DNA of 64,000 nt from a virus: positions 248,001 through 312,000 of the IMG/VR virus record IMGVR_UViG_3300032116_000001. The stretch is one strand, 5' to 3'. Shown here piece after piece: positions 1 through 64,000 of the stretch. How positions within the stretch are numbered: position 1 is the stretch's first letter; each line of letters starts with the position of its first letter. The notes under the pieces were generated by a model that did no database searches, was not told where the DNA came from, and saw only the letters and a program-made list of their open reading frames with translations. The position numbers and the translations under genes are program-made.

Positions 1-82
1 GAGATAATAACAACTCGTGCACAAATTCTATTGATTTTGAGGATGCAATTTCTCGCAGCACTTGCTCAACGCTTTTCGCCAT
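1..82 (-). CDS. 5' end of an unknown gene, cut by the window edge
   Basis: Only the first 27 codons are inside the window (N-terminus MAKSVEQVLREIASS). The start is well supported: AAGGAGG (complement of 87-93) lies 4 bases before the ATG. The Shine-Dalgarno overlaps the stop codon of the next gene upstream, so the three leftward genes here form a compact operon. Nothing in the fragment identifies its function. Confidence 0.7.
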   Translation of the reverse strand, partial: MAKSVEQVLREIASSKSIEFVHELLLS

Positions 83-91
83 AGAGCCTCC

Positions 92-370
92 TTATTTTAG
101 GATGTCACTTGCAATATCTTCAATAACAGAAGTTATTCTTCCATCTTTTGAGTGAAGTCTCATGTTGTTAATGTTACGATATTTTTCTTTGATTTTACGT
201 ATAATCAAGTTCACTTTTTGATTAACTTCGTGAATACTGGGGTTGTAATGCCCTTTTGTTCTGAAAAATTTTCTCACAACATTTTCGGTGACCGAATACG
301 CAATTTTAGCCTCGTATCCGTGATCCGAGGCTTGACTTTTTTCAGATGCAAATTGCGTGCGATACCACAT
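92..370 (-). CDS. Hypothetical protein, 92 aa, basic C-terminal half
   Basis: The frame is open further upstream, to an ATG at 412, but that would overlap the preceding gene by 38 bases. The ATG at 370, four bases after the stop of that gene, fits better (N-terminus MWYRTQFASEKSQ). The C-terminal half is rich in Lys/Arg/Ile (IIRKIKEKYRNINN), which suggests an amphipathic helix. No family is recognised. It is the middle gene of a three-gene leftward operon. Confidence 0.55.
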   Translation of the reverse strand: MWYRTQFASEKSQASDHGYEAKIAYSVTENVVRKFFRTKGHYNPSIHEVNQKVNLIIRKIKEKYRNINNMRLHSKDGRITSVIEDIASDILK

Positions 371-374
371 AGAA

Positions 375-599
375 TTATTTTTGCTTTTCAAGAGCTGCCA
401 CATTAATGGCATAAGCCACGTTTTGACTTGCCACGTTCATAACACAGATTGTATGTGATTCATCTTCAAAGATCACATGAAAATCTTTGCCAACTAAAAG
501 CCATCCCTTAAAAATCCCAATGGATTTTTCAGGATTGTAAGTTGTTATTTCCCATTCTCCTTCGCCACGATTATTCAGCACATTGTCTCCTATTCCCAT
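375..599 (-). CDS. Hypothetical protein, 74 aa
   Basis: This is the first gene of the leftward trio. GGAGAA lies about 7 bases before the ATG. The sequence (GEGEWEITTY, GIFKGWLLVGKDFHVIFEDES) has a beta-strand pattern, compatible with a small single-domain protein. No known family is recognised. Confidence 0.55.
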   Translation of the reverse strand: MGIGDNVLNNRGEGEWEITTYNPEKSIGIFKGWLLVGKDFHVIFEDESHTICVMNVASQNVAYAINVAALEKQK

Positions 600-728
600 T
601 TTTTAGTTCTCCTGTTTTGTTTTTTAGAACCATGTTTATTTCGGTCATTGAACTTAATTTTCCTTTAAAAACAAAAACACTCGACATATATCCAGAAAAT
701 CCACGAATAAAAGTACATCACCATCGCT
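600..728. promoter_or_regulatory. Divergent intergenic region between the leftward operon and recD2
   Basis: This AT-rich spacer separates genes running in opposite directions and must hold promoters for both. On the + strand TTTAAA (664-669) and TATATC (687-692) are 17 bases apart, a loose match to a sigma-70 promoter, with the recD2 start at 729. Short open frames inside it have no supporting Shine-Dalgarno. Confidence 0.35.
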
Positions 729-2969
729 ATGGTAGACATTTTGGGTTTAAAAATGACTGCAGATCAAGACAATTTAGTGGAAATCATCGGAGAAGTAACG
801 CGAGTTAATCGCTTTGACAGTGGATACGCCATTGTGACCGTTAAGAAAGGTAATACATCTGTCAAATTAGTGGGAGATATGCCAGGAATTTCCGAGGGTA
901 TGACAATCAAAGCCCTCGCTGAAAAAACTGTACACCAAAAATATGGAGAGCAGTTTAAAGTTCGGGATATTGAGGAAAATGGATTTGCTAATATAGATTC
1001 GCTCATTAAATATTTATCTAGCAACACATTTTCTGGAATAGGGGTTTCCACGGCCAGGTCTATTGTGCAAGTTTTTGGGATGGAAACATTCGATATTTTA
1101 GACAATGATCCAGAAAGACTCTATGATGTCCCAGGCCTATCAGATTCAAAAGTTGACTCTATTATTCAATGTTGGACAGAAAATCGAGAATTTAACAGAA
1201 TTATAGCCGAATTAGTTAAGTATGGCATGACTCCCATGATGGCCAAGAAAGTCTACAAATCGCTTGGCGAATCTGCTTTAGATATGATTCGAGAAAATAT
1301 CTACACATTAACACAAGTTTCGGGAATTGGATTTCTTAAAGCGGATGAAATTGCCCTTAAGTCGGGTGTTAAATTAGATAGTCCACAGCGCGTTGACGCC
1401 GCTGTTTTGTACGTACTCGATCAAGCGTTGTCCAGTGGACATTGTTATTTGCCTCTTCCTGATGTTTCTGAACAATCAGTGGGGCTTCTAAAAGGCAACG
1501 TGAACGCAACACATGTTATGGAGTCTGTCCGAAGGTTGGCTTCGTCATCTCAAATTGTGAACGAAAACCACAAAATATTTCTTTCAGGTATCCGCGAGGC
1601 TGAGAAAAATGTTGCTAGTATGATCACAGATATGTTGTGCTACAAGGGTGATGCCATATACAAAGACCTTGCAGCACTTAGAAAGGATTTAAAACAAATT
1701 GATGTCACAAAAGATATTGTTCTTGCTGAAAAGCAAGAGGAAGCCTTGTTCACGGCCCTTAATTCAAGGGTTGCGATTATAACTGGTGGCCCAGGTGTTG
1801 GTAAAACCACGGTCACGAAAGCCCTTTGTGCGCTTTTCGAAAGGCACAACATGGATTTTTTGCTTTGCGCACCTACGGGCCGCGCTGCAAAAAGGCTTTC
1901 CGAGGCCACAGGATCAGAGGCCTCAACTATACATCGATTGCTAAAAGGGGATTCAACTTCCCAAAAGTTTACTTATCATCAGGGAAATCCACTTTGGGCC
2001 GATGTTGTTGTCATTGATGAATCGTCAATGATGGACATTAGATTGTTTAGATCGATTTTATTTGCAATGGAAAGACACATGAGACTAATTATTGTGGGTG
2101 ATAAAGACCAATTACCATCCGTTGGACCAGGAAATGTATTAAGAGACCTTATTTCATCAGGCAAAGTCCCTTGTGTTAAGTTAGATCAAATATTCAGACA
2201 AAGCAAGGGGAATACTATTATTCCCGTAGCACACGACATTTTGCATGGCGTAGTGCCTGATTTGCCAACACCTATTGAATCTAAAGGAAGAAATTGCGTT
2301 TTAGTTGTCTCTGAAGATCAGGCAACACTGACCGATATGATCATTAAGTTGGTTACTCAATCATTGCCAAAGGCAGGTTTCAAAAATGAAGACATTCAAA
2401 TTCTAACCCCCATGCGTGGTCGGGGACTGGGGGTTGAAGATTTAAATCCACCTCTGCAAGCGGCACTTAATCCGCCATCTGATAAAAAGCCAGAAATCCA
2501 GGATAGAAATCGTATTTTTAGGGTTGGTGATCGCGTTATGCAAATTAAGAATAATTATAAAAAGGGCGATGCGGGGGTTTTCAACGGAGACATAGGTTAT
2601 ATTTCGTCTATTATAAATGACGAAAAAGATGGCACGACAATTTGGGTTAAATACCCCGATATGGAATCGCCAGTTGAGTATTCTCGCGAAGACTGGGATG
2701 AAATTATGCATTGTTTAGCGTGCACTGTTCATAAGTCTCAGGGTGCAGAATATCCTTGCGTAATTTTGGTTCAACATCCTTCCCAATATAATATGCTCCA
2801 ACGCAACTTGATTTACACTGGAGTGACTCGTGCCAAAAAGCTTTGTATTATTGCGGGCACTAAGAAAGCGCTAGAGATAGCAGTGGCAAATGACAGGGAA
2901 ATATCTCGCAATACAACTTTATCTGATCTGTTGAAAAATTTAGTTGACGATACTTCTAGGGCATCATAG
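729..2969 (+). CDS. recD2: RecD2-like SF1B DNA helicase
   Basis: 746 aa, near the usual length of RecD2. The order is an N-terminal OB-like region, helix-hairpin-helix segments (GIGVSTA near residue 103, GIGFLKADE near 199), Walker A GGPGVGKTT at about 353-361, Walker B VVIDESSMMD near 427, and C-terminal motifs with HKSQG and YTGVTRAKK. RecD2 enzymes unwind DNA 5' to 3' in repair and recombination. The start is either 729 or the ATG at 753; neither has a clear Shine-Dalgarno. The gene ends in TAG, one of only three TAG stops in the window. TGA follows five codons later (2985-2987), inside the terminator hairpin, so read-through would add only a few residues. Confidence 0.9.
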   Translation: MVDILGLKMTADQDNLVEIIGEVTRVNRFDSGYAIVTVKKGNTSVKLVGDMPGISEGMTIKALAEKTVHQKYGEQFKVRDIEENGFANIDSLIKYLSSNTFSGIGVSTARSIVQVFGMETFDILDNDPERLYDVPGLSDSKVDSIIQCWTENREFNRIIAELVKYGMTPMMAKKVYKSLGESALDMIRENIYTLTQVSGIGFLKADEIALKSGVKLDSPQRVDAAVLYVLDQALSSGHCYLPLPDVSEQSVGLLKGNVNATHVMESVRRLASSSQIVNENHKIFLSGIREAEKNVASMITDMLCYKGDAIYKDLAALRKDLKQIDVTKDIVLAEKQEEALFTALNSRVAIITGGPGVGKTTVTKALCALFERHNMDFLLCAPTGRAAKRLSEATGSEASTIHRLLKGDSTSQKFTYHQGNPLWADVVVIDESSMMDIRLFRSILFAMERHMRLIIVGDKDQLPSVGPGNVLRDLISSGKVPCVKLDQIFRQSKGNTIIPVAHDILHGVVPDLPTPIESKGRNCVLVVSEDQATLTDMIIKLVTQSLPKAGFKNEDIQILTPMRGRGLGVEDLNPPLQAALNPPSDKKPEIQDRNRIFRVGDRVMQIKNNYKKGDAGVFNGDIGYISSIINDEKDGTTIWVKYPDMESPVEYSREDWDEIMHCLACTVHKSQGAEYPCVILVQHPSQYNMLQRNLIYTGVTRAKKLCIIAGTKKALEIAVANDREISRNTTLSDLLKNLVDDTSRAS

Positions 2970-2973
2970 CAAA

Positions 2974-3015
2974 AGCCCTGCAAATGAAAAACATTTGCAG
3001 GGCTGCTTGGTTTTT
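2974..3015 (+). terminator. Rho-independent terminator after recD2
   Basis: A perfect 13-bp stem (2974-2986 with 2992-3004), an AAAAA loop, then a T-rich tail. It lies five bases after the recD2 TAG and contains the backup TGA. Confidence 0.85.
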
Positions 3016-3087
3016 GTTGAGAATTTTTATTAAGATATTGAGCAACTTTATTGTTCATCGTAACTTCTGAGGAGATTTAAACACAAA

Positions 3088-3930
3088 ATGTTAAGAAAAT
3101 TCGCCGAAACTGCCATGTGGCTTGACCAGCAGGGGCTTTTTGCTGAAGCTGATGTTGTAACTGACGTGCTTCGCAAATATGCTGCTAATGCCCTTTGGGA
3201 GGCAGATGACGAAAATGATGTTGAGGAAATTGACCCATATCATGCTCAGATGTATCACACAATTAAGAATTTAGACTTAAGCGACCCTGAACACCTAGAA
3301 ATTATTCGCGGCGCACATCCAGAACTTGCCGATGCGATAGAAAATTATACACCTGGCCGCAGAATACCAATGAAAGAGCCAATGCGGTATGGACCTCGGA
3401 CAGTAATGTTGCCCCCAGGATTTAAAAGCAATTTTGAAAAAAGACTCCCAGAGTTTTTTATGAGCCCAGATCAACTTCAACGCAACAGAGAGGCTTTTTA
3501 TGACAGACTCGATAAGGCCACACGCAACCGATCTCGTCGTGCAACTTTTGATTTAGATTATGCTTCTACAAGCAAACCTGGATATGAGCGGTCTTACATT
3601 TTTGATCCCGAATTAAATAGTCTAATGTCTTCTGACCCCGATTTTAGACCAAGCGAAAACAATGTTAGTCTTTATGACAAAAGAAAGCTTCGCGCACTTT
3701 TTGATCCAACATTTGATCTTGAGTCACTGGATGAAGACGAAAAATCTGGAAGAGAGCGCTATTTAGGCGTTGATCCCAAGACGGGTGAACCATACTCTCT
3801 TCCTAAGCAGATTGGTTGGGCTCACCGTCAAATTAAGCCCGAAAGTGTTTTAACATTCCGCGGTCACAAAGGCGAAGTCGATCCCGAAACTGGAAAGCGC
3901 AAGCCAAATTACTACTTTAAAGCCAGATAG
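3088..3930 (+). CDS. Hypothetical probable virion-associated protein, 280 aa
   Basis: GAGGAG lies 15-20 bases before the ATG. The N-terminus has a helical-hairpin motif (AETAMWLDQQGLFAEADVV) that recurs in other proteins of this window: the 8248, 12586 and 12874 genes. The rest is charged and proline-rich with no recognised domain. The coding sequence ends TAG immediately followed by TAA, a tandem stop relevant to amber suppression. It is followed after 14 bases by another probable structural gene. Virion association is inferred from the neighbourhood only. Confidence 0.7.
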   Translation: MLRKFAETAMWLDQQGLFAEADVVTDVLRKYAANALWEADDENDVEEIDPYHAQMYHTIKNLDLSDPEHLEIIRGAHPELADAIENYTPGRRIPMKEPMRYGPRTVMLPPGFKSNFEKRLPEFFMSPDQLQRNREAFYDRLDKATRNRSRRATFDLDYASTSKPGYERSYIFDPELNSLMSSDPDFRPSENNVSLYDKRKLRALFDPTFDLESLDEDEKSGRERYLGVDPKTGEPYSLPKQIGWAHRQIKPESVLTFRGHKGEVDPETGKRKPNYYFKAR

Positions 3931-3944
3931 TAAAAGGATACATT

Positions 3945-5009
3945 ATGGATAAGCCTTGGTTAAAATCAGGAATACAAAGGTTGGATGAGGCGGATTCCGC
4001 CCTTATCCGCGAATCTGATTTTCTTTACAAAGAGGCTATTCGCGGCGAGATGGACTGGGGAGGCTACGGAAGAACCGCGCTAGAGGGCGGAGCAGGAGGG
4101 GCTATCGGTGGCGCTCTTTTCGGGGGCGTGGGAGCTGTTCCTGGGGCTGCCATTGGTGCGGCGGGTAACGTCGCGATCAAAGGCATAACAGACATATGGT
4201 ACAATACTCGCTCGAACCAAGATAAAGCATCTTGGCAAGCTGGCGATCTTGAGGAGAGATTGAACAAACTTGCGGACTTAATTCAAGGGCAAGACTCAAC
4301 TCTAGCCTCGGTACTAAAGACATTAGGTAACCAATACAAAGAGTTTGTTGACGGGCATATTCAGGGAAGAAAATCTGAAAATTTTCAAAGCAATAGATTC
4401 AATATTTCTCCTGAAGAAATGACGCAAAAATTTCAGCAGGAATATGCTAATTTACAAAACTTAAGAGCCTCATCATACGAGAGTATTAATCAAATTGTCA
4501 GAATAGCATCATCTGCGGATAATCAAAACTATTTTATATCAAACTCTAACAATTCGCCATCTTCAAATTATGGCCATGACTTAGGCTCTTCCGCTAAGCA
4601 ATTAGGCACGGAATTAGGCACAGGTGCATTGGGTGGTAATGCTGGGGAATACGCAGTTAAGAAAACTGTTCAAAACCTTGCTCCCAATATGTTAAAAGGC
4701 GTGGGCAGCCTAAAGAGTATGGGCGTTGGATTAGTCGGCGAATTAGGTGTTGGAGCTATCTTTGATGCCATTGAAAATTTACAAGGTGCTCAAAAACTTT
4801 ATCACAATCAGTCAGTAGATATACAAAAAATTATCACAGAAGTTAACAGGCTTACAGGAAATGATCCTCAAGTATTAGCTGCTGGAAATCAAGTTTGGAC
4901 TTATGTTTTAGAAGGCAAAGAGCGAATTGATAATATGGTTCAAAACGCCCAGTCGTCATATGCACAAAATAAATCTGCGAACACTAATGTTAGTAGATTT
5001 AAAAGATAA
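3945..5009 (+). CDS. Glycine-zipper protein, possibly an internal virion or membrane-active protein, 354 aa
   Basis: AAAGGA lies 7 bases before the ATG. Residues about 42-75 form a long Gly/Ala-rich stretch (GGAGGAIGGALFGGVGAVPG) typical of glycine-zipper, membrane-inserting segments; a second Gly-rich stretch lies near residues 225-265. Between them is a polar, Gln/Asn-rich, probably coiled region. In phages this pattern occurs in internal or ejected proteins that make a channel, but that role is inference. Confidence 0.7.
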   Translation: MDKPWLKSGIQRLDEADSALIRESDFLYKEAIRGEMDWGGYGRTALEGGAGGAIGGALFGGVGAVPGAAIGAAGNVAIKGITDIWYNTRSNQDKASWQAGDLEERLNKLADLIQGQDSTLASVLKTLGNQYKEFVDGHIQGRKSENFQSNRFNISPEEMTQKFQQEYANLQNLRASSYESINQIVRIASSADNQNYFISNSNNSPSSNYGHDLGSSAKQLGTELGTGALGGNAGEYAVKKTVQNLAPNMLKGVGSLKSMGVGLVGELGVGAIFDAIENLQGAQKLYHNQSVDIQKIITEVNRLTGNDPQVLAAGNQVWTYVLEGKERIDNMVQNAQSSYAQNKSANTNVSRFKR

Positions 5010-5014
5010 ATCTA

Positions 5015-5209
5015 ATGAAAAGCCCATGTATTAAGATTTGCAAACTTGACAACAATGTCTGTATTGCTTGCAAGCGATCATTAGAAGAAATACGTAATTG
5101 GTCTCAATATTCAGATGAACAAAGAGAATTAATTATGATGGATATTAAAAATAATCGATTTTCTATTGAGTGTTATATGTATAAACCCAATAATGAAGTT
5201 AAAAAATGA
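5015..5209 (+). CDS. DUF1289 family protein, 64 aa
   Basis: It starts with SPCIKICKLDNNVCIACKR, then EEIRNWSQYSDEQR. This matches DUF1289, small bacterial proteins with a Cys-rich N-terminus (SPCI.vC..d...C.GC.R) and a conserved EI..W segment. Four cysteines (5, 9, 16, 19) probably bind metal. The function of the family is unknown. It sits five bases after the preceding gene and just before clpX. Confidence 0.75.
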   Translation: MKSPCIKICKLDNNVCIACKRSLEEIRNWSQYSDEQRELIMMDIKNNRFSIECYMYKPNNEVKK

Positions 5210-5240
5210 AATTTTAACTTTGCTCTAAGCGGTTACTGGT

Positions 5241-6632
5241 ATGATTGATCCTAATAAAATTATCTCAGATGCAAATTGTGTTGTTTGCGGTACTCCACCT
5301 GAAGAAGGCTCAACTGACCAGCGTTACATTCAGTTTCATGATCGTAAAATATTTTTGTGCGGCAAGCATGCCGAGGCCTTTCATATTGGTGCTGTGATGG
5401 GTCAGCTAGAGCTAAATTCTGCATTAGCGGAATTTATTTTAAAAATGGACGATCCATTAAATTCTCAACAAATCAAAGAGCACATACTTGAAATGGTTCC
5501 GTCAGCACGGCGGCAACTTGAAGATAAGCAATTGCAAGCTCATATAAAAGGAACATATAAGGAGCAATCACCTAGAGAAATTTATGAATATCTTGACAAA
5601 AATGTTATTGGCCAAGAAGAAGCAAAAAGACGCATAAGTTTAGCAGTCTACGAACATTATAAAAACGCCCAAAGACGCGCAGATAGCCCGCTATTAGAAA
5701 AACAAAATATACTTATGCTTGGGCCTTCTGGAAGTGGAAAAACATTAATTGCAAATTCCATTGCGAAAATATTAGACGTTCCATTTGTGTCCGCCGATGC
5801 AACAAGTTATTCTCCCACAGGGTTTCAGGGCGCAGATGTTGATACCATTATTTTTGAAATGATGTACAAATCAAGCGGGGTACATCATGCCGCAGAACAA
5901 GGCATTGCATTTATTGACGAAATTGACAAGCTTTCAACACATGCAATGCAAGGCACAAAATCAGAGGGCTTAAACTACGCAACACAAAGTTCTTTACTTA
6001 AACTTATTGAGGGCAAAAAAGTAAAAGTGCCAATGCAAAATTTGGGCCACCCGCCTGGAACAATGACAATGGTGGATACAACCAAGATGCTTTTTATGTT
6101 CGGCGGGGCATTTAACGGACTTGCTGAGCAGGTGGGCAAGTTGATGGGATACTCTGGAAGAACCATTTCCTTATCCAAAAGAAATGAAGAAGATCGTATA
6201 GAATCTTCGATACGCTCGTATAATATTCTTGCCGAAGCGTCAACCGATGTGATCATAAAAGCGTTGATAGATTTTGGAATGAACACCGAGTTTATTGGTC
6301 GAATTCCAATTATTGTTCCGCTTGCGCCACTAACTAAAGAGCAACTTTACAAGTGCTTAATTGATTTGCCAAACTCGCCAGTTTCCAGATCGCAAATGCT
6401 TTTCGCGGAATCAGGAGTAAAATTGGAGTTTGAGGAAAGCATGCTTCAGGCAGTTGTTGAAACAACTGCCAAATCAGACACAGGAACTCGTGCTTTAAAT
6501 ACTCTTGTTAAAAGAGCTGTTAGCCAAGCCGCGTTTGATCTTTTAGGTTCAGAACCTTCCAGAAAGATCAAACATGTTGTTATAACAAATGAGTGCATTG
6601 CCAATCCAGAATCGTATGTTACAATTAATTAA
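5241..6632 (+). CDS. clpX: ClpX-like AAA+ unfoldase without a recognisable ClpP-binding loop
   Basis: 463 aa. The N-terminus has a zinc-finger pattern (CVVC near residue 13, then CGKH), as in the ClpX adaptor-binding domain. The AAA+ module has Walker A GPSGSGKT, Walker B AFIDEIDK, a pore-loop-like GFQG where ClpX has GYVG, sensor 1 FGGAFNGL, EFIGRIP, and sensor 2 GTRAL. ClpX unfolds tagged proteins and passes them to ClpP through an IGF loop. Where that loop should follow FGGAFNGL the sequence reads GKLMGYSGRT and no IGF is seen, so it may act without ClpP. No clpP is visible in the window. Confidence 0.85.
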   Translation: MIDPNKIISDANCVVCGTPPEEGSTDQRYIQFHDRKIFLCGKHAEAFHIGAVMGQLELNSALAEFILKMDDPLNSQQIKEHILEMVPSARRQLEDKQLQAHIKGTYKEQSPREIYEYLDKNVIGQEEAKRRISLAVYEHYKNAQRRADSPLLEKQNILMLGPSGSGKTLIANSIAKILDVPFVSADATSYSPTGFQGADVDTIIFEMMYKSSGVHHAAEQGIAFIDEIDKLSTHAMQGTKSEGLNYATQSSLLKLIEGKKVKVPMQNLGHPPGTMTMVDTTKMLFMFGGAFNGLAEQVGKLMGYSGRTISLSKRNEEDRIESSIRSYNILAEASTDVIIKALIDFGMNTEFIGRIPIIVPLAPLTKEQLYKCLIDLPNSPVSRSQMLFAESGVKLEFEESMLQAVVETTAKSDTGTRALNTLVKRAVSQAAFDLLGSEPSRKIKHVVITNECIANPESYVTIN

Positions 6633-6894
6633 GCCATGATTTAGCTACAAAGAATGCAGCAAGAAGCCAAACTAATCCGATTATAATTGCAGGGCCGACC
6701 CCTGATCCAACAAAAGCCGAAATCATAACCCATGTGCCAAAGGCGATGCCTCCTGTTACGGCAATATAGATCAACACACCCATAAAAAGCAAAGGTAAAA
6801 GGCTCCATTCCTTTCGAGAATTGGGCAGAGCGGCATAAAGAATGATCGTGCCAATCGCTGACATAATCACGAGATTAATGATATTTAAAAACAT
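6625..6894 (-). CDS. Small integral membrane protein, 89 aa
   Basis: Three hydrophobic segments can be seen (about residues 5-22, 30-50 and 56-85), with little outside the membrane. AAGGA precedes the ATG. The gene converges with clpX and their stops overlap by 8 bases. Size and topology resemble a class I holin, but nothing else supports lysis, so the function is open. A copy of the window's repeated promoter-like element (6930-6946) lies just upstream. Confidence 0.6.
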   Translation of the reverse strand: MFLNIINLVIMSAIGTIILYAALPNSRKEWSLLPLLFMGVLIYIAVTGGIAFGTWVMISAFVGSGVGPAIIIGLVWLLAAFFVAKSWLN

Positions 6895-6908
6895 GTGTTC
6901 CTTATTGT

Positions 6909-6946
6909 ACTATATTATTTCTCTATTATAAAAAAGGGGATTTTTT
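6909..6946 (-). promoter_or_regulatory. Promoter-like element, TCCCC motif copy 1
   Basis: Read leftward this is AAAAAATCCCCTTTTTT (6946 to 6930), then TATAAT directly after and TATAGT at 6914-6909, with a 16-base gap between CTTTTT and TATAGT. It is nearly identical to elements at 38120 and 60097. It precedes the membrane-protein gene by only about 15 bases, so a transcript would have a very short leader. Confidence 0.5.
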
Positions 6947-7006
6947 GATTCAAGGTTTTTTTAGAAAAAATATTGAATTTATACTTATACCCTTGGGCAA
7001 GACACT

Positions 7007-8230
7007 ATGACTAATAAATTTTCAAAGACAAATCCAATTGAGCGCGTGTTGGATAATATGCGCGAAGCGGCCATAAACGCTGACTCAGAAAGAGTTGTAG
7101 TTGCGGCTGGTGAGCTAAAAAGTCTGTGGAATTTTTTCAGACGAACGCGAAGTCCGTTTAAAAATACGGATGAAGTCAAAGAGTTGTTTAAAGGGCACAC
7201 TCCAAGTGCCCAAAATGAAATTTTGAACAGAGTTCTTCAAGAAAAAACACTTGAGGCCTTGTCTCCAACAAAAAGAGGAGTTCAAAATATTGGCGTCGGA
7301 AACTTTATGCCTGATGACATGAAAAATCCAACAAAAATTCATGACAGTGACACTTTGCGAGCAATGATTGAGTCTGCTAATTTTGGCCAAGGACGAGGCC
7401 AAATTGGCAATCTAATACAGAAAATCATAGGTGATAACAGGCTAAAGCAAACATTAGAAAAACCACTTGATCCATCAATTGTCGTCAGGGTTGATAACTT
7501 TAATATGAACCCTAAACCTGTTACGATGATGGAATTACTCACCAATCCATCAGCGGCAAACCTGAAAAGAATTGACTCACAAGGCCATGCTGTTGATTAT
7601 GATCAGGTCGAGCTAAATAAAGAAGTAGACAAAATAGCAACTCAATTTGCTGAGCAATACAAAGATGTTGCAGTTTTTAATTATATGAAGGGACTGGCTT
7701 ATAAAGCTATTCTTGCTGTCATTGGTTTAAAGGCTGCGGCTGGTATTGCCATTCCTGCGGCTGCTGCAGCGACCATGGGTTCACCAAGTTCCACGGACAT
7801 ACAAAAATCACTCAATCCATCGCCCACTGCTCCAGTTTCGCCCAATAATACGCAAACAAATAGCTCAAGTTCTGGTCACCCGCACATGACTAACGGCAAC
7901 AATTTTGGTTCACTCGGAGGTATTCAGTCGGCTCCCGATATGTTTGGCAATGATACATTTACAAACAAAGTTGTTGATTATTCTTCTATGTTTAGAGAAA
8001 ATTCAACAAATGACTTACGAATAAGTCTGGCCCAATCTATGATTCAAGAAGCGCCAGAAGAGGCAAAAGAATACCTTGCGTCGATTCCTGATGTTCATCA
8101 ATTTGTTCAAAATATCATTAGCATTATTAATCAACATGGTGGGCCAGAGTCCACGAAAGCAATAGAACATGCAAATCAGTATGTGGGAACAATTGCTGAC
8201 AAAACTGATTTAATATCAAAAACAATTTAA
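7007..8230 (+). CDS. Hypothetical probable virion protein with an Ala-rich hydrophobic segment, 407 aa
   Basis: Helical N-terminus (IERVLDNMREAAINADSER), a charged middle, then a hydrophobic Ala-rich stretch around residues 230-260 (AILAVIGLKAAAGIAIPAA), and a Ser/Asn/Pro-rich linker before a last helical domain. No family is recognised. It lies between two other probable structural genes in the same direction. Confidence 0.65.
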   Translation: MTNKFSKTNPIERVLDNMREAAINADSERVVVAAGELKSLWNFFRRTRSPFKNTDEVKELFKGHTPSAQNEILNRVLQEKTLEALSPTKRGVQNIGVGNFMPDDMKNPTKIHDSDTLRAMIESANFGQGRGQIGNLIQKIIGDNRLKQTLEKPLDPSIVVRVDNFNMNPKPVTMMELLTNPSAANLKRIDSQGHAVDYDQVELNKEVDKIATQFAEQYKDVAVFNYMKGLAYKAILAVIGLKAAAGIAIPAAAAATMGSPSSTDIQKSLNPSPTAPVSPNNTQTNSSSSGHPHMTNGNNFGSLGGIQSAPDMFGNDTFTNKVVDYSSMFRENSTNDLRISLAQSMIQEAPEEAKEYLASIPDVHQFVQNIISIINQHGGPESTKAIEHANQYVGTIADKTDLISKTI

Positions 8231-8247
8231 GGCAATAGGGGTATTTT

Positions 8248-8988
8248 ATGAATTCAAACAATTATCAAAGTTTAGTTAAAATGGCGTCTAAAGCCGATAA
8301 CACGGGAGATTACAAAACAGCAGACGCTATTACAGATTTTCTTAGAATTTCCCAGGCTTTAACTTTAAACAAGGCCCTTCAGGGTGTTCCTGGAATGGAA
8401 ATGAGCACTCAAAACCTTGGCGACTCTGCCGAAGGAGCATACAAAGGTTATTTCAAGGGTAATCCTCGGGGAACATTCCAGGATTCATCATCATCTGCAC
8501 CCGATGCACCGATGGTATCACAGGCTAACAATCCTTTAAACTGGGAGGGTAAAAGCGCGGAAGAAATAGGAAAAATGATGTATGATGAATCAATTGCGCT
8601 GCGAAATGACCCAAGCATGGTTTACAGAAATCAGCAAAGCCTAATGCAATATGCAGAATTTCTCCGTCGATATCCAAATTTACCACAGCCCGTTAGACAG
8701 CAAATGTACCAGGCTATTTCTGGGATGCTTTTGGGACAAATGTGGGGTCAGAGCCCGCAAGTTATGCAACAAACTATGGCTCGATTATTCCAATCGTGGC
8801 CAGACATGCCAGCCGATTTGAAAAACTTTTTGAACTCTGAAGCACAAAAGATTATGCAAATGCAATCAACGAATCAGCAAATGCAGGGTGGTAGCGCAAA
8901 TTATTCAGGCCAATCATATAACAGCATGCCAACAACCAACTTACTTGGCTATCAGGGCGCGAGCGGAACACCAACTCCAATTACTTAA
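8248..8988 (+). CDS. Hypothetical Gln/Met-rich probable virion protein, 246 aa
   Basis: The N-terminus carries the helical-hairpin motif shared with other proteins here (MASKADNTGDYKTADAITDF). The C-terminal half is very rich in Gln and Met (QQMYQAISGMLLGQMWGQ), low-complexity and probably flexible. No domain is recognised. AGGGG lies 11 bases before the ATG. Confidence 0.65.
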   Translation: MNSNNYQSLVKMASKADNTGDYKTADAITDFLRISQALTLNKALQGVPGMEMSTQNLGDSAEGAYKGYFKGNPRGTFQDSSSSAPDAPMVSQANNPLNWEGKSAEEIGKMMYDESIALRNDPSMVYRNQQSLMQYAEFLRRYPNLPQPVRQQMYQAISGMLLGQMWGQSPQVMQQTMARLFQSWPDMPADLKNFLNSEAQKIMQMQSTNQQMQGGSANYSGQSYNSMPTTNLLGYQGASGTPTPIT

Positions 8989-9009
8989 CTTGCTGTATAA
9001 AAATCTTAA

Positions 9010-9873
9010 ATGAAAAAGTTTGTTAAATTACCTGTCGGCCAAGCTTGCGAGTGCCCGTTTTACCTCCAGGATGTATCTGGTGATAACAAGTGTGTTTTTA
9101 AATTCTTTGTAACACAAGACAAACTTTCAAAATCTTTTTTAGAGCCAGAAGATTTCAGTGAAGACACCTGGAAGGAAGATTGCGAAGGTTTATATTCCCA
9201 GTGTTCTGTTTTGCCTATAATTTGGCAAATGGATGAAGATATCGAAAGCAATGATGAAGAAATCACAGAAGAAGATCAACTAGAAAGTGAAGATTCTGAA
9301 GATTACGACGATTCTGATGAGCCTGATGATTACGAGGATGGAGATGAACATGAAGTTGTTCAAGTTAGCATTCATCAGGTTGATAATCCTTATGCTGTGA
9401 AGTCTGATATTTTGGTTTTGCCTACAAACATTGGCTTAACAATAGATGACTATAAATTAAACCGCCTTTCAAAAGGCTTAATTCAAGAAGAATGTGATAA
9501 AATTGCCGAAGATTCTGTGAAGATGGGCCACGTTTACCTAACAAGCAATGGTGGAGAAAAAAGCTTAGTAGTTCCCAAGGCTATCGTTCATGCAGTTGTG
9601 GCTGGATTTAGCAGGTTGGTCAATGAGCAAGACATAAAAACAGCAATGAGAAAATCTTTATTAATGGCCGAAGAATTAGGCGCAAATAAAGTAGTAATTC
9701 TTCCATGTGATTGTGGCACTCATGACATTGCTCACACGGCCAGAGTGCAGCTATCTGCAATATATACATTTTTAAACAGTGTTGAAACAAAATCAATCAC
9801 CCATGTATATATTGTTATGGAAGATGAAGAAAGTTTTAATATTTTCCAGGAATACTTTAATAGAATATTCTAA
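9010..9873 (+). CDS. Macro-domain-like protein with acidic linker, 287 aa
   Basis: Residues 1-75 include a Cys-containing N-terminal part (GQACECPFY). Residues about 78-120 are an acidic linker of Glu/Asp/Ser. The C-terminal ~165 residues resemble a macro domain: SDILVLPTNIGLT where macro domains have the VNA(A/N) loop, GHVYLTS, AIVHAVVAGF, and KVVILPCDCGTHDIAHTA in place of the usual P.igtG loop. Macro domains bind or hydrolyse ADP-ribose. The classical catalytic Asn/Asp are not obvious, so binding is more likely than hydrolysis. Alternative: a divergent macro fold with another ligand. Confidence 0.6.
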   Translation: MKKFVKLPVGQACECPFYLQDVSGDNKCVFKFFVTQDKLSKSFLEPEDFSEDTWKEDCEGLYSQCSVLPIIWQMDEDIESNDEEITEEDQLESEDSEDYDDSDEPDDYEDGDEHEVVQVSIHQVDNPYAVKSDILVLPTNIGLTIDDYKLNRLSKGLIQEECDKIAEDSVKMGHVYLTSNGGEKSLVVPKAIVHAVVAGFSRLVNEQDIKTAMRKSLLMAEELGANKVVILPCDCGTHDIAHTARVQLSAIYTFLNSVETKSITHVYIVMEDEESFNIFQEYFNRIF

Positions 9874-9893
9874 TAATACAAAGAGGAAAACCA

Positions 9894-10247
9894 ATGAGTG
9901 GCTCTGCTAAAACAACAAAATCATCTGAGAATTATCAGAAAATTTTGCAAGCTATGTTGGATAGTTACAGGCATCCAGTTTGGATTGTAGAGGATGATCA
10001 TATTCGACTCATGAATGAACCTGCGAAGGAGCTTGAAAGCCAGGGTTTTGTAATACAGAACTTATCGCAAAACATGAATGTCGGAGAAGTGAAAATTTTG
10101 AGCTTTAAAGGTAGAGACATAAGTATTAAAAAATCAATGATAAAAAATGGTGGAACTGTATTTTTGCATGAGGTGAGTTTTGAAACTCCATCCACCGCGA
10201 GGCTTAAAGCATCTACGGCTAAATTAAGAAAAGCGATTACTAGGTAA
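9894..10247 (+). CDS. PAS-like small protein, 117 aa
   Basis: AGAGGAAAACC precedes the ATG. Residues 17-40 (LDSYRHPVWIVEDDHIRLMN) look like the start of a PAS fold, followed by alternating strands. The C-terminus is basic and Ala/Lys/Thr-rich. No kinase or other output domain is attached. The PAS call is tentative. Confidence 0.5.
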   Translation: MSGSAKTTKSSENYQKILQAMLDSYRHPVWIVEDDHIRLMNEPAKELESQGFVIQNLSQNMNVGEVKILSFKGRDISIKKSMIKNGGTVFLHEVSFETPSTARLKASTAKLRKAITR

Positions 10248-10264
10248 TTTATTAATTGAACTCG

Positions 10265-10312
10265 AAAAAAGAATCTTGGGCATGTTTTCAAAACGGTCAA
10301 AGATTCTTTTTA
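10265..10312 (+). terminator. Rho-independent terminator
   Basis: AAAAAAGAATCTT (10265-10277) pairs with AAGATTCTTTTT (10300-10311), enclosing a smaller GTTTT-C-AAAAC hairpin and ending in a T run. Because of this hairpin the upstream ATG at 10276 cannot be the start of the following gene. Confidence 0.75.
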
Positions 10313-10344
10313 ATTATAAAAGAATCAAAAGAGAGTGTTATACA

Positions 10345-11043
10345 ATGAGTGAAAAAAATTCAAATAATTCATCTATAGAAGATTTGAAAATGTTGCGCAA
10401 TGAAATCACAGCGCAAACTGAAGCTTATGTGGAATTTTCTAATGCACTCGTCCGTATTTACGATCTGCAAACAGAGATTAAAGCAGACATTGAAAAACTC
10501 AGCGAATCTGACTCAAAAGAAGTACGCGAAATTTTTGAGAAAATAACAACAATGAGCGAACTGCTGAAAACTTATCAGCAGTATCAACGCGAAGGCGATG
10601 CATTAATGTCGGAAGAAATTGAAGAGTTTAATGCAGTTTTGTCTCATTTTGGCTCTGAATTGGAGTTGTTTAAGGCCAAAATTGAGCAGCTTATTAGTGA
10701 CGATGGCAAGCTCGGCAGTGCCAATAGAGAGGCTGTCGAAAGTGCTTTAAATGATATGATTTCTGAATTTGAAATAATGGCAAAGGATACTCGTGCTCAT
10801 TTTGAAAGTGAAAGCCAAGCAAGAAAACAAGTTATTGAAAAGTTAGATCAAATAACAAATTATCTCGAATCTTTTAAACAAGTTCAGACAGGTTGGACCG
10901 AATGGAAAAAAAGAATTGGATGGGGAATTGCGGGCATTTCTGCTTTAATTGCAGTTCTTATGGCACTGGCTCAATTTAATGCATTGAAAATTGAATATTT
11001 CCCAAAAAACCATGAAGCAACGCCTGTGACAAGGCCACGATAA
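10345..11043 (+). CDS. Coiled-coil protein with C-terminal membrane anchor, 232 aa
   Basis: The start at 10345 (MSEKNSNNSS) is chosen over an in-frame ATG at 10276 that falls inside a terminator hairpin. Residues about 15-195 are almost entirely predicted coiled coil, rich in Glu/Lys/Leu heptads. One transmembrane segment follows (GWGIAGISALIAVLMALAQ), then a short tail. The layout suggests a membrane-tethered rod; a tape-measure or spanin role is possible but unsupported. Confidence 0.65.
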   Translation: MSEKNSNNSSIEDLKMLRNEITAQTEAYVEFSNALVRIYDLQTEIKADIEKLSESDSKEVREIFEKITTMSELLKTYQQYQREGDALMSEEIEEFNAVLSHFGSELELFKAKIEQLISDDGKLGSANREAVESALNDMISEFEIMAKDTRAHFESESQARKQVIEKLDQITNYLESFKQVQTGWTEWKKRIGWGIAGISALIAVLMALAQFNALKIEYFPKNHEATPVTRPR

Positions 11044-11046
11044 GAT

Positions 11047-11439
11047 ATGAACGTTAAAGTAATTTCTGGAGCCAATAATAACATTGATGCAACGGGCCTT
11101 AAAAACAAACTTAAAGCCATAGGCTTGCATGAAAAGCACGATGTGATTGCGCTTAATGATGATCAAGCAAACTTTGATCTTAATATATGGTTTGGCGACA
11201 ATCCTCCTGAGAATACAGAGGCCTTAATAATGAATTCCAGTGAATTTAGTGGCCATGAAATGCTAAAGAAATATCCAAGATTATTATTATTGGCTCAAAT
11301 AGTTTCTACAAATGGATTAATACCTGAGTTTTATGCTGTTTATGAAAGAACGTCGTATAAGCCAGTGTTTTTTATTAACAAACACGAAATGGAAGGTTAT
11401 TTTGTGGACAAAATAGCATCAGTACAGGAGCTACCATAA
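11047..11439 (+). CDS. Hypothetical protein, 130 aa
   Basis: It starts three bases after the preceding stop and its own stop overlaps the next start by one base (TAATG), so it is translated as part of a small operon. It has alternating strand/helix patterns (LLLLAQIVSTNGLIPEFYAVY) but no recognised motif. Confidence 0.6.
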   Translation: MNVKVISGANNNIDATGLKNKLKAIGLHEKHDVIALNDDQANFDLNIWFGDNPPENTEALIMNSSEFSGHEMLKKYPRLLLLAQIVSTNGLIPEFYAVYERTSYKPVFFINKHEMEGYFVDKIASVQELP

Positions 11440-11759
11440 TGTCAGAAAGAAAACCAGCAACAATTTCTTGCAAATGTGTAGAATGCGGAATGTCGTTTTA
11501 TGAAAAAGGCGATGCAGTTGGCGTCATGCCCTCGATGCGGCCTGTAAAAAAATGGCAGCGTGGTGATCCTTTAACAACATGGGCAGACTGGGTCATGCAC
11601 ATACAAACACACTGTCCAGACTGCAGAATAGTTGTGCCACCACCCGATTGTGTAAACGACTTGCGGGCTCAACTTTCTGAATTCAGGCATGCAAATTCAC
11701 AAGATTTTGAGCTTGAGTCTGATGAGTACACAAGATTATTTAATGAAAGGCTTAAGTAA
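11439..11759 (+). CDS. Small zinc-ribbon protein, 106 aa
   Basis: CKCVECGMSF near residues 11-20 and HCPDC near residue 60 give a four-Cys zinc-ribbon pattern. The rest is unremarkable. The start overlaps the stop of the previous gene by one base. No specific role can be assigned. Confidence 0.6.
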   Translation: MSERKPATISCKCVECGMSFYEKGDAVGVMPSMRPVKKWQRGDPLTTWADWVMHIQTHCPDCRIVVPPPDCVNDLRAQLSEFRHANSQDFELESDEYTRLFNERLK

Positions 11760-11765
11760 TGTGTT

Positions 11766-11806
11766 AATTTGACTTATTTTTTACGAATAGATAAATAAGT
11801 CAAATT
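11766..11806 (+). repeat. 14-bp perfect inverted repeat directly upstream of adk
   Basis: AATTTGACTTATTT (11766-11779) is exactly mirrored at 11793-11806 across a 13-base spacer, and the adk ATG follows at 11807 with no room for a Shine-Dalgarno. It could be an operator, a weak terminator for the preceding gene, or a hairpin that brings an upstream ribosome site close to the start. Confidence 0.6.
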
Positions 11807-12589
11807 ATGATCGACGGCAAAATTTCTATAGACGTGGTGTTACTAGGTCCGCCAGCAAGTGGAAAAGGCACTGTTGTGTCTTATTTTTTGGATAAATATA
11901 ATTGGAATGCAATTGTTCCTGGCGATATTTATAGAAAAATACGCGACGAAGACAGCGACCTGGGCGCTTTAGTTAGAGAATCTCTTGAAAGGTACCATCA
12001 TTGTCCCGATGATTTAACAAATAGAATTATTCACAAAGCTGTTGATGATTGTCTAAAAATTAATCAACTCTTGGATTTACCAAATTCTAGATTTGTTTTT
12101 GATGGTTATCCAAGGTCTTTTGAGCAATTGGATTATTTAGATAAAAATTTCAATGTTTCTGCATTTATTCATCTTGATGCGCCGATTGAAACCACACTAG
12201 CTGCCGCAATCAATCGAAGATATTGTTCTGGTTGCAATAAGGTGTTTTCAAAGCAGTCTCCCCCAAAAATCACGGGTCCGAACATTTCGTGCATAGACGG
12301 TGAAGCTTCAAGACCTTATTTAACAAATACTTGTCTTGAAAACGAAGCCCAGTGGCTTTCGTGCTCGGATTCTTGCGCTGCTACATCAGAAAACAACTGG
12401 ATTACTCGATGGGACGATAGCGAGGAAAAGTATTATGAAAGAATAAGCGCATTTAACCAGAACACACTGCCTGTAATTGAGGCAATTTCACAAAGACCAA
12501 ATTATAAAAAGTTTCAAATTATCGGTAACGATAAGGGCTTAAGTGAAATTGAAGATTGGCTTAACGCTGTCTTAGGTAATAATTGTTAA
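11807..12589 (+). CDS. adk: Adenylate kinase-like nucleoside monophosphate kinase
   Basis: 260 aa. P-loop GPPASGKGT at about 14-22, then VPGDIYRK in place of the AMP-site region, FDGYPRSFEQ (the family DG[FY]PR motif), and a long LID region starting RRYCSGC with additional cysteines (zinc-type LID). W.TRWDDSEEKYYERI then matches the conserved RxDD segment. Adenylate kinases interconvert AMP, ADP and ATP. The LID is longer than in typical bacterial enzymes, so substrate choice may differ. Confidence 0.8.
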   Translation: MIDGKISIDVVLLGPPASGKGTVVSYFLDKYNWNAIVPGDIYRKIRDEDSDLGALVRESLERYHHCPDDLTNRIIHKAVDDCLKINQLLDLPNSRFVFDGYPRSFEQLDYLDKNFNVSAFIHLDAPIETTLAAAINRRYCSGCNKVFSKQSPPKITGPNISCIDGEASRPYLTNTCLENEAQWLSCSDSCAATSENNWITRWDDSEEKYYERISAFNQNTLPVIEAISQRPNYKKFQIIGNDKGLSEIEDWLNAVLGNNC

Positions 12590-12870
12590 TTTTTTCTTTG
12601 AACTCCATGAAGAGCTTCTTGAACTTCATTTTCAAAGACATTTGTACTCATAATTTCATCGTTGCTGACACCATCAAGACTAAGTTTCTGCAAAATTATG
12701 TTAATCAAATCGGATATCTTCTTGTCCTTAAGTCTTATGTCGTCTTGATTGTTGCTTTCGGGATAAGAAGATATAGCCTCGTCAATTTCGTTAGCTTCGT
12801 CAATGAAGCCCGATTCATCCAAGTCGTTTGCAATTTGGGCCAATCTTCTGATCACATCAACACTGATCAT
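12586..12870 (-). CDS. Hypothetical protein with helical-hairpin motif, 94 aa
   Basis: Residues 5-30 (IRRLAQIANDLDESGFIDEA) are a clear copy of the helical-hairpin motif found in other genes of this window. AGAGGT lies 5 bases before the ATG. It converges with adk with a 4-base overlap of the ends and is second in a two-gene leftward unit. Confidence 0.6.
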   Translation of the reverse strand: MISVDVIRRLAQIANDLDESGFIDEANEIDEAISSYPESNNQDDIRLKDKKISDLINIILQKLSLDGVSNDEIMSTNVFENEVQEALHGVQRKN

Positions 12871-12873
12871 GAT

Positions 12874-13182
12874 TTACCTCTTTGTAAATATATCTACAAA
12901 TATTTGATCAATTATTTTAGACGCCTCTGCAGATCGACCAGATTCTATAATAGCAGAGGCTTTTTCCATCATTTGCTCAGTGGTTGGATTATTTTGAAGG
13001 AAAGATTTTTGTGCATCTATGCAAGTGGGGCACTGCCAATAAGATACAAAAAGAGGTCTGTGTTTGCGACAAACAGCTTTGCCACAATTATCACAGAAAG
13101 CCCGCGCCCAGCCTTTCACCTGTCTGTTGCAGATAGAACAAATCGGGTCACTATAGAATTTCTTAATTGGTGCGCCTGGCAT
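12874..13182 (-). CDS. Zinc-binding protein with helical-hairpin C-terminus, 102 aa
   Basis: The N-terminal 60 residues have Cys/His pairs (CSICN, CDNCGKAVCRKH, CPTC) consistent with a double zinc finger. The C-terminus (MEKASAIIESGRSAEASKII) resembles the helical-hairpin motif of the neighbouring gene. It reads three bases ahead of that gene, in one operon. Function unknown. Confidence 0.6.
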   Translation of the reverse strand: MPGAPIKKFYSDPICSICNRQVKGWARAFCDNCGKAVCRKHRPLFVSYWQCPTCIDAQKSFLQNNPTTEQMMEKASAIIESGRSAEASKIIDQIFVDIFTKR

Positions 13183-13275
13183 GGTTTCTTAACCTTATGT
13201 TTTTATTTCTCTAATTTAAATAATCAATCCTGGTTGAACTTCAGCCAACATATAACGTTTTTTGAGATTGTTCTC

Positions 13276-13316
13276 AAAAAAAATCCCCTAAATTTATTTA
13301 AGCAAAATGCTAAAAT
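13276..13316 (+). promoter_or_regulatory. Promoter-like element, TCCCC motif copy 2
   Basis: A8-TCCCC-TAAATTT (13276-13294) followed 17 bases after CTAAAT by TAAAAT (13311-13316). It shares its A-run/TCCCC block and spacing with elements at 6930, 38120 and 60097. A start site about 7 bases downstream would place the first G-rich base of the structured leader at the transcript 5' end. Confidence 0.5.
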
Positions 13317-13318
13317 AT

Positions 13319-13440
13319 GGGGAAACAAGGCGGACACTGCCTGCAAACCGATTGTGTCGCCCGCGGCCACGCCTGCGTTGCTGGTTTTTTTCGGTACCAG
13401 CACAAAGACGTTGCGTAAATAAAACCTGCGGGAGAATAAA
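13319..13440 (+). ncRNA. Unassigned structured 5' leader upstream of the lytic transglycosylase
   Basis: This GC-rich block in an AT-rich genome has at least two hairpins: GGCGGACAC (13329-13337) with GTGTCGCC (13354-13361), and GCTGGT (13380-13385) with ACCAGC (13396-13401). It starts with GGGGAAACAAGG right where the promoter-like element would begin transcription, and ends about 12 bases before the ATG. It does not match any riboswitch consensus I can recall with confidence. No open frame explains the composition. Confidence 0.45.
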
Positions 13441-13452
13441 GGTAAAAAAAAT

Positions 13453-14187
13453 ATGAATATTAGAAACATAACCTTGACATTCGCGATTCTTTTCGCGTCG
13501 TATGCCACTGCTACATTTGTGCCCAACAGCACGGATGCCACAACTGTTGCCAATCAGGCTTCAAAGCCAATTAGCACTAAGGCGGCGAACATTGTACAGG
13601 TACATCAAACAAACACGGTGGATCAGGAACAAAAGCGCATTAGTGAATTTGTTTACATTGTTCAAAGCCGTTTGGGCCGCGAGTATGCCGACAGAGTTGC
13701 AAAGGCAATTGTAACGTCGGCGCGACGCAATGGCCTTCCTCCAATGATGGTTGCAACCACAGGATATATCGAAAGTGAATTTCGAATGGTAAGCCGCCCA
13801 GCTATTGGAATTATGCAAATTCTTCCTTCAACTGCTCGAAGAGTTTTTGGAAACAGCGGTCTCGATCCTTATAAACTCGAAGACAATATTGAAATGGGGT
13901 CGAGATACTTGGCAACCCATTATCGAAAATATGCTGGTTCATACTCTAGACTCAGAGGTAACACAACTAGTAGAAGCGGGTCTACTGGCTCTTCAGCATC
14001 CGTGCCAAATTTAACTCCTGATCAACAAGTTATCGTTATGCGACAAACTTGGGGGAGATATAATGGTAGTGGAATGAATGGAGCTTATCAAAGAAAAGCT
14101 ATGATTGTTTGGAATCGTGTTACAAAGTTAACCCCAGATGATTGGAAAAAGCATGTAAACACAAAAGGTCCTCTCTGGAAGAACTAA
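13453..14187 (+). CDS. Secreted lytic transglycosylase (SLT family)
   Basis: 244 aa. The N-terminus (RNITLTFAILFASYATATF) looks like a signal peptide. The SLT domain shows TTGYIESEF with the catalytic Glu at about 107, AIGIMQILPSTA, and NIEMGSRYLATHY, all hallmark motifs. It would cleave peptidoglycan glycan strands, either in lysis or in entry. A Ser/Thr/Gly-rich loop (about residues 175-185) interrupts the domain. A long structured leader precedes it, suggesting post-transcriptional control. Confidence 0.85.
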   Translation: MNIRNITLTFAILFASYATATFVPNSTDATTVANQASKPISTKAANIVQVHQTNTVDQEQKRISEFVYIVQSRLGREYADRVAKAIVTSARRNGLPPMMVATTGYIESEFRMVSRPAIGIMQILPSTARRVFGNSGLDPYKLEDNIEMGSRYLATHYRKYAGSYSRLRGNTTSRSGSTGSSASVPNLTPDQQVIVMRQTWGRYNGSGMNGAYQRKAMIVWNRVTKLTPDDWKKHVNTKGPLWKN

Positions 14188-14188
14188 A

Positions 14189-14917
14189 ATGCTGAACAAA
14201 CCCATGATTCTTGATCTAAGAGGATATTTGTCCTATGCCATGCCTGAAAAAATTGCGCATGGACGAGGGCAGACAATGGCTAAGGACTTGATGGGTCAGG
14301 CTAGGTATACAGTTTATACCGAGGCTGCAGAAGCCATTGCAGAGGTTACTTATAGTCGCCTCTGCAATGTGATTGGCTTGTCATGTGTTCAATCAGAGTA
14401 TGCCACAGGCCTAGATGGCGTAAAACCCAATATCGTAAGCGCTTCAGAGTATGATGATTCTTGGATGCCAGCACCAACAAGTGTAGTGTCTCTGGGCTCA
14501 AGGCAGGCCAATAATGATGCTATAAAAAATTATGGATTGTCTATGCTTTTATTTAATCCCTTTACAAATAAAAAACCTGGCTATATTAAAGGTGATAAAT
14601 CTTTTGTAAAAGCAAATAATGGGCAGTGTTTCTATTCATTTGAGTTGAAAAAAATTTTAGAAGGAACCGATAAGGAATACAAATCCCCATATTCGCCAAT
14701 GTCTGTGGATGTTTATTTTCAAATTAGCAGCATGTTTCCTCAAATCAAAGAGATAATTCCACGAATTGAATCACTTACTGATGAGCAAATTGAATGGTGC
14801 GCAAGCACGCCAGGAGATTTGTATGGCGGTAAAATTGGCTCTGAATTTGTAAGTCTTCGGTTGCATCTACTAAGAGATTTTGCAAAAAAAGCAACAAGGG
14901 CCATGCTTGATGAATAA
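14189..14917 (+). CDS. Hypothetical protein, 242 aa
   Basis: It starts two bases after the transglycosylase stop and so is probably co-transcribed. It has an RGYLSYAMPEKIAHGRGQ N-terminus and a repetitive acidic/basic pattern without a known fold. A bidirectional terminator follows. Pairing with the transglycosylase might mean a role in lysis or cell entry, but there is no direct sign. Confidence 0.65.
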   Translation: MLNKPMILDLRGYLSYAMPEKIAHGRGQTMAKDLMGQARYTVYTEAAEAIAEVTYSRLCNVIGLSCVQSEYATGLDGVKPNIVSASEYDDSWMPAPTSVVSLGSRQANNDAIKNYGLSMLLFNPFTNKKPGYIKGDKSFVKANNGQCFYSFELKKILEGTDKEYKSPYSPMSVDVYFQISSMFPQIKEIIPRIESLTDEQIEWCASTPGDLYGGKIGSEFVSLRLHLLRDFAKKATRAMLDE

Positions 14918-14940
14918 GATTTCCAATAATTGAAAATTAA

Positions 14941-14971
14941 AAAAGCCGAAAGTTTTACTTTCGGCTTTTTT
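14941..14971. terminator. Bidirectional terminator between convergent genes
   Basis: AAAAGCCGAAAG (14941-14952), loop TTTTA, then CTTTCGGCTTTT (14958-14969) with A and T runs on both sides, so it can stop transcripts from both directions. It lies between a rightward and a leftward gene. Confidence 0.9.
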
Positions 14972-14992
14972 AACGGACGGCTTACGGCTTTT

Positions 14993-15424
14993 TTAATAGC
15001 CTCTATTCCATCCAGATGGGTATCTAGATGCAGGAAGCGAGCCTTTGGTATCAATCAGTGATACATCTTCGGTAAGGCGGTTAAGCGCAAAAGCGAATTC
15101 TTCAGCTTTTTGCGTCAGAGTAACAAGTGTCAAAGAAAGAGCGTTAGCAATGTAATCCTTTTCAATTGCGCTAGTAGTAGCAATTGCAGCTTGATAAGCA
15201 TTTATTTCTGTTTCAAGAGTTTGAATAACTGTGTCAAAATCTTCGATAGTGGCCGTGGAATCTGTCAGATCGGTAGTACCTCTGGATTGGTCGGTGGGAT
15301 AAGGCCCAGCCTGGCCAATTGTGTTGACAGTAATGTTCTTAATTTCACGATTGTCCGTGATGTTATTTACGGAACGCTCGCCAGGAGCAGTCCCGCTTAT
15401 GAAAGATGAAGGGTAGTTAGGCAT
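14993..15424 (-). CDS. Hypothetical, possibly structural, helical protein, 143 aa
   Basis: Thr/Ser/Asn-rich N-terminus (MPNYPSSFISGTAPGERSVN) followed by a helical stretch about 55-125 (FDTVIQTLETEINAYQAAIA). AGGAGAACG precedes the start. It is divergent from the tail-fibre genes and could be a minor virion protein, judged from position and composition only. Confidence 0.6.
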   Translation of the reverse strand: MPNYPSSFISGTAPGERSVNNITDNREIKNITVNTIGQAGPYPTDQSRGTTDLTDSTATIEDFDTVIQTLETEINAYQAAIATTSAIEKDYIANALSLTLVTLTQKAEEFAFALNRLTEDVSLIDTKGSLPASRYPSGWNRGY

Positions 15425-15649
15425 TTAAGTTTCGTTCTCCTGTAGTAAGCAGCCCGCTGAAGCGTGCCACATTATCACATTCTAGAAAATGTTCTTTGTC
15501 ACCTTTTCTTAAACTTTACAATCTATACCTTCTCAAAAGTTATTTTTTTTGTTTTTTTCAAATTTTCTGAATGTAGGCCCTGATCTTGTATTTGCTGAAT
15601 AATAAAATACATCTTTTGCTTTCAAAAAGTAAGCAATAAGGGCGATCAG
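15425..15649. promoter_or_regulatory. Divergent intergenic region in front of the tail-fibre genes
   Basis: 225 bases, strongly AT-rich after 15480, between a leftward gene and the rightward fibre operon. It must contain promoters for both. TTTGCTGAATAATAAAAT (around 15590-15608) is the only promoter-like stretch I can point to, and it is weak. No ORF or RNA is seen. Confidence 0.4.
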
Positions 15650-17380
15650 ATGGATAATTTTGGCATAAAAATATCAAATAATAAGATTTCCATAGATACG
15701 GGTGCTAATTTCACATGGACGGGTAGTCATGCTTTTGTCAGACCTGTGTCTTTTTGCGCTGATCAAAAGATTTCAACAGACTCGTTGTTTAACGCAAGAC
15801 TATCTGCGGGGGATATGTTATTTGGCAACATCAATGGTTTTAGTCTGCTAAAAATTGGGCCAATAGGATCAGTGCTTTTTTCTTCTGGCAGCTCGCCAAC
15901 TTGGGGCTATGTTAATTTAGAGTCTCACGTAACTGGTGTTCTGCCATTGCATCTTGGTGGCACAGGGTTGTCATCTGCGCCTGAAAAAGGATTGTTTGTA
16001 AGTGATGGTCATAAAATATTGAGCTTGCCCCTGGGCGAAAGCGGAACATTTCTTTGTGTTGAACATGGCCAATTAATGTGGAAGCGTATAAATTTAAATA
16101 TTGACCAAAATGATGATTCTTATATAGAGCCCTTGTCTCAAATTAATAATGATAATTCTGAAAAAGAGAATCAGTTTGTTGCACAGTGGAATGATAGCGG
16201 AGAGTTAATCGAGGGCTTAGTGCCCTCAAAACACATTTTAGGCACAATTAACACTACTGCGGGTGGCACGGGAATAAGCAAGTTTGCCGTGGGGGATATT
16301 CTTTATGCATCGTCTGAAAACAAGTTGTCAAAACTTTCAACAAAGGGAAAAGAAAATTGCTTTCTACAAGTTTCAAACGGCGTGCCTGTTTGGAAAAAAA
16401 TACCCGAATTAGACAAGCTGGCTAAAAAATCTTATTCTTTTGAATTTGGTGATAATGGGCTAATTTATGTTGATGGTAAAAAACGTAAATCCATTGTTTT
16501 GCATGGCGAAGATATTACTGGGAAATCATCTGGGATAAATGGAATTTTAAATCTGGAGAGCGGTGGGACTGGTAGGGATTTATCAAGTTTTACAGCTGGC
16601 TCTCTAGTCATATTAAATGACAAGTCTTCGATGATAGGATTAGATCAGGGCAACAATGGGCTTGTCTTAGTTAGCAAGGGTGTGGGCAATCCTCCAGCTT
16701 GGGAGCCATCAGTGATGAGAGTTGAGGCTAATGAAGGCATACTTTGTTTTGAAAAAGATGGATTAGTGAGATTGGAAGTTGATTCAACTGAAAAATTTAA
16801 TCCCGTGTGGCAAGGACAACATGTTTTTGACAATACAGTTGGATTTTCCAAGCCTCCAATTATGGCTAAAGGGCTATCGATTGCAGAGAATAATGATTAT
16901 GAAAATCATGCCAGTGGAGATTTGTGGCGACAAAATGACCACTTGTATTATCGATCAGGCGCAAAAACCATTTGCATTTCGCAACCTGAAAATGATTCTA
17001 AATTATTGCGCACATCCCATTATATTAGGATTGCGTTTGGTGATTCTATTGACAATGGGGAAATTCAAAAAAACAGAACTTTAATGCCTCATACTTTAGA
17101 TAAAATCATTTCTGGGGCTCAGTGGAGAATTGCGCGAATTGATGTTTTGTGCGAGCAGTGTCCAACACAAGACTCTGGCGCACTAATAGATGTTGTTTTA
17201 GAAAATGGCTCTAGCGTTCTAGTGTCTCCGATTACTATAGAAAAGGATTCTAGAAGGGGATTCTCTGTAGAGTTTAAACAAGCAGTTTTAAGCGACGACG
17301 AGACTTTAAGGCTTGTTATAAAAAATAGCGGAGAAGCTAATTTTTGGTCAGCATGGGTTCTGATTGAAGAATTTTGTTAA
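15650..17380 (+). CDS. Tail-fibre protein, 576 aa
   Basis: Repeated motifs of phage fibres occur throughout: FTWTGSHAFVRPVSF, LHLGGTGLSS, TTAGGTGISKFAVGDILYAS, LESGGTGRDLSSFTAGSLV. These GGTG units recur in trimeric beta-rich fibre shafts. The last ~150 residues differ (LRTSHYIRIAFGDSIDNG) and may be the receptor-binding or tip part. It is the first of three fibre genes in a row. Confidence 0.8.
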   Translation: MDNFGIKISNNKISIDTGANFTWTGSHAFVRPVSFCADQKISTDSLFNARLSAGDMLFGNINGFSLLKIGPIGSVLFSSGSSPTWGYVNLESHVTGVLPLHLGGTGLSSAPEKGLFVSDGHKILSLPLGESGTFLCVEHGQLMWKRINLNIDQNDDSYIEPLSQINNDNSEKENQFVAQWNDSGELIEGLVPSKHILGTINTTAGGTGISKFAVGDILYASSENKLSKLSTKGKENCFLQVSNGVPVWKKIPELDKLAKKSYSFEFGDNGLIYVDGKKRKSIVLHGEDITGKSSGINGILNLESGGTGRDLSSFTAGSLVILNDKSSMIGLDQGNNGLVLVSKGVGNPPAWEPSVMRVEANEGILCFEKDGLVRLEVDSTEKFNPVWQGQHVFDNTVGFSKPPIMAKGLSIAENNDYENHASGDLWRQNDHLYYRSGAKTICISQPENDSKLLRTSHYIRIAFGDSIDNGEIQKNRTLMPHTLDKIISGAQWRIARIDVLCEQCPTQDSGALIDVVLENGSSVLVSPITIEKDSRRGFSVEFKQAVLSDDETLRLVIKNSGEANFWSAWVLIEEFC

Positions 17381-17423
17381 TTGAAAAAACTGTAAAATTA
17401 AAAACATAAGTCGGAGAAAGTAA

Positions 17424-19862
17424 TTGCCTAATTTCGTTATAATACCACCAAGATTAATAGTTGGTAGTTCTGTTGGCACTGATGTTGTAACGTCAGTGAA
17501 CGGGGTTCGTGGCGATTTAATATTTTCGGCTACAGATGGCTTACAACTTGGCTTGTCAGGCAAAACTTTCACTCTTTCTGTCATACCAAACACATATGTT
17601 TTAAAATCTGGGGACACATTTACTGGGAATCTTCAATTTGTTCCGACTGGTGGAGCCTATGGGCTCAGGCTGCACACGTCCACCACCGATCCATCCCAAA
17701 GTGCTGAAGGTGCCGCATACGTCAACACATCTGATGGAACTCTTAAAATTTATCTTGGCGGGTCTTGGCTGGATGTGGGGCAAATGGGGTCTCTTACCGA
17801 GGCACAAGCAGACCTCAGGTACTTAAAACTTGATGGCAGCAACGATCCTATCACTGGGGATATCTCCATGGGTGTTGCCACGCTTAGATTTGGGAATAAA
17901 GCAGGAGACCCTGTTTCTGGTTCTGCGGGAGACGTGTATTTCAACACAAGTCTTAACAAATTAAGGCTTCACAATGGCTCTGCATGGGTGGACGTGGGTT
18001 CGTCAGGCGTCACAAGTATTTCTTCTGGCAATGGCCTTGCAGCTTCTCCCAGCAGCCCCATTACTTCTACTGGAACTCTTTCTGTAGACCAGGCTTATAA
18101 TTTTAACTGGACGGGAGCACACACATTTTCTCAAGCGATCAGTTTTGCCAGCGGCCAAACATTTGATGCGTCAAAACTAACTATAGGAAGTCAGGCTACT
18201 GGCGACATTTTATATTACTCAGGGTCGGCTTGGAGCAGGCTCGCCATTGGGTCAAGCGGCGAAGTTTTAACAGTTGTGAGTGGCGCACCACAATGGGAGC
18301 CTGCGCTTGGAGGACAAATTGGTACGCCATCTGATGGGGTTTATAGTGATGGCTTTTTTGATTCTTGGACATCATCAACTGATGTATCTAACGCCTTTGA
18401 CGACGTAAATGAATTACTTAAAGATATCGCTCCAGTCAAAGCTGGCTTACTTACAGGTAATGCACTTACTCAAATTTCCATGCCTACATTTTACTCTGTT
18501 AAGCTTTCATCAGGCTTAACAGCAGATTGGTATCCATCTGGTGTGGCAGCAGGTGACACGATCAATACTTATTACTTAAGTGGCAATATTGAGCTTACTT
18601 CTCCCTCTGCTTCTAGCGCTTTTAGAGCAGGCAGAAAATTACAGCCATTAACTTTTGGAAGTGTAAATCATAGAATTCATAACAACACGAACCCATCTGG
18701 TGCCACAGCAGCGACAATTGATCTCACCACAGAACCATCTATACCAGCAACATCTGGGTCCCTAACCGTGACTGATCATGGCATATATAATTCAATTTGG
18801 ATGAAAGCTAATGCAGAAGTTAATTATACTCAAACCGCCGAAGGTTGGGAAGGGCATAGTATTTCGTCCACCGAGGCTGGGGAAACGCTTAGATTAGATG
18901 TGTGGCGCGATACGCACTCTAATTCTAACCCAACTCCGTCTTTTTCTACAAGCCCGACGGCCACTGAGGATACTCCCGTAAATAAATATTTAAGTGGGAT
19001 TAATCACTATGGTTTAAACAGCACTTTTGAAGTTCGATTCGCTGCCGCATCTGGCATATTTAACAGATGTTACAATAGCACACAAGTTGCGAGAATTTCT
19101 GGCACTGGAATGCCAAATCTGAATTTAAATCCAGGATCAACGCCGAATTATCTTGACGCTTATGATCGAACAGGGGTGAATTTTGCCCTGGCCACATTAA
19201 GTACATCCAATTCGGCATCACCGAACAAATATTTAACAGTTACTATTTATAAGGCACATGGTGCGTCTGCTTCATCAAACGCATCTATAAACAGGCCCAT
19301 TTGTACATACGGAACAGTATCCACAAATACATCTGACGTGTTTATGGACGAGGCTCAAAGATTGGTAATAGGCACAACGACTTCCTGGACTTCTTCTTCG
19401 GCACTAAGCAACGGAAATGCGCAGCAAAAAATAACAGGCACAAATGTATCATCCTTGCAATATCCTGACTCAAGTGATTATCCAGGGTTTACGGGAGATC
19501 AAGAGTACCAAAGATTTATTTACAAAACATCAGCTTCAACAGGAACAATAACATTTGGGACACTTACAGCCGCGCAAATTTCTCCCTATGGCACAGGTGA
19601 TGTTAACATTTTGTTATATTTAGACGATGACGCTGTATGGTTTGACCTCGGTGTTGTTCAGGGTTCTAATAGTAACGATGGAAGTAGTAGGGCCTTGGCA
19701 ATTCCTGTCAGAGTTTCCACAACAACATCGGGCAGTACTGTTGGCTTTTCTTTTGGAACATATACTACAGGACCCACAGGGTCTGGTAATTTGGGTAGAT
19801 ATCGAATTGTAATTATATTCAGAAATAATACTCGGACAATAACTTCACTCACTGGTGCTTAA
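17424..19862 (+). CDS. Tail-fibre protein, 812 aa
   Basis: It begins at a TTG codon with GGAGAAAG 8 bases upstream. The N-terminal third has fibre-shaft motifs also found in its neighbours: YNFNWTGAHTFSQAISFA, ATGDILYYSGSAWSRLAIG, and repeats such as EGAAYVNTSDGTLKIYLGGSW and SAGDVYFNTSLNKLRLHNGS. The C-terminal ~450 residues are a distinct Ser/Thr-rich beta domain. It lies second in the fibre operon and its end overlaps a GTG-initiated reading of the next gene. Confidence 0.8.
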   Translation: MPNFVIIPPRLIVGSSVGTDVVTSVNGVRGDLIFSATDGLQLGLSGKTFTLSVIPNTYVLKSGDTFTGNLQFVPTGGAYGLRLHTSTTDPSQSAEGAAYVNTSDGTLKIYLGGSWLDVGQMGSLTEAQADLRYLKLDGSNDPITGDISMGVATLRFGNKAGDPVSGSAGDVYFNTSLNKLRLHNGSAWVDVGSSGVTSISSGNGLAASPSSPITSTGTLSVDQAYNFNWTGAHTFSQAISFASGQTFDASKLTIGSQATGDILYYSGSAWSRLAIGSSGEVLTVVSGAPQWEPALGGQIGTPSDGVYSDGFFDSWTSSTDVSNAFDDVNELLKDIAPVKAGLLTGNALTQISMPTFYSVKLSSGLTADWYPSGVAAGDTINTYYLSGNIELTSPSASSAFRAGRKLQPLTFGSVNHRIHNNTNPSGATAATIDLTTEPSIPATSGSLTVTDHGIYNSIWMKANAEVNYTQTAEGWEGHSISSTEAGETLRLDVWRDTHSNSNPTPSFSTSPTATEDTPVNKYLSGINHYGLNSTFEVRFAAASGIFNRCYNSTQVARISGTGMPNLNLNPGSTPNYLDAYDRTGVNFALATLSTSNSASPNKYLTVTIYKAHGASASSNASINRPICTYGTVSTNTSDVFMDEAQRLVIGTTTSWTSSSALSNGNAQQKITGTNVSSLQYPDSSDYPGFTGDQEYQRFIYKTSASTGTITFGTLTAAQISPYGTGDVNILLYLDDDAVWFDLGVVQGSNSNDGSSRALAIPVRVSTTTSGSTVGFSFGTYTTGPTGSGNLGRYRIVIIFRNNTRTITSLTGA

Positions 19863-19866
19863 TTTT

Positions 19867-22800
19867 ATGCCTTGGAACGAAACAGATATTGCTTTTAAGA
19901 AGCTTAATAACAAAAGAGTAACCACTAATCTTGGAAAGGGGATTAATGAAGAACGCGGCGCAAAAACCATCAATGTGAGTGCTGATGAAATTTGGACAGA
20001 TAGTGTTCCTGGTGTGCCGCCTGGATCAACCACATCTGTAATTGAAGTCTATGATTATGCCGATAGACTTACTTTGATAGAAGACCTATCAGTTCCTAAT
20101 CAACAAGCATGGTTTGCGACGACAATCACAAATACTGTGACTGCTAACAACGGCACAACTTTATCTGAGTCTTCTCGATTAATGGATTGGGTTTCAGATA
20201 AATATGATGCCCCTGGCACGGCCCCTGGTTTAGGCTATGAAATCAAAGTGTATGATAAAGATGACATATTAATTCCAAAGGGAGATGCAAGTCAGTGGTA
20301 CTTTGATTATCAAACTGGTATTCTAATTTTTAGAAATGCAAGCACAGATAGCGGAAGCGTGTCGTCAAGAGCGCCTTTTAAAATAGTAGGTTACAGATAT
20401 ATAGGAAACAAAGGCGCTGGAACAGTTTCTTCTATTGGTGGCAGTAATGGGATTATAACTGATTTAATATCAAATGCACCAATCACTTCATCAGGTAATT
20501 TGCAGCTAGATGTGGCATATTCGCCGTCTTGGTCTAGTAGACATACCTTTAGTTATAATCCAACATCAGGCGTTAGCACTAATCATATATTATCAATTAC
20601 TGGTGCGCCTTTTGGACAATCAAGTGGCGCGGCCATCGAAATAGGTGCCACAAGTGCCTTTGATGGATCAACCGCTGGTTTTTTCAATGGAAGTTCTAGT
20701 GGCACATACATTGCGATTAATGCTGCTTCTTCGTACACGGGTGATTTTTTAAATTTTGGCCTTGCCGCGGGCGCTGGCTACAGCGAAAGACTTAAAATTA
20801 GTGGACAAGGCGTCCTTTCTCTTTTAAACCCAGGAGGGGCGTCAGGCCCGCAAATCTTCTTTGGAAATGCTTCTGCTCCAAGCTCTCCGTCTAATGGAGA
20901 CCTTTGGTATACTGGCAGTGCGCTTAATTTTAGATCAAGTGGAACTATATATAATCTTATAGGAAGCACTATAGGCGATCCATTAAGTGGCGGAACTGTG
21001 GGTTCGGTTATTTTCGTGGGATCAGGTAACACATTGTCACAAGATAATGCGAATTTATTTTGGGACGACTCTAATAATCGCCTGGGACTTGGCAATGCTA
21101 CGCCGCAAATGCCGCTAGATGTCAGAACTGGAGCAAGCTCAATTATTAGAGCGTTAAACACGACATCTTCAGGGCTGAATGAGGGCTCGGTAATATCACT
21201 TCACCAAGGCGATGTTGGATTGATCGTTAATGGTAATAGACTTGGTGGTATCATGATGGGAGGGGCTGATGGAGCCAATTATTCATCTCAGCATAATGCA
21301 GCAGCAATACAGGCTTTTGCTGGCCAAACTTGGTCTTTTGGTTCGTCAGAAGGCTCTTATTTAACTTTTGAAACCACGCCATTGGGCTCTGCAAGTCGTG
21401 TTGAACGAATGAGAATTGACGCTGGCCCAATTATTTGGTTTGGTAATGGTGCAGCATCAGCCTCGCCTATTTCAACTACGATATCAGCAACCTCTGGCTT
21501 AGGAACTAATATCGGTGGCGCAAATTTAACCATAAGAAGTGGCTCTGGAACTGGCACTGGCCAAAGTGGAGATATAGTTTTTCAGACAGCTACCCCAGGT
21601 GGATCAGGGTCGGGGGCAAATGCCCACAGCGATAGATTTGTTATTTCTAGCCATGGGGATATAACCATTTATGGCAACACTGGAAATATTTTATGGCATG
21701 CAGATACAAGCAAATTAATTATTGATGGCGACGGTTATTCAGATCATGTTTCTATTAAGCAAGGAGGCGTAACATCAATACAGCTCGGGCATTCATCTTT
21801 GTCAGGTTTGCTGGGCGGAAGAATTTATGGTTCAGGAGAAGAAGCTGGCGGACTCGAAATTTCTTCAGTTAGTTCGATACAATTACTGTCTGGAGTCGAC
21901 CATGGCATAGACATATATCCACCTGGTGTTGGAGCAGGAGAAACTGGCCAGTTGCGCTTTAGAGAGCTTGATGCGAATGGCTCTAATTTCATATCTTTTA
22001 AATCCCCTGACGCAATTGCAAATAATGTCACATATGTTTTACCATCGGCACACCCAAGCACTAACCAAGTGCTCACAGCCTCAAGCATATCTGGCTCAGG
22101 CCCATATGAGGTTGTTTTAAGCTGGGGAACCCCGTCTGGTGGAGGAATTACAAGCTTAAATGGCCAAACAGGAGGAACACAGACATTTGCCAATGATACA
22201 AATGTTACTATTTCTTCATCATCTAATACTCATACTCTTGGATGGACTGGGCAACTTGCAGTGTCTCGTGGCGGCACAGGTGCTGGTACATTTACTTCCA
22301 ACGGTGTTTTACTCGGAAGTGGCACATCGGCAATTACAGCCACGGCGGCGGGGACGTCTAACCAAGTATTGAGAGTTCCTGGAGCGGGTGGCGCTCCCGC
22401 ATTCGGGGCAATTGATATTTCATCAACCGCGGCTGTTACAGGGTCGCTTGCCGTAACCAATGGCGGCACGGGCACGGGGACAGCATTTACAGAAAACAAT
22501 GTTGTTTTCGCTGGATCGTCGGGCGTATATTCACAGAGTAATGCTTTTGCATTTACTTCATCAACAGGACAACTGGCACTTTCGACAACAGGCGCTGCAG
22601 CAGGCGTGCTCATCGGCGGTGATGTCCAGTTATATCGTTCTGGAGCCAATATTCTTGGGATTCCAGACATTGTTGAAATTCGCTCAGCAAATGAATTACG
22701 TTTCAACAACTCTGCTGATACTAAATTCACTTCTTTTGTGCCTGGGTCACAGACGGTCACGATTAACTATACTCTTCCAGCGTCTGCGCCCTCTCTCAAT

Positions 22801-24669
22801 GATGTCTTAAAAGCGACGTCAGTGTCGGGAACTGACCCTGTCACAGTTGCATTGGGATGGGCTGCAGATACTGATACAGGAATTACAAGCCTTAATAGTC
22901 AGACAGGAAACACACAAACGTTTGCAAATGATACAAACGTTACAATTACATCAGGTTCTAACACTCATACACTTGGGTGGAGCGGCCAGCTTTCTGTTGG
23001 CCGCGGTGGAAGTGGTGCGGGAACGTTCACCTCAAATGGTGTCTTGCTCGGGAATGGAGCATCTCCTTTTAATGTGACAGCTGCTGGCACTGCCAACCAA
23101 GTCTTACGAATTCCTGGGGCTGGCGGAGCGCCAGTTTTTGGTGCAATTGATCTTGCACAAGCCGCCGCGGTCACGGGCACACTTGCGGTCGGAAACGGTG
23201 GGACTGGGACTGGAACTGCGTTTACGGCGGGGAGTGTTGTTTTTGCAGGTTCTGGTGGAACATATTCGCAAGACAATGCAAATCTTTTCTGGGATGACAC
23301 AAACGACCGCTTAGGAATAAGAACTAATACACCAGGTGCTACACTTCATATTAACCCGTCAACTGGCTCTCAGGCGTCATGGTTACAAGAAGGTGCTTTC
23401 TTTAGGGTTCAGGCTGGAACAAGAACAAACAACAGCACCGCAACATCTGGAACAGCTACATGGGCAGTGTTTAACTCATTTGCGCAACCAACCTTAGCGG
23501 CCACGAACACTGGCGTCACAACCACAAACGCAGCAACCGTATTTATAGCTAACTCTCCAGCGGCTGGGGCTAATATGACAATTACCAACAGGTATGCTCT
23601 ATGGGTAGACGCTGGTTGGTCAAGATTTAACGGCTCTGTGGGATTGGGCTTGGTCCCAGATGACAACAACATGTTGTTCAGTTTTATTACCACTTCCTCA
23701 AACTTAACTCGACGTGCGATACAGGGCTTAAATTCGGTTACGGGATCAATTACCTCAACATTTCCCGTTGGTATATCAGGAAGAATAGAGATTAATGCTG
23801 CCGCAAACACAATTTCATACGCAGCAGGGCTGTTTGGATCAGCAAGAACACTTTCGGGCCAAAGCGGGACTATTACCGCTCTTTACGGTATGGATTTCGA
23901 TGTATGGCATCAGGGCACCGCAAATATTGGCACCATGGCAGCGTCCAGAGCTTTTGCTACACTAACAAATACATCTAATGGAACCATTACTGATTGGATT
24001 GGCTATTCTGCACAGCTTAATACCTCTGTTGGCGGAAGTGCTTCTGCCACAAATGCATTAGGTTACGATACGATCTTTTCATTAAGCGGATCGGGAACGA
24101 TTGCAAATCTAACAGGCTACCGAATACAAAACCCGTCGGGAAGCCAAACGATAACAAATCTTTATGGCATTCGGATCGCTGACCTAACGCGGGGAACAAA
24201 CAACTTCGGTATCTACTTTGATGGTACATCAGGGCTGGCAAGGCAAGGCATCTGGTGGAATGCTGACACAAATCTTTATCGCTCAGCAGCAAACACACTG
24301 AGAACGGATGATGAACTAGTCGTTGGGCAAAGAGCTACATCAGGCGTTGTCGTGTTGACAGACGGGGCGAATATCTCACTAGATGCCAGTTTGGGCAACC
24401 ACTTCAGGGTGACTTTAGGGGGTAACAGAACACTACTGGCTCCGACAAATCCAGTCGATGGACAAAAGATTACGATTGAAGTCATTCAAGACGGTGGCGG
24501 AAATAGGACATTAACTCTAACCACGGGGAGTAGCGGAAGTTTCATTTTTGGGACAGATATAACAGGAATAACACTTACCACGACTGGTGGCCTGCGCGAT
24601 TTAATCGGATGTGTTTATTCATCATCGCTTAGTCGATGGATGGTTGTGAGTTTTGTCAAGGGATTCTAA
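19867..24669 (+). CDS. Very long tail-fibre or tailspike protein, about 1600 aa
   Basis: The start is the ATG at 19867; a GTG at 19855 in the same frame is the alternative. It contains two near-identical large modules with a period of about 735 bases, recurrent QDNANLFWDDSNNRLGLG and LFWDDTNDRLGI motifs typical of endosialidase-chaperone-type fibres, and many GGTG units. The C-terminus (NHFRVTLGGNRTL, NPVDGQKITIEVIQDG) is a beta-rich tip-like domain. No enzymatic motif was spotted. It is likely the main host-binding fibre. Confidence 0.8.
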   Translation: MPWNETDIAFKKLNNKRVTTNLGKGINEERGAKTINVSADEIWTDSVPGVPPGSTTSVIEVYDYADRLTLIEDLSVPNQQAWFATTITNTVTANNGTTLSESSRLMDWVSDKYDAPGTAPGLGYEIKVYDKDDILIPKGDASQWYFDYQTGILIFRNASTDSGSVSSRAPFKIVGYRYIGNKGAGTVSSIGGSNGIITDLISNAPITSSGNLQLDVAYSPSWSSRHTFSYNPTSGVSTNHILSITGAPFGQSSGAAIEIGATSAFDGSTAGFFNGSSSGTYIAINAASSYTGDFLNFGLAAGAGYSERLKISGQGVLSLLNPGGASGPQIFFGNASAPSSPSNGDLWYTGSALNFRSSGTIYNLIGSTIGDPLSGGTVGSVIFVGSGNTLSQDNANLFWDDSNNRLGLGNATPQMPLDVRTGASSIIRALNTTSSGLNEGSVISLHQGDVGLIVNGNRLGGIMMGGADGANYSSQHNAAAIQAFAGQTWSFGSSEGSYLTFETTPLGSASRVERMRIDAGPIIWFGNGAASASPISTTISATSGLGTNIGGANLTIRSGSGTGTGQSGDIVFQTATPGGSGSGANAHSDRFVISSHGDITIYGNTGNILWHADTSKLIIDGDGYSDHVSIKQGGVTSIQLGHSSLSGLLGGRIYGSGEEAGGLEISSVSSIQLLSGVDHGIDIYPPGVGAGETGQLRFRELDANGSNFISFKSPDAIANNVTYVLPSAHPSTNQVLTASSISGSGPYEVVLSWGTPSGGGITSLNGQTGGTQTFANDTNVTISSSSNTHTLGWTGQLAVSRGGTGAGTFTSNGVLLGSGTSAITATAAGTSNQVLRVPGAGGAPAFGAIDISSTAAVTGSLAVTNGGTGTGTAFTENNVVFAGSSGVYSQSNAFAFTSSTGQLALSTTGAAAGVLIGGDVQLYRSGANILGIPDIVEIRSANELRFNNSADTKFTSFVPGSQTVTINYTLPASAPSLNDVLKATSVSGTDPVTVALGWAADTDTGITSLNSQTGNTQTFANDTNVTITSGSNTHTLGWSGQLSVGRGGSGAGTFTSNGVLLGNGASPFNVTAAGTANQVLRIPGAGGAPVFGAIDLAQAAAVTGTLAVGNGGTGTGTAFTAGSVVFAGSGGTYSQDNANLFWDDTNDRLGIRTNTPGATLHINPSTGSQASWLQEGAFFRVQAGTRTNNSTATSGTATWAVFNSFAQPTLAATNTGVTTTNAATVFIANSPAAGANMTITNRYALWVDAGWSRFNGSVGLGLVPDDNNMLFSFITTSSNLTRRAIQGLNSVTGSITSTFPVGISGRIEINAAANTISYAAGLFGSARTLSGQSGTITALYGMDFDVWHQGTANIGTMAASRAFATLTNTSNGTITDWIGYSAQLNTSVGGSASATNALGYDTIFSLSGSGTIANLTGYRIQNPSGSQTITNLYGIRIADLTRGTNNFGIYFDGTSGLARQGIWWNADTNLYRSAANTLRTDDELVVGQRATSGVVVLTDGANISLDASLGNHFRVTLGGNRTLLAPTNPVDGQKITIEVIQDGGGNRTLTLTTGSSGSFIFGTDITGITLTTTGGLRDLIGCVYSSSLSRWMVVSFVKGF
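22144..23275 (+). repeat. Two large in-frame repeat modules inside the long fibre gene
   Basis: Copy A (about 22144-22540) and copy B (about 22879-23275) encode closely similar stretches: GITSLN.QTG.TQTFANDTNV, TSNGVLLG.G, NQVLR.PGAGGAP.FGAID, TGTAFT. Their starts are about 735 bases apart. Shaft duplication by recombination is the simple explanation. Confidence 0.8.
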
Positions 24670-24671
24670 AG

Positions 24672-25250
24672 ATGATTTTACCTGGAGACATTACGCCATA
24701 TACTGACGAAGAAAGATCGTGGTTGAACGCTGCCTATGATTTAATTCGCGACAAGATCGAACCTGCTGAATGTGATGGAGTTATTTTAAGAGCAGGTAAG
24801 CACTATTGCGATCCTTTTTGGATATTAGACATCGACAAAATGTGCTGGATGGCCACAGCTCCGATTGATCTGTACGCCCATAAATGCATATTAGACGACA
24901 TGTATGGTGATGTTTGTTTAACAGGACTTGGGATTGGAGTTGGTCTGATATTTGCTGAGGCGAATCCGAGGATCAGCAATATAACTATTATAGAAAACGA
25001 TATGAGAGTAGCCAATGCTGTTTGGAATATGCATTTAGACTTAAAAAATGTTCATAAAGCAAAATTAATTATTGCCGATGCTAATAAATTTGACTTCAGT
25101 AATTTTGATTGTACATTTATCGATCACACACCAAATGTACAAGCTGAACTAGAGGTCCTTGATCGTGCATATAACCAAACAAAGGTTTTTAATTGGTATG
25201 ACATTGCCATTAGCATAGAAGATAGATGGAGGTCCAGGCCATGGCCGTAA
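24672..25250 (+). CDS. Class I methyltransferase / spermidine-synthase-fold protein, 192 aa
   Basis: The start at 24672 (MILPGDITPYTDEERSWL) follows the fibre stop by two bases. GDVCLTGLGIGVG matches the SAM-binding motif I, ITIIEND ends strand 2 with the acidic residue, then LIIADANKFDF and CTFIDHT are equivalents of motifs II and IV. The fold is shared by methyltransferases and spermidine synthases. Its position after the fibres suggests modification of fibres or the receptor, whereas the SpeD gene at 61985 leaves a polyamine role possible. Confidence 0.65.
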   Translation: MILPGDITPYTDEERSWLNAAYDLIRDKIEPAECDGVILRAGKHYCDPFWILDIDKMCWMATAPIDLYAHKCILDDMYGDVCLTGLGIGVGLIFAEANPRISNITIIENDMRVANAVWNMHLDLKNVHKAKLIIADANKFDFSNFDCTFIDHTPNVQAELEVLDRAYNQTKVFNWYDIAISIEDRWRSRPWP

Positions 25251-25825
25251 CCGTTTGGAAGCCCGCTGGAACGTGTGCCACAGATAGCACGATGGGAACA
25301 AAATCGTGGCTTACAACATCTTCGGGGACACTTGTTGGAACAGAAGTGTCTTCGAACAATGATGTTTTCGCAGCCACGACTGCATCACAAGGCGAAACGT
25401 CGCACTTACTAAGATGCACAAATTTTGGGTTCACATCAAGTGATGTCCCATCGGGGTCAACAATTGATGGCATAGAAATTAGGCTTCGAAGGTATAGAGT
25501 TTCTGGAACCGAACCTGTGGTCGTGGATACAAATTACAGAGTTGTTAAGGGAGGAACTGTCCAAACGACAAATACAACAAAATCTGGCGACTGGACCACC
25601 TCTGAGATCGAAGACACGCTTGGTAATTCAACTTATCTTGGTGGCACGACTTTTACACAATCGGATATTTTGAGTAGTGGTTTTGGAGTAGCCGTTGGCG
25701 TAACTACGGCCACTGGGAGAATCGGTGTGCCAGGCCAGTCACACTTCATAGATATTGTTGAGTCAAGAGTGTATTACACACCACCTTACTCAGCTAATCA
25801 ATCAAGTATGTTTTTGGCATTTTAA
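25241..25825 (+). CDS. Probable minor virion protein, 194 aa
   Basis: GGAGG at 25228-25232 lies 8 bases before the ATG at 25241 (MAVTVWKPAGTC), so this start beats the in-frame ATG at 25226. It overlaps the preceding stop. The protein is beta-rich and Thr/Ser/Gly-rich (TTASQGETSHLLRCTNFGF, GIEIRLRRYRVS), like phage baseplate or fibre-associated proteins. It converges with the following leftward cluster. Confidence 0.65.
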   Translation: MAVTVWKPAGTCATDSTMGTKSWLTTSSGTLVGTEVSSNNDVFAATTASQGETSHLLRCTNFGFTSSDVPSGSTIDGIEIRLRRYRVSGTEPVVVDTNYRVVKGGTVQTTNTTKSGDWTTSEIEDTLGNSTYLGGTTFTQSDILSSGFGVAVGVTTATGRIGVPGQSHFIDIVESRVYYTPPYSANQSSMFLAF

Positions 25826-26025
25826 GCTCTTTTTTGTTTTCCAACTCTTTGGACTTTCTTTTCTTTCATGTCCTCATTTGGTGTTGTTTCAAGCACGTTA
25901 AAACCTTTTATTTTATCAAGAAAAGCCATTAACTCAATACACTCTGCGCCTTGAGTACCATTGGGCACAACATGTACATTTCCTTTTTCATCTATTTCAA
26001 CTTCAAGATAAACTTCTTTAGCCAT
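25822..26025 (-). CDS. DUF2997 family protein, 67 aa
   Basis: The sequence EVYLEVEIDEKGNVHVVPNG then GAECIELMAFLDKI matches DUF2997 (a short beta pair followed by G..C..LT..L). It overlaps the upstream DUF1257 gene by one base (TAATG), so the two are translationally coupled. DUF2997 and DUF1257 (Ycf35-type) genes are neighbours in cyanobacteria and other bacteria too; function unknown. Confidence 0.75.
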   Translation of the reverse strand: MAKEVYLEVEIDEKGNVHVVPNGTQGAECIELMAFLDKIKGFNVLETTPNEDMKEKKVQRVGKQKRA

Positions 26026-26456
26026 TATATCACCTTTTTGCTGCGCATATTTATTTTTGTCCTTGTTCTAGACGTTAAACCGATATCATCCTTAAGCGTG
26101 ACCTTCGTTTTAAAGCCTTGTGACTTTAGCGCCTTTTCAATGACAACTTTTGCATAAGCTTGCTTTACTCTTTGATCGATCATGCATGCCTTATCATAAT
26201 CAGAACAAAACATCACAAACTCTCCCTTTTGCTCGTCAAAAGCAAAGCCAAGATCATTTGAAGCCCCAGTGAAAGCCTTGTTCAGCTGATGTTTACCCAC
26301 TATAATTTCTGCCTTCTGTTCTCTTAGTGTGCCTTCAAAGCCGCTGAGGGACTGAGGGTTTTCATAAACTTTAGGGATTAATCCCAGCTCTTTTAAGGCC
26401 GATAACAAAGCATCTTTGTCTACTAGGCTGCATTCTATTCTTTTATAGGCTGACAT
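26025..26456 (-). CDS. DUF1257 (Ycf35-like) protein, 143 aa
   Basis: The layout IECSLVDKDALLSALKELGL, then a KAEIIVGKHQ strand, DLGFAFDEQKGEFVMFCSDYD, and a C-terminal VKQAYAKVVIEKALKSQGF follows DUF1257. In bacteria this family is usually encoded beside DUF2997 and sometimes an AAA ATPase. Here it is directly upstream of the DUF2997 gene. No AAA protein lies next to it. Confidence 0.7.
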   Translation of the reverse strand: MSAYKRIECSLVDKDALLSALKELGLIPKVYENPQSLSGFEGTLREQKAEIIVGKHQLNKAFTGASNDLGFAFDEQKGEFVMFCSDYDKACMIDQRVKQAYAKVVIEKALKSQGFKTKVTLKDDIGLTSRTRTKINMRSKKVI

Positions 26457-26472
26457 AACACTTTACTTCCAT

Positions 26473-26820
26473 TTAATTAAAACCTGGGCCTTTGAAATTT
26501 GGAACAAACTCTTTTTGGGGCATTCTGCACTGAGGACACAGCCAAATATTTACCATAATTTCCTGTGGGATTTCTGAAGAAATTTCTTCTGCATTTTCTC
26601 CCGCGATTAGATTAATATTGTTAATTGTAGGTTGCCCCAATGACCCCTGTCCCCTTTTACCCATTAAGCAAAGCGGACAGCCAATCGGAACATAATTAGA
26701 ATCATTAACTTTTACTATAGTAAGCCCAGTGGAATTACTAACAAAATGTTCTCCGCCCATTTTTTTGCTAATTTGTGCAACTTTTGTTAAAAATTCTATA
26801 TCTTGCTCTTTAAATATCAT
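26473..26820 (-). CDS. Zinc-ribbon-like protein, 115 aa
   Basis: Two CxxC pairs, CPLCLMGKRG near residue 49 and CPQCRMPQ near residue 96, suggest one zinc site formed by distant pairs. The N-terminal part is helical. It lies in the leftward cluster, 17 bases from the DUF1257 gene. No specific function. Confidence 0.6.
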   Translation of the reverse strand: MIFKEQDIEFLTKVAQISKKMGGEHFVSNSTGLTIVKVNDSNYVPIGCPLCLMGKRGQGSLGQPTINNINLIAGENAEEISSEIPQEIMVNIWLCPQCRMPQKEFVPNFKGPGFN

Positions 26821-26823
26821 GAT

Positions 26824-27171
26824 TTAAAGGTATTCGTCAGTTGACGTGTTCTTTTGATTGGCTTCTGTGACATCGTTTAACTCAGTCTCAAATCTTGAAG
26901 ATACCCAAGTCACGGTATTTGCAAGTCCATTTCTCGTTCTGACAAGCGCAGAAATTAAAGCCGCTGCACCGACGTCTACCTGATTTGCCATTTCGATACC
27001 CTCAAGTACAACCTCAGTTGTATCAAGGCAGTATTCAATTAATTCCAGGAATTCTTCTGCGTTGAGGTTTTTGATTGCTTCCAATACCTGACGATTTTGA
27101 GATTCAGTAATATCATCAGTGGCATCAGCGGCGTCAAGAAAAATTTCGGAAGTTTTATTATTTGATTTCAT
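26824..27171 (-). CDS. Hypothetical acidic helical protein, 115 aa
   Basis: The sequence is mostly helical and acidic (QVLEAIKNLNAEEFLELIEY, EANQKNTSTDEYL). It lies between the zinc-ribbon gene and the RlmH-like gene in the leftward operon. It resembles no family I can name. Confidence 0.6.
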   Translation of the reverse strand: MKSNNKTSEIFLDAADATDDITESQNRQVLEAIKNLNAEEFLELIEYCLDTTEVVLEGIEMANQVDVGAAALISALVRTRNGLANTVTWVSSRFETELNDVTEANQKNTSTDEYL

Positions 27172-27195
27172 AATTGTTTCTCTTATACATTAAAC

Positions 27196-27549
27196 TTAAT
27201 GTCCTTGGATAATTAAATTTTCCAATTGATCAAGAATGATCGCGGTTTGAATCTGGTGGGGAATAGACAATTCACTTACAGAGACCACTTCATCTGATGA
27301 CTCTATAATTTCTTTTGGCAGGCCTCGCGAATCTCCAACAAAAAATGTAACACAATCTCGTGCAAGAATTTCTTTGATCTTGTTTTCTGTTAATGGCTGC
27401 CCCGAGTTGCAAATAGAAACTTTAAAACCTGGTTTGGCTGGCATATCACTACTTAAATCTGCTTGCCGAAGTCGTGAAATTTTCTTTATTGAGTCTTTTG
27501 CGTAATTAGTGTACTTACCGCCAGTTCCTCTGTGTACGATGTGTATCAT
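27196..27549 (-). CDS. RlmH-like SPOUT methyltransferase, 117 aa
   Basis: The C-terminal half follows RlmH: VTFFVGDSRGLPKEIIES corresponds to the FviGGa.G loop, and LSIPHQIQTAIILDQLENL matches the conserved lS...lpHq..r..l.EQ..R segment. RlmH methylates pseudouridine 1915 in 23S rRNA. At 117 aa it is shorter than the usual ~155 aa, mostly at the N-terminus, and the last conserved segment is truncated, so activity and target are uncertain. Confidence 0.6.
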   Translation of the reverse strand: MIHIVHRGTGGKYTNYAKDSIKKISRLRQADLSSDMPAKPGFKVSICNSGQPLTENKIKEILARDCVTFFVGDSRGLPKEIIESSDEVVSVSELSIPHQIQTAIILDQLENLIIQGH

Positions 27550-27555
27550 AGTTAA

Positions 27556-27587
27556 AAAATATCCATTGGGTCAAGAATGGATATTTT
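27556..27587. terminator. Hairpin with A and T flanks, probable bidirectional terminator
   Basis: AAAATATCCATT (27556-27567), loop GGGTCAAG, then AATGGATATTTT (27576-27587): a perfect 12-bp stem. It separates the leftward structural gene from the RlmH-like operon. Confidence 0.7.
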
Positions 27588-27684
27588 ATCATCGTGTATT
27601 TTCATTATTTTTTTAATGTGAAAATATTTTGTGTAAAAAATCAGAAATTTTGTCTGTTTTTTTACACCCTACTTAAGGCATATT

Positions 27685-27726
27685 AATAATGATCATTATT
27701 CTAATCATTTATTAATGATCATTATT
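27685..27726. repeat. Two palindromes of the form (A)ATGATCAT(T), 26 bp apart
   Basis: AATAATGATCATTATT (27685-27700) is a perfect 16-bp palindrome; the second, AATGATCATT (27714-27723), has the same core and flanks. Centres are 26 bp apart, about 2.5 helical turns. The second overlaps the stop codon of the leftward gene at 27722. They look like tandem operators or part of a terminator. Confidence 0.55.
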
Positions 27727-28666
27727 CAACTGGTCTGATGGACTGAAATCTTGCTTCGCCACTTGTGATATTGATTTTAAATCTTGCCCAAAACCTTAAT
27801 GGATTGCTTAAAAGCGTAGGTGGCTGCGTGTTCCCGTTAGTTACATCGTTAATAATATCATTGATCGAATCATTAATTTGCCTTTTCACCCAAGTAGCAG
27901 CATTAATCAAAACAACTCCGTCAAATCTAAATGATCCTGGAGAAGACATACCGTCCGACGTATTATCAAGAACCGAACCTGCCACTACCCATGCGGACCC
28001 ATTCCATACCTCCGCAGTTAATGCAGAATTTGAACCTGTGGATACGGTTGAAAATTCAAATAGCCATTTGTTTTGAGGTTTTTCTGACCCTACATAAACA
28101 TAATCATTTGCATTATTAAGTGGAAAATTTTCTCCCCCATGTAGGGTCATGGCGCTTGTGATGTCAGTCAGCGCCCCCGTGCCACTATCTTCATGAACGA
28201 CTTTGAAGCTTAGATCACGTGCTATCCCAGTGCTATCCCCCCTGTTGGCAGTTGTTGGGAAGCTTCTCTTCCCTTCGGCTCGAACAGTAAATACAGTGCC
28301 TGTTGTGATCGATGCAGCAGAAATCCTAAGATGTAGAACACCAACATTTCTTACATCTTCAACAAAACATTCACTTAAATCTAATACAAGCATATTATTA
28401 GCCATACTTCCCGAGGCTGATCCTGCTATGTAAAGTGGCTTGTTCGTTGCGCTGGCGGCTCTGTAGAGCGCAGAGTCTGTCAACACTGTCACCGTTACGT
28501 TGGCAATGCTGTTATTTGCCGACAGAATAATTCTATCAACAGTGCTGCTTTTTGGCCATCCACCGATGCTAATGTATACTTCCGTTGCCCCCGCCAATGA
28601 AGCTGGCGCACTGGCAACTTTACTTATGACGGAATTTTGATTTATTATAGATTGAATGTAATTCAT
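27722..28666 (-). CDS. Probable virion structural protein, 314 aa
   Basis: The beta-rich sequence has typical baseplate/fibre phrases (AEVWNGSAWVVAGSV, MLVLDLSECFVEDV, LRFWARFKINITSGEARF). The N-terminus is helical (MNYIQSIINQNSVISKVA). Function is inferred from composition and from the fibre genes nearby, with no domain recognised. Confidence 0.6.
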   Translation of the reverse strand: MNYIQSIINQNSVISKVASAPASLAGATEVYISIGGWPKSSTVDRIILSANNSIANVTVTVLTDSALYRAASATNKPLYIAGSASGSMANNMLVLDLSECFVEDVRNVGVLHLRISAASITTGTVFTVRAEGKRSFPTTANRGDSTGIARDLSFKVVHEDSGTGALTDITSAMTLHGGENFPLNNANDYVYVGSEKPQNKWLFEFSTVSTGSNSALTAEVWNGSAWVVAGSVLDNTSDGMSSPGSFRFDGVVLINAATWVKRQINDSINDIINDVTNGNTQPPTLLSNPLRFWARFKINITSGEARFQSIRPVE

Positions 28667-28826
28667 GAAACCTTTTTCTCCAGCCTTGGATACGTCATTA
28701 TTGTTCTGCTTTTCTGCGAACCGATCCTGTTATTTGTAAAATAACTATTTTTGGCTCATCACGTGATTATTTTGCTGTAAAATTAACGTATATAGATTTA
28801 GCAGCTTTGGGTAATCATGGTTGCTG

Positions 28827-28897
28827 AGGGGGTATACTCTGGAATTATCGTCTTGAAAAAGGCATGAGGCGCTCTGAGTTCCATGTGGATACCCCTT
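28827..28897 (+). ncRNA. Candidate structured leader RNA upstream of the DHH gene
   Basis: An outer stem of GGGGTAT (28829-28835) with ATACCCC (28889-28895) encloses TGGAA (28840-28844) with TTCCA (28879-28883) and a small GTCTT-GAAA-AAGGC hairpin with a GNRA loop. This nested structure ends 12 bases before the start codon, which has no clear Shine-Dalgarno. I cannot assign it to a known class. Confidence 0.4.
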
Positions 28898-28908
28898 GGT
28901 TTTAATTT

Positions 28909-29898
28909 ATGTCAAGTGTATTAATAGTATCGCATATCGCTGATCTTGATGGAGTCGCTTCAGCAGTTTTGTTAACTGCATATTTCAAGGAGTTCAGAGG
29001 GATATTGCCCAATGTTGTGTTTGCAGATTACGAAAATGCTCAAGAAAAAGTTTTGAGTAATTCTGATTTTGCAGATGAAATCTGGATATGTGATTTATCA
29101 TGGAAGGAAAATAATATTGATTTGATTGATAAACTAAAATCAATCAAAATATTTTTTTTCGATCATCATTCAAGTTCAAGAAAATGTTTTGAGCATTGGG
29201 CTAACTCCGCAAGTATTTTTTTTGATGATTCAGGAAAAATGTGCACGGCGGATATAATTTACGCTTATTTGAGTAGTTTGTCTGAATCCACGGAGCTTCC
29301 ACCGCCAACTGAAGATTTTTTAAAGCTTATGGCCCCCATAGTTTCAGCAACTCATAGCAGAGACTTATGGATTAAAGATGACCCAAATGGCTGTGCTATA
29401 TCATGTGTTATTGATGATTTGGGCGCAGAACATGTTTTTTTTGAACTTATTAAAAATCCAGAAAAAATACACATATCTAATTTCCCGAAACAATGGACTG
29501 ATTCTGTGAGTAAGTTTGAAGAAAAATTAAACTTATCATATGACATGGCCCAAAAAACACTTTTGACGGAAGTTGTTAATGGGGTTAATGTTTGTGCATG
29601 TTTTGCCTTGGGTGCAATTTCAGAAACTGGAGAAAGAATCCTCAAAGAAAAAGGTCCTAGTCTTATTGGTTTTATTGATTTGAACAGAAAGGAAATATCT
29701 TTTAGAACAAATGAAGAAACAATAGAAATTGTCGGATTTGGGGTAAATAAAATCGCATCATTTATTCATCAAAATGGTGGCGGTCACCCCTGTGCCGCTG
29801 GAGCAGCCTGTTCCTCCAAGCATTTCACAGAAGGCCCTATCGCCCTACTTAATGATATGCTTAAATGTGTCAAAAATCAACAATTAATTAAAAAGTAA
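28909..29898 (+). CDS. DHH/DHHA1 phosphoesterase (NrnA/oligoribonuclease-like)
   Basis: 329 aa. DLDGVASA near residue 12 and FFFDHHSSS near residue 84 are the DHH metal motifs; a C-terminal GGGHPCAAGAA (near 288) is the DHHA1 substrate-binding Gly-rich motif. Family members degrade nano-RNAs, pAp, or c-di-AMP-derived dinucleotides. In a phage this could recycle nucleotides or remove a cyclic-nucleotide alarm, but the specific substrate cannot be read from the sequence. It precedes thyX by 12 bases. Confidence 0.8.
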   Translation: MSSVLIVSHIADLDGVASAVLLTAYFKEFRGILPNVVFADYENAQEKVLSNSDFADEIWICDLSWKENNIDLIDKLKSIKIFFFDHHSSSRKCFEHWANSASIFFDDSGKMCTADIIYAYLSSLSESTELPPPTEDFLKLMAPIVSATHSRDLWIKDDPNGCAISCVIDDLGAEHVFFELIKNPEKIHISNFPKQWTDSVSKFEEKLNLSYDMAQKTLLTEVVNGVNVCACFALGAISETGERILKEKGPSLIGFIDLNRKEISFRTNEETIEIVGFGVNKIASFIHQNGGGHPCAAGAACSSKHFTEGPIALLNDMLKCVKNQQLIKK

Positions 29899-29910
29899 AA
29901 AGAGAAAAAT

Positions 29911-31461
29911 ATGAAAGTTACTCAAGTATCTATAATTCCATCAGAACAAGCTGCACTAGCTGGCCGACCCGCTCTTACTCCTGAATTACTTGCTGCGACA
30001 GGGGCCAGATATTCTCGCAATAACGAGGGATTGGATTCCATCATTGCCAATATCGACTTTGGAAATCGAGACGAAGTCATGTCTAGTGTTGCAGAATGGA
30101 TGCTTGAGCAATCAGAGCGCCATGATCAGGGAGATTGCGAATTCAATGACTTGGTGATTGCGTTTGATGAACATGCGCAGCGTATAAGACAGATTCGCGA
30201 TGCTAAGCTGGACAAGGGGGTGGATTCAATTTTCAAGATGGTGGACTACGGCCACGCCAGTATTGCCGATATGGCTCCTGTGGCGATTTTCATAGATGGA
30301 ATATCAATTTTTGCTGCATATTATCTATGGTCTATATGCCCTGTTGCAAGTGGGCAAGAATCTTCGACTAGATATATTAAACAAAACGCCTCTGGCTTAG
30401 TCTCACCCCATGTACTAGGAATACCTGAACACCTTCATGAAGAATGGGAGAAAGAAATGCTTAAGGCTTTTGAGTTGTATCAAAAAGCATTGGAGTTTTG
30501 GGAAAAATTAGCTCAAGAAAATCCAGAAATTACAAAAATACCAAAATCTCTTCTTGAGAGTACAGATGAAAAAGACAAGAAGAAAGTTGATCGAATGCTG
30601 AGGAACTATGCGTTCGATAGGGCCAGAGTTTACTTACCTGTTGCAGCTGCAACGAATGTCATGATGATTCAATCAGCTCGTGCCTGGGCCTCTACAGCAT
30701 CTTATTTGCAGTCTACTCCCTGGCCCGAATTAGTAACTCTTGGCGAGAATATCGCCAAAGAAATGGCTCTTGCCACCCCGAGACTACTTAAGCACACGAA
30801 GCCTACAGAATCAACTAAATTGGTCTTGATTGATGAAATTAACAATTGGAAAGACATGATCCTAGATATTTTGCTTTATCCATTAGAATTAGAACATGGC
30901 GTTGGTTCCGCTGCTAATCCAAAGGCAAATATTAGAATATCCGCCCCGCCTCTTACTAAGAGCGAATTTCAAAAAGCTCTTGTGCATAGAACGAATCGCT
31001 ATTCTTTGGTCGGCAGCGCTTTAGAAAGAACATGGGTTACATTCTGGTGGGACGCTGTTGCAATGGCTGAAATTCGTGACTTAAATAGACACAGGACGGG
31101 AAACAAATATTGCCCACTTGTACCCGTAGGTTTTTATGCTGCCCTAGATCAAATTCCCGAAGGAGTCAATGATAACGATATGATAGAAGCAGCTTTTTGG
31201 GGGCGTAATGCCTCTTTAGATGCTGCTGAGATGTTAATTCACGGATCATATCATTATATTTATTGGACTTACCTTGGGACTCAGTTTCCATTTGAACATC
31301 AAACAACTGCAGATAAATTCATTTATGAAATGGAACTTCGAACAGGAATAGGTTCGCATTACAGATACGCAAAGCATTGTTTTGATATGCTTGAACTATT
31401 TTATGAAGAATTCCCAGAGCTTAAAGGATTAGTTCTGGAAGGTACTGCAGAGCCAGAATAA
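29911..31461 (+). CDS. thyX: ThyX-like flavin-dependent thymidylate synthase, double-length
   Basis: 516 aa, about twice a normal ThyX (~220-250 aa). The N-terminal half has DYGHASIADMA and SGQESSTRYIK, matching GHxS(I/L) and the ThyX motif region. The C-terminal half has a second related set: LNRHRTGNKYCP (compare RHRxxSxNExSxRY) and YRYAKH. ThyX makes dTMP from dUMP using FAD/NADPH and methylenetetrahydrofolate. It looks like an internal duplication, and neither half shows a perfect RHRxxSxNExSxRY, so activity needs proof. RBS AAAGAGAAA. Confidence 0.75.
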   Translation: MKVTQVSIIPSEQAALAGRPALTPELLAATGARYSRNNEGLDSIIANIDFGNRDEVMSSVAEWMLEQSERHDQGDCEFNDLVIAFDEHAQRIRQIRDAKLDKGVDSIFKMVDYGHASIADMAPVAIFIDGISIFAAYYLWSICPVASGQESSTRYIKQNASGLVSPHVLGIPEHLHEEWEKEMLKAFELYQKALEFWEKLAQENPEITKIPKSLLESTDEKDKKKVDRMLRNYAFDRARVYLPVAAATNVMMIQSARAWASTASYLQSTPWPELVTLGENIAKEMALATPRLLKHTKPTESTKLVLIDEINNWKDMILDILLYPLELEHGVGSAANPKANIRISAPPLTKSEFQKALVHRTNRYSLVGSALERTWVTFWWDAVAMAEIRDLNRHRTGNKYCPLVPVGFYAALDQIPEGVNDNDMIEAAFWGRNASLDAAEMLIHGSYHYIYWTYLGTQFPFEHQTTADKFIYEMELRTGIGSHYRYAKHCFDMLELFYEEFPELKGLVLEGTAEPE

Positions 31462-31463
31462 TT

Positions 31464-32300
31464 TCATGATTGAATCTTGAACAGAAGCACACTGAACCCG
31501 TCTTTGCTTTTCAGTACTCGATAGGGCTTGATTTCGGATGAGGCTATAATACTTGCCTCATCCGAAATTTCAGTAAAAACTATAGCCGTTTTTTGGGGCG
31601 GCAAGGTGGCGATTGTTTCGGCAGTGGCGCTCACGTTACCAGAATGGCAGATGATATATGTTGATGGATTTTCTTGAACAAAATTCCCTGCTATTAGGGA
31701 AATCATTTGAATTTCGTTTATAAATTTAGTGTTTGATTTACTCAATGGGTGCAGTCCAACACTTGTCATTGATGCTGTTTCTGCGATTGATTTTATAACC
31801 GAATTTGTGCTAGCTTCTATGCCATTCATCGCCATTATAAAATCAAACTCGCTATCCGATTGATTATTTTGATTTTCTAAGATTTGTTTTTTTCTATATA
31901 CGGCTTCAAATCCATCAATGATAATGTTTTCTCTAATATTGCCCCAAACAAACTCATTTTCATAATAAGCTGATGAAGAGCTTATTTGTTTTAAACAATC
32001 GAGAATGTTATCCTTGGACGGACATTCATGAGCCCAGCAAAACAACAAATTCCAATGAGTAAAATTTGAATATATTACTCCAGTTTTTACAGCCAATTCC
32101 TCGCACAATGGATGTTCAATAACCCTTTCAAGATTCATTGTCCTGTCCGCCTCGGTCATCCATGATATTTCCGAAGCACTTGGCGTGTGACCAAGAAATA
32201 TAAAAAACCTATCTGTGTTTTCAATATGGCCAAGTTTTGCGCCAGCATAAGAAGCCTCTTCATGAGTTCGGCAAAAAATAATTATTAAATTAGAAGCCAT
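31464..32300 (-). CDS. Hypothetical protein, 278 aa
   Basis: N-terminus LIIIFCRTHEEASYAGAK, middle CWAHECPSKDNIL, and a C-terminal part with a Rossmann-like alternation (TYIICHSGNVSATAETIATL). No family recognised. It converges with thyX and sits back-to-back with the glycosyltransferase gene; the two starts would leave no room for promoters if the other gene began at 32301. Confidence 0.6.
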   Translation of the reverse strand: MASNLIIIFCRTHEEASYAGAKLGHIENTDRFFIFLGHTPSASEISWMTEADRTMNLERVIEHPLCEELAVKTGVIYSNFTHWNLLFCWAHECPSKDNILDCLKQISSSSAYYENEFVWGNIRENIIIDGFEAVYRKKQILENQNNQSDSEFDFIMAMNGIEASTNSVIKSIAETASMTSVGLHPLSKSNTKFINEIQMISLIAGNFVQENPSTYIICHSGNVSATAETIATLPPQKTAIVFTEISDEASIIASSEIKPYRVLKSKDGFSVLLFKIQS

Positions 32301-32348
32301 ATGTTTATTTTACAAATTATTGATTGTATAAAGAAGCAAATAATCAAT

Positions 32349-33746
32349 ATGAATATTACGGGAAATATAAAGGGCAGTTTACCAGATGGTGCAAGCAGAA
32401 TTGCGCAAAAACTATTTGGCGCACCCGACGACCCAAATTTATATAATAAAGATTCGTATAAAATAGCATCTCGTTTTTCTAATGAGAATTTTTGCGTTGT
32501 TGGTATTGCTGCTGATAAGGGCGCGTGTGGTCATTACAGATTGAAATTTCCGTTAATGCATTTGGAAAAACTTGGAGTAGAAATAAGAATATCTGACATC
32601 GGTGACATATCTGATTTAGATATGATTATTTTCAAGGGAGCAACCCATGTTATTCTTTCGCGTTGTTCTGATCGAGACATGTTCGAAGCGATAAGGGCAT
32701 GCTGTAAAAGATATGACATTACGTTGATTTATGACATTGATGATTGTTTTCATGAGATTAATGTAAAAAACCCAGCTTTTGGATTTTTTGATATAAACAC
32801 GGAATTTGGGAATAAAAATTTAAGGAACTTTGAATATTTTCTTGCAGAATCAGATGGGGTTATTTTCTCAACCAGAGAGCTTAAAGGTTATTATGAAGAA
32901 CAATTCCCGCATAGTCACATTCTTCATAATGGCTTGGACCTGAGCCTTAAGTGCAGAAATTGGTCGCCTTCCTCCAAGGCCAAGCGAAATGAAATTGCCG
33001 CATCTCAAGGATGCTATGTAGATGAAAACACAGTTGTTGTGGGCTGGGCGGGCAGCATTACGCATATTGCTGATTTGGAGCCAATGTCAGATGCAATAAA
33101 TACAATTCTTCAACAGAATCCAAATTCTTTAATAGGAATGTATTGCGATCCAGAAATGGCTATGCATTTTTGTTTGAACTCCTGGGGGTTGGCAGAAAAC
33201 AGATATTTTTTAATCCCGCCAACATCATTCAAATATTATCCAGAAAAGTTATCTTATTTTGATATTGGTTTAGCGCCGATTAAAAACTGTGCATTTAATC
33301 GATGCAAAAGTGACTTAAGGCTCATAGAAATGGGAGCAATGGGAGTGCCTTATGTAGCCAGTAAAGTCGCCCCTTATTATAGATTTCATCTTCAGACCAA
33401 GGGGGTCGGAGGATACATAGCGGAAACAACCGAAGAGTGGGTTGAAAAAACAAGCTTGTTAATTAGAAAAACTCAAGAGAGAGAGCTACGAGGATTGACG
33501 CTTAAAAACTATGTTTATAATAATTGTGATGTAAGTAATTCGGCAAGCAGCCTTGTATACACGCTGAAAACAATAAGAGAAAATAGCTTTAGCTATACGA
33601 AAGCGCCAGACGCTACTATTTTAAATGATCGAAGCATCGGCGTACCCAAACCCCGAAAAGAATACAAGCTAACTGACCAATGTCCTTGCGGAAGTGGAGA
33701 TCAGTATGGGACTTGTTGGAGAAATTGTTCTCCTGCCTGGGGATGA
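32349..33746 (+). CDS. Glycosyltransferase (GT-B type) with C-terminal SEC-C zinc motif
   Basis: 465 aa from ATG 32349 (MNITGNIKGSLPDGA); an in-frame ATG at 32301 abuts the divergent gene and is less likely. The GT-B pattern includes YDIDDCFHE, DGVIFSTRELKGYY, VVVGWAGSITHIADLEPM and RLIEMGAMGVPYVAS, as in GT4-like enzymes. The C-terminus ends CPCGSGDQYGTCW, a SEC-C zinc-binding motif. A SEC-C tail on a glycosyltransferase is uncommon. It may glycosylate phage or host structures. Confidence 0.75.
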   Translation: MNITGNIKGSLPDGASRIAQKLFGAPDDPNLYNKDSYKIASRFSNENFCVVGIAADKGACGHYRLKFPLMHLEKLGVEIRISDIGDISDLDMIIFKGATHVILSRCSDRDMFEAIRACCKRYDITLIYDIDDCFHEINVKNPAFGFFDINTEFGNKNLRNFEYFLAESDGVIFSTRELKGYYEEQFPHSHILHNGLDLSLKCRNWSPSSKAKRNEIAASQGCYVDENTVVVGWAGSITHIADLEPMSDAINTILQQNPNSLIGMYCDPEMAMHFCLNSWGLAENRYFLIPPTSFKYYPEKLSYFDIGLAPIKNCAFNRCKSDLRLIEMGAMGVPYVASKVAPYYRFHLQTKGVGGYIAETTEEWVEKTSLLIRKTQERELRGLTLKNYVYNNCDVSNSASSLVYTLKTIRENSFSYTKAPDATILNDRSIGVPKPRKEYKLTDQCPCGSGDQYGTCWRNCSPAWG

Positions 33747-34553
33747 TTAGACATGATTGTGAATAGCTTCCGCTGCGCTTCTGTAATTAATAAGGGCAGC
33801 ATGGGCAGCATCCATGTCTCTTGGCGTTAAAGTGTCTTTTTCGGGATTATCATGATTTTGGTGGATACATATTGTTCTTTCGTCCATCAATGTGTCCGTT
33901 TGTATACCCAGAAGATGTCTTCTTCCAAGAAAGTCCATATCAATAGAACCCCAGGTGTCAAACTCAGTCATGCCCCCGATGCGTCTCCACGTGTTTTTTG
34001 ATAAACCTCCGAAAACCCAGGATTGCCATTCTGTATGTTTGTCCATTGCCGAGTGGGAATAGTCACTCATATTATAAGCAGGATCAGAAGAGTAAAAACC
34101 TTCAAGATTTCTGACTTCCAGTGGGTTCTCCCACCATTTCACGGTGTCTAAATTTTCTTGCTCTTGAGGACTTAGATAATATATCTTACTTGCTACATAT
34201 ACTTCGTCTCTCGCGGCTGCGGCAACATGCTGCAAGGTCATCCATCCTGGAATAACTTCTGGATGAGTTGCCACAATAAAATTCCCTTTCGCGGCTCGAA
34301 TACCAAGGTTGATATTTCTTGCACAATCGCGCCAAACGTTTTCCCGCTTTCTCACAATGATCGACTTAATATCTATCTTTTTAGCATACTCCTTTATTAC
34401 AGCTTGAGTGTTGTCAGTTGAATCATCGTCTATGATGATTAGTTCAAAATCTTTATATGGCTGAGATTCGTATACTTTGAGTGATCTTTCAAGCAAGTGA
34501 GCACGATTATAAGTGACCATGACGACAGATAGCATGAGTATTTTATACATCAT
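33747..34553 (-). CDS. Family 2 glycosyltransferase
   Basis: 268 aa, GT-A fold: LSVVMVTYNRAHLLERSL at the N-terminus, ELIIIDDDSTDNTQ (nucleotide-binding DD motif near 37), and ARNINLGIRAAKGNFIV; later WVFGGLSKNTWRRIGGMTE and DMDFLGRR replace the ED motif. It converges with the SEC-C glycosyltransferase gene and points away from rtcB; the two starts are about 9 bases apart. Confidence 0.8.
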   Translation of the reverse strand: MMYKILMLSVVMVTYNRAHLLERSLKVYESQPYKDFELIIIDDDSTDNTQAVIKEYAKKIDIKSIIVRKRENVWRDCARNINLGIRAAKGNFIVATHPEVIPGWMTLQHVAAAARDEVYVASKIYYLSPQEQENLDTVKWWENPLEVRNLEGFYSSDPAYNMSDYSHSAMDKHTEWQSWVFGGLSKNTWRRIGGMTEFDTWGSIDMDFLGRRHLLGIQTDTLMDERTICIHQNHDNPEKDTLTPRDMDAAHAALINYRSAAEAIHNHV

Positions 34554-34561
34554 GCTGATAA

Positions 34562-35788
34562 ATGCCAGAAATATTTCGTATTAGTGGTATGCATATTTCA
34601 AATATAATTTACAAAGGCGACCACGATGAGGCTACAATAAAGCAGATTCAGAATTGCGCTACAGATGAGTATGCGCAGCATGCTGTGCTGTGTGCAGATG
34701 GACACAAAGGTTGGAATATGCCCATTGGCGGCGTAGTGGCTTATGAAAATCACATCAGCCCTGCGGGAGTTGGGTTTGACATTGCGTGTGGTAATAAGGC
34801 CGTGCAGCTCAATGTAACATACGATCAAATTAAGGACGATTTGGCCAAAATCGCTGATGAAATTTTTGCATCTTTATCATTCGGAGTGGGAAGGGTGAAT
34901 AATGAGCGTGTCGAGCATGATGTATTTAATGATGCTGCGTGGCGCAACGTTAACTTTCTTCGTAAAACTCAATCGTTGATGCCTCTTGCTAGAGAACAAC
35001 TTGGTACTATCGGCTCTGGTAATCATTATGTAGATGTGTTCAAAGATGAAAAGGATTGTGTATGGGTGGGTGTTCACTTCGGTAGCCGAGGCCTTGGGCA
35101 CAAGATTGCCACTGAGTTCATTACTCAAGCTGGTGCAAATCCCAATGGTAACATGGATGATCCTCCTTGTCTTTTGGATGTAAACACTTCACTGGGGGAA
35201 GACTATATTCAAGCTATGAATTTAGCAGGACGGTATGCTTATGCAGGAAGAGACTGGGTGTGTCAGAAGGTGGCTTCTATCCTTGGAGCACAGATCGTGG
35301 AAGAGATTCATAATCACCATAATTTTGCATGGAAGGAGAATCATTTTGGCTCGGATTATTGGGTAGTCAGAAAGGGAGCTACTCCCGCGGCTCCTGGGCA
35401 GAAGGGATTTGTCGGCGGATCAATGGGCGAAAACTCTGTGATCCTTGAGGGTGTTGACACTGAAGAATCTGCGAAAATGCTTTATTCTACAGTACATGGC
35501 GCAGGCCGTGTACTGTCAAGAACTCAAGCCGCAGGCAAAACAAGATGGGTGAACGGAGAAAAAATCAGAGTTTCTGAAGGCCTTGTGAACATGGATAATG
35601 TTTTAAAGAATCTTTCCGAAAGTGGTGTAATCCTTCGTGGCGGTGGTGCTGACGAAGCGCCAGAGGTTTACAAGAGATTACCCGAAGTGCTTGCGCATCA
35701 TGGAAATACGATCAAGGTTGTTCACCAATTGAGCCCACTAATTGTGTGTATGGCGGGATCGGAAATCAGAGACCCGTATAAAGATTAA
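34562..35788 (+). CDS. rtcB: RtcB RNA-splicing/repair ligase
   Basis: 408 aa, the full length of RtcB. Metal-site residues are visible in AGVGFDIACGN (Asp73, Cys76) and HFGSRGLGH, and the guanylylated His in STVHGAGRVLSR; the C-terminus has LSPLIVCMAGSE. RtcB joins 2',3'-cyclic phosphate or 3'-phosphate ends to 5'-OH ends with GTP and Mn2+, as in repair of RNAs cut by ribotoxins or anticodon nucleases. It heads a run with an HNH gene, prs and nadD. Confidence 0.92.
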   Translation: MPEIFRISGMHISNIIYKGDHDEATIKQIQNCATDEYAQHAVLCADGHKGWNMPIGGVVAYENHISPAGVGFDIACGNKAVQLNVTYDQIKDDLAKIADEIFASLSFGVGRVNNERVEHDVFNDAAWRNVNFLRKTQSLMPLAREQLGTIGSGNHYVDVFKDEKDCVWVGVHFGSRGLGHKIATEFITQAGANPNGNMDDPPCLLDVNTSLGEDYIQAMNLAGRYAYAGRDWVCQKVASILGAQIVEEIHNHHNFAWKENHFGSDYWVVRKGATPAAPGQKGFVGGSMGENSVILEGVDTEESAKMLYSTVHGAGRVLSRTQAAGKTRWVNGEKIRVSEGLVNMDNVLKNLSESGVILRGGGADEAPEVYKRLPEVLAHHGNTIKVVHQLSPLIVCMAGSEIRDPYKD

Positions 35789-35798
35789 TTAATGCCGC

Positions 35799-36575
35799 AT
35801 GAGTCATACTAATCCCCAAACACTAGAGCGAAAACACTACGATAATATCAAGGTGTTTTCGCCCGATGATATTTTGATGTTTTTAACTTCAAGAAGGAAG
35901 GCTAACTGGTATCTTAAAAAAGGCATTGCCGAAGATATCATCGGGGATGCGTCGTCAATTAAGCTGAAATTTAAGCCGAATCAGCTTGGCCATCACGGTG
36001 ATGATTTTTATCTTAATGAAAAAGACAATATTTGTGTATGTTGTGGTTCATCTTGTGAACTAACAAGACATCATGTCATACCTAAGTGTTTTAGCAGGTA
36101 TATGCCAGCAAAATACACAAAGCACTCGTCGCACGATGTTCTACTGCTGTGTCGTGTGTGCCACGAAAAGTACGAAGATTCTGCCACTGCTATTAAAATG
36201 CAAATGATTGAACCATTTGCACAAAACTATAGCGAAGTAAGAAAAGCCAGCAGTGCCGCCCGCGCCATACTTAACAACTATGACAATTTAAGCTTTGAAA
36301 GATTTCAACATTATTTTCATATCATTGAAAACTATTTAGATAATGATTTTAGCCAAGAAGCATTAAGAAATTTAGCCAACATAAATAGTGGATATCAAAA
36401 AAATTGGTGGGCCGAGTACATTGCCAATTTAGAAAACCTGGATGAATTTAATAAATTTTGGCGTTCACATTTTATTGAAACATTAAAACCAAAATATCTC
36501 CCGCACGGCTGGAGCGTAGATAGATTGCCAAGTCTTATTTTGGCGGAACAAAAACAAGAGGAATATTCATTATGA
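35799..36575 (+). CDS. HNH-type zinc protein (endonuclease-like), 258 aa
   Basis: A zinc HNH module at about residues 75-125: CVCCGSSCELTRHHVIPKCF followed by CRVCHEKY. The two CxxC and HH are consistent with an HNH fold. The N- and C-terminal parts are helical. It starts 10 bases after rtcB and overlaps prs by 4 bases (ATGA). A homing-type or nucleic-acid-processing role is possible. Confidence 0.65.
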   Translation: MSHTNPQTLERKHYDNIKVFSPDDILMFLTSRRKANWYLKKGIAEDIIGDASSIKLKFKPNQLGHHGDDFYLNEKDNICVCCGSSCELTRHHVIPKCFSRYMPAKYTKHSSHDVLLLCRVCHEKYEDSATAIKMQMIEPFAQNYSEVRKASSAARAILNNYDNLSFERFQHYFHIIENYLDNDFSQEALRNLANINSGYQKNWWAEYIANLENLDEFNKFWRSHFIETLKPKYLPHGWSVDRLPSLILAEQKQEEYSL

Positions 36576-37537
36576 ACAATATTATGGTTTTCGGCGGTGG
36601 GTCTCATCCCCAATTAACACATGATATTTGTAAAATAATGTCATTGTCTCCTGGTAAAACTTTAACAACTCGATTTTCTGATGGCGAAACGAGGGTAATC
36701 ATTGAGGATTCGGCTCGTGGGAAAGACGTATTCATCATTCAGCCGACTTGCGCTCCTGTGAATGACACATTTATGGAATTGTTTATCATGGCTGATGCTT
36801 TCAAGCGAGCTTCGGCAAGAACAATTACAGCTGTAATGCCTTATTTTGGATATGCCCGACAAGATAAGAAAGTGAAACCCAGAGAACCAATTACTGCCAG
36901 AATGGTGTGCGATTTTCTTAAAGCCACTGGTGTAAATAGAATAATGGCCATTGACATTCATGCTGAACAAATTCAAGGCTTCTTCGACGGTCCATTTGAC
37001 CATCTTTATGCTGGTCCAATTTTTGCCAATGCCCTGTCATATGTCGAGAAAACTCCAGATGATTATGTGATTGTCAGCCCTGACGCTTCTGGAACGAAAA
37101 GGGCGGAAAATCTTGCCAAACATTTAAATTGTGATTTTGCTATCATCACAAAAAACAGGCCGTCTCCAAATGCTGTTACACCAGGTAAGCTTATTGGTAA
37201 TGTAAAAGGCAAAAAATGTATCATATTGGATGATATGCTTGATACATGTGGAACTATTTGTCAGGCGGCTGACATGCTTATTGATGCTGGAGGCGTTTCT
37301 TCTATGGCTTGTTGCACTCATCCAGTTTTGTCGGGGAATGGAGCGAAAAAAATAGGAGAAAGCCAGTCCATTGAAAAGATTTTGGTTTTAGATACGATAC
37401 CCATTAGTCCACAAAAGCTTAATCAATTAAATAACAAGGCTGAAATTCTATCTTGTGCCGATTTGATTGCGCAATCTATCAAGTTGCATACAAGAGGGGA
37501 ATCTGTCAGCAGTTTGTTTTCGGAGTGGAGAGTTTGA
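36572..37537 (+). CDS. prs: Ribose-phosphate pyrophosphokinase (PRPP synthetase)-like
   Basis: 321 aa, full length. TRFSDGETRV, QPTCAPVNDTFMEL, PYFGYARQDKK (ATP/metal region), AIDIHAEQIQGFF, SPDASGTKRA, and the PRPP-binding loop IILDDMLDTCGTI are all present. It makes PRPP from ribose-5-phosphate and ATP. Phage Prs homologues include Adps of the NARP1 pathway, which pyrophosphorylates ADP-ribose instead, so the substrate is not settled. Translationally coupled with the HNH gene (ATGA) and nadD (TTGA). Confidence 0.88.
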   Translation: MNNIMVFGGGSHPQLTHDICKIMSLSPGKTLTTRFSDGETRVIIEDSARGKDVFIIQPTCAPVNDTFMELFIMADAFKRASARTITAVMPYFGYARQDKKVKPREPITARMVCDFLKATGVNRIMAIDIHAEQIQGFFDGPFDHLYAGPIFANALSYVEKTPDDYVIVSPDASGTKRAENLAKHLNCDFAIITKNRPSPNAVTPGKLIGNVKGKKCIILDDMLDTCGTICQAADMLIDAGGVSSMACCTHPVLSGNGAKKIGESQSIEKILVLDTIPISPQKLNQLNNKAEILSCADLIAQSIKLHTRGESVSSLFSEWRV

Positions 37538-38106
37538 GAGTTGGTATTTTCGGTGGGAGCTTTGATCCTCCTCACTTGGGTCACGCGCAAATTCTTTGCG
37601 ATGCTGTTCATGCAATAAATCTTGATAAAGTGATTGTTGTACCCGCGAAAGTGAGTCCTTTTAAAATTGGTTCCACAAAAACACCCCCAGAGCACAGACT
37701 CAGAATGTCTCAGTTGGCATTTCCGAATGCATCGGTAAGTGACATAGAGATAGCTCGCCCAGAACCAAGTTTTTCATATTACACATTGCTTGATTTTCAA
37801 AAGATTATAAACGGGGAATTTTGGTGGATAGGGGGCACTGATTTATTATCAGGGTTAACAAAATGGCACAAAATCGAAGAGATGGCTGGTGCTTGTCGTT
37901 TTGCGATAGGCAATAGGCCTGGGTTTTGCAAGAGGCAGGAAGATGATTTACCTGACTGGCTTGTTAATAAAATTGACTTCTTTGACTCTGATCACGGAAT
38001 TAGCCTGTCTTCCACTGTGATTAGAGAAAATAAAGACATATGGGAATCTGGTCTTGACCCCTTAGTGAGAGAATATATTGCGTCTCAAAATTTATATCTA
38101 CAATAA
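37534..38106 (+). CDS. nadD: Nicotinate/nicotinamide-nucleotide adenylyltransferase
   Basis: 190 aa from a TTG start at 37534 (MRVGIFGGSFDPPHLGH) overlapping the prs stop by 4 bases; this replaces an in-frame ATG at 37453 inside prs. The GxFDPxHxGH nucleotidyltransferase motif, PPEHRLRM, WWIGGTDLLSGLTKWHK and SLSSTVIR (for the usual ISST.IR) identify NadD. It adenylates NaMN to NaAD. With nadE (49854) it would complete NAD synthesis from NaMN. Confidence 0.9.
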   Translation: MRVGIFGGSFDPPHLGHAQILCDAVHAINLDKVIVVPAKVSPFKIGSTKTPPEHRLRMSQLAFPNASVSDIEIARPEPSFSYYTLLDFQKIINGEFWWIGGTDLLSGLTKWHKIEEMAGACRFAIGNRPGFCKRQEDDLPDWLVNKIDFFDSDHGISLSSTVIRENKDIWESGLDPLVREYIASQNLYLQ

Positions 38107-38118
38107 CTAAGCGCACCT

Positions 38119-38158
38119 AAAAAAATCCCCTTTTTTCAAGCCTTAGATAAGATATAAT
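38119..38158 (+). promoter_or_regulatory. Promoter-like element, TCCCC motif copy 3, upstream of ruvB
   Basis: AAAAAATCCCCTTTTTT at 38120-38136, then TATAAT at 38153-38158 with 17 bases between CTTTTT and TATAAT. An expected start near 38165 leaves a 15-base leader with AAGG before the ATG at 38180. This is the best-formed copy of the repeated element. Confidence 0.6.
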
Positions 38159-38179
38159 AGACATCAAGGCACATTTAAA

Positions 38180-39229
38180 ATGAGTACCACAATTAACACT
38201 GAATTTCGTCCCCTTACCTTCGCTGACTATTCGGGCCAGGAAGAAAGCAAGACCTACCTGCAGCTTAAAGTTTCGGCTTTCAAGAAGACTCGCCAGGCGG
38301 CAGGGCACGTGCTTTTCCTTGGCCCCTCGGGTCTTGGTAAGACTACGATTGCTACGATCTTTGCGAATGAACTTGGTGTTCGATTTCATCAGTTGATGGG
38401 CACTCGCATCAAGTCTTTTCAGGATATTATCAATATCGTTCAAAACATTAAGGAAAATGATATTGTTTTCATTGACGAAATTCACGCCTTGAATTCTCGT
38501 ATTCAGGAAGAGTTGTATATCTTGATGGAAGATTTTGCTTACGATCACTTTAGTCACCACTATGGCAAGAGTATTCGCCGAACTGTTCCGCGATTTACTC
38601 TGATTGGTGCCACTACTCATGCTGGCGATCTTAACGCTCCGCTTCTTGCACGGTTTCAAGATCGTATTGAACTTTCGCCTTACTCTCGTGCTCAGTTGAC
38701 CGAAATGATTATTAAGGCTGGGAAGCGCATGTACATGATTGATATTCCTGTGATTATTGCTGATAATCTTGCTAGACTTTCTCGACGAACTGCCCGCCAT
38801 GCGTATAGTTTGCTCAAGAGTTACATGGAAGTTGTTGAGGCTATGACCCCTGGAAATGTTACTGCAAATGATCTTGCCCTTGACTTGCTGGAAAAGACAC
38901 TTCGCATGAAGCGCATTGACCCAATCCTTGGCCTTGACGTTGCTTCACGCAAGTATCTTGTTGCTATTCTGCGCGATCCTTCGCCCATGGGTATCAAGTC
39001 TTTGGCCACGATGATTAATGAACAGGAAAGCACGATTAGTTACATGATTGAGCCCTTCTTGTTCTCTGATACCACTCTTTCGTACAACGGTCAGGACTTT
39101 TCTGGTCCCATGGCCCGACCGACGAAGAAGGGTCGAGTTGTTACCGAAGTGGCTGAAGCTTATATTCTGGCTTGCCAAAATCTTCAAAAAGAATCTGGAT
39201 GGTTTAATAACGAGTCGTTGACTTTTTAA
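38180..39229 (+). CDS. ruvB: RuvB-like Holliday-junction branch-migration ATPase
   Basis: 349 aa. FRPLTFADYSGQEE, Walker A GPSGLGKTT, Walker B VFIDEIHALN, sensor 1 LIGATTHAGDLNAPLLARF, and a C-terminal winged-helix (IEPFLFSDTTLSYNGQDF) are all RuvB features. No ruvA is visible. Base composition appears higher in GC than the flanking genes, with codons such as CGT/CGC and CTT/CTC, so recent transfer or high expression is possible. Confidence 0.85.
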   Translation: MSTTINTEFRPLTFADYSGQEESKTYLQLKVSAFKKTRQAAGHVLFLGPSGLGKTTIATIFANELGVRFHQLMGTRIKSFQDIINIVQNIKENDIVFIDEIHALNSRIQEELYILMEDFAYDHFSHHYGKSIRRTVPRFTLIGATTHAGDLNAPLLARFQDRIELSPYSRAQLTEMIIKAGKRMYMIDIPVIIADNLARLSRRTARHAYSLLKSYMEVVEAMTPGNVTANDLALDLLEKTLRMKRIDPILGLDVASRKYLVAILRDPSPMGIKSLATMINEQESTISYMIEPFLFSDTTLSYNGQDFSGPMARPTKKGRVVTEVAEAYILACQNLQKESGWFNNESLTF

Positions 39230-39263
39230 AAAACACACTAAAACCAATAAGGTATAGACTAAT

Positions 39264-40574
39264 ATGACGCAAAACACACAAGTCACTATGGACATGATTG
39301 ATCCCAAGATGTACACAACTGTATTTTCAACGGGTATTCTTGAGGCTGTCACAAGTAAAGACGGCCTCAAGTTTTGGCAAGGGCATGTTGCTTGTACACA
39401 TGACGAATCTACATGGGTGACATACACTACTTATTGCCAACTTCTTGCAGGGGGAAAGATTTCCGCAGATGAAAATAACTGGCCATCTTTACAAGGGTCT
39501 GACATTTCAAAGATTACTATTAGTGCCCCAACGGTAATTAAGGGTAAAAACATTGGCAGATCGAATGAGACAACCCCGAAAGAACAAGCATTATTCGAGA
39601 TTGATTCTACATATAAAAAGCAAATTGATAAAGGCTATTATCCTATTGGCGAGAAGACGGCAAGAGAAGGAGCATTGGTCTTACCTATGCTTGCGTACCC
39701 ATTTCCCGACAAGGCTCATAAAGTGGAATTCCCATTAACATTACAGCCAAAATACGATGGAATAAGGGCAATTTGTGATGGTGAAAAGATGTGGAGTAGA
39801 AAGGGCAAGGAATTTTCCCCAAATATCGTTGCTCATTTCTTTAAAAACAATGATCTAGAGAAAAATGAAATTAAAGTAGGCCAGGTCACCTTGTCTGATT
39901 TACTCTCAGATAATGATAGTGAAAGTATTGTAGGCGGATTGGATACACTTGGTTATATTGTAGACGGCGAACTAATTCTCCCCGAAGGTTACTCTTTGCA
40001 AGAGACGGTTAGCGCGGCAAAGAAATTCTACCCCGATTTGTCTCCCAAACTTTTGTATCGAATCTACGACGTTGTTGAACCCGATCTATGCTATACTGAG
40101 AGATACAAAATCGTACAAGAAATTGTAGCGAAATCAAATCATCCCCAGATCGTAGCCGCGCCTATTCATGTTATTGAAAGTGAAGAAGAAATGCATCCTG
40201 TACATGAGCGGTATGTAGCGGAGGGCTGGGAGGGAACCATGATCCGATTACATGGCATGGGTTACAAAGTGGGTCAACGCACTCACCAGTTATTAAAGCT
40301 TAAAGACTTTCTTGAAGAAGAATTTCTTGTGATCGGAGTAAAAGAAGGCGGCGGAAAATTTGCGGGTGCGGCAATTTTTATCTGCCAGACTAATGATGGA
40401 GCCGTGTTTGACACTGTGCCGATTGGGACAATGGAGCAAAGACAATATTATTTCCAAAATTCTCATGAAGTAATCGGGTCTTACTGGACGGTGCGCTTCC
40501 AGGCCTGGACCAAAGATCGAAAACCACAATTTGGCCGCGCTATTAATCAACGTGATGTGGATGTGCAGGGATGA
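39264..40574 (+). CDS. ATP-dependent DNA ligase
   Basis: 436 aa. Nucleotidyltransferase motif I KYDGIRAIC (adenylated Lys near 162), MWSRKGKEF (motif Ia), GELI (motif III), EGTMIRLHG (motif IV), and LLKLKDF (motif V) are present, followed by an OB domain (EGGGKFAGAAIF, WTVRFQ). It seals nicks in DNA. The first ~120 residues are an unusual N-terminal extension. It overlaps the next gene by ATGA. Confidence 0.88.
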   Translation: MTQNTQVTMDMIDPKMYTTVFSTGILEAVTSKDGLKFWQGHVACTHDESTWVTYTTYCQLLAGGKISADENNWPSLQGSDISKITISAPTVIKGKNIGRSNETTPKEQALFEIDSTYKKQIDKGYYPIGEKTAREGALVLPMLAYPFPDKAHKVEFPLTLQPKYDGIRAICDGEKMWSRKGKEFSPNIVAHFFKNNDLEKNEIKVGQVTLSDLLSDNDSESIVGGLDTLGYIVDGELILPEGYSLQETVSAAKKFYPDLSPKLLYRIYDVVEPDLCYTERYKIVQEIVAKSNHPQIVAAPIHVIESEEEMHPVHERYVAEGWEGTMIRLHGMGYKVGQRTHQLLKLKDFLEEEFLVIGVKEGGGKFAGAAIFICQTNDGAVFDTVPIGTMEQRQYYFQNSHEVIGSYWTVRFQAWTKDRKPQFGRAINQRDVDVQG

Positions 40575-40966
40575 GTAAGTATCAGAGTAAATACATCGCT
40601 TTTGTGGTCGGAGCAGGGGAGGGTTGTGATTACACGATGGGTTGTAATCGCAGCCTCTTTGAGATCGTGGCAGAAACAGATGACCAGGCACACAAGGGGC
40701 TGTTTGAACTTCTATTTGGCGAGTGGTGTGAAGATAGAAAATGCTGGGTAAGCTCTGGGTTACATAATCCCGACAATCGTGTTGGCGAGGTGTATCTGTT
40801 CAAGGTTGACTCGTGCTCAGGAAACATCATAAGCGAGATGCTTCAGACAAAAGATATTTTTGACAATTCCGAAAAAGAGCAGATCGAGACAATTCGCCGT
40901 CATAAGTCCGAGGAAGCGGAACGCCTTGAATATGAGCGCCTCAAAGCCAAGTTCGGAGAACAATGA
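40571..40966 (+). CDS. Hypothetical protein between two ligase genes, 131 aa
   Basis: It overlaps both neighbours by four bases (ATGA), so it is made together with the DNA and RNA ligases. Motifs: GAGEGCDYTMGCNRSLFEIVA and a long charged C-terminal helix (EAERLEYERLKAKFGEQ). No family recognised. Confidence 0.65.
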   Translation: MSKYQSKYIAFVVGAGEGCDYTMGCNRSLFEIVAETDDQAHKGLFELLFGEWCEDRKCWVSSGLHNPDNRVGEVYLFKVDSCSGNIISEMLQTKDIFDNSEKEQIETIRRHKSEEAERLEYERLKAKFGEQ

Positions 40967-41577
40967 AATCCTATCCATCTATTCCGCAAAGTACAGGCCA
41001 GTCATTTTGTGAGTTTCAGGCGTATGTTTTTGACAAACTTGACGGATCGAACTTGCGCTTTGAATGGGCGCGAAAATCGGGCTGGGGCAAGTTTGGGACA
41101 CGTAATCGGTTATTTGACGAGAGCGATCCTGTATTTGGCTCGGCAATACCCATCTTCTTTGATACTCTTGCCGAGCCCATCGAGAGAGTTGCGAGCATGG
41201 AAAAATGGGAACGTGTCACAGTATATGCCGAGTTCTGGGGCGAGAAAAGTTTTGCTGGCTTACATGAACCTGGTGATCCTAAAGTCCTAACACTCTTTGA
41301 TGTCGCACCTCACAAGAAGGGTTTACTCGGCCCACAAGAGTTTTTGAAGAAGTTCGACCACCTTCCAATTCCTAAGCTTCTAGGCCAGATGAAATGGACA
41401 CGCGACTTAGTACAGCGTGTGCGAGAGGGCGAACTTGAAGGAGTGACTTTTGAGGGAGTGGTTGGCAAGGCTGGCGAGGGTCACAAGCTCATTATGGCCA
41501 AAGCAAAAACTCAAGCCTGGATCGATGCAGTTCGGTCCCGATGTGGCGCAACCGCCGATCAGATAATTGCCAGTTAA
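40963..41577 (+). CDS. RNA ligase (Rnl2-like nucleotidyltransferase)
   Basis: 204 aa. Motif I FDKLDGSNLRFEW (adenylated Lys), GTRNRLF (motif Ia), VYAEFWGEKSF (motif III), EGVTFEGVVGKA (motif IV), and KLIMAKAKT (motif V) fit the Rnl2/DraRnl group. It seals 5'-phosphate/3'-OH RNA ends. With RtcB this gives the phage two different chemistries for RNA repair. Higher GC than many neighbours. Confidence 0.78.
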   Translation: MKSYPSIPQSTGQSFCEFQAYVFDKLDGSNLRFEWARKSGWGKFGTRNRLFDESDPVFGSAIPIFFDTLAEPIERVASMEKWERVTVYAEFWGEKSFAGLHEPGDPKVLTLFDVAPHKKGLLGPQEFLKKFDHLPIPKLLGQMKWTRDLVQRVREGELEGVTFEGVVGKAGEGHKLIMAKAKTQAWIDAVRSRCGATADQIIAS

Positions 41578-41604
41578 AATCCCATTTGCTGTATCTAGTA
41601 AATT

Positions 41605-42504
41605 ATGATGTTTAATACGAAGCGGTTTTTGGTGACGGGCGGAGCAGGCTTTATAGGCACGCAACTTATAAAGCATCTGCTCAATAAATACGAAGACTGT
41701 GTTATACTTTCAGTTGATAATTATTTCACAGGCCTTATTGAAAACCATATCACAGACCCAAGAGTTACTTACTTGGCATGCTGCACGACAGAGATAAATC
41801 AAAATGCGTCTACTGTAAATTTCAGCCCCGATATTGTTTTTCATCTAGGTGAATTCAGTCGAATAGTTAAAAGTTTTGACGATATTGAAGAATGTCATAA
41901 ATTTAACATGGCTGGAACTTTTCAGGTGCTTCTCTATTGCCGAAAAACTAATGCTCGTTTAGTTTATGCAGCTTCTTCATCAAAATTTGGCAACAATGGC
42001 GAAGACCAGCACTTATCCCCTTATGCCTGGATGAAAGCCAAAAATATAGAACTTATAAATAATTGGCATCATTGGTATGGGCTTGATTTCGTAATCACAT
42101 ATTTTTATAATGTATATGGTCCTGGTCAAATTATGAGCGGAGATTATGCTGCTGTGATCGGAAGATTTCAGCAGCAAGTTATTGACAATCAGCCGATCAC
42201 TGTGGTTGCCCCTGGAACTCAAAGGCGAGATTTTACCAACGTTGAAGATATTGTCCGAGGCATTGTTCTCGCCGCAGAAAAAGGATCAGGCGATGGATAT
42301 TTACTTGGAACAGGTAAAAACTATACTCTTTTAGAAATTGCCGAAGCTTTTGATCATCCTTATATGATAATTCCAGAGCGCAAAGGCGAAAGATTTTCTG
42401 GACAAGCATATCCATCAAAAGCCGAAGAAGAGCTTGGGTGGGTTGCGGAACATAATATCATTGAATACATTAAAAACTGGAAAAAAGAATTCACAAAGCC
42501 ATAA
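41605..42504 (+). CDS. NAD-dependent nucleotide-sugar epimerase/dehydratase
   Basis: 299 aa extended SDR. FLVTGGAGFIGTQLIKHL (NAD-binding GxxGxxG), VFHLGEFSR, YAASSSKFGN, and the catalytic YAWMK (YxxxK) near residue 141; then YFYNVYGPGQ and QRRDFTNVEDIVRGI. It probably changes a UDP- or dTDP-sugar for the phage glycosyltransferases. AAGGAATT is not present; no clear RBS. Confidence 0.85.
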   Translation: MMFNTKRFLVTGGAGFIGTQLIKHLLNKYEDCVILSVDNYFTGLIENHITDPRVTYLACCTTEINQNASTVNFSPDIVFHLGEFSRIVKSFDDIEECHKFNMAGTFQVLLYCRKTNARLVYAASSSKFGNNGEDQHLSPYAWMKAKNIELINNWHHWYGLDFVITYFYNVYGPGQIMSGDYAAVIGRFQQQVIDNQPITVVAPGTQRRDFTNVEDIVRGIVLAAEKGSGDGYLLGTGKNYTLLEIAEAFDHPYMIIPERKGERFSGQAYPSKAEEELGWVAEHNIIEYIKNWKKEFTKP

Positions 42505-42573
42505 TTAATATGAACACTATGTTTGTTTTATCTGTATAAGTTCAATTAGTTCTTAAACAGAAGGAATTACTAA

Positions 42574-44217
<1,644 letters not shown>

Positions 44218-44240
44218 TTGTTGTATAACAATATTTGACT

Positions 44241-44274
44241 CAAGAGGACAAACTAAATTTAGTTTGTCCTCTTG
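44241..44274. terminator. 34-bp perfect palindrome after groEL
   Basis: Bases 44241-44257 are the exact reverse complement of 44258-44274 (left arm CAAGAGGACAAACTAAA). It lies between groEL and the first pseudopilin gene. There is no strong T run after it, so it may be an operator or processing hairpin rather than a simple terminator. Confidence 0.65.
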
Positions 44275-44302
44275 GCTTTGAAAATATCCCAGGTAAACAT
44301 AT

Positions 44303-45178
44303 ATGAAGAAAGCCTTTACGCTCATCGAACTTCTTGTTGTTATCGCAATTATTGCTATTTTAGCTGCGATTCTTTTCCCCGTCTTTTCTCAGGCCAAGCT
44401 TGCCGCCAAGAAAACTGTTGGTTTAACCCAAGTTAAACAGATTGGAACATCAATGCAGCTGTATGTCGGCGATTATGATGACATGCTGTTTCCGTACCGA
44501 CTTAATGGTACACAAAACCCCGATTATGCCCGCGCCATTGCTGCTCGGGGGCAGGCGTATGCCGATAGCGTTGTAGGAACTAGTGCAAGAAATGTTATTT
44601 TCTTTAACCAGCTTCTGCAACCATATATGAAAAATAATGATATTTTCAAGGCACCTACCAAGCCAAATGCCTGGGCTGGCGTTGATACTTTCGGTTCTGA
44701 CACTGAACCTGCATTCCGATCTTACGGCGGACAAAACAGCTATGGTGTTAACAATTATGTGTTTACATCTCAGGCGGGCACGTCATCAATCGGCGGGGGG
44801 CTTAATATGGGCGAAATAGCAGAACCAAGCAATACTTTGATTATGGTTGATGCAAGCTATTATAATGTTCTTCCCCGATTCGTTGGAAGACTTAATGGAT
44901 ACACTGGCACATTTAATGTGTGCAGCAGCAGTTACCCGTTGTATTGGAAGAATCTCGGCAACTCCTATCTCTTTAGATGGAATGGTGGACCAAACACGCC
45001 ATCTGACGCTGAAGCTCTGCGATTGATTAATAACCGATATAATGGACCATTGAATATGGTTCAGGGCGACACTAGTTCAAGAGCCGTTGCAGCTAATGCA
45101 ATTCTGAACAACCTGAGAGATCGGGGCGCAGAATCATTTTGGGACCCATACAAACTCGGCAACACTCCATGTCCGTAA
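44303..45178 (+). CDS. Type IV pseudopilin-like protein 1
   Basis: 291 aa. A short leader MKKA then [18 protein letters not shown], the prepilin cleavage/methylation motif with Glu5, and [14 protein letters not shown], followed by a globular Ser/Gly/Asn/Tyr-rich domain. This wording is common in Armatimonadota, Planctomycetes and related pseudopilins (DUF1559-like). The typical H-x9-DG motif is not clear here. In a phage it could modify the host pilus (superinfection exclusion), or be a passenger gene. Confidence 0.8.
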
Positions 45179-45209
45179 TGCAACAAAACTGCATTATATA
45201 ACGTATAAT

Positions 45210-45241
45210 AATTGGCTCAACTGATTGTAGTTGGGCCAATT
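45210..45241 (+). terminator. Hairpin between the two pseudopilin genes
   Basis: AATTGGCTCAACT (45210-45222) pairs with AGTTGGGCCAATT (45229-45241) with one wobble. It follows the first pseudopilin stop and is close (14 bases) to the next ATG, so it may terminate or regulate. Confidence 0.6.
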
Positions 45242-45255
45242 ATATTAGAATTATT

Positions 45256-46017
45256 ATGAGACAGGCTTTTACACTTATTGAATTACTTGTTGTGATCGCA
45301 ATTATCGCGGTTTTGGCTGCAATCCTTTTCCCAGTTTTTTCACAAGCAAAGGAAGCTGCCAAGAAAACTCAGTCGATTTCCAACATGCGCCAACTTGGTA
45401 TTTCCTGGCAGCTTTACAATACTGACTACGATGATACCTTAATGAGAGTTTCTGTGCCTGATGAGCATGGTGTGGTTTATTGGTGGGGATGTTGGGAAGA
45501 AGACGAACAAGAACTTAGAGTTGAGGAAGGCCTTTTATATCCTTATACTCGAAACAATGGTATTTACAAGGATTCATCTTTTAATGCTCAAGTTACGGGA
45601 AGTATGAATTTCTCTGGGTATGGATATAATTATGCTTATTTGAGTCCGTCAACTTATTCTCCTCCGAACTGGGAAGAAAATCCCATTCCCGTAAATGCTT
45701 CATCGATTGAGTTTCCATCTGAGACAGTCGCTTTTGCATCAAATGCGAGACTAAATACATGGGCTTATGACAATCCTGTTTTAGAGGGCACGGGATACTT
45801 AGAGCCACCTTCTTTCGATTTCCCAACATTTCAGGGCCGACACAATAAGCATGGCGTAGTACTTTGGTCTGACGGGCATGCCAAGGCGCAAAAGCCTATT
45901 TTGAGGACTGGGGACTTCGGCTGGGGATATAACGGGGCTCAGTTTGCCCCATATAATCTTGGGGAAATAGATAAAGATGGTAATCTTTCAACTGATGAAC
46001 TTTTTGATTTAGAGTGA
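45256..46017 (+). CDS. Type IV pseudopilin-like protein 2
   Basis: 253 aa. MRQA then [18 protein letters not shown] and [19 protein letters not shown], nearly identical to the preceding gene at the N-terminus, then a different globular domain. The C-terminal part has H-x9-DG ([12 protein letters not shown]), a signature of the DUF1559-type pseudopilins. It ends 47 bases before the tmRNA. Close pairing with pseudopilin 1 suggests a duplicated unit from the host. Confidence 0.82.
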
Positions 46018-46064
46018 ATTTGCAACAGGTGTTGATCAACAAACGTAGAATAATAAAACACTAC

Positions 46065-46422
46065 GGGGGCATAAGGGATCGATTGACGTTGCTATCTTAT
46101 GTTTGCAAGGCGCGGATGTATCCTTGGCCGCGATAACAAAGGATGCAAAAAGTAAATGCGGAAAACAACTTCGCTTTCGCTGCTTAATTAAGCTGGCGCA
46201 TGAACCTGAGACGAGTCTGTAGTTAATGGGGATTGTAAAATAAATCAGACTTAGCTTTGAAACTTCGGCTTGTAGTTGAAAAAGCGATATTAATCAAGCT
46301 GCTGTCAAGAAAGTGCTGGCCTCTAGCCAAAGCTTGACTTAAGATTAATATGAGGAGAACCTTGTGGCGAGCATAGGCTCTGTACGGACAACAAGCGGGT
46401 TCAAATCCCGCTGCCTCCACCA
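46065..46422 (+). ncRNA. ssrA: tmRNA (transfer-messenger RNA)
   Basis: About 358 nt. The 5' end GGGGGCA (46065-46071) pairs perfectly (one G-U) with TGCCTCC (46412-46418) before ACCA, and the T-arm GCGGGTTCAAATCCCGC precedes it, so it has the tRNA-like ends of tmRNA. The tag frame reads VNAENNFAFAA then TAA (46152-46187), ending in the AA needed for ClpXP recognition. The resume codon is not certain; it might be GTA 46152 or GCG 46158. It rescues stalled ribosomes and tags the products. A phage-encoded tmRNA is rare. Confidence 0.88.
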
Positions 46423-46427
46423 ATTTT

Positions 46428-46461
46428 GCAGTATGATTTTTTCATACTGCTTTTATTTTTT
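46428..46461. terminator. Terminator after tmRNA
   Basis: GCAGTATGA (46428-46436), TTTTT loop, TCATACTGC (46442-46450), then a run of T (TTTTATTTTTT). It also lies at the 3' end of the leftward 54-aa gene. Confidence 0.85.
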
Positions 46462-46617
46462 GGGCGGACTCAACTTAAACATGCCCACAGGGGCTTTTTT
46501 AATAAAATGCTGAGCAGCCAAAAGTGAATAGAATTTTTTAATATCTCCTGCTTTAAATTTGACTCCGCTATAAACTCCAGGCCGACTGCATTCTACATAA
46601 AAAACTTTTCGGTTCAT
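46453..46617 (-). CDS. Small basic protein, 54 aa
   Basis: ATG at 46617 reading MNRKVFYVECSRPGVYSGVK, then a Lys-rich helix and a C-terminal KLSPPKK, stop TAA at 46453. It lies in the gap between tmRNA and the first tRNA, on the opposite strand, and is too short for most ORF scans. The start has no good Shine-Dalgarno, so the call is tentative. Confidence 0.45.
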   Translation of the reverse strand: MNRKVFYVECSRPGVYSGVKFKAGDIKKFYSLLAAQHFIKKAPVGMFKLSPPKK

Positions 46618-54008: not shown

Positions 54009-54659
54009 ATGAAATTATCACTTAAATCAGATTGGCGAGATTATTACGATCATATGTTTCATATGTTTGGCGATGACCTTGTCGTGTTTGAAAGACTATC
54101 GCGTAGCGGGCCAAACAAAGAGCAACAATTTGATTTTTTAGTAAGTCTGGGACAAAATACTCCTTCTTATGGGAAAATTAGTGATTTGCTAGACGAAACG
54201 AAAGACGATACGCAAAAATTTGTTATTTATGATGATTTAGACGCTCATGCTGGAGATGGGAAAAGGCTTGTAGATTATCAACAAGCCTTAAAAGAGCCTG
54301 TTGATTCTTTTGCATCTTCATATATCCCGCGCCAACAAGAAAATCCGATTACTTTACGATGGCTTCAGGTCGGATATCAACCATTTCTTCTTGAATATTC
54401 TAGCGATGATGACTGGAGATCAAATTGCGGAGATGTTAATATCAAAATTCTCCAAGTCAGCGATCTTATTGGCCCAATAAGAAAAGTGCCTTACCCTTTG
54501 TGGGCGATAGATTATATACCACTAAACAATGGAGAGGTTGTGGCTATTGACTTTAATATTTCCCCTGGACTAAGGGGCACTGGTGTAGAAGAGCATATGA
54601 CAGCTTCAGAGGTCGTTCACGCAATTACTTATGTAATGGAGATTCTTTTAAAAAAATAA
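54009..54659 (+). CDS. ATP-grasp-like protein, 216 aa
   Basis: The C-terminal 50 residues (WAIDYIPLNNGEVVAIDFN, SPGLRGTG) look like the end of an ATP-grasp domain, where the D.. and N-x-N/SPG residues bind Mg. The N-terminal half is not recognised, so substrate is unknown and the family call is tentative. Confidence 0.5.
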   Translation: MKLSLKSDWRDYYDHMFHMFGDDLVVFERLSRSGPNKEQQFDFLVSLGQNTPSYGKISDLLDETKDDTQKFVIYDDLDAHAGDGKRLVDYQQALKEPVDSFASSYIPRQQENPITLRWLQVGYQPFLLEYSSDDDWRSNCGDVNIKILQVSDLIGPIRKVPYPLWAIDYIPLNNGEVVAIDFNISPGLRGTGVEEHMTASEVVHAITYVMEILLKK

Positions 54660-54714
54660 ATGAAAACAACACTATAATAAATTACAAACCAATTTCAAAC
54701 GAGGCGAATCAAAA

Positions 54715-55413
54715 TTGACAGCAGAACTTAAAATCCCATCACATATCCCCGATCATTGGCCCCGAGAGAAAAAAATTGAAAACTTAATGGGAATTGCTTT
54801 TTATTTATCCAAGCACTGGAAATCAGTAGACAATGGCCTTGTGACTATGGATAGTGATGATATTTATCAAGTGGCTGCCATGGCAATTGTAAAGGCCGTA
54901 GATACATACAACCCTTCACACGGGGCTAAGCTTTCCACATGGGCCACGTCCCAGGCTAAACTTTCTATCAGAGACGCTGTAAGAAAAAATTCTCATGCCA
55001 CCAGAAGCATGCAGGAAAAAGGCAACAATATACGATGGGTTAGCTTTGATCAGTGTGTATCAGATGGCACAGGAGACATGATATCAATAGAAGATATTAT
55101 ATCAGAATCACAATCTTTTTCATCGGTTGATATCATCGATTTGTTACATAAAGACTGGGAAAGACAAAAGATTGAAGAATATTTACAGCGGCTAAACAAA
55201 CGTGAACAAGAAGTCATACGTGAATACATTTCTGGAAAATCTATATCTTCTATTGCAAAATCTATTGACGTTTGCGACTCAAGGGTTTATCAAATTATTG
55301 ACACTTCGATTAAGAAAATGCAAAATTATGATCGGATAGAGAGAAAAAAAGAAGAAATATCATTAGATAAACTTGAGAAGCATTATAATAATTTAGGAAG
55401 AGAAGATTTATGA
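54715..55413 (+). CDS. RNA polymerase sigma-70 family factor
   Basis: 232 aa from TTG 54715. Region 2 (DDIYQVAAMAIVKAVDTYNP, LSTWATSQAKLSIRDAVRK) and region 4 (LNKREQEVIREYISGKSISS, RVYQIIDTSIKKM) are evident with little region 3. It would redirect host RNA polymerase to phage promoters; the repeated TCCCC promoter-like element is a candidate target. An upstream ACTATAATA at about 54671 may be its own -10. Confidence 0.82.
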   Translation: MTAELKIPSHIPDHWPREKKIENLMGIAFYLSKHWKSVDNGLVTMDSDDIYQVAAMAIVKAVDTYNPSHGAKLSTWATSQAKLSIRDAVRKNSHATRSMQEKGNNIRWVSFDQCVSDGTGDMISIEDIISESQSFSSVDIIDLLHKDWERQKIEEYLQRLNKREQEVIREYISGKSISSIAKSIDVCDSRVYQIIDTSIKKMQNYDRIERKKEEISLDKLEKHYNNLGREDL

Positions 55414-55706
55414 AATTAAATATTGAAATTGATAATATTACCCAATCTCAGGCGGCAGCCATTGAAGATATGCTGGCACTATGGTCAGAGCTTGGTGAAC
55501 AAAATGCCAGTCGATGGGTAGCATTTTTTGCCAACGGGCATGAAGGATTTGCTCCGATCATTAAAGTCGAAGGAAATTTCGCCAGCCGATACAAAGGTGA
55601 CATGGGTCAAAGATGGGGCAAAGTTGCTTTTAATAACAAAAACAACGAAGACGAAGAATTGGAAACAGTGTATTTCATTGACCCTCATAAAATTCACACA
55701 GAATAA
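55410..55706 (+). CDS. Hypothetical protein, 98 aa
   Basis: Overlaps the sigma gene by 4 bases (ATGA). N-terminal KLNIEIDNITQSQAAAIEDM, then WVAFFANGHEGFAPIIK. No family recognised; coupling to the sigma factor could mean a regulatory partner. Confidence 0.6.
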   Translation: MKLNIEIDNITQSQAAAIEDMLALWSELGEQNASRWVAFFANGHEGFAPIIKVEGNFASRYKGDMGQRWGKVAFNNKNNEDEELETVYFIDPHKIHTE

Positions 55707-55723
55707 AACGGGGAAAATACTCA

Positions 55724-56275
55724 ATGAATCATCCAAACATACTTGTAAATTTTTTTGGCGGCCCAGCAATTGGAAAAAGCAATTGCGCAAGATCGCTTTG
55801 TTCATTATTGAGTGAATTCGGTATATCAAACGAATATGTTCCCGAATTTGCAAAAAAATTAACTTGGAAATCTGACTTAAACACCAGATCAAACCAAGTG
55901 TTTGTTACAGCAACACAATTTGACGACATACTAACTGTTTATGATAAGGTGTCCGTAACGGTCACTGATGGCCCCTTAATTCTGGGCATGGTTTATCCAG
56001 GCCCATGCTGCACTCCCGTTTGGAAAGAACATGTTATTGAAATGCATAATTATTTCAACAACATCAACATATTTATTCAAAGAAATAATGAATGGTATCA
56101 GCCAATTGGCAGAACCCAAACACTTGAAGAATGCATAAGTGCCGATCAAAGAACTTTAGACTTCTTGAATCAATATCAAATTGATTATGTCACCATCCCA
56201 GCTGACAGACACATGTCTAGTCGTGTCTTTGATGTTTTAATGGAGAAAATAAAAAATGAGAAAACACACACATAA
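55724..56275 (+). CDS. P-loop kinase related to NadR / nicotinamide riboside kinase
   Basis: 183 aa. Walker A GGPAIGKSN near residue 12, then the NadR-type pattern YVPEFAKKLTW (family vpE.aR.y), ATQFDD, VTVTDGPLIL (DxP) and a lid-like NEWYQPIGRTQT. This fits AAA_28/NadR-C kinases, which phosphorylate nicotinamide riboside. Substrate not provable from sequence. Its end overlaps the next gene by 20 bases. Confidence 0.6.
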   Translation: MNHPNILVNFFGGPAIGKSNCARSLCSLLSEFGISNEYVPEFAKKLTWKSDLNTRSNQVFVTATQFDDILTVYDKVSVTVTDGPLILGMVYPGPCCTPVWKEHVIEMHNYFNNINIFIQRNNEWYQPIGRTQTLEECISADQRTLDFLNQYQIDYVTIPADRHMSSRVFDVLMEKIKNEKTHT

Positions 56276-56750
56276 ATACATTGAAGTGATCGTGAACGGC
56301 AAAGTTATTAGTCGATTTACTCGCCCAGAAGCTTACAAAAGTATAAATGAAGCTCGCGACAATTATTCAAGTATTTACAAGAAATGGAAAAGAGATGACT
56401 CTGATTATCCATGTCTTAATTGCGATGGGGCAGGCACTTATCATAAGTTTGAAGATAGAGACATTATAGAGGGCTACAAACTGGCTCCGCTTTATACATG
56501 TAAATCGTGCAGTGGCTCTGGCCGCGGCCCCAAAGAGATGTTTAAGGCATACTATGACGCTGAAAAACAAAAGATTAAAGCGCAACAACAAAAATTTGAC
56601 AAAGACTTAGATTCTTTTATGGAAGCGATACAAGTTCTTAGCCCCGAACAAATTTTAACACTAAATAAAATGCTAGGAAATGTGTGTCCAATTTATGAAA
56701 AAAATGCCCCAATTAAGAAAATTAAGGTGAGAAAAAATGGAATGGCGTAG
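56256..56750 (+). CDS. DnaJ-type zinc-finger protein, 164 aa
   Basis: CLNCDGAGTYHKF and CKSCSGSGRGP near residues 49 and 82 are two CxxCxGxG repeats as in the DnaJ zinc domain. No J-domain or peptide-binding region. Its stop is TAG (56748-56750) followed by TGG and then TGA, so read-through would add two residues. It overlaps the macro-protein gene by 14 bases. Confidence 0.65.
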   Translation: MRKHTHKYIEVIVNGKVISRFTRPEAYKSINEARDNYSSIYKKWKRDDSDYPCLNCDGAGTYHKFEDRDIIEGYKLAPLYTCKSCSGSGRGPKEMFKAYYDAEKQKIKAQQQKFDKDLDSFMEAIQVLSPEQILTLNKMLGNVCPIYEKNAPIKKIKVRKNGMA

Positions 56751-57225
56751 TGGTGATATGCTGCAGGTAGCAAGGGAAGAAGAATGCGAAATTATTGCCT
56801 TCACTGCAAACTCCGTGCTTAAAAGCATCAACGGAAGTCAAGCTTTAGTTATGGGCGGCGGCGCAGCTAAGCGTGTTCGAGATGCTTTTCCTGGTATTGA
56901 TGTTCAGCTTGCTGAAAAAATCATAGAGTCAAGAAGTATTGACAACAATAATTCAGCAGACTATTATGTTGTTGCATCAAAAACTAATGGTTTGTGGGTT
57001 GCCGCAGTTCAAGTAAAAAGACATTGGAAAGATGATGGAGACTGGAAACTTACTGAAACAAGCCTCAAAACCTTGGCCAGACATTTGTCAAAAAATCCGA
57101 ACCGTAAATGTGTTCTTAATTGCCCGTTAATTGGGCTTGGTGGCTTTTCTGACCGCATTGATGATGTGAAACAGATGGTAGAGGACACACTTAAAGACGC
57201 CAATGTTTTCGTTTGTATAATTTGA
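56737..57225 (+). CDS. Macro-domain-like ADP-ribose-binding protein, 162 aa
   Basis: The N-terminus IIAFTANSVLKSINGSQALVM then GGGAAKRVRDAFPGID matches the phage macro family (TTNG..k.nG..vMGrG.A...k.rFP). Later VQVKRHWKDDGDW and CVLNCPLIGLGGFSDRIDDV fit the P..G.GG loop. Macro folds bind ADP-ribose or its derivatives. AGGTGAG lies 6-8 bases before the ATG. Confidence 0.7.
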   Translation: MEWRSGDMLQVAREEECEIIAFTANSVLKSINGSQALVMGGGAAKRVRDAFPGIDVQLAEKIIESRSIDNNNSADYYVVASKTNGLWVAAVQVKRHWKDDGDWKLTETSLKTLARHLSKNPNRKCVLNCPLIGLGGFSDRIDDVKQMVEDTLKDANVFVCII

Positions 57226-57228
57226 CAA

Positions 57229-58614
57229 ATGGCATCAAAAAACAATCCAGAATTTAGCATTATAACTTGGGTTAATAAACCTGAATTATATGATGGGTTG
57301 GTCAAAAGTTGCTCGCATATTGATTGTGAATTTATATGTGTTGATCAGAAATTTAACAACATGTCATCAGCCTATAACTTTGCCACGGATAAGGCAAGGG
57401 GGAAATTCTTGGTTTATTGTCATCAAGATGTTGAGATATTAGACACACAGTTTTGTGATAAGGTTAGGTTTGTTTTTGAGAACCATAAAGATATTGGATT
57501 TTTAGGCCCCATTGGTTCTATAACAAATCATCGAAAACGACTTTGGTTTAATGAAGGTCATGAAAATTCACGTGGATGGATACTTCAGGGTAATCGAATC
57601 ACTGGCTGCGGTAATTACAATGGAATTGCAAGATTGCTTGACGGGCTGATGATGATTACAGATAAGCGTATGGATTTTCCAGAATTTCTTCCTGGAATTC
57701 ACTGTTTAGACACTATGATGTGTATGCAAGCAGAATCACAAGGTTTGAGAAATTGGATTACTCCTTTGGCTATCAGGCATTGGTCTGAAGGAGACACTGG
57801 AAGCCCAGATATTGATGTAAATTCTGATTATCTTTTAAGGTTCATATCCCAGAAATATAAAGATTCTTTTCCAGATGATCTTTTCGATCCTGCAAAGGCT
57901 TTTTGGCACTCAGAGGGTCTTTATGATTGTGACGGAAGTGATTTAACAGTTGTTATACCCGTTCTGAATCAGATAGAACACACAAAAGAATGCCTGGAGT
58001 CACTAAAAAAAGATGTTCCTCAAGCCACGGTAATTATTATTGACAACAATAGTCTTGATGATACATCTGTTGTTATTAAGAGGGATTTTCCGTGGGTTAA
58101 ATATGTAAAAAATACATTTAATGCTGGTGTTGCCGCATCGTGGAATCAGGGGGCAGCATTATCAGACACAGATTTAATTTGTTTTTTAAACAATGATACG
58201 ATTGTTCAACCAGACGGAATGCGGATGCTTGTCCGTGAGGCCAGAAGAGTCGGTGCATCAACAGTTGTGGGAAGAATGTTGAACCCCAATTTTACTTGCG
58301 GCCCAATTACTGAAAATACCGACCAAATGCATTATCCCGAGGCATTTGCACTTATTTTAACAAGAGATACATATAAAAAAGTTGGCCCATTTGATGAAAG
58401 ATTTTGGCCTGCGTATTCAGAAGACGCAGATTATGGTATTAGAATGTTATTAGCAGGCATTAAATGTGCTATTGTCCCCAATAGTATAGCACACAAGGGC
58501 TCTGCGACATCGACAGAAATACCCGACATCGCTGATGTGATTTCAGCAAATAGACAAAAGCTTTTTAAAAAATGGTCTAAAACACCTAATATTCATAAAA
58601 TTTTAACCGTATAA
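57229..58614 (+). CDS. Two-domain family 2 glycosyltransferase
   Basis: 461 aa. The N-terminal ~220 residues include ARGKFLVYCHQDVEI and look like one GT-A domain; the C-terminal half is a second: LTVVIPVLNQIEHTKECLE, VIIIDNNSLDDT, FLNNDTI and AYSEDADYGIRMLLAG. The latter has the complete DD and ED motif set. It starts three bases after the macro gene. Probably adds sugars to phage structures or the cell surface. Confidence 0.8.
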   Translation: MASKNNPEFSIITWVNKPELYDGLVKSCSHIDCEFICVDQKFNNMSSAYNFATDKARGKFLVYCHQDVEILDTQFCDKVRFVFENHKDIGFLGPIGSITNHRKRLWFNEGHENSRGWILQGNRITGCGNYNGIARLLDGLMMITDKRMDFPEFLPGIHCLDTMMCMQAESQGLRNWITPLAIRHWSEGDTGSPDIDVNSDYLLRFISQKYKDSFPDDLFDPAKAFWHSEGLYDCDGSDLTVVIPVLNQIEHTKECLESLKKDVPQATVIIIDNNSLDDTSVVIKRDFPWVKYVKNTFNAGVAASWNQGAALSDTDLICFLNNDTIVQPDGMRMLVREARRVGASTVVGRMLNPNFTCGPITENTDQMHYPEAFALILTRDTYKKVGPFDERFWPAYSEDADYGIRMLLAGIKCAIVPNSIAHKGSATSTEIPDIADVISANRQKLFKKWSKTPNIHKILTV

Positions 58615-58628
58615 CAAATGTAAACATA

Positions 58629-59081
58629 ATGAAACCCGTATATTCTGATCAATCTGTGCTATACAACCAGCCTTCAATTTTCTTAGCTGGTCCGACCCCT
58701 CGCGCTGGCGGACCAGAGTCCTGGAGAAAAGAAGCGTTGCTAATTTTGGATCAACTAGAATTTAAAGACAATGTTTTTATTCCAGAGCCCTCTGACGGTC
58801 GCTGGCCAGAGCATTATGAAGAACAAGTAGGCTGGGAATACGAGGCCTTACATGCCTGTGGTCTTATTGTTTTTTGGGTGCCCCGATCAGAACTGATGCC
58901 TGGTTTCACAACAAACGTTGAATTTGGTTACTGGCTTCGAAGTGGGAAAATCTTATATGGTCGCCCCGACTGGTCTATTAAAAACAGATACTTGGATTCC
59001 ATGTACGAAATTGAAACTGGAATGAAGCCATACGACAATTTGCAATCTCTTTTGGCCGAGGCCGTAAACAAACTTAAATAA
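58629..59081 (+). CDS. Nucleoside 2-deoxyribosyltransferase-like protein, 150 aa
   Basis: SIFLAGPTPRAGGPESWRKE, then FIPEPSDGRWPEHYEEQVGW, and ELMPGFTTNVEFGYWLRSG follow the Nuc_deoxyrib_tr family pattern including the EFG and GP motifs. It is the second such gene in the window (with 53558). Likely acts on deoxynucleosides or on nucleotide-based signals; substrate unknown. Confidence 0.72.
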   Translation: MKPVYSDQSVLYNQPSIFLAGPTPRAGGPESWRKEALLILDQLEFKDNVFIPEPSDGRWPEHYEEQVGWEYEALHACGLIVFWVPRSELMPGFTTNVEFGYWLRSGKILYGRPDWSIKNRYLDSMYEIETGMKPYDNLQSLLAEAVNKLK

Positions 59082-59082
59082 T

Positions 59083-59478
59083 ATGAACTTTACAATAACA
59101 ATAACAGAATCAGCAGCAAAAGAAGTATTATCGCTGCGCGAAAGCCAATCACTTGAGGATGCCAAGTTGCGCGTTTGGGTTGCTGGCGGTGGTTGTTCTG
59201 GGCTTTCGTATGGCATGGCCCTTGACCCAAATGACCCCGAAGAAGACGATATTGTAGTGGAAAACAATGGGGCCACGATTGTTGTCGATGCCATGTCAGC
59301 AAAATACTTATCTGGAAGCATAATTGAATTTGATGATAACATGATGTCTGGTGGCTTTCGAATTTCTAATCCGAATTCCGTAAAAAGCTGTGGCTGCGGC
59401 TCATCGTTTTCTACAGATGAAGAAGGAATTTCAGAACTTAATGATGGCAAAGGGTGCGGCGGCTGTGGATCAAGATAA
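59083..59478 (+). CDS. HesB/IscA (A-type carrier) Fe-S protein, 131 aa
   Basis: TITESAAKEVLSLRES then VWVAGGGCSGLSYGMALD and SCGCGSSF give the three conserved cysteines of the A-type carriers (ErpA/IscA). They deliver Fe-S clusters. A C-terminal extension GKGCGGCGSR with two further Cys is not usual. Phage copies are reported but not universal. Confidence 0.82.
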   Translation: MNFTITITESAAKEVLSLRESQSLEDAKLRVWVAGGGCSGLSYGMALDPNDPEEDDIVVENNGATIVVDAMSAKYLSGSIIEFDDNMMSGGFRISNPNSVKSCGCGSSFSTDEEGISELNDGKGCGGCGSR

Positions 59479-59512
59479 TTTCCCCCTTTTGATAGCGGGA
59501 AGAACATTAGAA

Positions 59513-60097
59513 ATGCCTATTGACACTATCGCTGCGTCAATGGCGAGACAGCTCGTAGGACGATCTTCTTTGCCTACGGGACTGACGTATTACAGTACGT
59601 TTAAATTATATATTCCTGACATTATCGAATACCTTAAAGAATCGCGGCATCTCGATCCACAATTTAGTATTGATTTATTTGGAGATATTTGGATTGATAA
59701 TTTTTTTGATTGGAAAAAAGAAAAAAACAAGCCATTTTGTCGAGATTTAGTGGTTACATTTCCTGATGGAAGCGAATGGAGTGTTCGCGCAGTTGATATT
59801 GCCACGCTGTATGCAGAAAAATTACTTAACGATCAAGAAGACTCTACTAACGATACTATATTTGATCTAAGGGATTCATTTTTGGAAAACGATGAAGATT
59901 TAATCAATTGGGTGAATGGCAACCTCGAATGGGACGATGTCGCCCCATATGCGGAGGAAGTTAAAAGACCACAGCCAGAAACAAATTATTCAGACGCTTG
60001 GCAATCATCTCCAAAAAGAATGCAGCCATGGGAAGATGCTGATTTTGTGATAGGCTGGCTGGCTGATCCAGAAGACGATAATCTAGACGAAGAATGA
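59513..60097 (+). CDS. Hypothetical protein, 194 aa
   Basis: ATG at 59513 (MPIDTIAASMARQLVGRSS) is preferred. The frame is open through the previous gene; a GTG at 59465 is an alternative. Contains a LYIPDIIEYLKESRHLDPQ helix, and an acidic C-terminus. No family recognised. Ends at TGA one base before the promoter-like element. Confidence 0.6.
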   Translation: MPIDTIAASMARQLVGRSSLPTGLTYYSTFKLYIPDIIEYLKESRHLDPQFSIDLFGDIWIDNFFDWKKEKNKPFCRDLVVTFPDGSEWSVRAVDIATLYAEKLLNDQEDSTNDTIFDLRDSFLENDEDLINWVNGNLEWDDVAPYAEEVKRPQPETNYSDAWQSSPKRMQPWEDADFVIGWLADPEDDNLDEE

Positions 60098-60134
60098 AAA
60101 ATCCCCTTTTTTGACATCCAAGACTAATACATAA
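60097..60134 (+). promoter_or_regulatory. Promoter-like element, TCCCC motif copy 4
   Basis: AAAAATCCCCTTTTTT (60097-60112) then TACATA at 60129-60134, 17 bases after CTTTTT. The predicted start (about 60141) would nearly coincide with the ATG at 60138, as for a leaderless mRNA. Confidence 0.5.
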
Positions 60135-60137
60135 AAA

Positions 60138-60689
60138 ATGTTTAGAGATATATCGAAAATTCTTTGCGTGGATGTTGAAATGACTTGTTGGGAGTTTTTC
60201 ATCCCAGAAAATCAAGTCCCCGAGATCATTCAGATTGGATATTGCTGGTTAGACACTAATACATTAGAGATTGAAAACAAAAAAGCTATTTATGTCAAGC
60301 CTGTTTTTTCGGAAGTCTCTGACTTCTGCGTTAATTTAACAGGCATCACCCGAAAGCGTGCCTATGGCGGGATGACCTATGAAGCAGCTTGTAAAAACTT
60401 AATTCGCAAAGCTGGTAGCCGAAGATTTGCGTGGGCTGGATGGGGCAACGAACGACAGCCATTCTATGCAGACTGTGAGCGAAAGCAGGTGGAATACCCC
60501 TTCAACGATCAGTTCTTGGATATTAGCGCTTTAGCAAGCTTGTTCTTGGGATTACCCGTAAATAATGGACTTGACAAAACTCTTGCTGACTTTGGCATTT
60601 CTTTTGAAGGTCGGAGACACGATGGCGCAGACGATGCATTTAATCAGGCTAGGGTTCTTGCGGAAATTATTCGCAAGGTTAGACAATAA
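60138..60689 (+). CDS. DnaQ-like 3'-5' exonuclease (DEDDh)
   Basis: 183 aa. CVDVEMTCW near residue 10 (Exo I Asp/Glu), EIIQIGYCWLD, NLTGITRKRA, and HDGADDAFNQARVL near 163 (Exo III His and Asp) form a complete DEDDh set. It removes 3'-terminal nucleotides from DNA or RNA; family members include DnaQ proofreading subunits and RNase T/KapD-like enzymes. FAWAGWGNERQP is typical of the latter. Confidence 0.8.
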   Translation: MFRDISKILCVDVEMTCWEFFIPENQVPEIIQIGYCWLDTNTLEIENKKAIYVKPVFSEVSDFCVNLTGITRKRAYGGMTYEAACKNLIRKAGSRRFAWAGWGNERQPFYADCERKQVEYPFNDQFLDISALASLFLGLPVNNGLDKTLADFGISFEGRRHDGADDAFNQARVLAEIIRKVRQ

Positions 60690-60697
60690 TAATTACA

Positions 60698-61369
60698 ATG
60701 ATTAATCCAGAAGAAGTTTATTTTTTTGAATCTGATGTTCATGAGCTTGAGGAATTCATTCTTTTCTGCGTCGCAGTGGCAGGGAAGAATGCCTCAACAC
60801 AATCGAGGTTACTGCACAAGTTGCTTTATGAGTACATGCATGTTGATTTTTGCAAAGATCATGGATGGATGATAACTTGTTTGCTCGACCTTCCTGACCC
60901 AAGGCTATATGGCGGGCCTGTGGAAAAAGACTCTCCTTTTGAAAGACTAAGATTTTTAGAAAGGGAGGGTCTTCTTGGGCAATTCATTCGGCATTCTAAA
61001 CTTGGACAATACAATAAAATTGAACGATCATACCGAGAATTGATTAAAAGCAACATATGCCTAAAAACATGCTCTGTGGAGGAACTTGAATCTATTCATG
61101 GCATAGGCATGAAAACCAGTAGATTTTTCTTACTAAGAACAAGGCCTAATCTTAGACTTGCGGTTTTAGATACACACATACTAAAATACATGAGAAATGA
61201 AATGGGATTAGAAAATATACCCAAGGCTACACCAAGTAATCCCAAACAGTATGCCAGATTAGAAAAAATATTTTGCGATCATTGTGATTCTCTTGGGAAA
61301 ACTGTTGATGATCTTGACCTTGAAATTTGGACCAAATACTCACAGTTAGCTCGCGGAGAAAAGAATTAA
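60698..61369 (+). CDS. HhH-GPD DNA glycosylase / endonuclease III-like
   Basis: 223 aa. The central helix-hairpin-helix SIHGIGMKTSRFFLL near residue 133 and the downstream RLAVLDTHILKYM with the catalytic-type Asp follow EndoIII/Ogg fold enzymes. No Fe-S cysteines. It probably excises damaged bases; the substrate is unclear. Confidence 0.75.
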   Translation: MINPEEVYFFESDVHELEEFILFCVAVAGKNASTQSRLLHKLLYEYMHVDFCKDHGWMITCLLDLPDPRLYGGPVEKDSPFERLRFLEREGLLGQFIRHSKLGQYNKIERSYRELIKSNICLKTCSVEELESIHGIGMKTSRFFLLRTRPNLRLAVLDTHILKYMRNEMGLENIPKATPSNPKQYARLEKIFCDHCDSLGKTVDDLDLEIWTKYSQLARGEKN

Positions 61370-61424
61370 TTTAGCCCACCACGTGGATTTGTTAAATTAT
61401 TGCTTTTATGATCGTATAATAAAT

Positions 61425-61988
61425 ATGAAAACCTACTTTACGGCGGACCTACACTTCGGTCACGCAAATGTCATTAAATACAATTCTAGGCCATTTAACT
61501 CAGTAGAAGAGCACGATAGGGCTTTGGTAGACAATTGGAACTCCGTCGTCACTAACAAAGACCGTGTGTATTTTCTTGGAGACTTGGCATTTCACCCTAG
61601 CTCTGCTGCGAAATGGGTGGAAAAGCTAAATGGCCTTAAGTATTGGATTAGAGGCAACCACGATAATCCCTCAGTGCTCTCTAATCTTCGGCAATATTTT
61701 CAATGGGTCAGAGAGATGGAAGAAATTTGCATATTAGACAATGATGCTCCTCATGGAAAGCGATACATAACCTTGAATCACTATGCTATGCGCGTCTGGA
61801 ACAAATCTCACTACGGGGCATGGCATCTTTACGGACACAGCCATGGCTTGCTCCCAGATGATCCAAACTCACTTTCTTTTGACGTGGGTGTTGATTGCCA
61901 CGATTACACTCCGATTTCATATGATCGTGTAAAAGAAATTATGAGCCTTAAAACATGGACCTCTCCATTGGAAAAACAAAACACATGA
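61425..61988 (+). CDS. Calcineurin-type metallophosphoesterase, 187 aa
   Basis: Start at ATG 61425 (MKTYFTADLHFGHANVIKYN), preceded by GTATAATAA as a possible -10. Motifs DLHFGH, LGDLAF, GNHDN and GHSHG are the complete metal-site set. Small phage enzymes of this kind act on phosphoesters, e.g. 2',3'-cyclic nucleotides or Ap4A. Overlaps speD by ATGA. Confidence 0.85.
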   Translation: MKTYFTADLHFGHANVIKYNSRPFNSVEEHDRALVDNWNSVVTNKDRVYFLGDLAFHPSSAAKWVEKLNGLKYWIRGNHDNPSVLSNLRQYFQWVREMEEICILDNDAPHGKRYITLNHYAMRVWNKSHYGAWHLYGHSHGLLPDDPNSLSFDVGVDCHDYTPISYDRVKEIMSLKTWTSPLEKQNT

Positions 61989-62428
61989 AAGACCTCTCTG
62001 CTAACAATAGTCAATACTTATCGGTTGAATTTTTTAATGCCAATACATGTGAAATCCCGACCATAAAATCCTGTAATTCATTAGGTATGCATGTAATTCT
62101 GGAGCTTATTGGATGCAACCCCAATAATATGAGCGGGGTTGAGAAAATTCAACAAGCTTTTCATGATGCAGCAAAGCTGGCCAAGTGCAACATCGTCACA
62201 GAAGCGTTTCATGAGTTTGAGCCCCATGGCGTTTCAGGAGTTGTTGTAATAAGCGAGAGCCATTTGACCTATCATGGGTGGGATGAACATGGTTATGCCG
62301 CGATTGATTTTTTCTATTGCAGCGATGAAGTGCAAATATCTTTGGCCATTGAACACATAATGAAGTTTCTAGAGGCCGAAAGTTATCAAATCACTGCAAT
62401 CCCCCGTGGATTTAAAAACAGTGTATAA
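61985..62428 (+). CDS. speD: S-adenosylmethionine decarboxylase
   Basis: 147 aa from ATG 61985 (MKDLSANNSQY), coupled to the preceding gene (ATGA). LGMHVILELIGCN, VISESHLTYHGWDEHGYAAI and DFFYC give the SpeD self-processing motif (ESH, Ser becomes the pyruvoyl group) and the downstream Cys. It makes decarboxylated SAM for spermidine synthesis. Confidence 0.85.
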   Translation: MKDLSANNSQYLSVEFFNANTCEIPTIKSCNSLGMHVILELIGCNPNNMSGVEKIQQAFHDAAKLAKCNIVTEAFHEFEPHGVSGVVVISESHLTYHGWDEHGYAAIDFFYCSDEVQISLAIEHIMKFLEAESYQITAIPRGFKNSV

Positions 62429-62439
62429 TATATAATGCT

Positions 62440-62646
62440 ATGTTAAGATTGTTTAAATCATTATTTAAGCGCGAAAAAATCTATCACAAATCTGAGCCCC
62501 TAGTTGAAATCAACCCATCTGATGTTCAAGAGCCATGTGTAAGAATCACCGTAGGGAGAAAATCAATACTCTTATCAGGTGGACAGGCCAGAAGACTGTG
62601 GGGCAAACTTGGATCGAACTTGGAAAAAATTACTCCTGATAAATGA
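62440..62646 (+). CDS. Hypothetical protein, 68 aa
   Basis: LRLFKSLFKREKIYHKSEPL N-terminus, then VRITVGRKSILLSGGQARRL. Basic, single domain. Overlaps the next gene by 4 bases. No family recognised. Confidence 0.6.
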   Translation: MLRLFKSLFKREKIYHKSEPLVEINPSDVQEPCVRITVGRKSILLSGGQARRLWGKLGSNLEKITPDK

Positions 62647-63092
62647 GCTATCAAGATCGATTGCTTAACATAGAACTTGTTCCAGAATCATCATGGTGCA
62701 ATAATGTTCGATCTCATGTCAAGAAATCTTCATGGGACCGAATTAGAAAACAAGTTTACAAAGATTATCAGCATAAATGTGGCATATGCAACTCAAAAGG
62801 CGCTCTTGCCGCCCATGAAATATGGAATTATGATGATTCGTCTTCAAAGCAGACACTAATTGGTATGATTGCGCTTTGTGGCTTGTGTCATCATGTTAAG
62901 CACATTGGATTCGCTGAAGTTTTAGCCAATCAGGGAAAACTAAACTTTCAGCGTGTTGTTAATCATTACTGCAAAATCAACAAATGCACAAATGACGAAT
63001 TTTGGGCCGACAGAGAAGAGGCATTTTATGAATGGTCGAAAAGGTCTAGAAACACATGGTCGGTTGATATATCGTATATAGAGCGATATTAA
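62643..63092 (+). CDS. HNH-like zinc protein, 149 aa
   Basis: CGICNSKGALAAHEIWNYDD and CGLCHHVKH form a zinc HNH-like site (CxxC..H..CxxCHH) near residues 58-92. Common in phages; a nuclease role is plausible but metal-site residues beyond the zinc pairs are not clear. Confidence 0.65.
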   Translation: MSYQDRLLNIELVPESSWCNNVRSHVKKSSWDRIRKQVYKDYQHKCGICNSKGALAAHEIWNYDDSSSKQTLIGMIALCGLCHHVKHIGFAEVLANQGKLNFQRVVNHYCKINKCTNDEFWADREEAFYEWSKRSRNTWSVDISYIERY

Positions 63093-63146
63093 TTTGCGAA
63101 GAATTCTTGCGCTAATTTCAGATGAATTAATATCGTATTAAAGATA

Positions 63147-63527
63147 ATGCTATTTGATTCTAATCCACAACATGCTGAAAGATACAATGTTGTTTCGATA
63201 ATTTTGAATAACCAGCTTTGGTCTTTTGCCGAAGTTCCAGGTGTTAAAATCATGTCGCCTACTTTTCCGATTAAACACTTTGGCACCGCAACAAATAAAT
63301 CTTGTCCGTCTCCTGTGATTAGATATGCTGTAGATTCAGATTTAAACATCTGGATCGGCAACGATGAAAATGGCATCATGTTTTGCGATGATCAACATCA
63401 TGTTTTGAGCATCCTATTCTTGTACAATCCTTTGGCCTGGGCCTCTGTTTGCGAACAAATTGGAAACAATGCTGTACAAGAAATTATTAATTCATGCGAT
63501 TGGAGCATGACTGACGGTATAGAATGA
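63147..63527 (+). CDS. Hypothetical protein, 126 aa
   Basis: Beta-rich (NNQLWSFAEVPGVKIMSPTF). No recognised motif. Overlaps the next small gene by 4 bases (ATGA). Confidence 0.55.
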   Translation: MLFDSNPQHAERYNVVSIILNNQLWSFAEVPGVKIMSPTFPIKHFGTATNKSCPSPVIRYAVDSDLNIWIGNDENGIMFCDDQHHVLSILFLYNPLAWASVCEQIGNNAVQEIINSCDWSMTDGIE

Positions 63528-63691
63528 ACCAAAACTCTGAACAACAAGAAATTTTTAATCGCCTTAATCGGTATCAAGAATGTTGCCCAAAAGATCATGA
63601 TGTTCAATCAGTGCTATTATTGTGCATACTTGAAGAAATGTCGTCTATTCGAAAATTCTTAGAAAAAATAACCAAAGAAAACAAGGACTAA
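63524..63691 (+). CDS. Small helical protein, 55 aa
   Basis: ATG 63524 in the stop of the preceding gene (ATGA), MNQNSEQQEIFNRLNRYQE, ending KENKD. One or two helices. Too short for a function call. Confidence 0.55.
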   Translation: MNQNSEQQEIFNRLNRYQECCPKDHDVQSVLLLCILEEMSSIRKFLEKITKENKD

Positions 63692-63693
63692 AT

Positions 63694-64000
63694 ATGAATG
63701 TTATCACCAATGCAGACATTATGTCTGCTTACAAATATATAAAAAAAGACGGACAGGCTGATGGACTAACAAACTTCCCCGATGTTGTGCATGCATTAAA
63801 GGCCGACGAAGAATGCCAATATGTTTGGGGTTCTGATTCTATCATGAAAGTCCCAAAAGGGAGCTGGATTTTGGCCGAGAATGATAATGATTTTCCCAGG
63901 CTGCTAGACGATGAATTCTTTCATAAGTTATATGCCTTTGACAGGCAACAAATGGATTTGATTTTTGATGATATTATAAAAGATGCATTTGGAGACCAAG
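63694..64000 (+). CDS. 5' part of an unknown gene running off the right edge
   Basis: ATG 63694 two bases after the preceding stop; 102 complete codons remain in the window (MNVITNADIMSAYKYIKK; KGSWILAENDNDFPRLLD). No recognised domain. The end is outside the window. Confidence 0.65.
   Translation, partial: MNVITNADIMSAYKYIKKDGQADGLTNFPDVVHALKADEECQYVWGSDSIMKVPKGSWILAENDNDFPRLLDDEFFHKLYAFDRQQMDLIFDDIIKDAFGDQ

Follow-up and report, generated by a model that had tools for sequence, protein, structure and literature searches.

The 64,000-nucleotide stretch of DNA analysed here (the window, bases 248001-312000 of a 378,848-base IMG/VR record) carries an intact, complete phage-borne tmRNA. The gene is probably transcribed on its own, and, judging from its anatomy and surroundings, we regard it as quite likely that its product gives the infected cell extra capacity for trans-translation.

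Identification and structure of the tmRNA gene

Both ARAGORN and RF00023 placed the gene exactly where the earlier note had put it, at 46065-46422. In the Infernal check against the tmRNA model, which the same note had suggested, RF00023 accepted the sequence with 91.3 bits (E 3.4e-34, model positions 1-374 of 374), the cut-off (gathering score) being 47 bits. This is the sole match above the cut-off in the 378,848-bp record; 12 further matches lay below it, and the six of them that were checked with ARAGORN (L002-L005, L007, L008) contain tRNAs. The gene and its parts are the following.

46065-46422, + strand: tmRNA gene (ssrA), one-piece, 358 nt (ARAGORN and RF00023)
46065-46071, + strand: 5' strand of the acceptor stem, GGGGGCA (7 of 7 pairs with 46412-46418, pair 3 being G·U)
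46111-46146, + strand: pseudoknot 1 (helices with 5 of 5 and 8 of 8 pairs)
46158-46187, + strand: most likely tag frame, AENNFAFAA and UAA, resume codon GCG (ARAGORN coding part 94-123)
46182-46193, + strand: hairpin containing the tag stop codon (4 of 4 pairs; 8 pairs when a longer stretch was folded locally)
46395-46422, + strand: T arm (5 of 5 pairs), 3' strand of the acceptor stem, A73 and encoded CCA

The tRNA-like ends had been described as pairing perfectly, and this holds for the acceptor stem (7/7, with the alanine identity pair G3·U included) as well as for the T stem (5/5). One helix each of PK2 and PK4 could also be located (6/6 and 7/7 pairs). All these helices were located by eye and then counted one by one, and the counts are descriptive and involve no test against chance; the statistical test for the identity of the gene is the Rfam E-value. 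Some details depart from the usual picture. The T arm is absent from the minimum structure given by RNAfold for the two ends joined by N, the Rfam alignment (mean accuracy 0.69) contains non-standard pairs in several other helices, the foot of P2 accounting for six, and the linker 5' of the T arm is unlike that in most of the 16 tmRNAs aligned, where GGAC stands next to the T stem.

Tag reading frame

The earlier note had read the tag as VNAENNFAFAA. The open frame is indeed intact up to its stop codon, but the start of the tag was probably set too early, and the spacing from pseudoknot 1 together with the upstream sequence UAAAU makes AENNFAFAA the more likely peptide. The arguments run as follows. 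Pseudoknot 1 ends at tmRNA position 82 and GCG starts at position 94, while in E. coli, as stated in PMC2481249, the distance from pseudoknot 1 to the resume codon is 12 nt, and among the bases upstream of that codon A86, four bases 5' of it, matters most. In the window UAAAU stands directly 5' of GCG, with an A at -4, the position of A86, and the same UAAAU context precedes the tag frame of the tmRNA of a terminase relative (L210, see below). GCG at tmRNA position 94 is thus most likely the resume codon of a tag of 9 codons, and the residues VN at the head of the open frame are probably untranslated. With this resume codon, a tagged protein would carry 9 encoded residues and the tRNA-borne Ala. 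Tag lengths of 8-35 residues are on record (PMC8012679).

The exact tag AENNFAFAA had no match in viral contigs, from which the window's own record was possibly excluded. As to bacteria, the pattern [ED]NN[FY]AFAA matched 39 stretches of bacterial genome contigs, and ARAGORN found a tmRNA in 36 of them, with 37 tags in total (two in Neobacillus, none in L133, L141 and L142). ADENNFAFAA and DENNFAFAA are among these tags, an ending which the search pattern itself demanded; AENNFAFAA is absent from the 37 tags of these pattern-selected stretches. Judged from their titles, nearly all the stretches come from Bacillota or Bacteroidota, and the tag therefore singles out no host; its use as a host pointer was rejected, similar tags being spread over both phyla.

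Transcription signals

The tmRNA is framed by two putative signals.

46044-46053, + strand: promoter-like motif CGTAGAATAA, ahead of the tmRNA
46428-46450, + strand: intrinsic terminator, a 9-pair stem followed by a T run, starting just past the CCA end

Further copies of the motif lie at 45202, ahead of a prepilin gene, and at 46671, ahead of the first of two tRNAs with CUA anticodon. The pattern CGTA[GT][AT]ATAA, derived by eye from the sites at 45202, 46044 and 46671 and the best of several tried, occurs 10 times in the parts of the record that were read (242,000 bases, the window included). Nine of the ten occurrences are intergenic (six of seven if the three defining sites are left out), intergenic bases making up 10.3% of the sequence, and none of 200 permuted motifs had as many as 9 intergenic matches (79/667 when pooled). 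For five of the patterns tried, total counts and shuffle means were 3/2.5, 3/1.4, 10/6.2, 2/4.25 and 7/13.15; for four of the patterns tried, the intergenic shares were 9/10 (the one reported), 6/8, 11/15 and 11/16. A scan for consensus sigma-70 promoters found no site just 5' of the tmRNA (3 sites found, 4.2 in shuffles). The tmRNA is probably transcribed as a separate unit.

The phage genome and the surroundings of the tmRNA

By its gene content, the record is, as the earlier note had assumed, a phage and not a piece of host chromosome, and we take it for a divergent one. It encodes a terminase large subunit (phrog_36964, E 2.7e-36) and rIIA (phrog_612, E 1.2e-100), and a search for bacterial 16S rRNA, positive in 9 of 14 control genomes, found none in it. 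A DnaB-like helicase, a sigma factor, a DNA ligase and PhoH are also encoded; a match to Mu gp36 stayed below its cut-off, and the structural families PF03237 and PF04984 gave no match. Proteins lacking a PHROG were 5 of 9 in the batch with terminase and rIIA and 3 of 10 in the batch with DNA ligase. Around the tmRNA, the following genes were recognized.

42577-44217, + strand: GroEL-type chaperonin, upstream neighbour (PF00118, E 3.9e-73)
44303-45178, + strand: prepilin-like protein, the copy beside GroEL
45256-46017, + strand: prepilin-like protein, immediately 5' of the tmRNA (PF07963 / TIGR02532; H-x9-DG motif by eye)
46691-46763, + strand: tRNA with CUA anticodon, amber suppressor type (ARAGORN, Rfam)
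46784-46858, + strand: second tRNA with CUA anticodon, CCA encoded (ARAGORN, Rfam)
47315-47390, + strand: tRNA-Lys (UUU) (ARAGORN, Rfam)
47402-47477, + strand: tRNA-Lys (CUU) (ARAGORN, Rfam)

We take the prepilin neighbours to be reminiscent of Armatimonadota or of Planctomycetes-Verrucomicrobia.

Several other genes of the phage deserve mention. PRPP synthetase, NadD and a NAD synthase with a carbon-nitrogen hydrolase domain (window 36572-38106 and 49854-51659) form a set of NAD supply genes, which possibly counter a NAD-depleting defence. An RtcB RNA ligase and a sub-threshold match to an RNA ligase likewise lie in the window (34562-35788 and 40963-41577); in a phage with Lys tRNA genes of its own, they could serve to repair cleaved tRNA. 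A PARP with WGR and regulatory domains (L164:2163-3443, PF00644, E 1.9e-27), an S-adenosylmethionine decarboxylase (window 61955-62428, TIGR03330 above cut-off) and a TnpB/OrfB-type transposon protein (L170:5218-6396, PF01385, PF07282) are present as well.

Partners of trans-translation

A search for SmpB (PF01668) that was positive in 10 of 14 controls detected none in the record, which may be incomplete; the same was true of 12 other viral records with a tmRNA, many of which are fragments. A stand-alone trans-translation system, in which SmpB is encoded together with the tmRNA, was accordingly not found in the record, and since SmpB went undetected, the phage tmRNA probably uses SmpB of the host.

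As for the fate of tagged proteins, the earlier note had supposed that a ClpX-like unfoldase of the phage could read the AA-ended tag.

5241-6632, + strand: ClpX-like AAA protein without the RKH, GYVG and IGF signatures

In ClpX, the RKH loop and the GYVG pore loop serve ssrA tags, and the IGF loop serves ClpP. The phage protein is related to ClpX, with an NCBIfam score of 279 bits, below the cut-off of 359. Its alignment with ClpX chains of PDB, the top one of which is presumably E. coli ClpX, gives LGH in place of RKH and GFQG in place of GYVG, and IGF is absent. A search for ClpP (PF00574) in the record found none. Because RKH and IGF are missing and no ClpP was found, a degradation route made by the phage itself is not supported, nor is a reading of the tag by the ClpX-like protein. 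A search of viral contigs for the ClpX-like protein returned two pattern matches, neither of which was confirmed. The phage would depend on both SmpB and proteases of the host.

tmRNA in other phages

GroEL-bearing viral contigs yielded 75 loci. At the 60 of them checked with ARAGORN, the fetched stretch around GroEL contained no tmRNA, and the neighbourhood of GroEL and tmRNA is therefore not conserved. A tmRNA search in the 39 GroEL-bearing viral records of at least 30 kb gave a match above the cut-off in 11. For 10 of the 11 ARAGORN also reported a tag, which has 10 residues in one record and 23-28 in the other nine. Long-tag tmRNAs are those of L085-L088 and L090-L094 (GroEL records) and of 24 loci among L172-L201, many of their tags being near-identical; DVELSTMTFEDAMAFVGADYAVAA and ANVELSTMTFEDAMAWMNSFDYAVAA are examples. 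The second group was collected with the pattern TMTFEDAMA, which matched 30 viral stretches, 24 with an ARAGORN tmRNA; among the six without it, the match lies at the stretch end in three (L173, L178, L192). Since L178, L183, L187, L189 and L191 are common to the TMTFEDAMA and GroEL sets, the pooled 41 loci represent 36 records.

A 22-codon long-tag frame is shared by 26 loci (22 records) and occurs in 11 distinct DNA versions. Its variable columns number 4, 3 and 10 at the first, second and third codon positions, and 9 synonymous codon types stand against 7 amino-acid changes, while 23% synonymous would be expected from random single changes; the counts take no account of kinship among the records. 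This synonymous excess suggests that the long tags are translated in those phages.

Closer kin were sought by means of the terminase, and three relatives were found, with 100% (4.6 kb), 88% (46 kb) and 53% (347 kb) identity. The first two are both fragments, in which no tmRNA is present. The third has a tmRNA (108.2 bits; L205, L210:9535-9919) whose neighbours differ from those in the window, so that none of the three relatives offers a syntenic tmRNA. Its tag of 20-23 residues is rich in Arg and Lys and ends in AMVA; ARAGORN starts it three codons later, as AKKNRRNGFGSAQAGFAMVA, and the aligned start would add GKN. About 3 kb downstream of this tmRNA lies an ORF (L210:12775-13350) that looks ClpP-like by eye. 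The tmRNA of the window had no blastn match in 50,697 phage records, and the helicase search, with nine loci at 32-36% and 1004 phage records below 60%, revealed no near kin.

In one further viral record (L095:1483-1777), ARAGORN reported a 'tmRNA*', the label that it gives to permuted genes, with the tag GKQVEYAMAA; the Rfam match was below the cut-off.

CUA tRNAs and UAG stops

ARAGORN bears out the earlier note in that suppressor-type tRNAs adjoin the tmRNA: the two tRNAs with CUA anticodon begin 269 and 362 bases downstream of it. The stops of the 163 ORFs of at least 150 aa in the stretches read are 120 TAA, 28 TGA and 15 TAG. The RecD-like helicase and rIIA both end in TAG, and their family matches extend to profile positions 740 of 743 and 703 of 725, that is, near to the end, which makes UAG a stop there. 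UAG is a genuine, rare stop and is not reassigned; an amber-recoded phage, in which UAG would be a sense codon, was considered and rejected, 15 of the 163 ORFs ending in TAG.

The CUA tRNAs and the tmRNA may be linked. Such a link would consist in the tmRNA clearing ribosomes that pass UAG with the help of the phage's own CUA tRNAs, a special case of extra trans-translation and compatible with it, which we consider unlikely, if worth keeping in mind. Apart from the adjacency of the genes, it is favoured by the nearer next in-frame stop after TAG (median 3 codons, vs 11 for TAA and 15.5 for TGA; p 0.0035, ORFs of at least 150 aa), an effect that also holds at other ORF cuts when any next stop is counted (p 0.0034, 0.0035 and 0.016 at 100, 150 and 200 aa); PMC6207430, on unassigned UAG codons, carries ribosomal rescue in its title. 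However, with the back-up stops restricted to TAA and TGA the effect loses significance (p 0.11, 0.12 and 0.38 at the same cuts), no CUA tRNA lies within about 1.5 kb of the tmRNA in any of the 11 other tmRNA-positive GroEL records, and one GroEL record (L012 in G004) has a CUA tRNA and no tmRNA above the cut-off.

Possible functions

The most likely function of the tmRNA in infection is extra trans-translation. The tmRNA would be transcribed during infection, charged by the host AlaRS and bound by the host SmpB, and would release ribosomes that had stalled on broken or read-through mRNAs; the stalled proteins would receive AAENNFAFAA and be degraded by host proteases. Support for this explanation comes from the intact anatomy, the terminator, the shared motif, the phage hallmark genes and the tmRNA in the 53% terminase relative, as well as from the apparently translated tags of other phages and the ENNFAFAA-type tags of bacteria. 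Against it count the failure to find SmpB in the record, the deviant linker, the non-standard pairs in the Rfam alignment and the lack of a syntenic near relative.

The tags may also be viewed from another side. They have 9 residues in the window, 20-23 in the terminase relative and mostly 23-28 in the GroEL-phages. Phage tmRNA could be a modular tagging tool, in which the rescue core is kept and the tag is specific for the lineage, so that the phage would decide what becomes of stalled proteins, which would not simply enter host degradation; we put this forward as a speculative idea, no more probable than the clearing of ribosomes that have passed UAG.

Unlikely, too, is that the gene is mere cargo, i.e., a host ssrA captured and carried along with GroEL and two prepilins, of little benefit to the phage whether or not it is expressed. 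Its neighbours are indeed host-like genes, no syntenic relative was found, and with no tmRNA near GroEL at 60 other GroEL loci the block is no conserved unit. On the other hand, one and the same promoter-like motif stands before a prepilin gene, before the tmRNA and before the first CUA tRNA, with more copies elsewhere in the record, and tmRNA is recurrent in phages, being present in 11 of the 39 GroEL-bearing records and in one of the three terminase relatives. It is improbable that the RNA acts as a decoy soaking up SmpB or AlaRS and thereby blocking trans-translation in the host, a role that has been proposed for TLD-only molecules, as the tag, pseudoknot 1 and the stop hairpin, all needless for a decoy, are kept. 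Most improbable of all is an attachment-site relic: ssrA 3' ends are known phage integration sites, and some phages that integrate there may carry the gene end, but this gene, unlike a 3' fragment, is full length, with its 5' half and tag present and with both a promoter-like motif and a terminator, and no integrase was named among the part of the window proteins that was scanned.

Comparison with known tmRNAs and significance

Phage ssrA genes have been published for mycobacteriophages (Bxz1, Wildcat, cluster C) and Bacillus phage G (PMC4131195 and phage announcements), and tmRNA for huge metagenomic phages (Al-Shayeb 2020; PMC7162821). Together with the 11 of 39 GroEL-bearing records found here, this weakens the earlier view that phage tmRNAs are rare. 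Phage tmRNA as such is already known, and the copy in the window is a good but ordinary further example. The strings AENNFAFAA, TMTFEDAMA and FEDAMAFVG were absent from the literature searched, which was limited and under open licence.

With the bacterial one-piece tmRNA (RF00023), the tmRNA of the window shares the length, the TLD with G3·U, pseudoknot 1, the AA-ended tag, the stop-codon hairpin and CCA; it differs in being phage-borne and in its longer linker before the T arm. The ssrA genes of mycobacteriophages and phage G are likewise phage-borne, but have other hosts, and no blastn match connects them with the tmRNA of the window. The huge phages of Al-Shayeb et al. also carry tmRNA; there SmpB has been reported in phage genomes too (PMC7162821), whereas none was found in the 13 records studied here, many of which are fragments. 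The long-tag tmRNAs of the GroEL-phages and of the contigs collected by tag pattern are similarly phage-borne, and the GroEL records tested yielded no SmpB, but their tags as read by ARAGORN have 23-28 residues, as compared with 9 in the window.

What the present case adds is a well-preserved tmRNA with a promoter-like motif and a terminator, in a lineage of huge phages whose nearest kin among viral contigs are fragments. As no SmpB was found in the 13 tested tmRNA-bearing viral records, such tmRNAs probably plug into the SmpB of the host. The diverging, partly conserved long tags of other phages are a more surprising lead than the tmRNA of the window itself.
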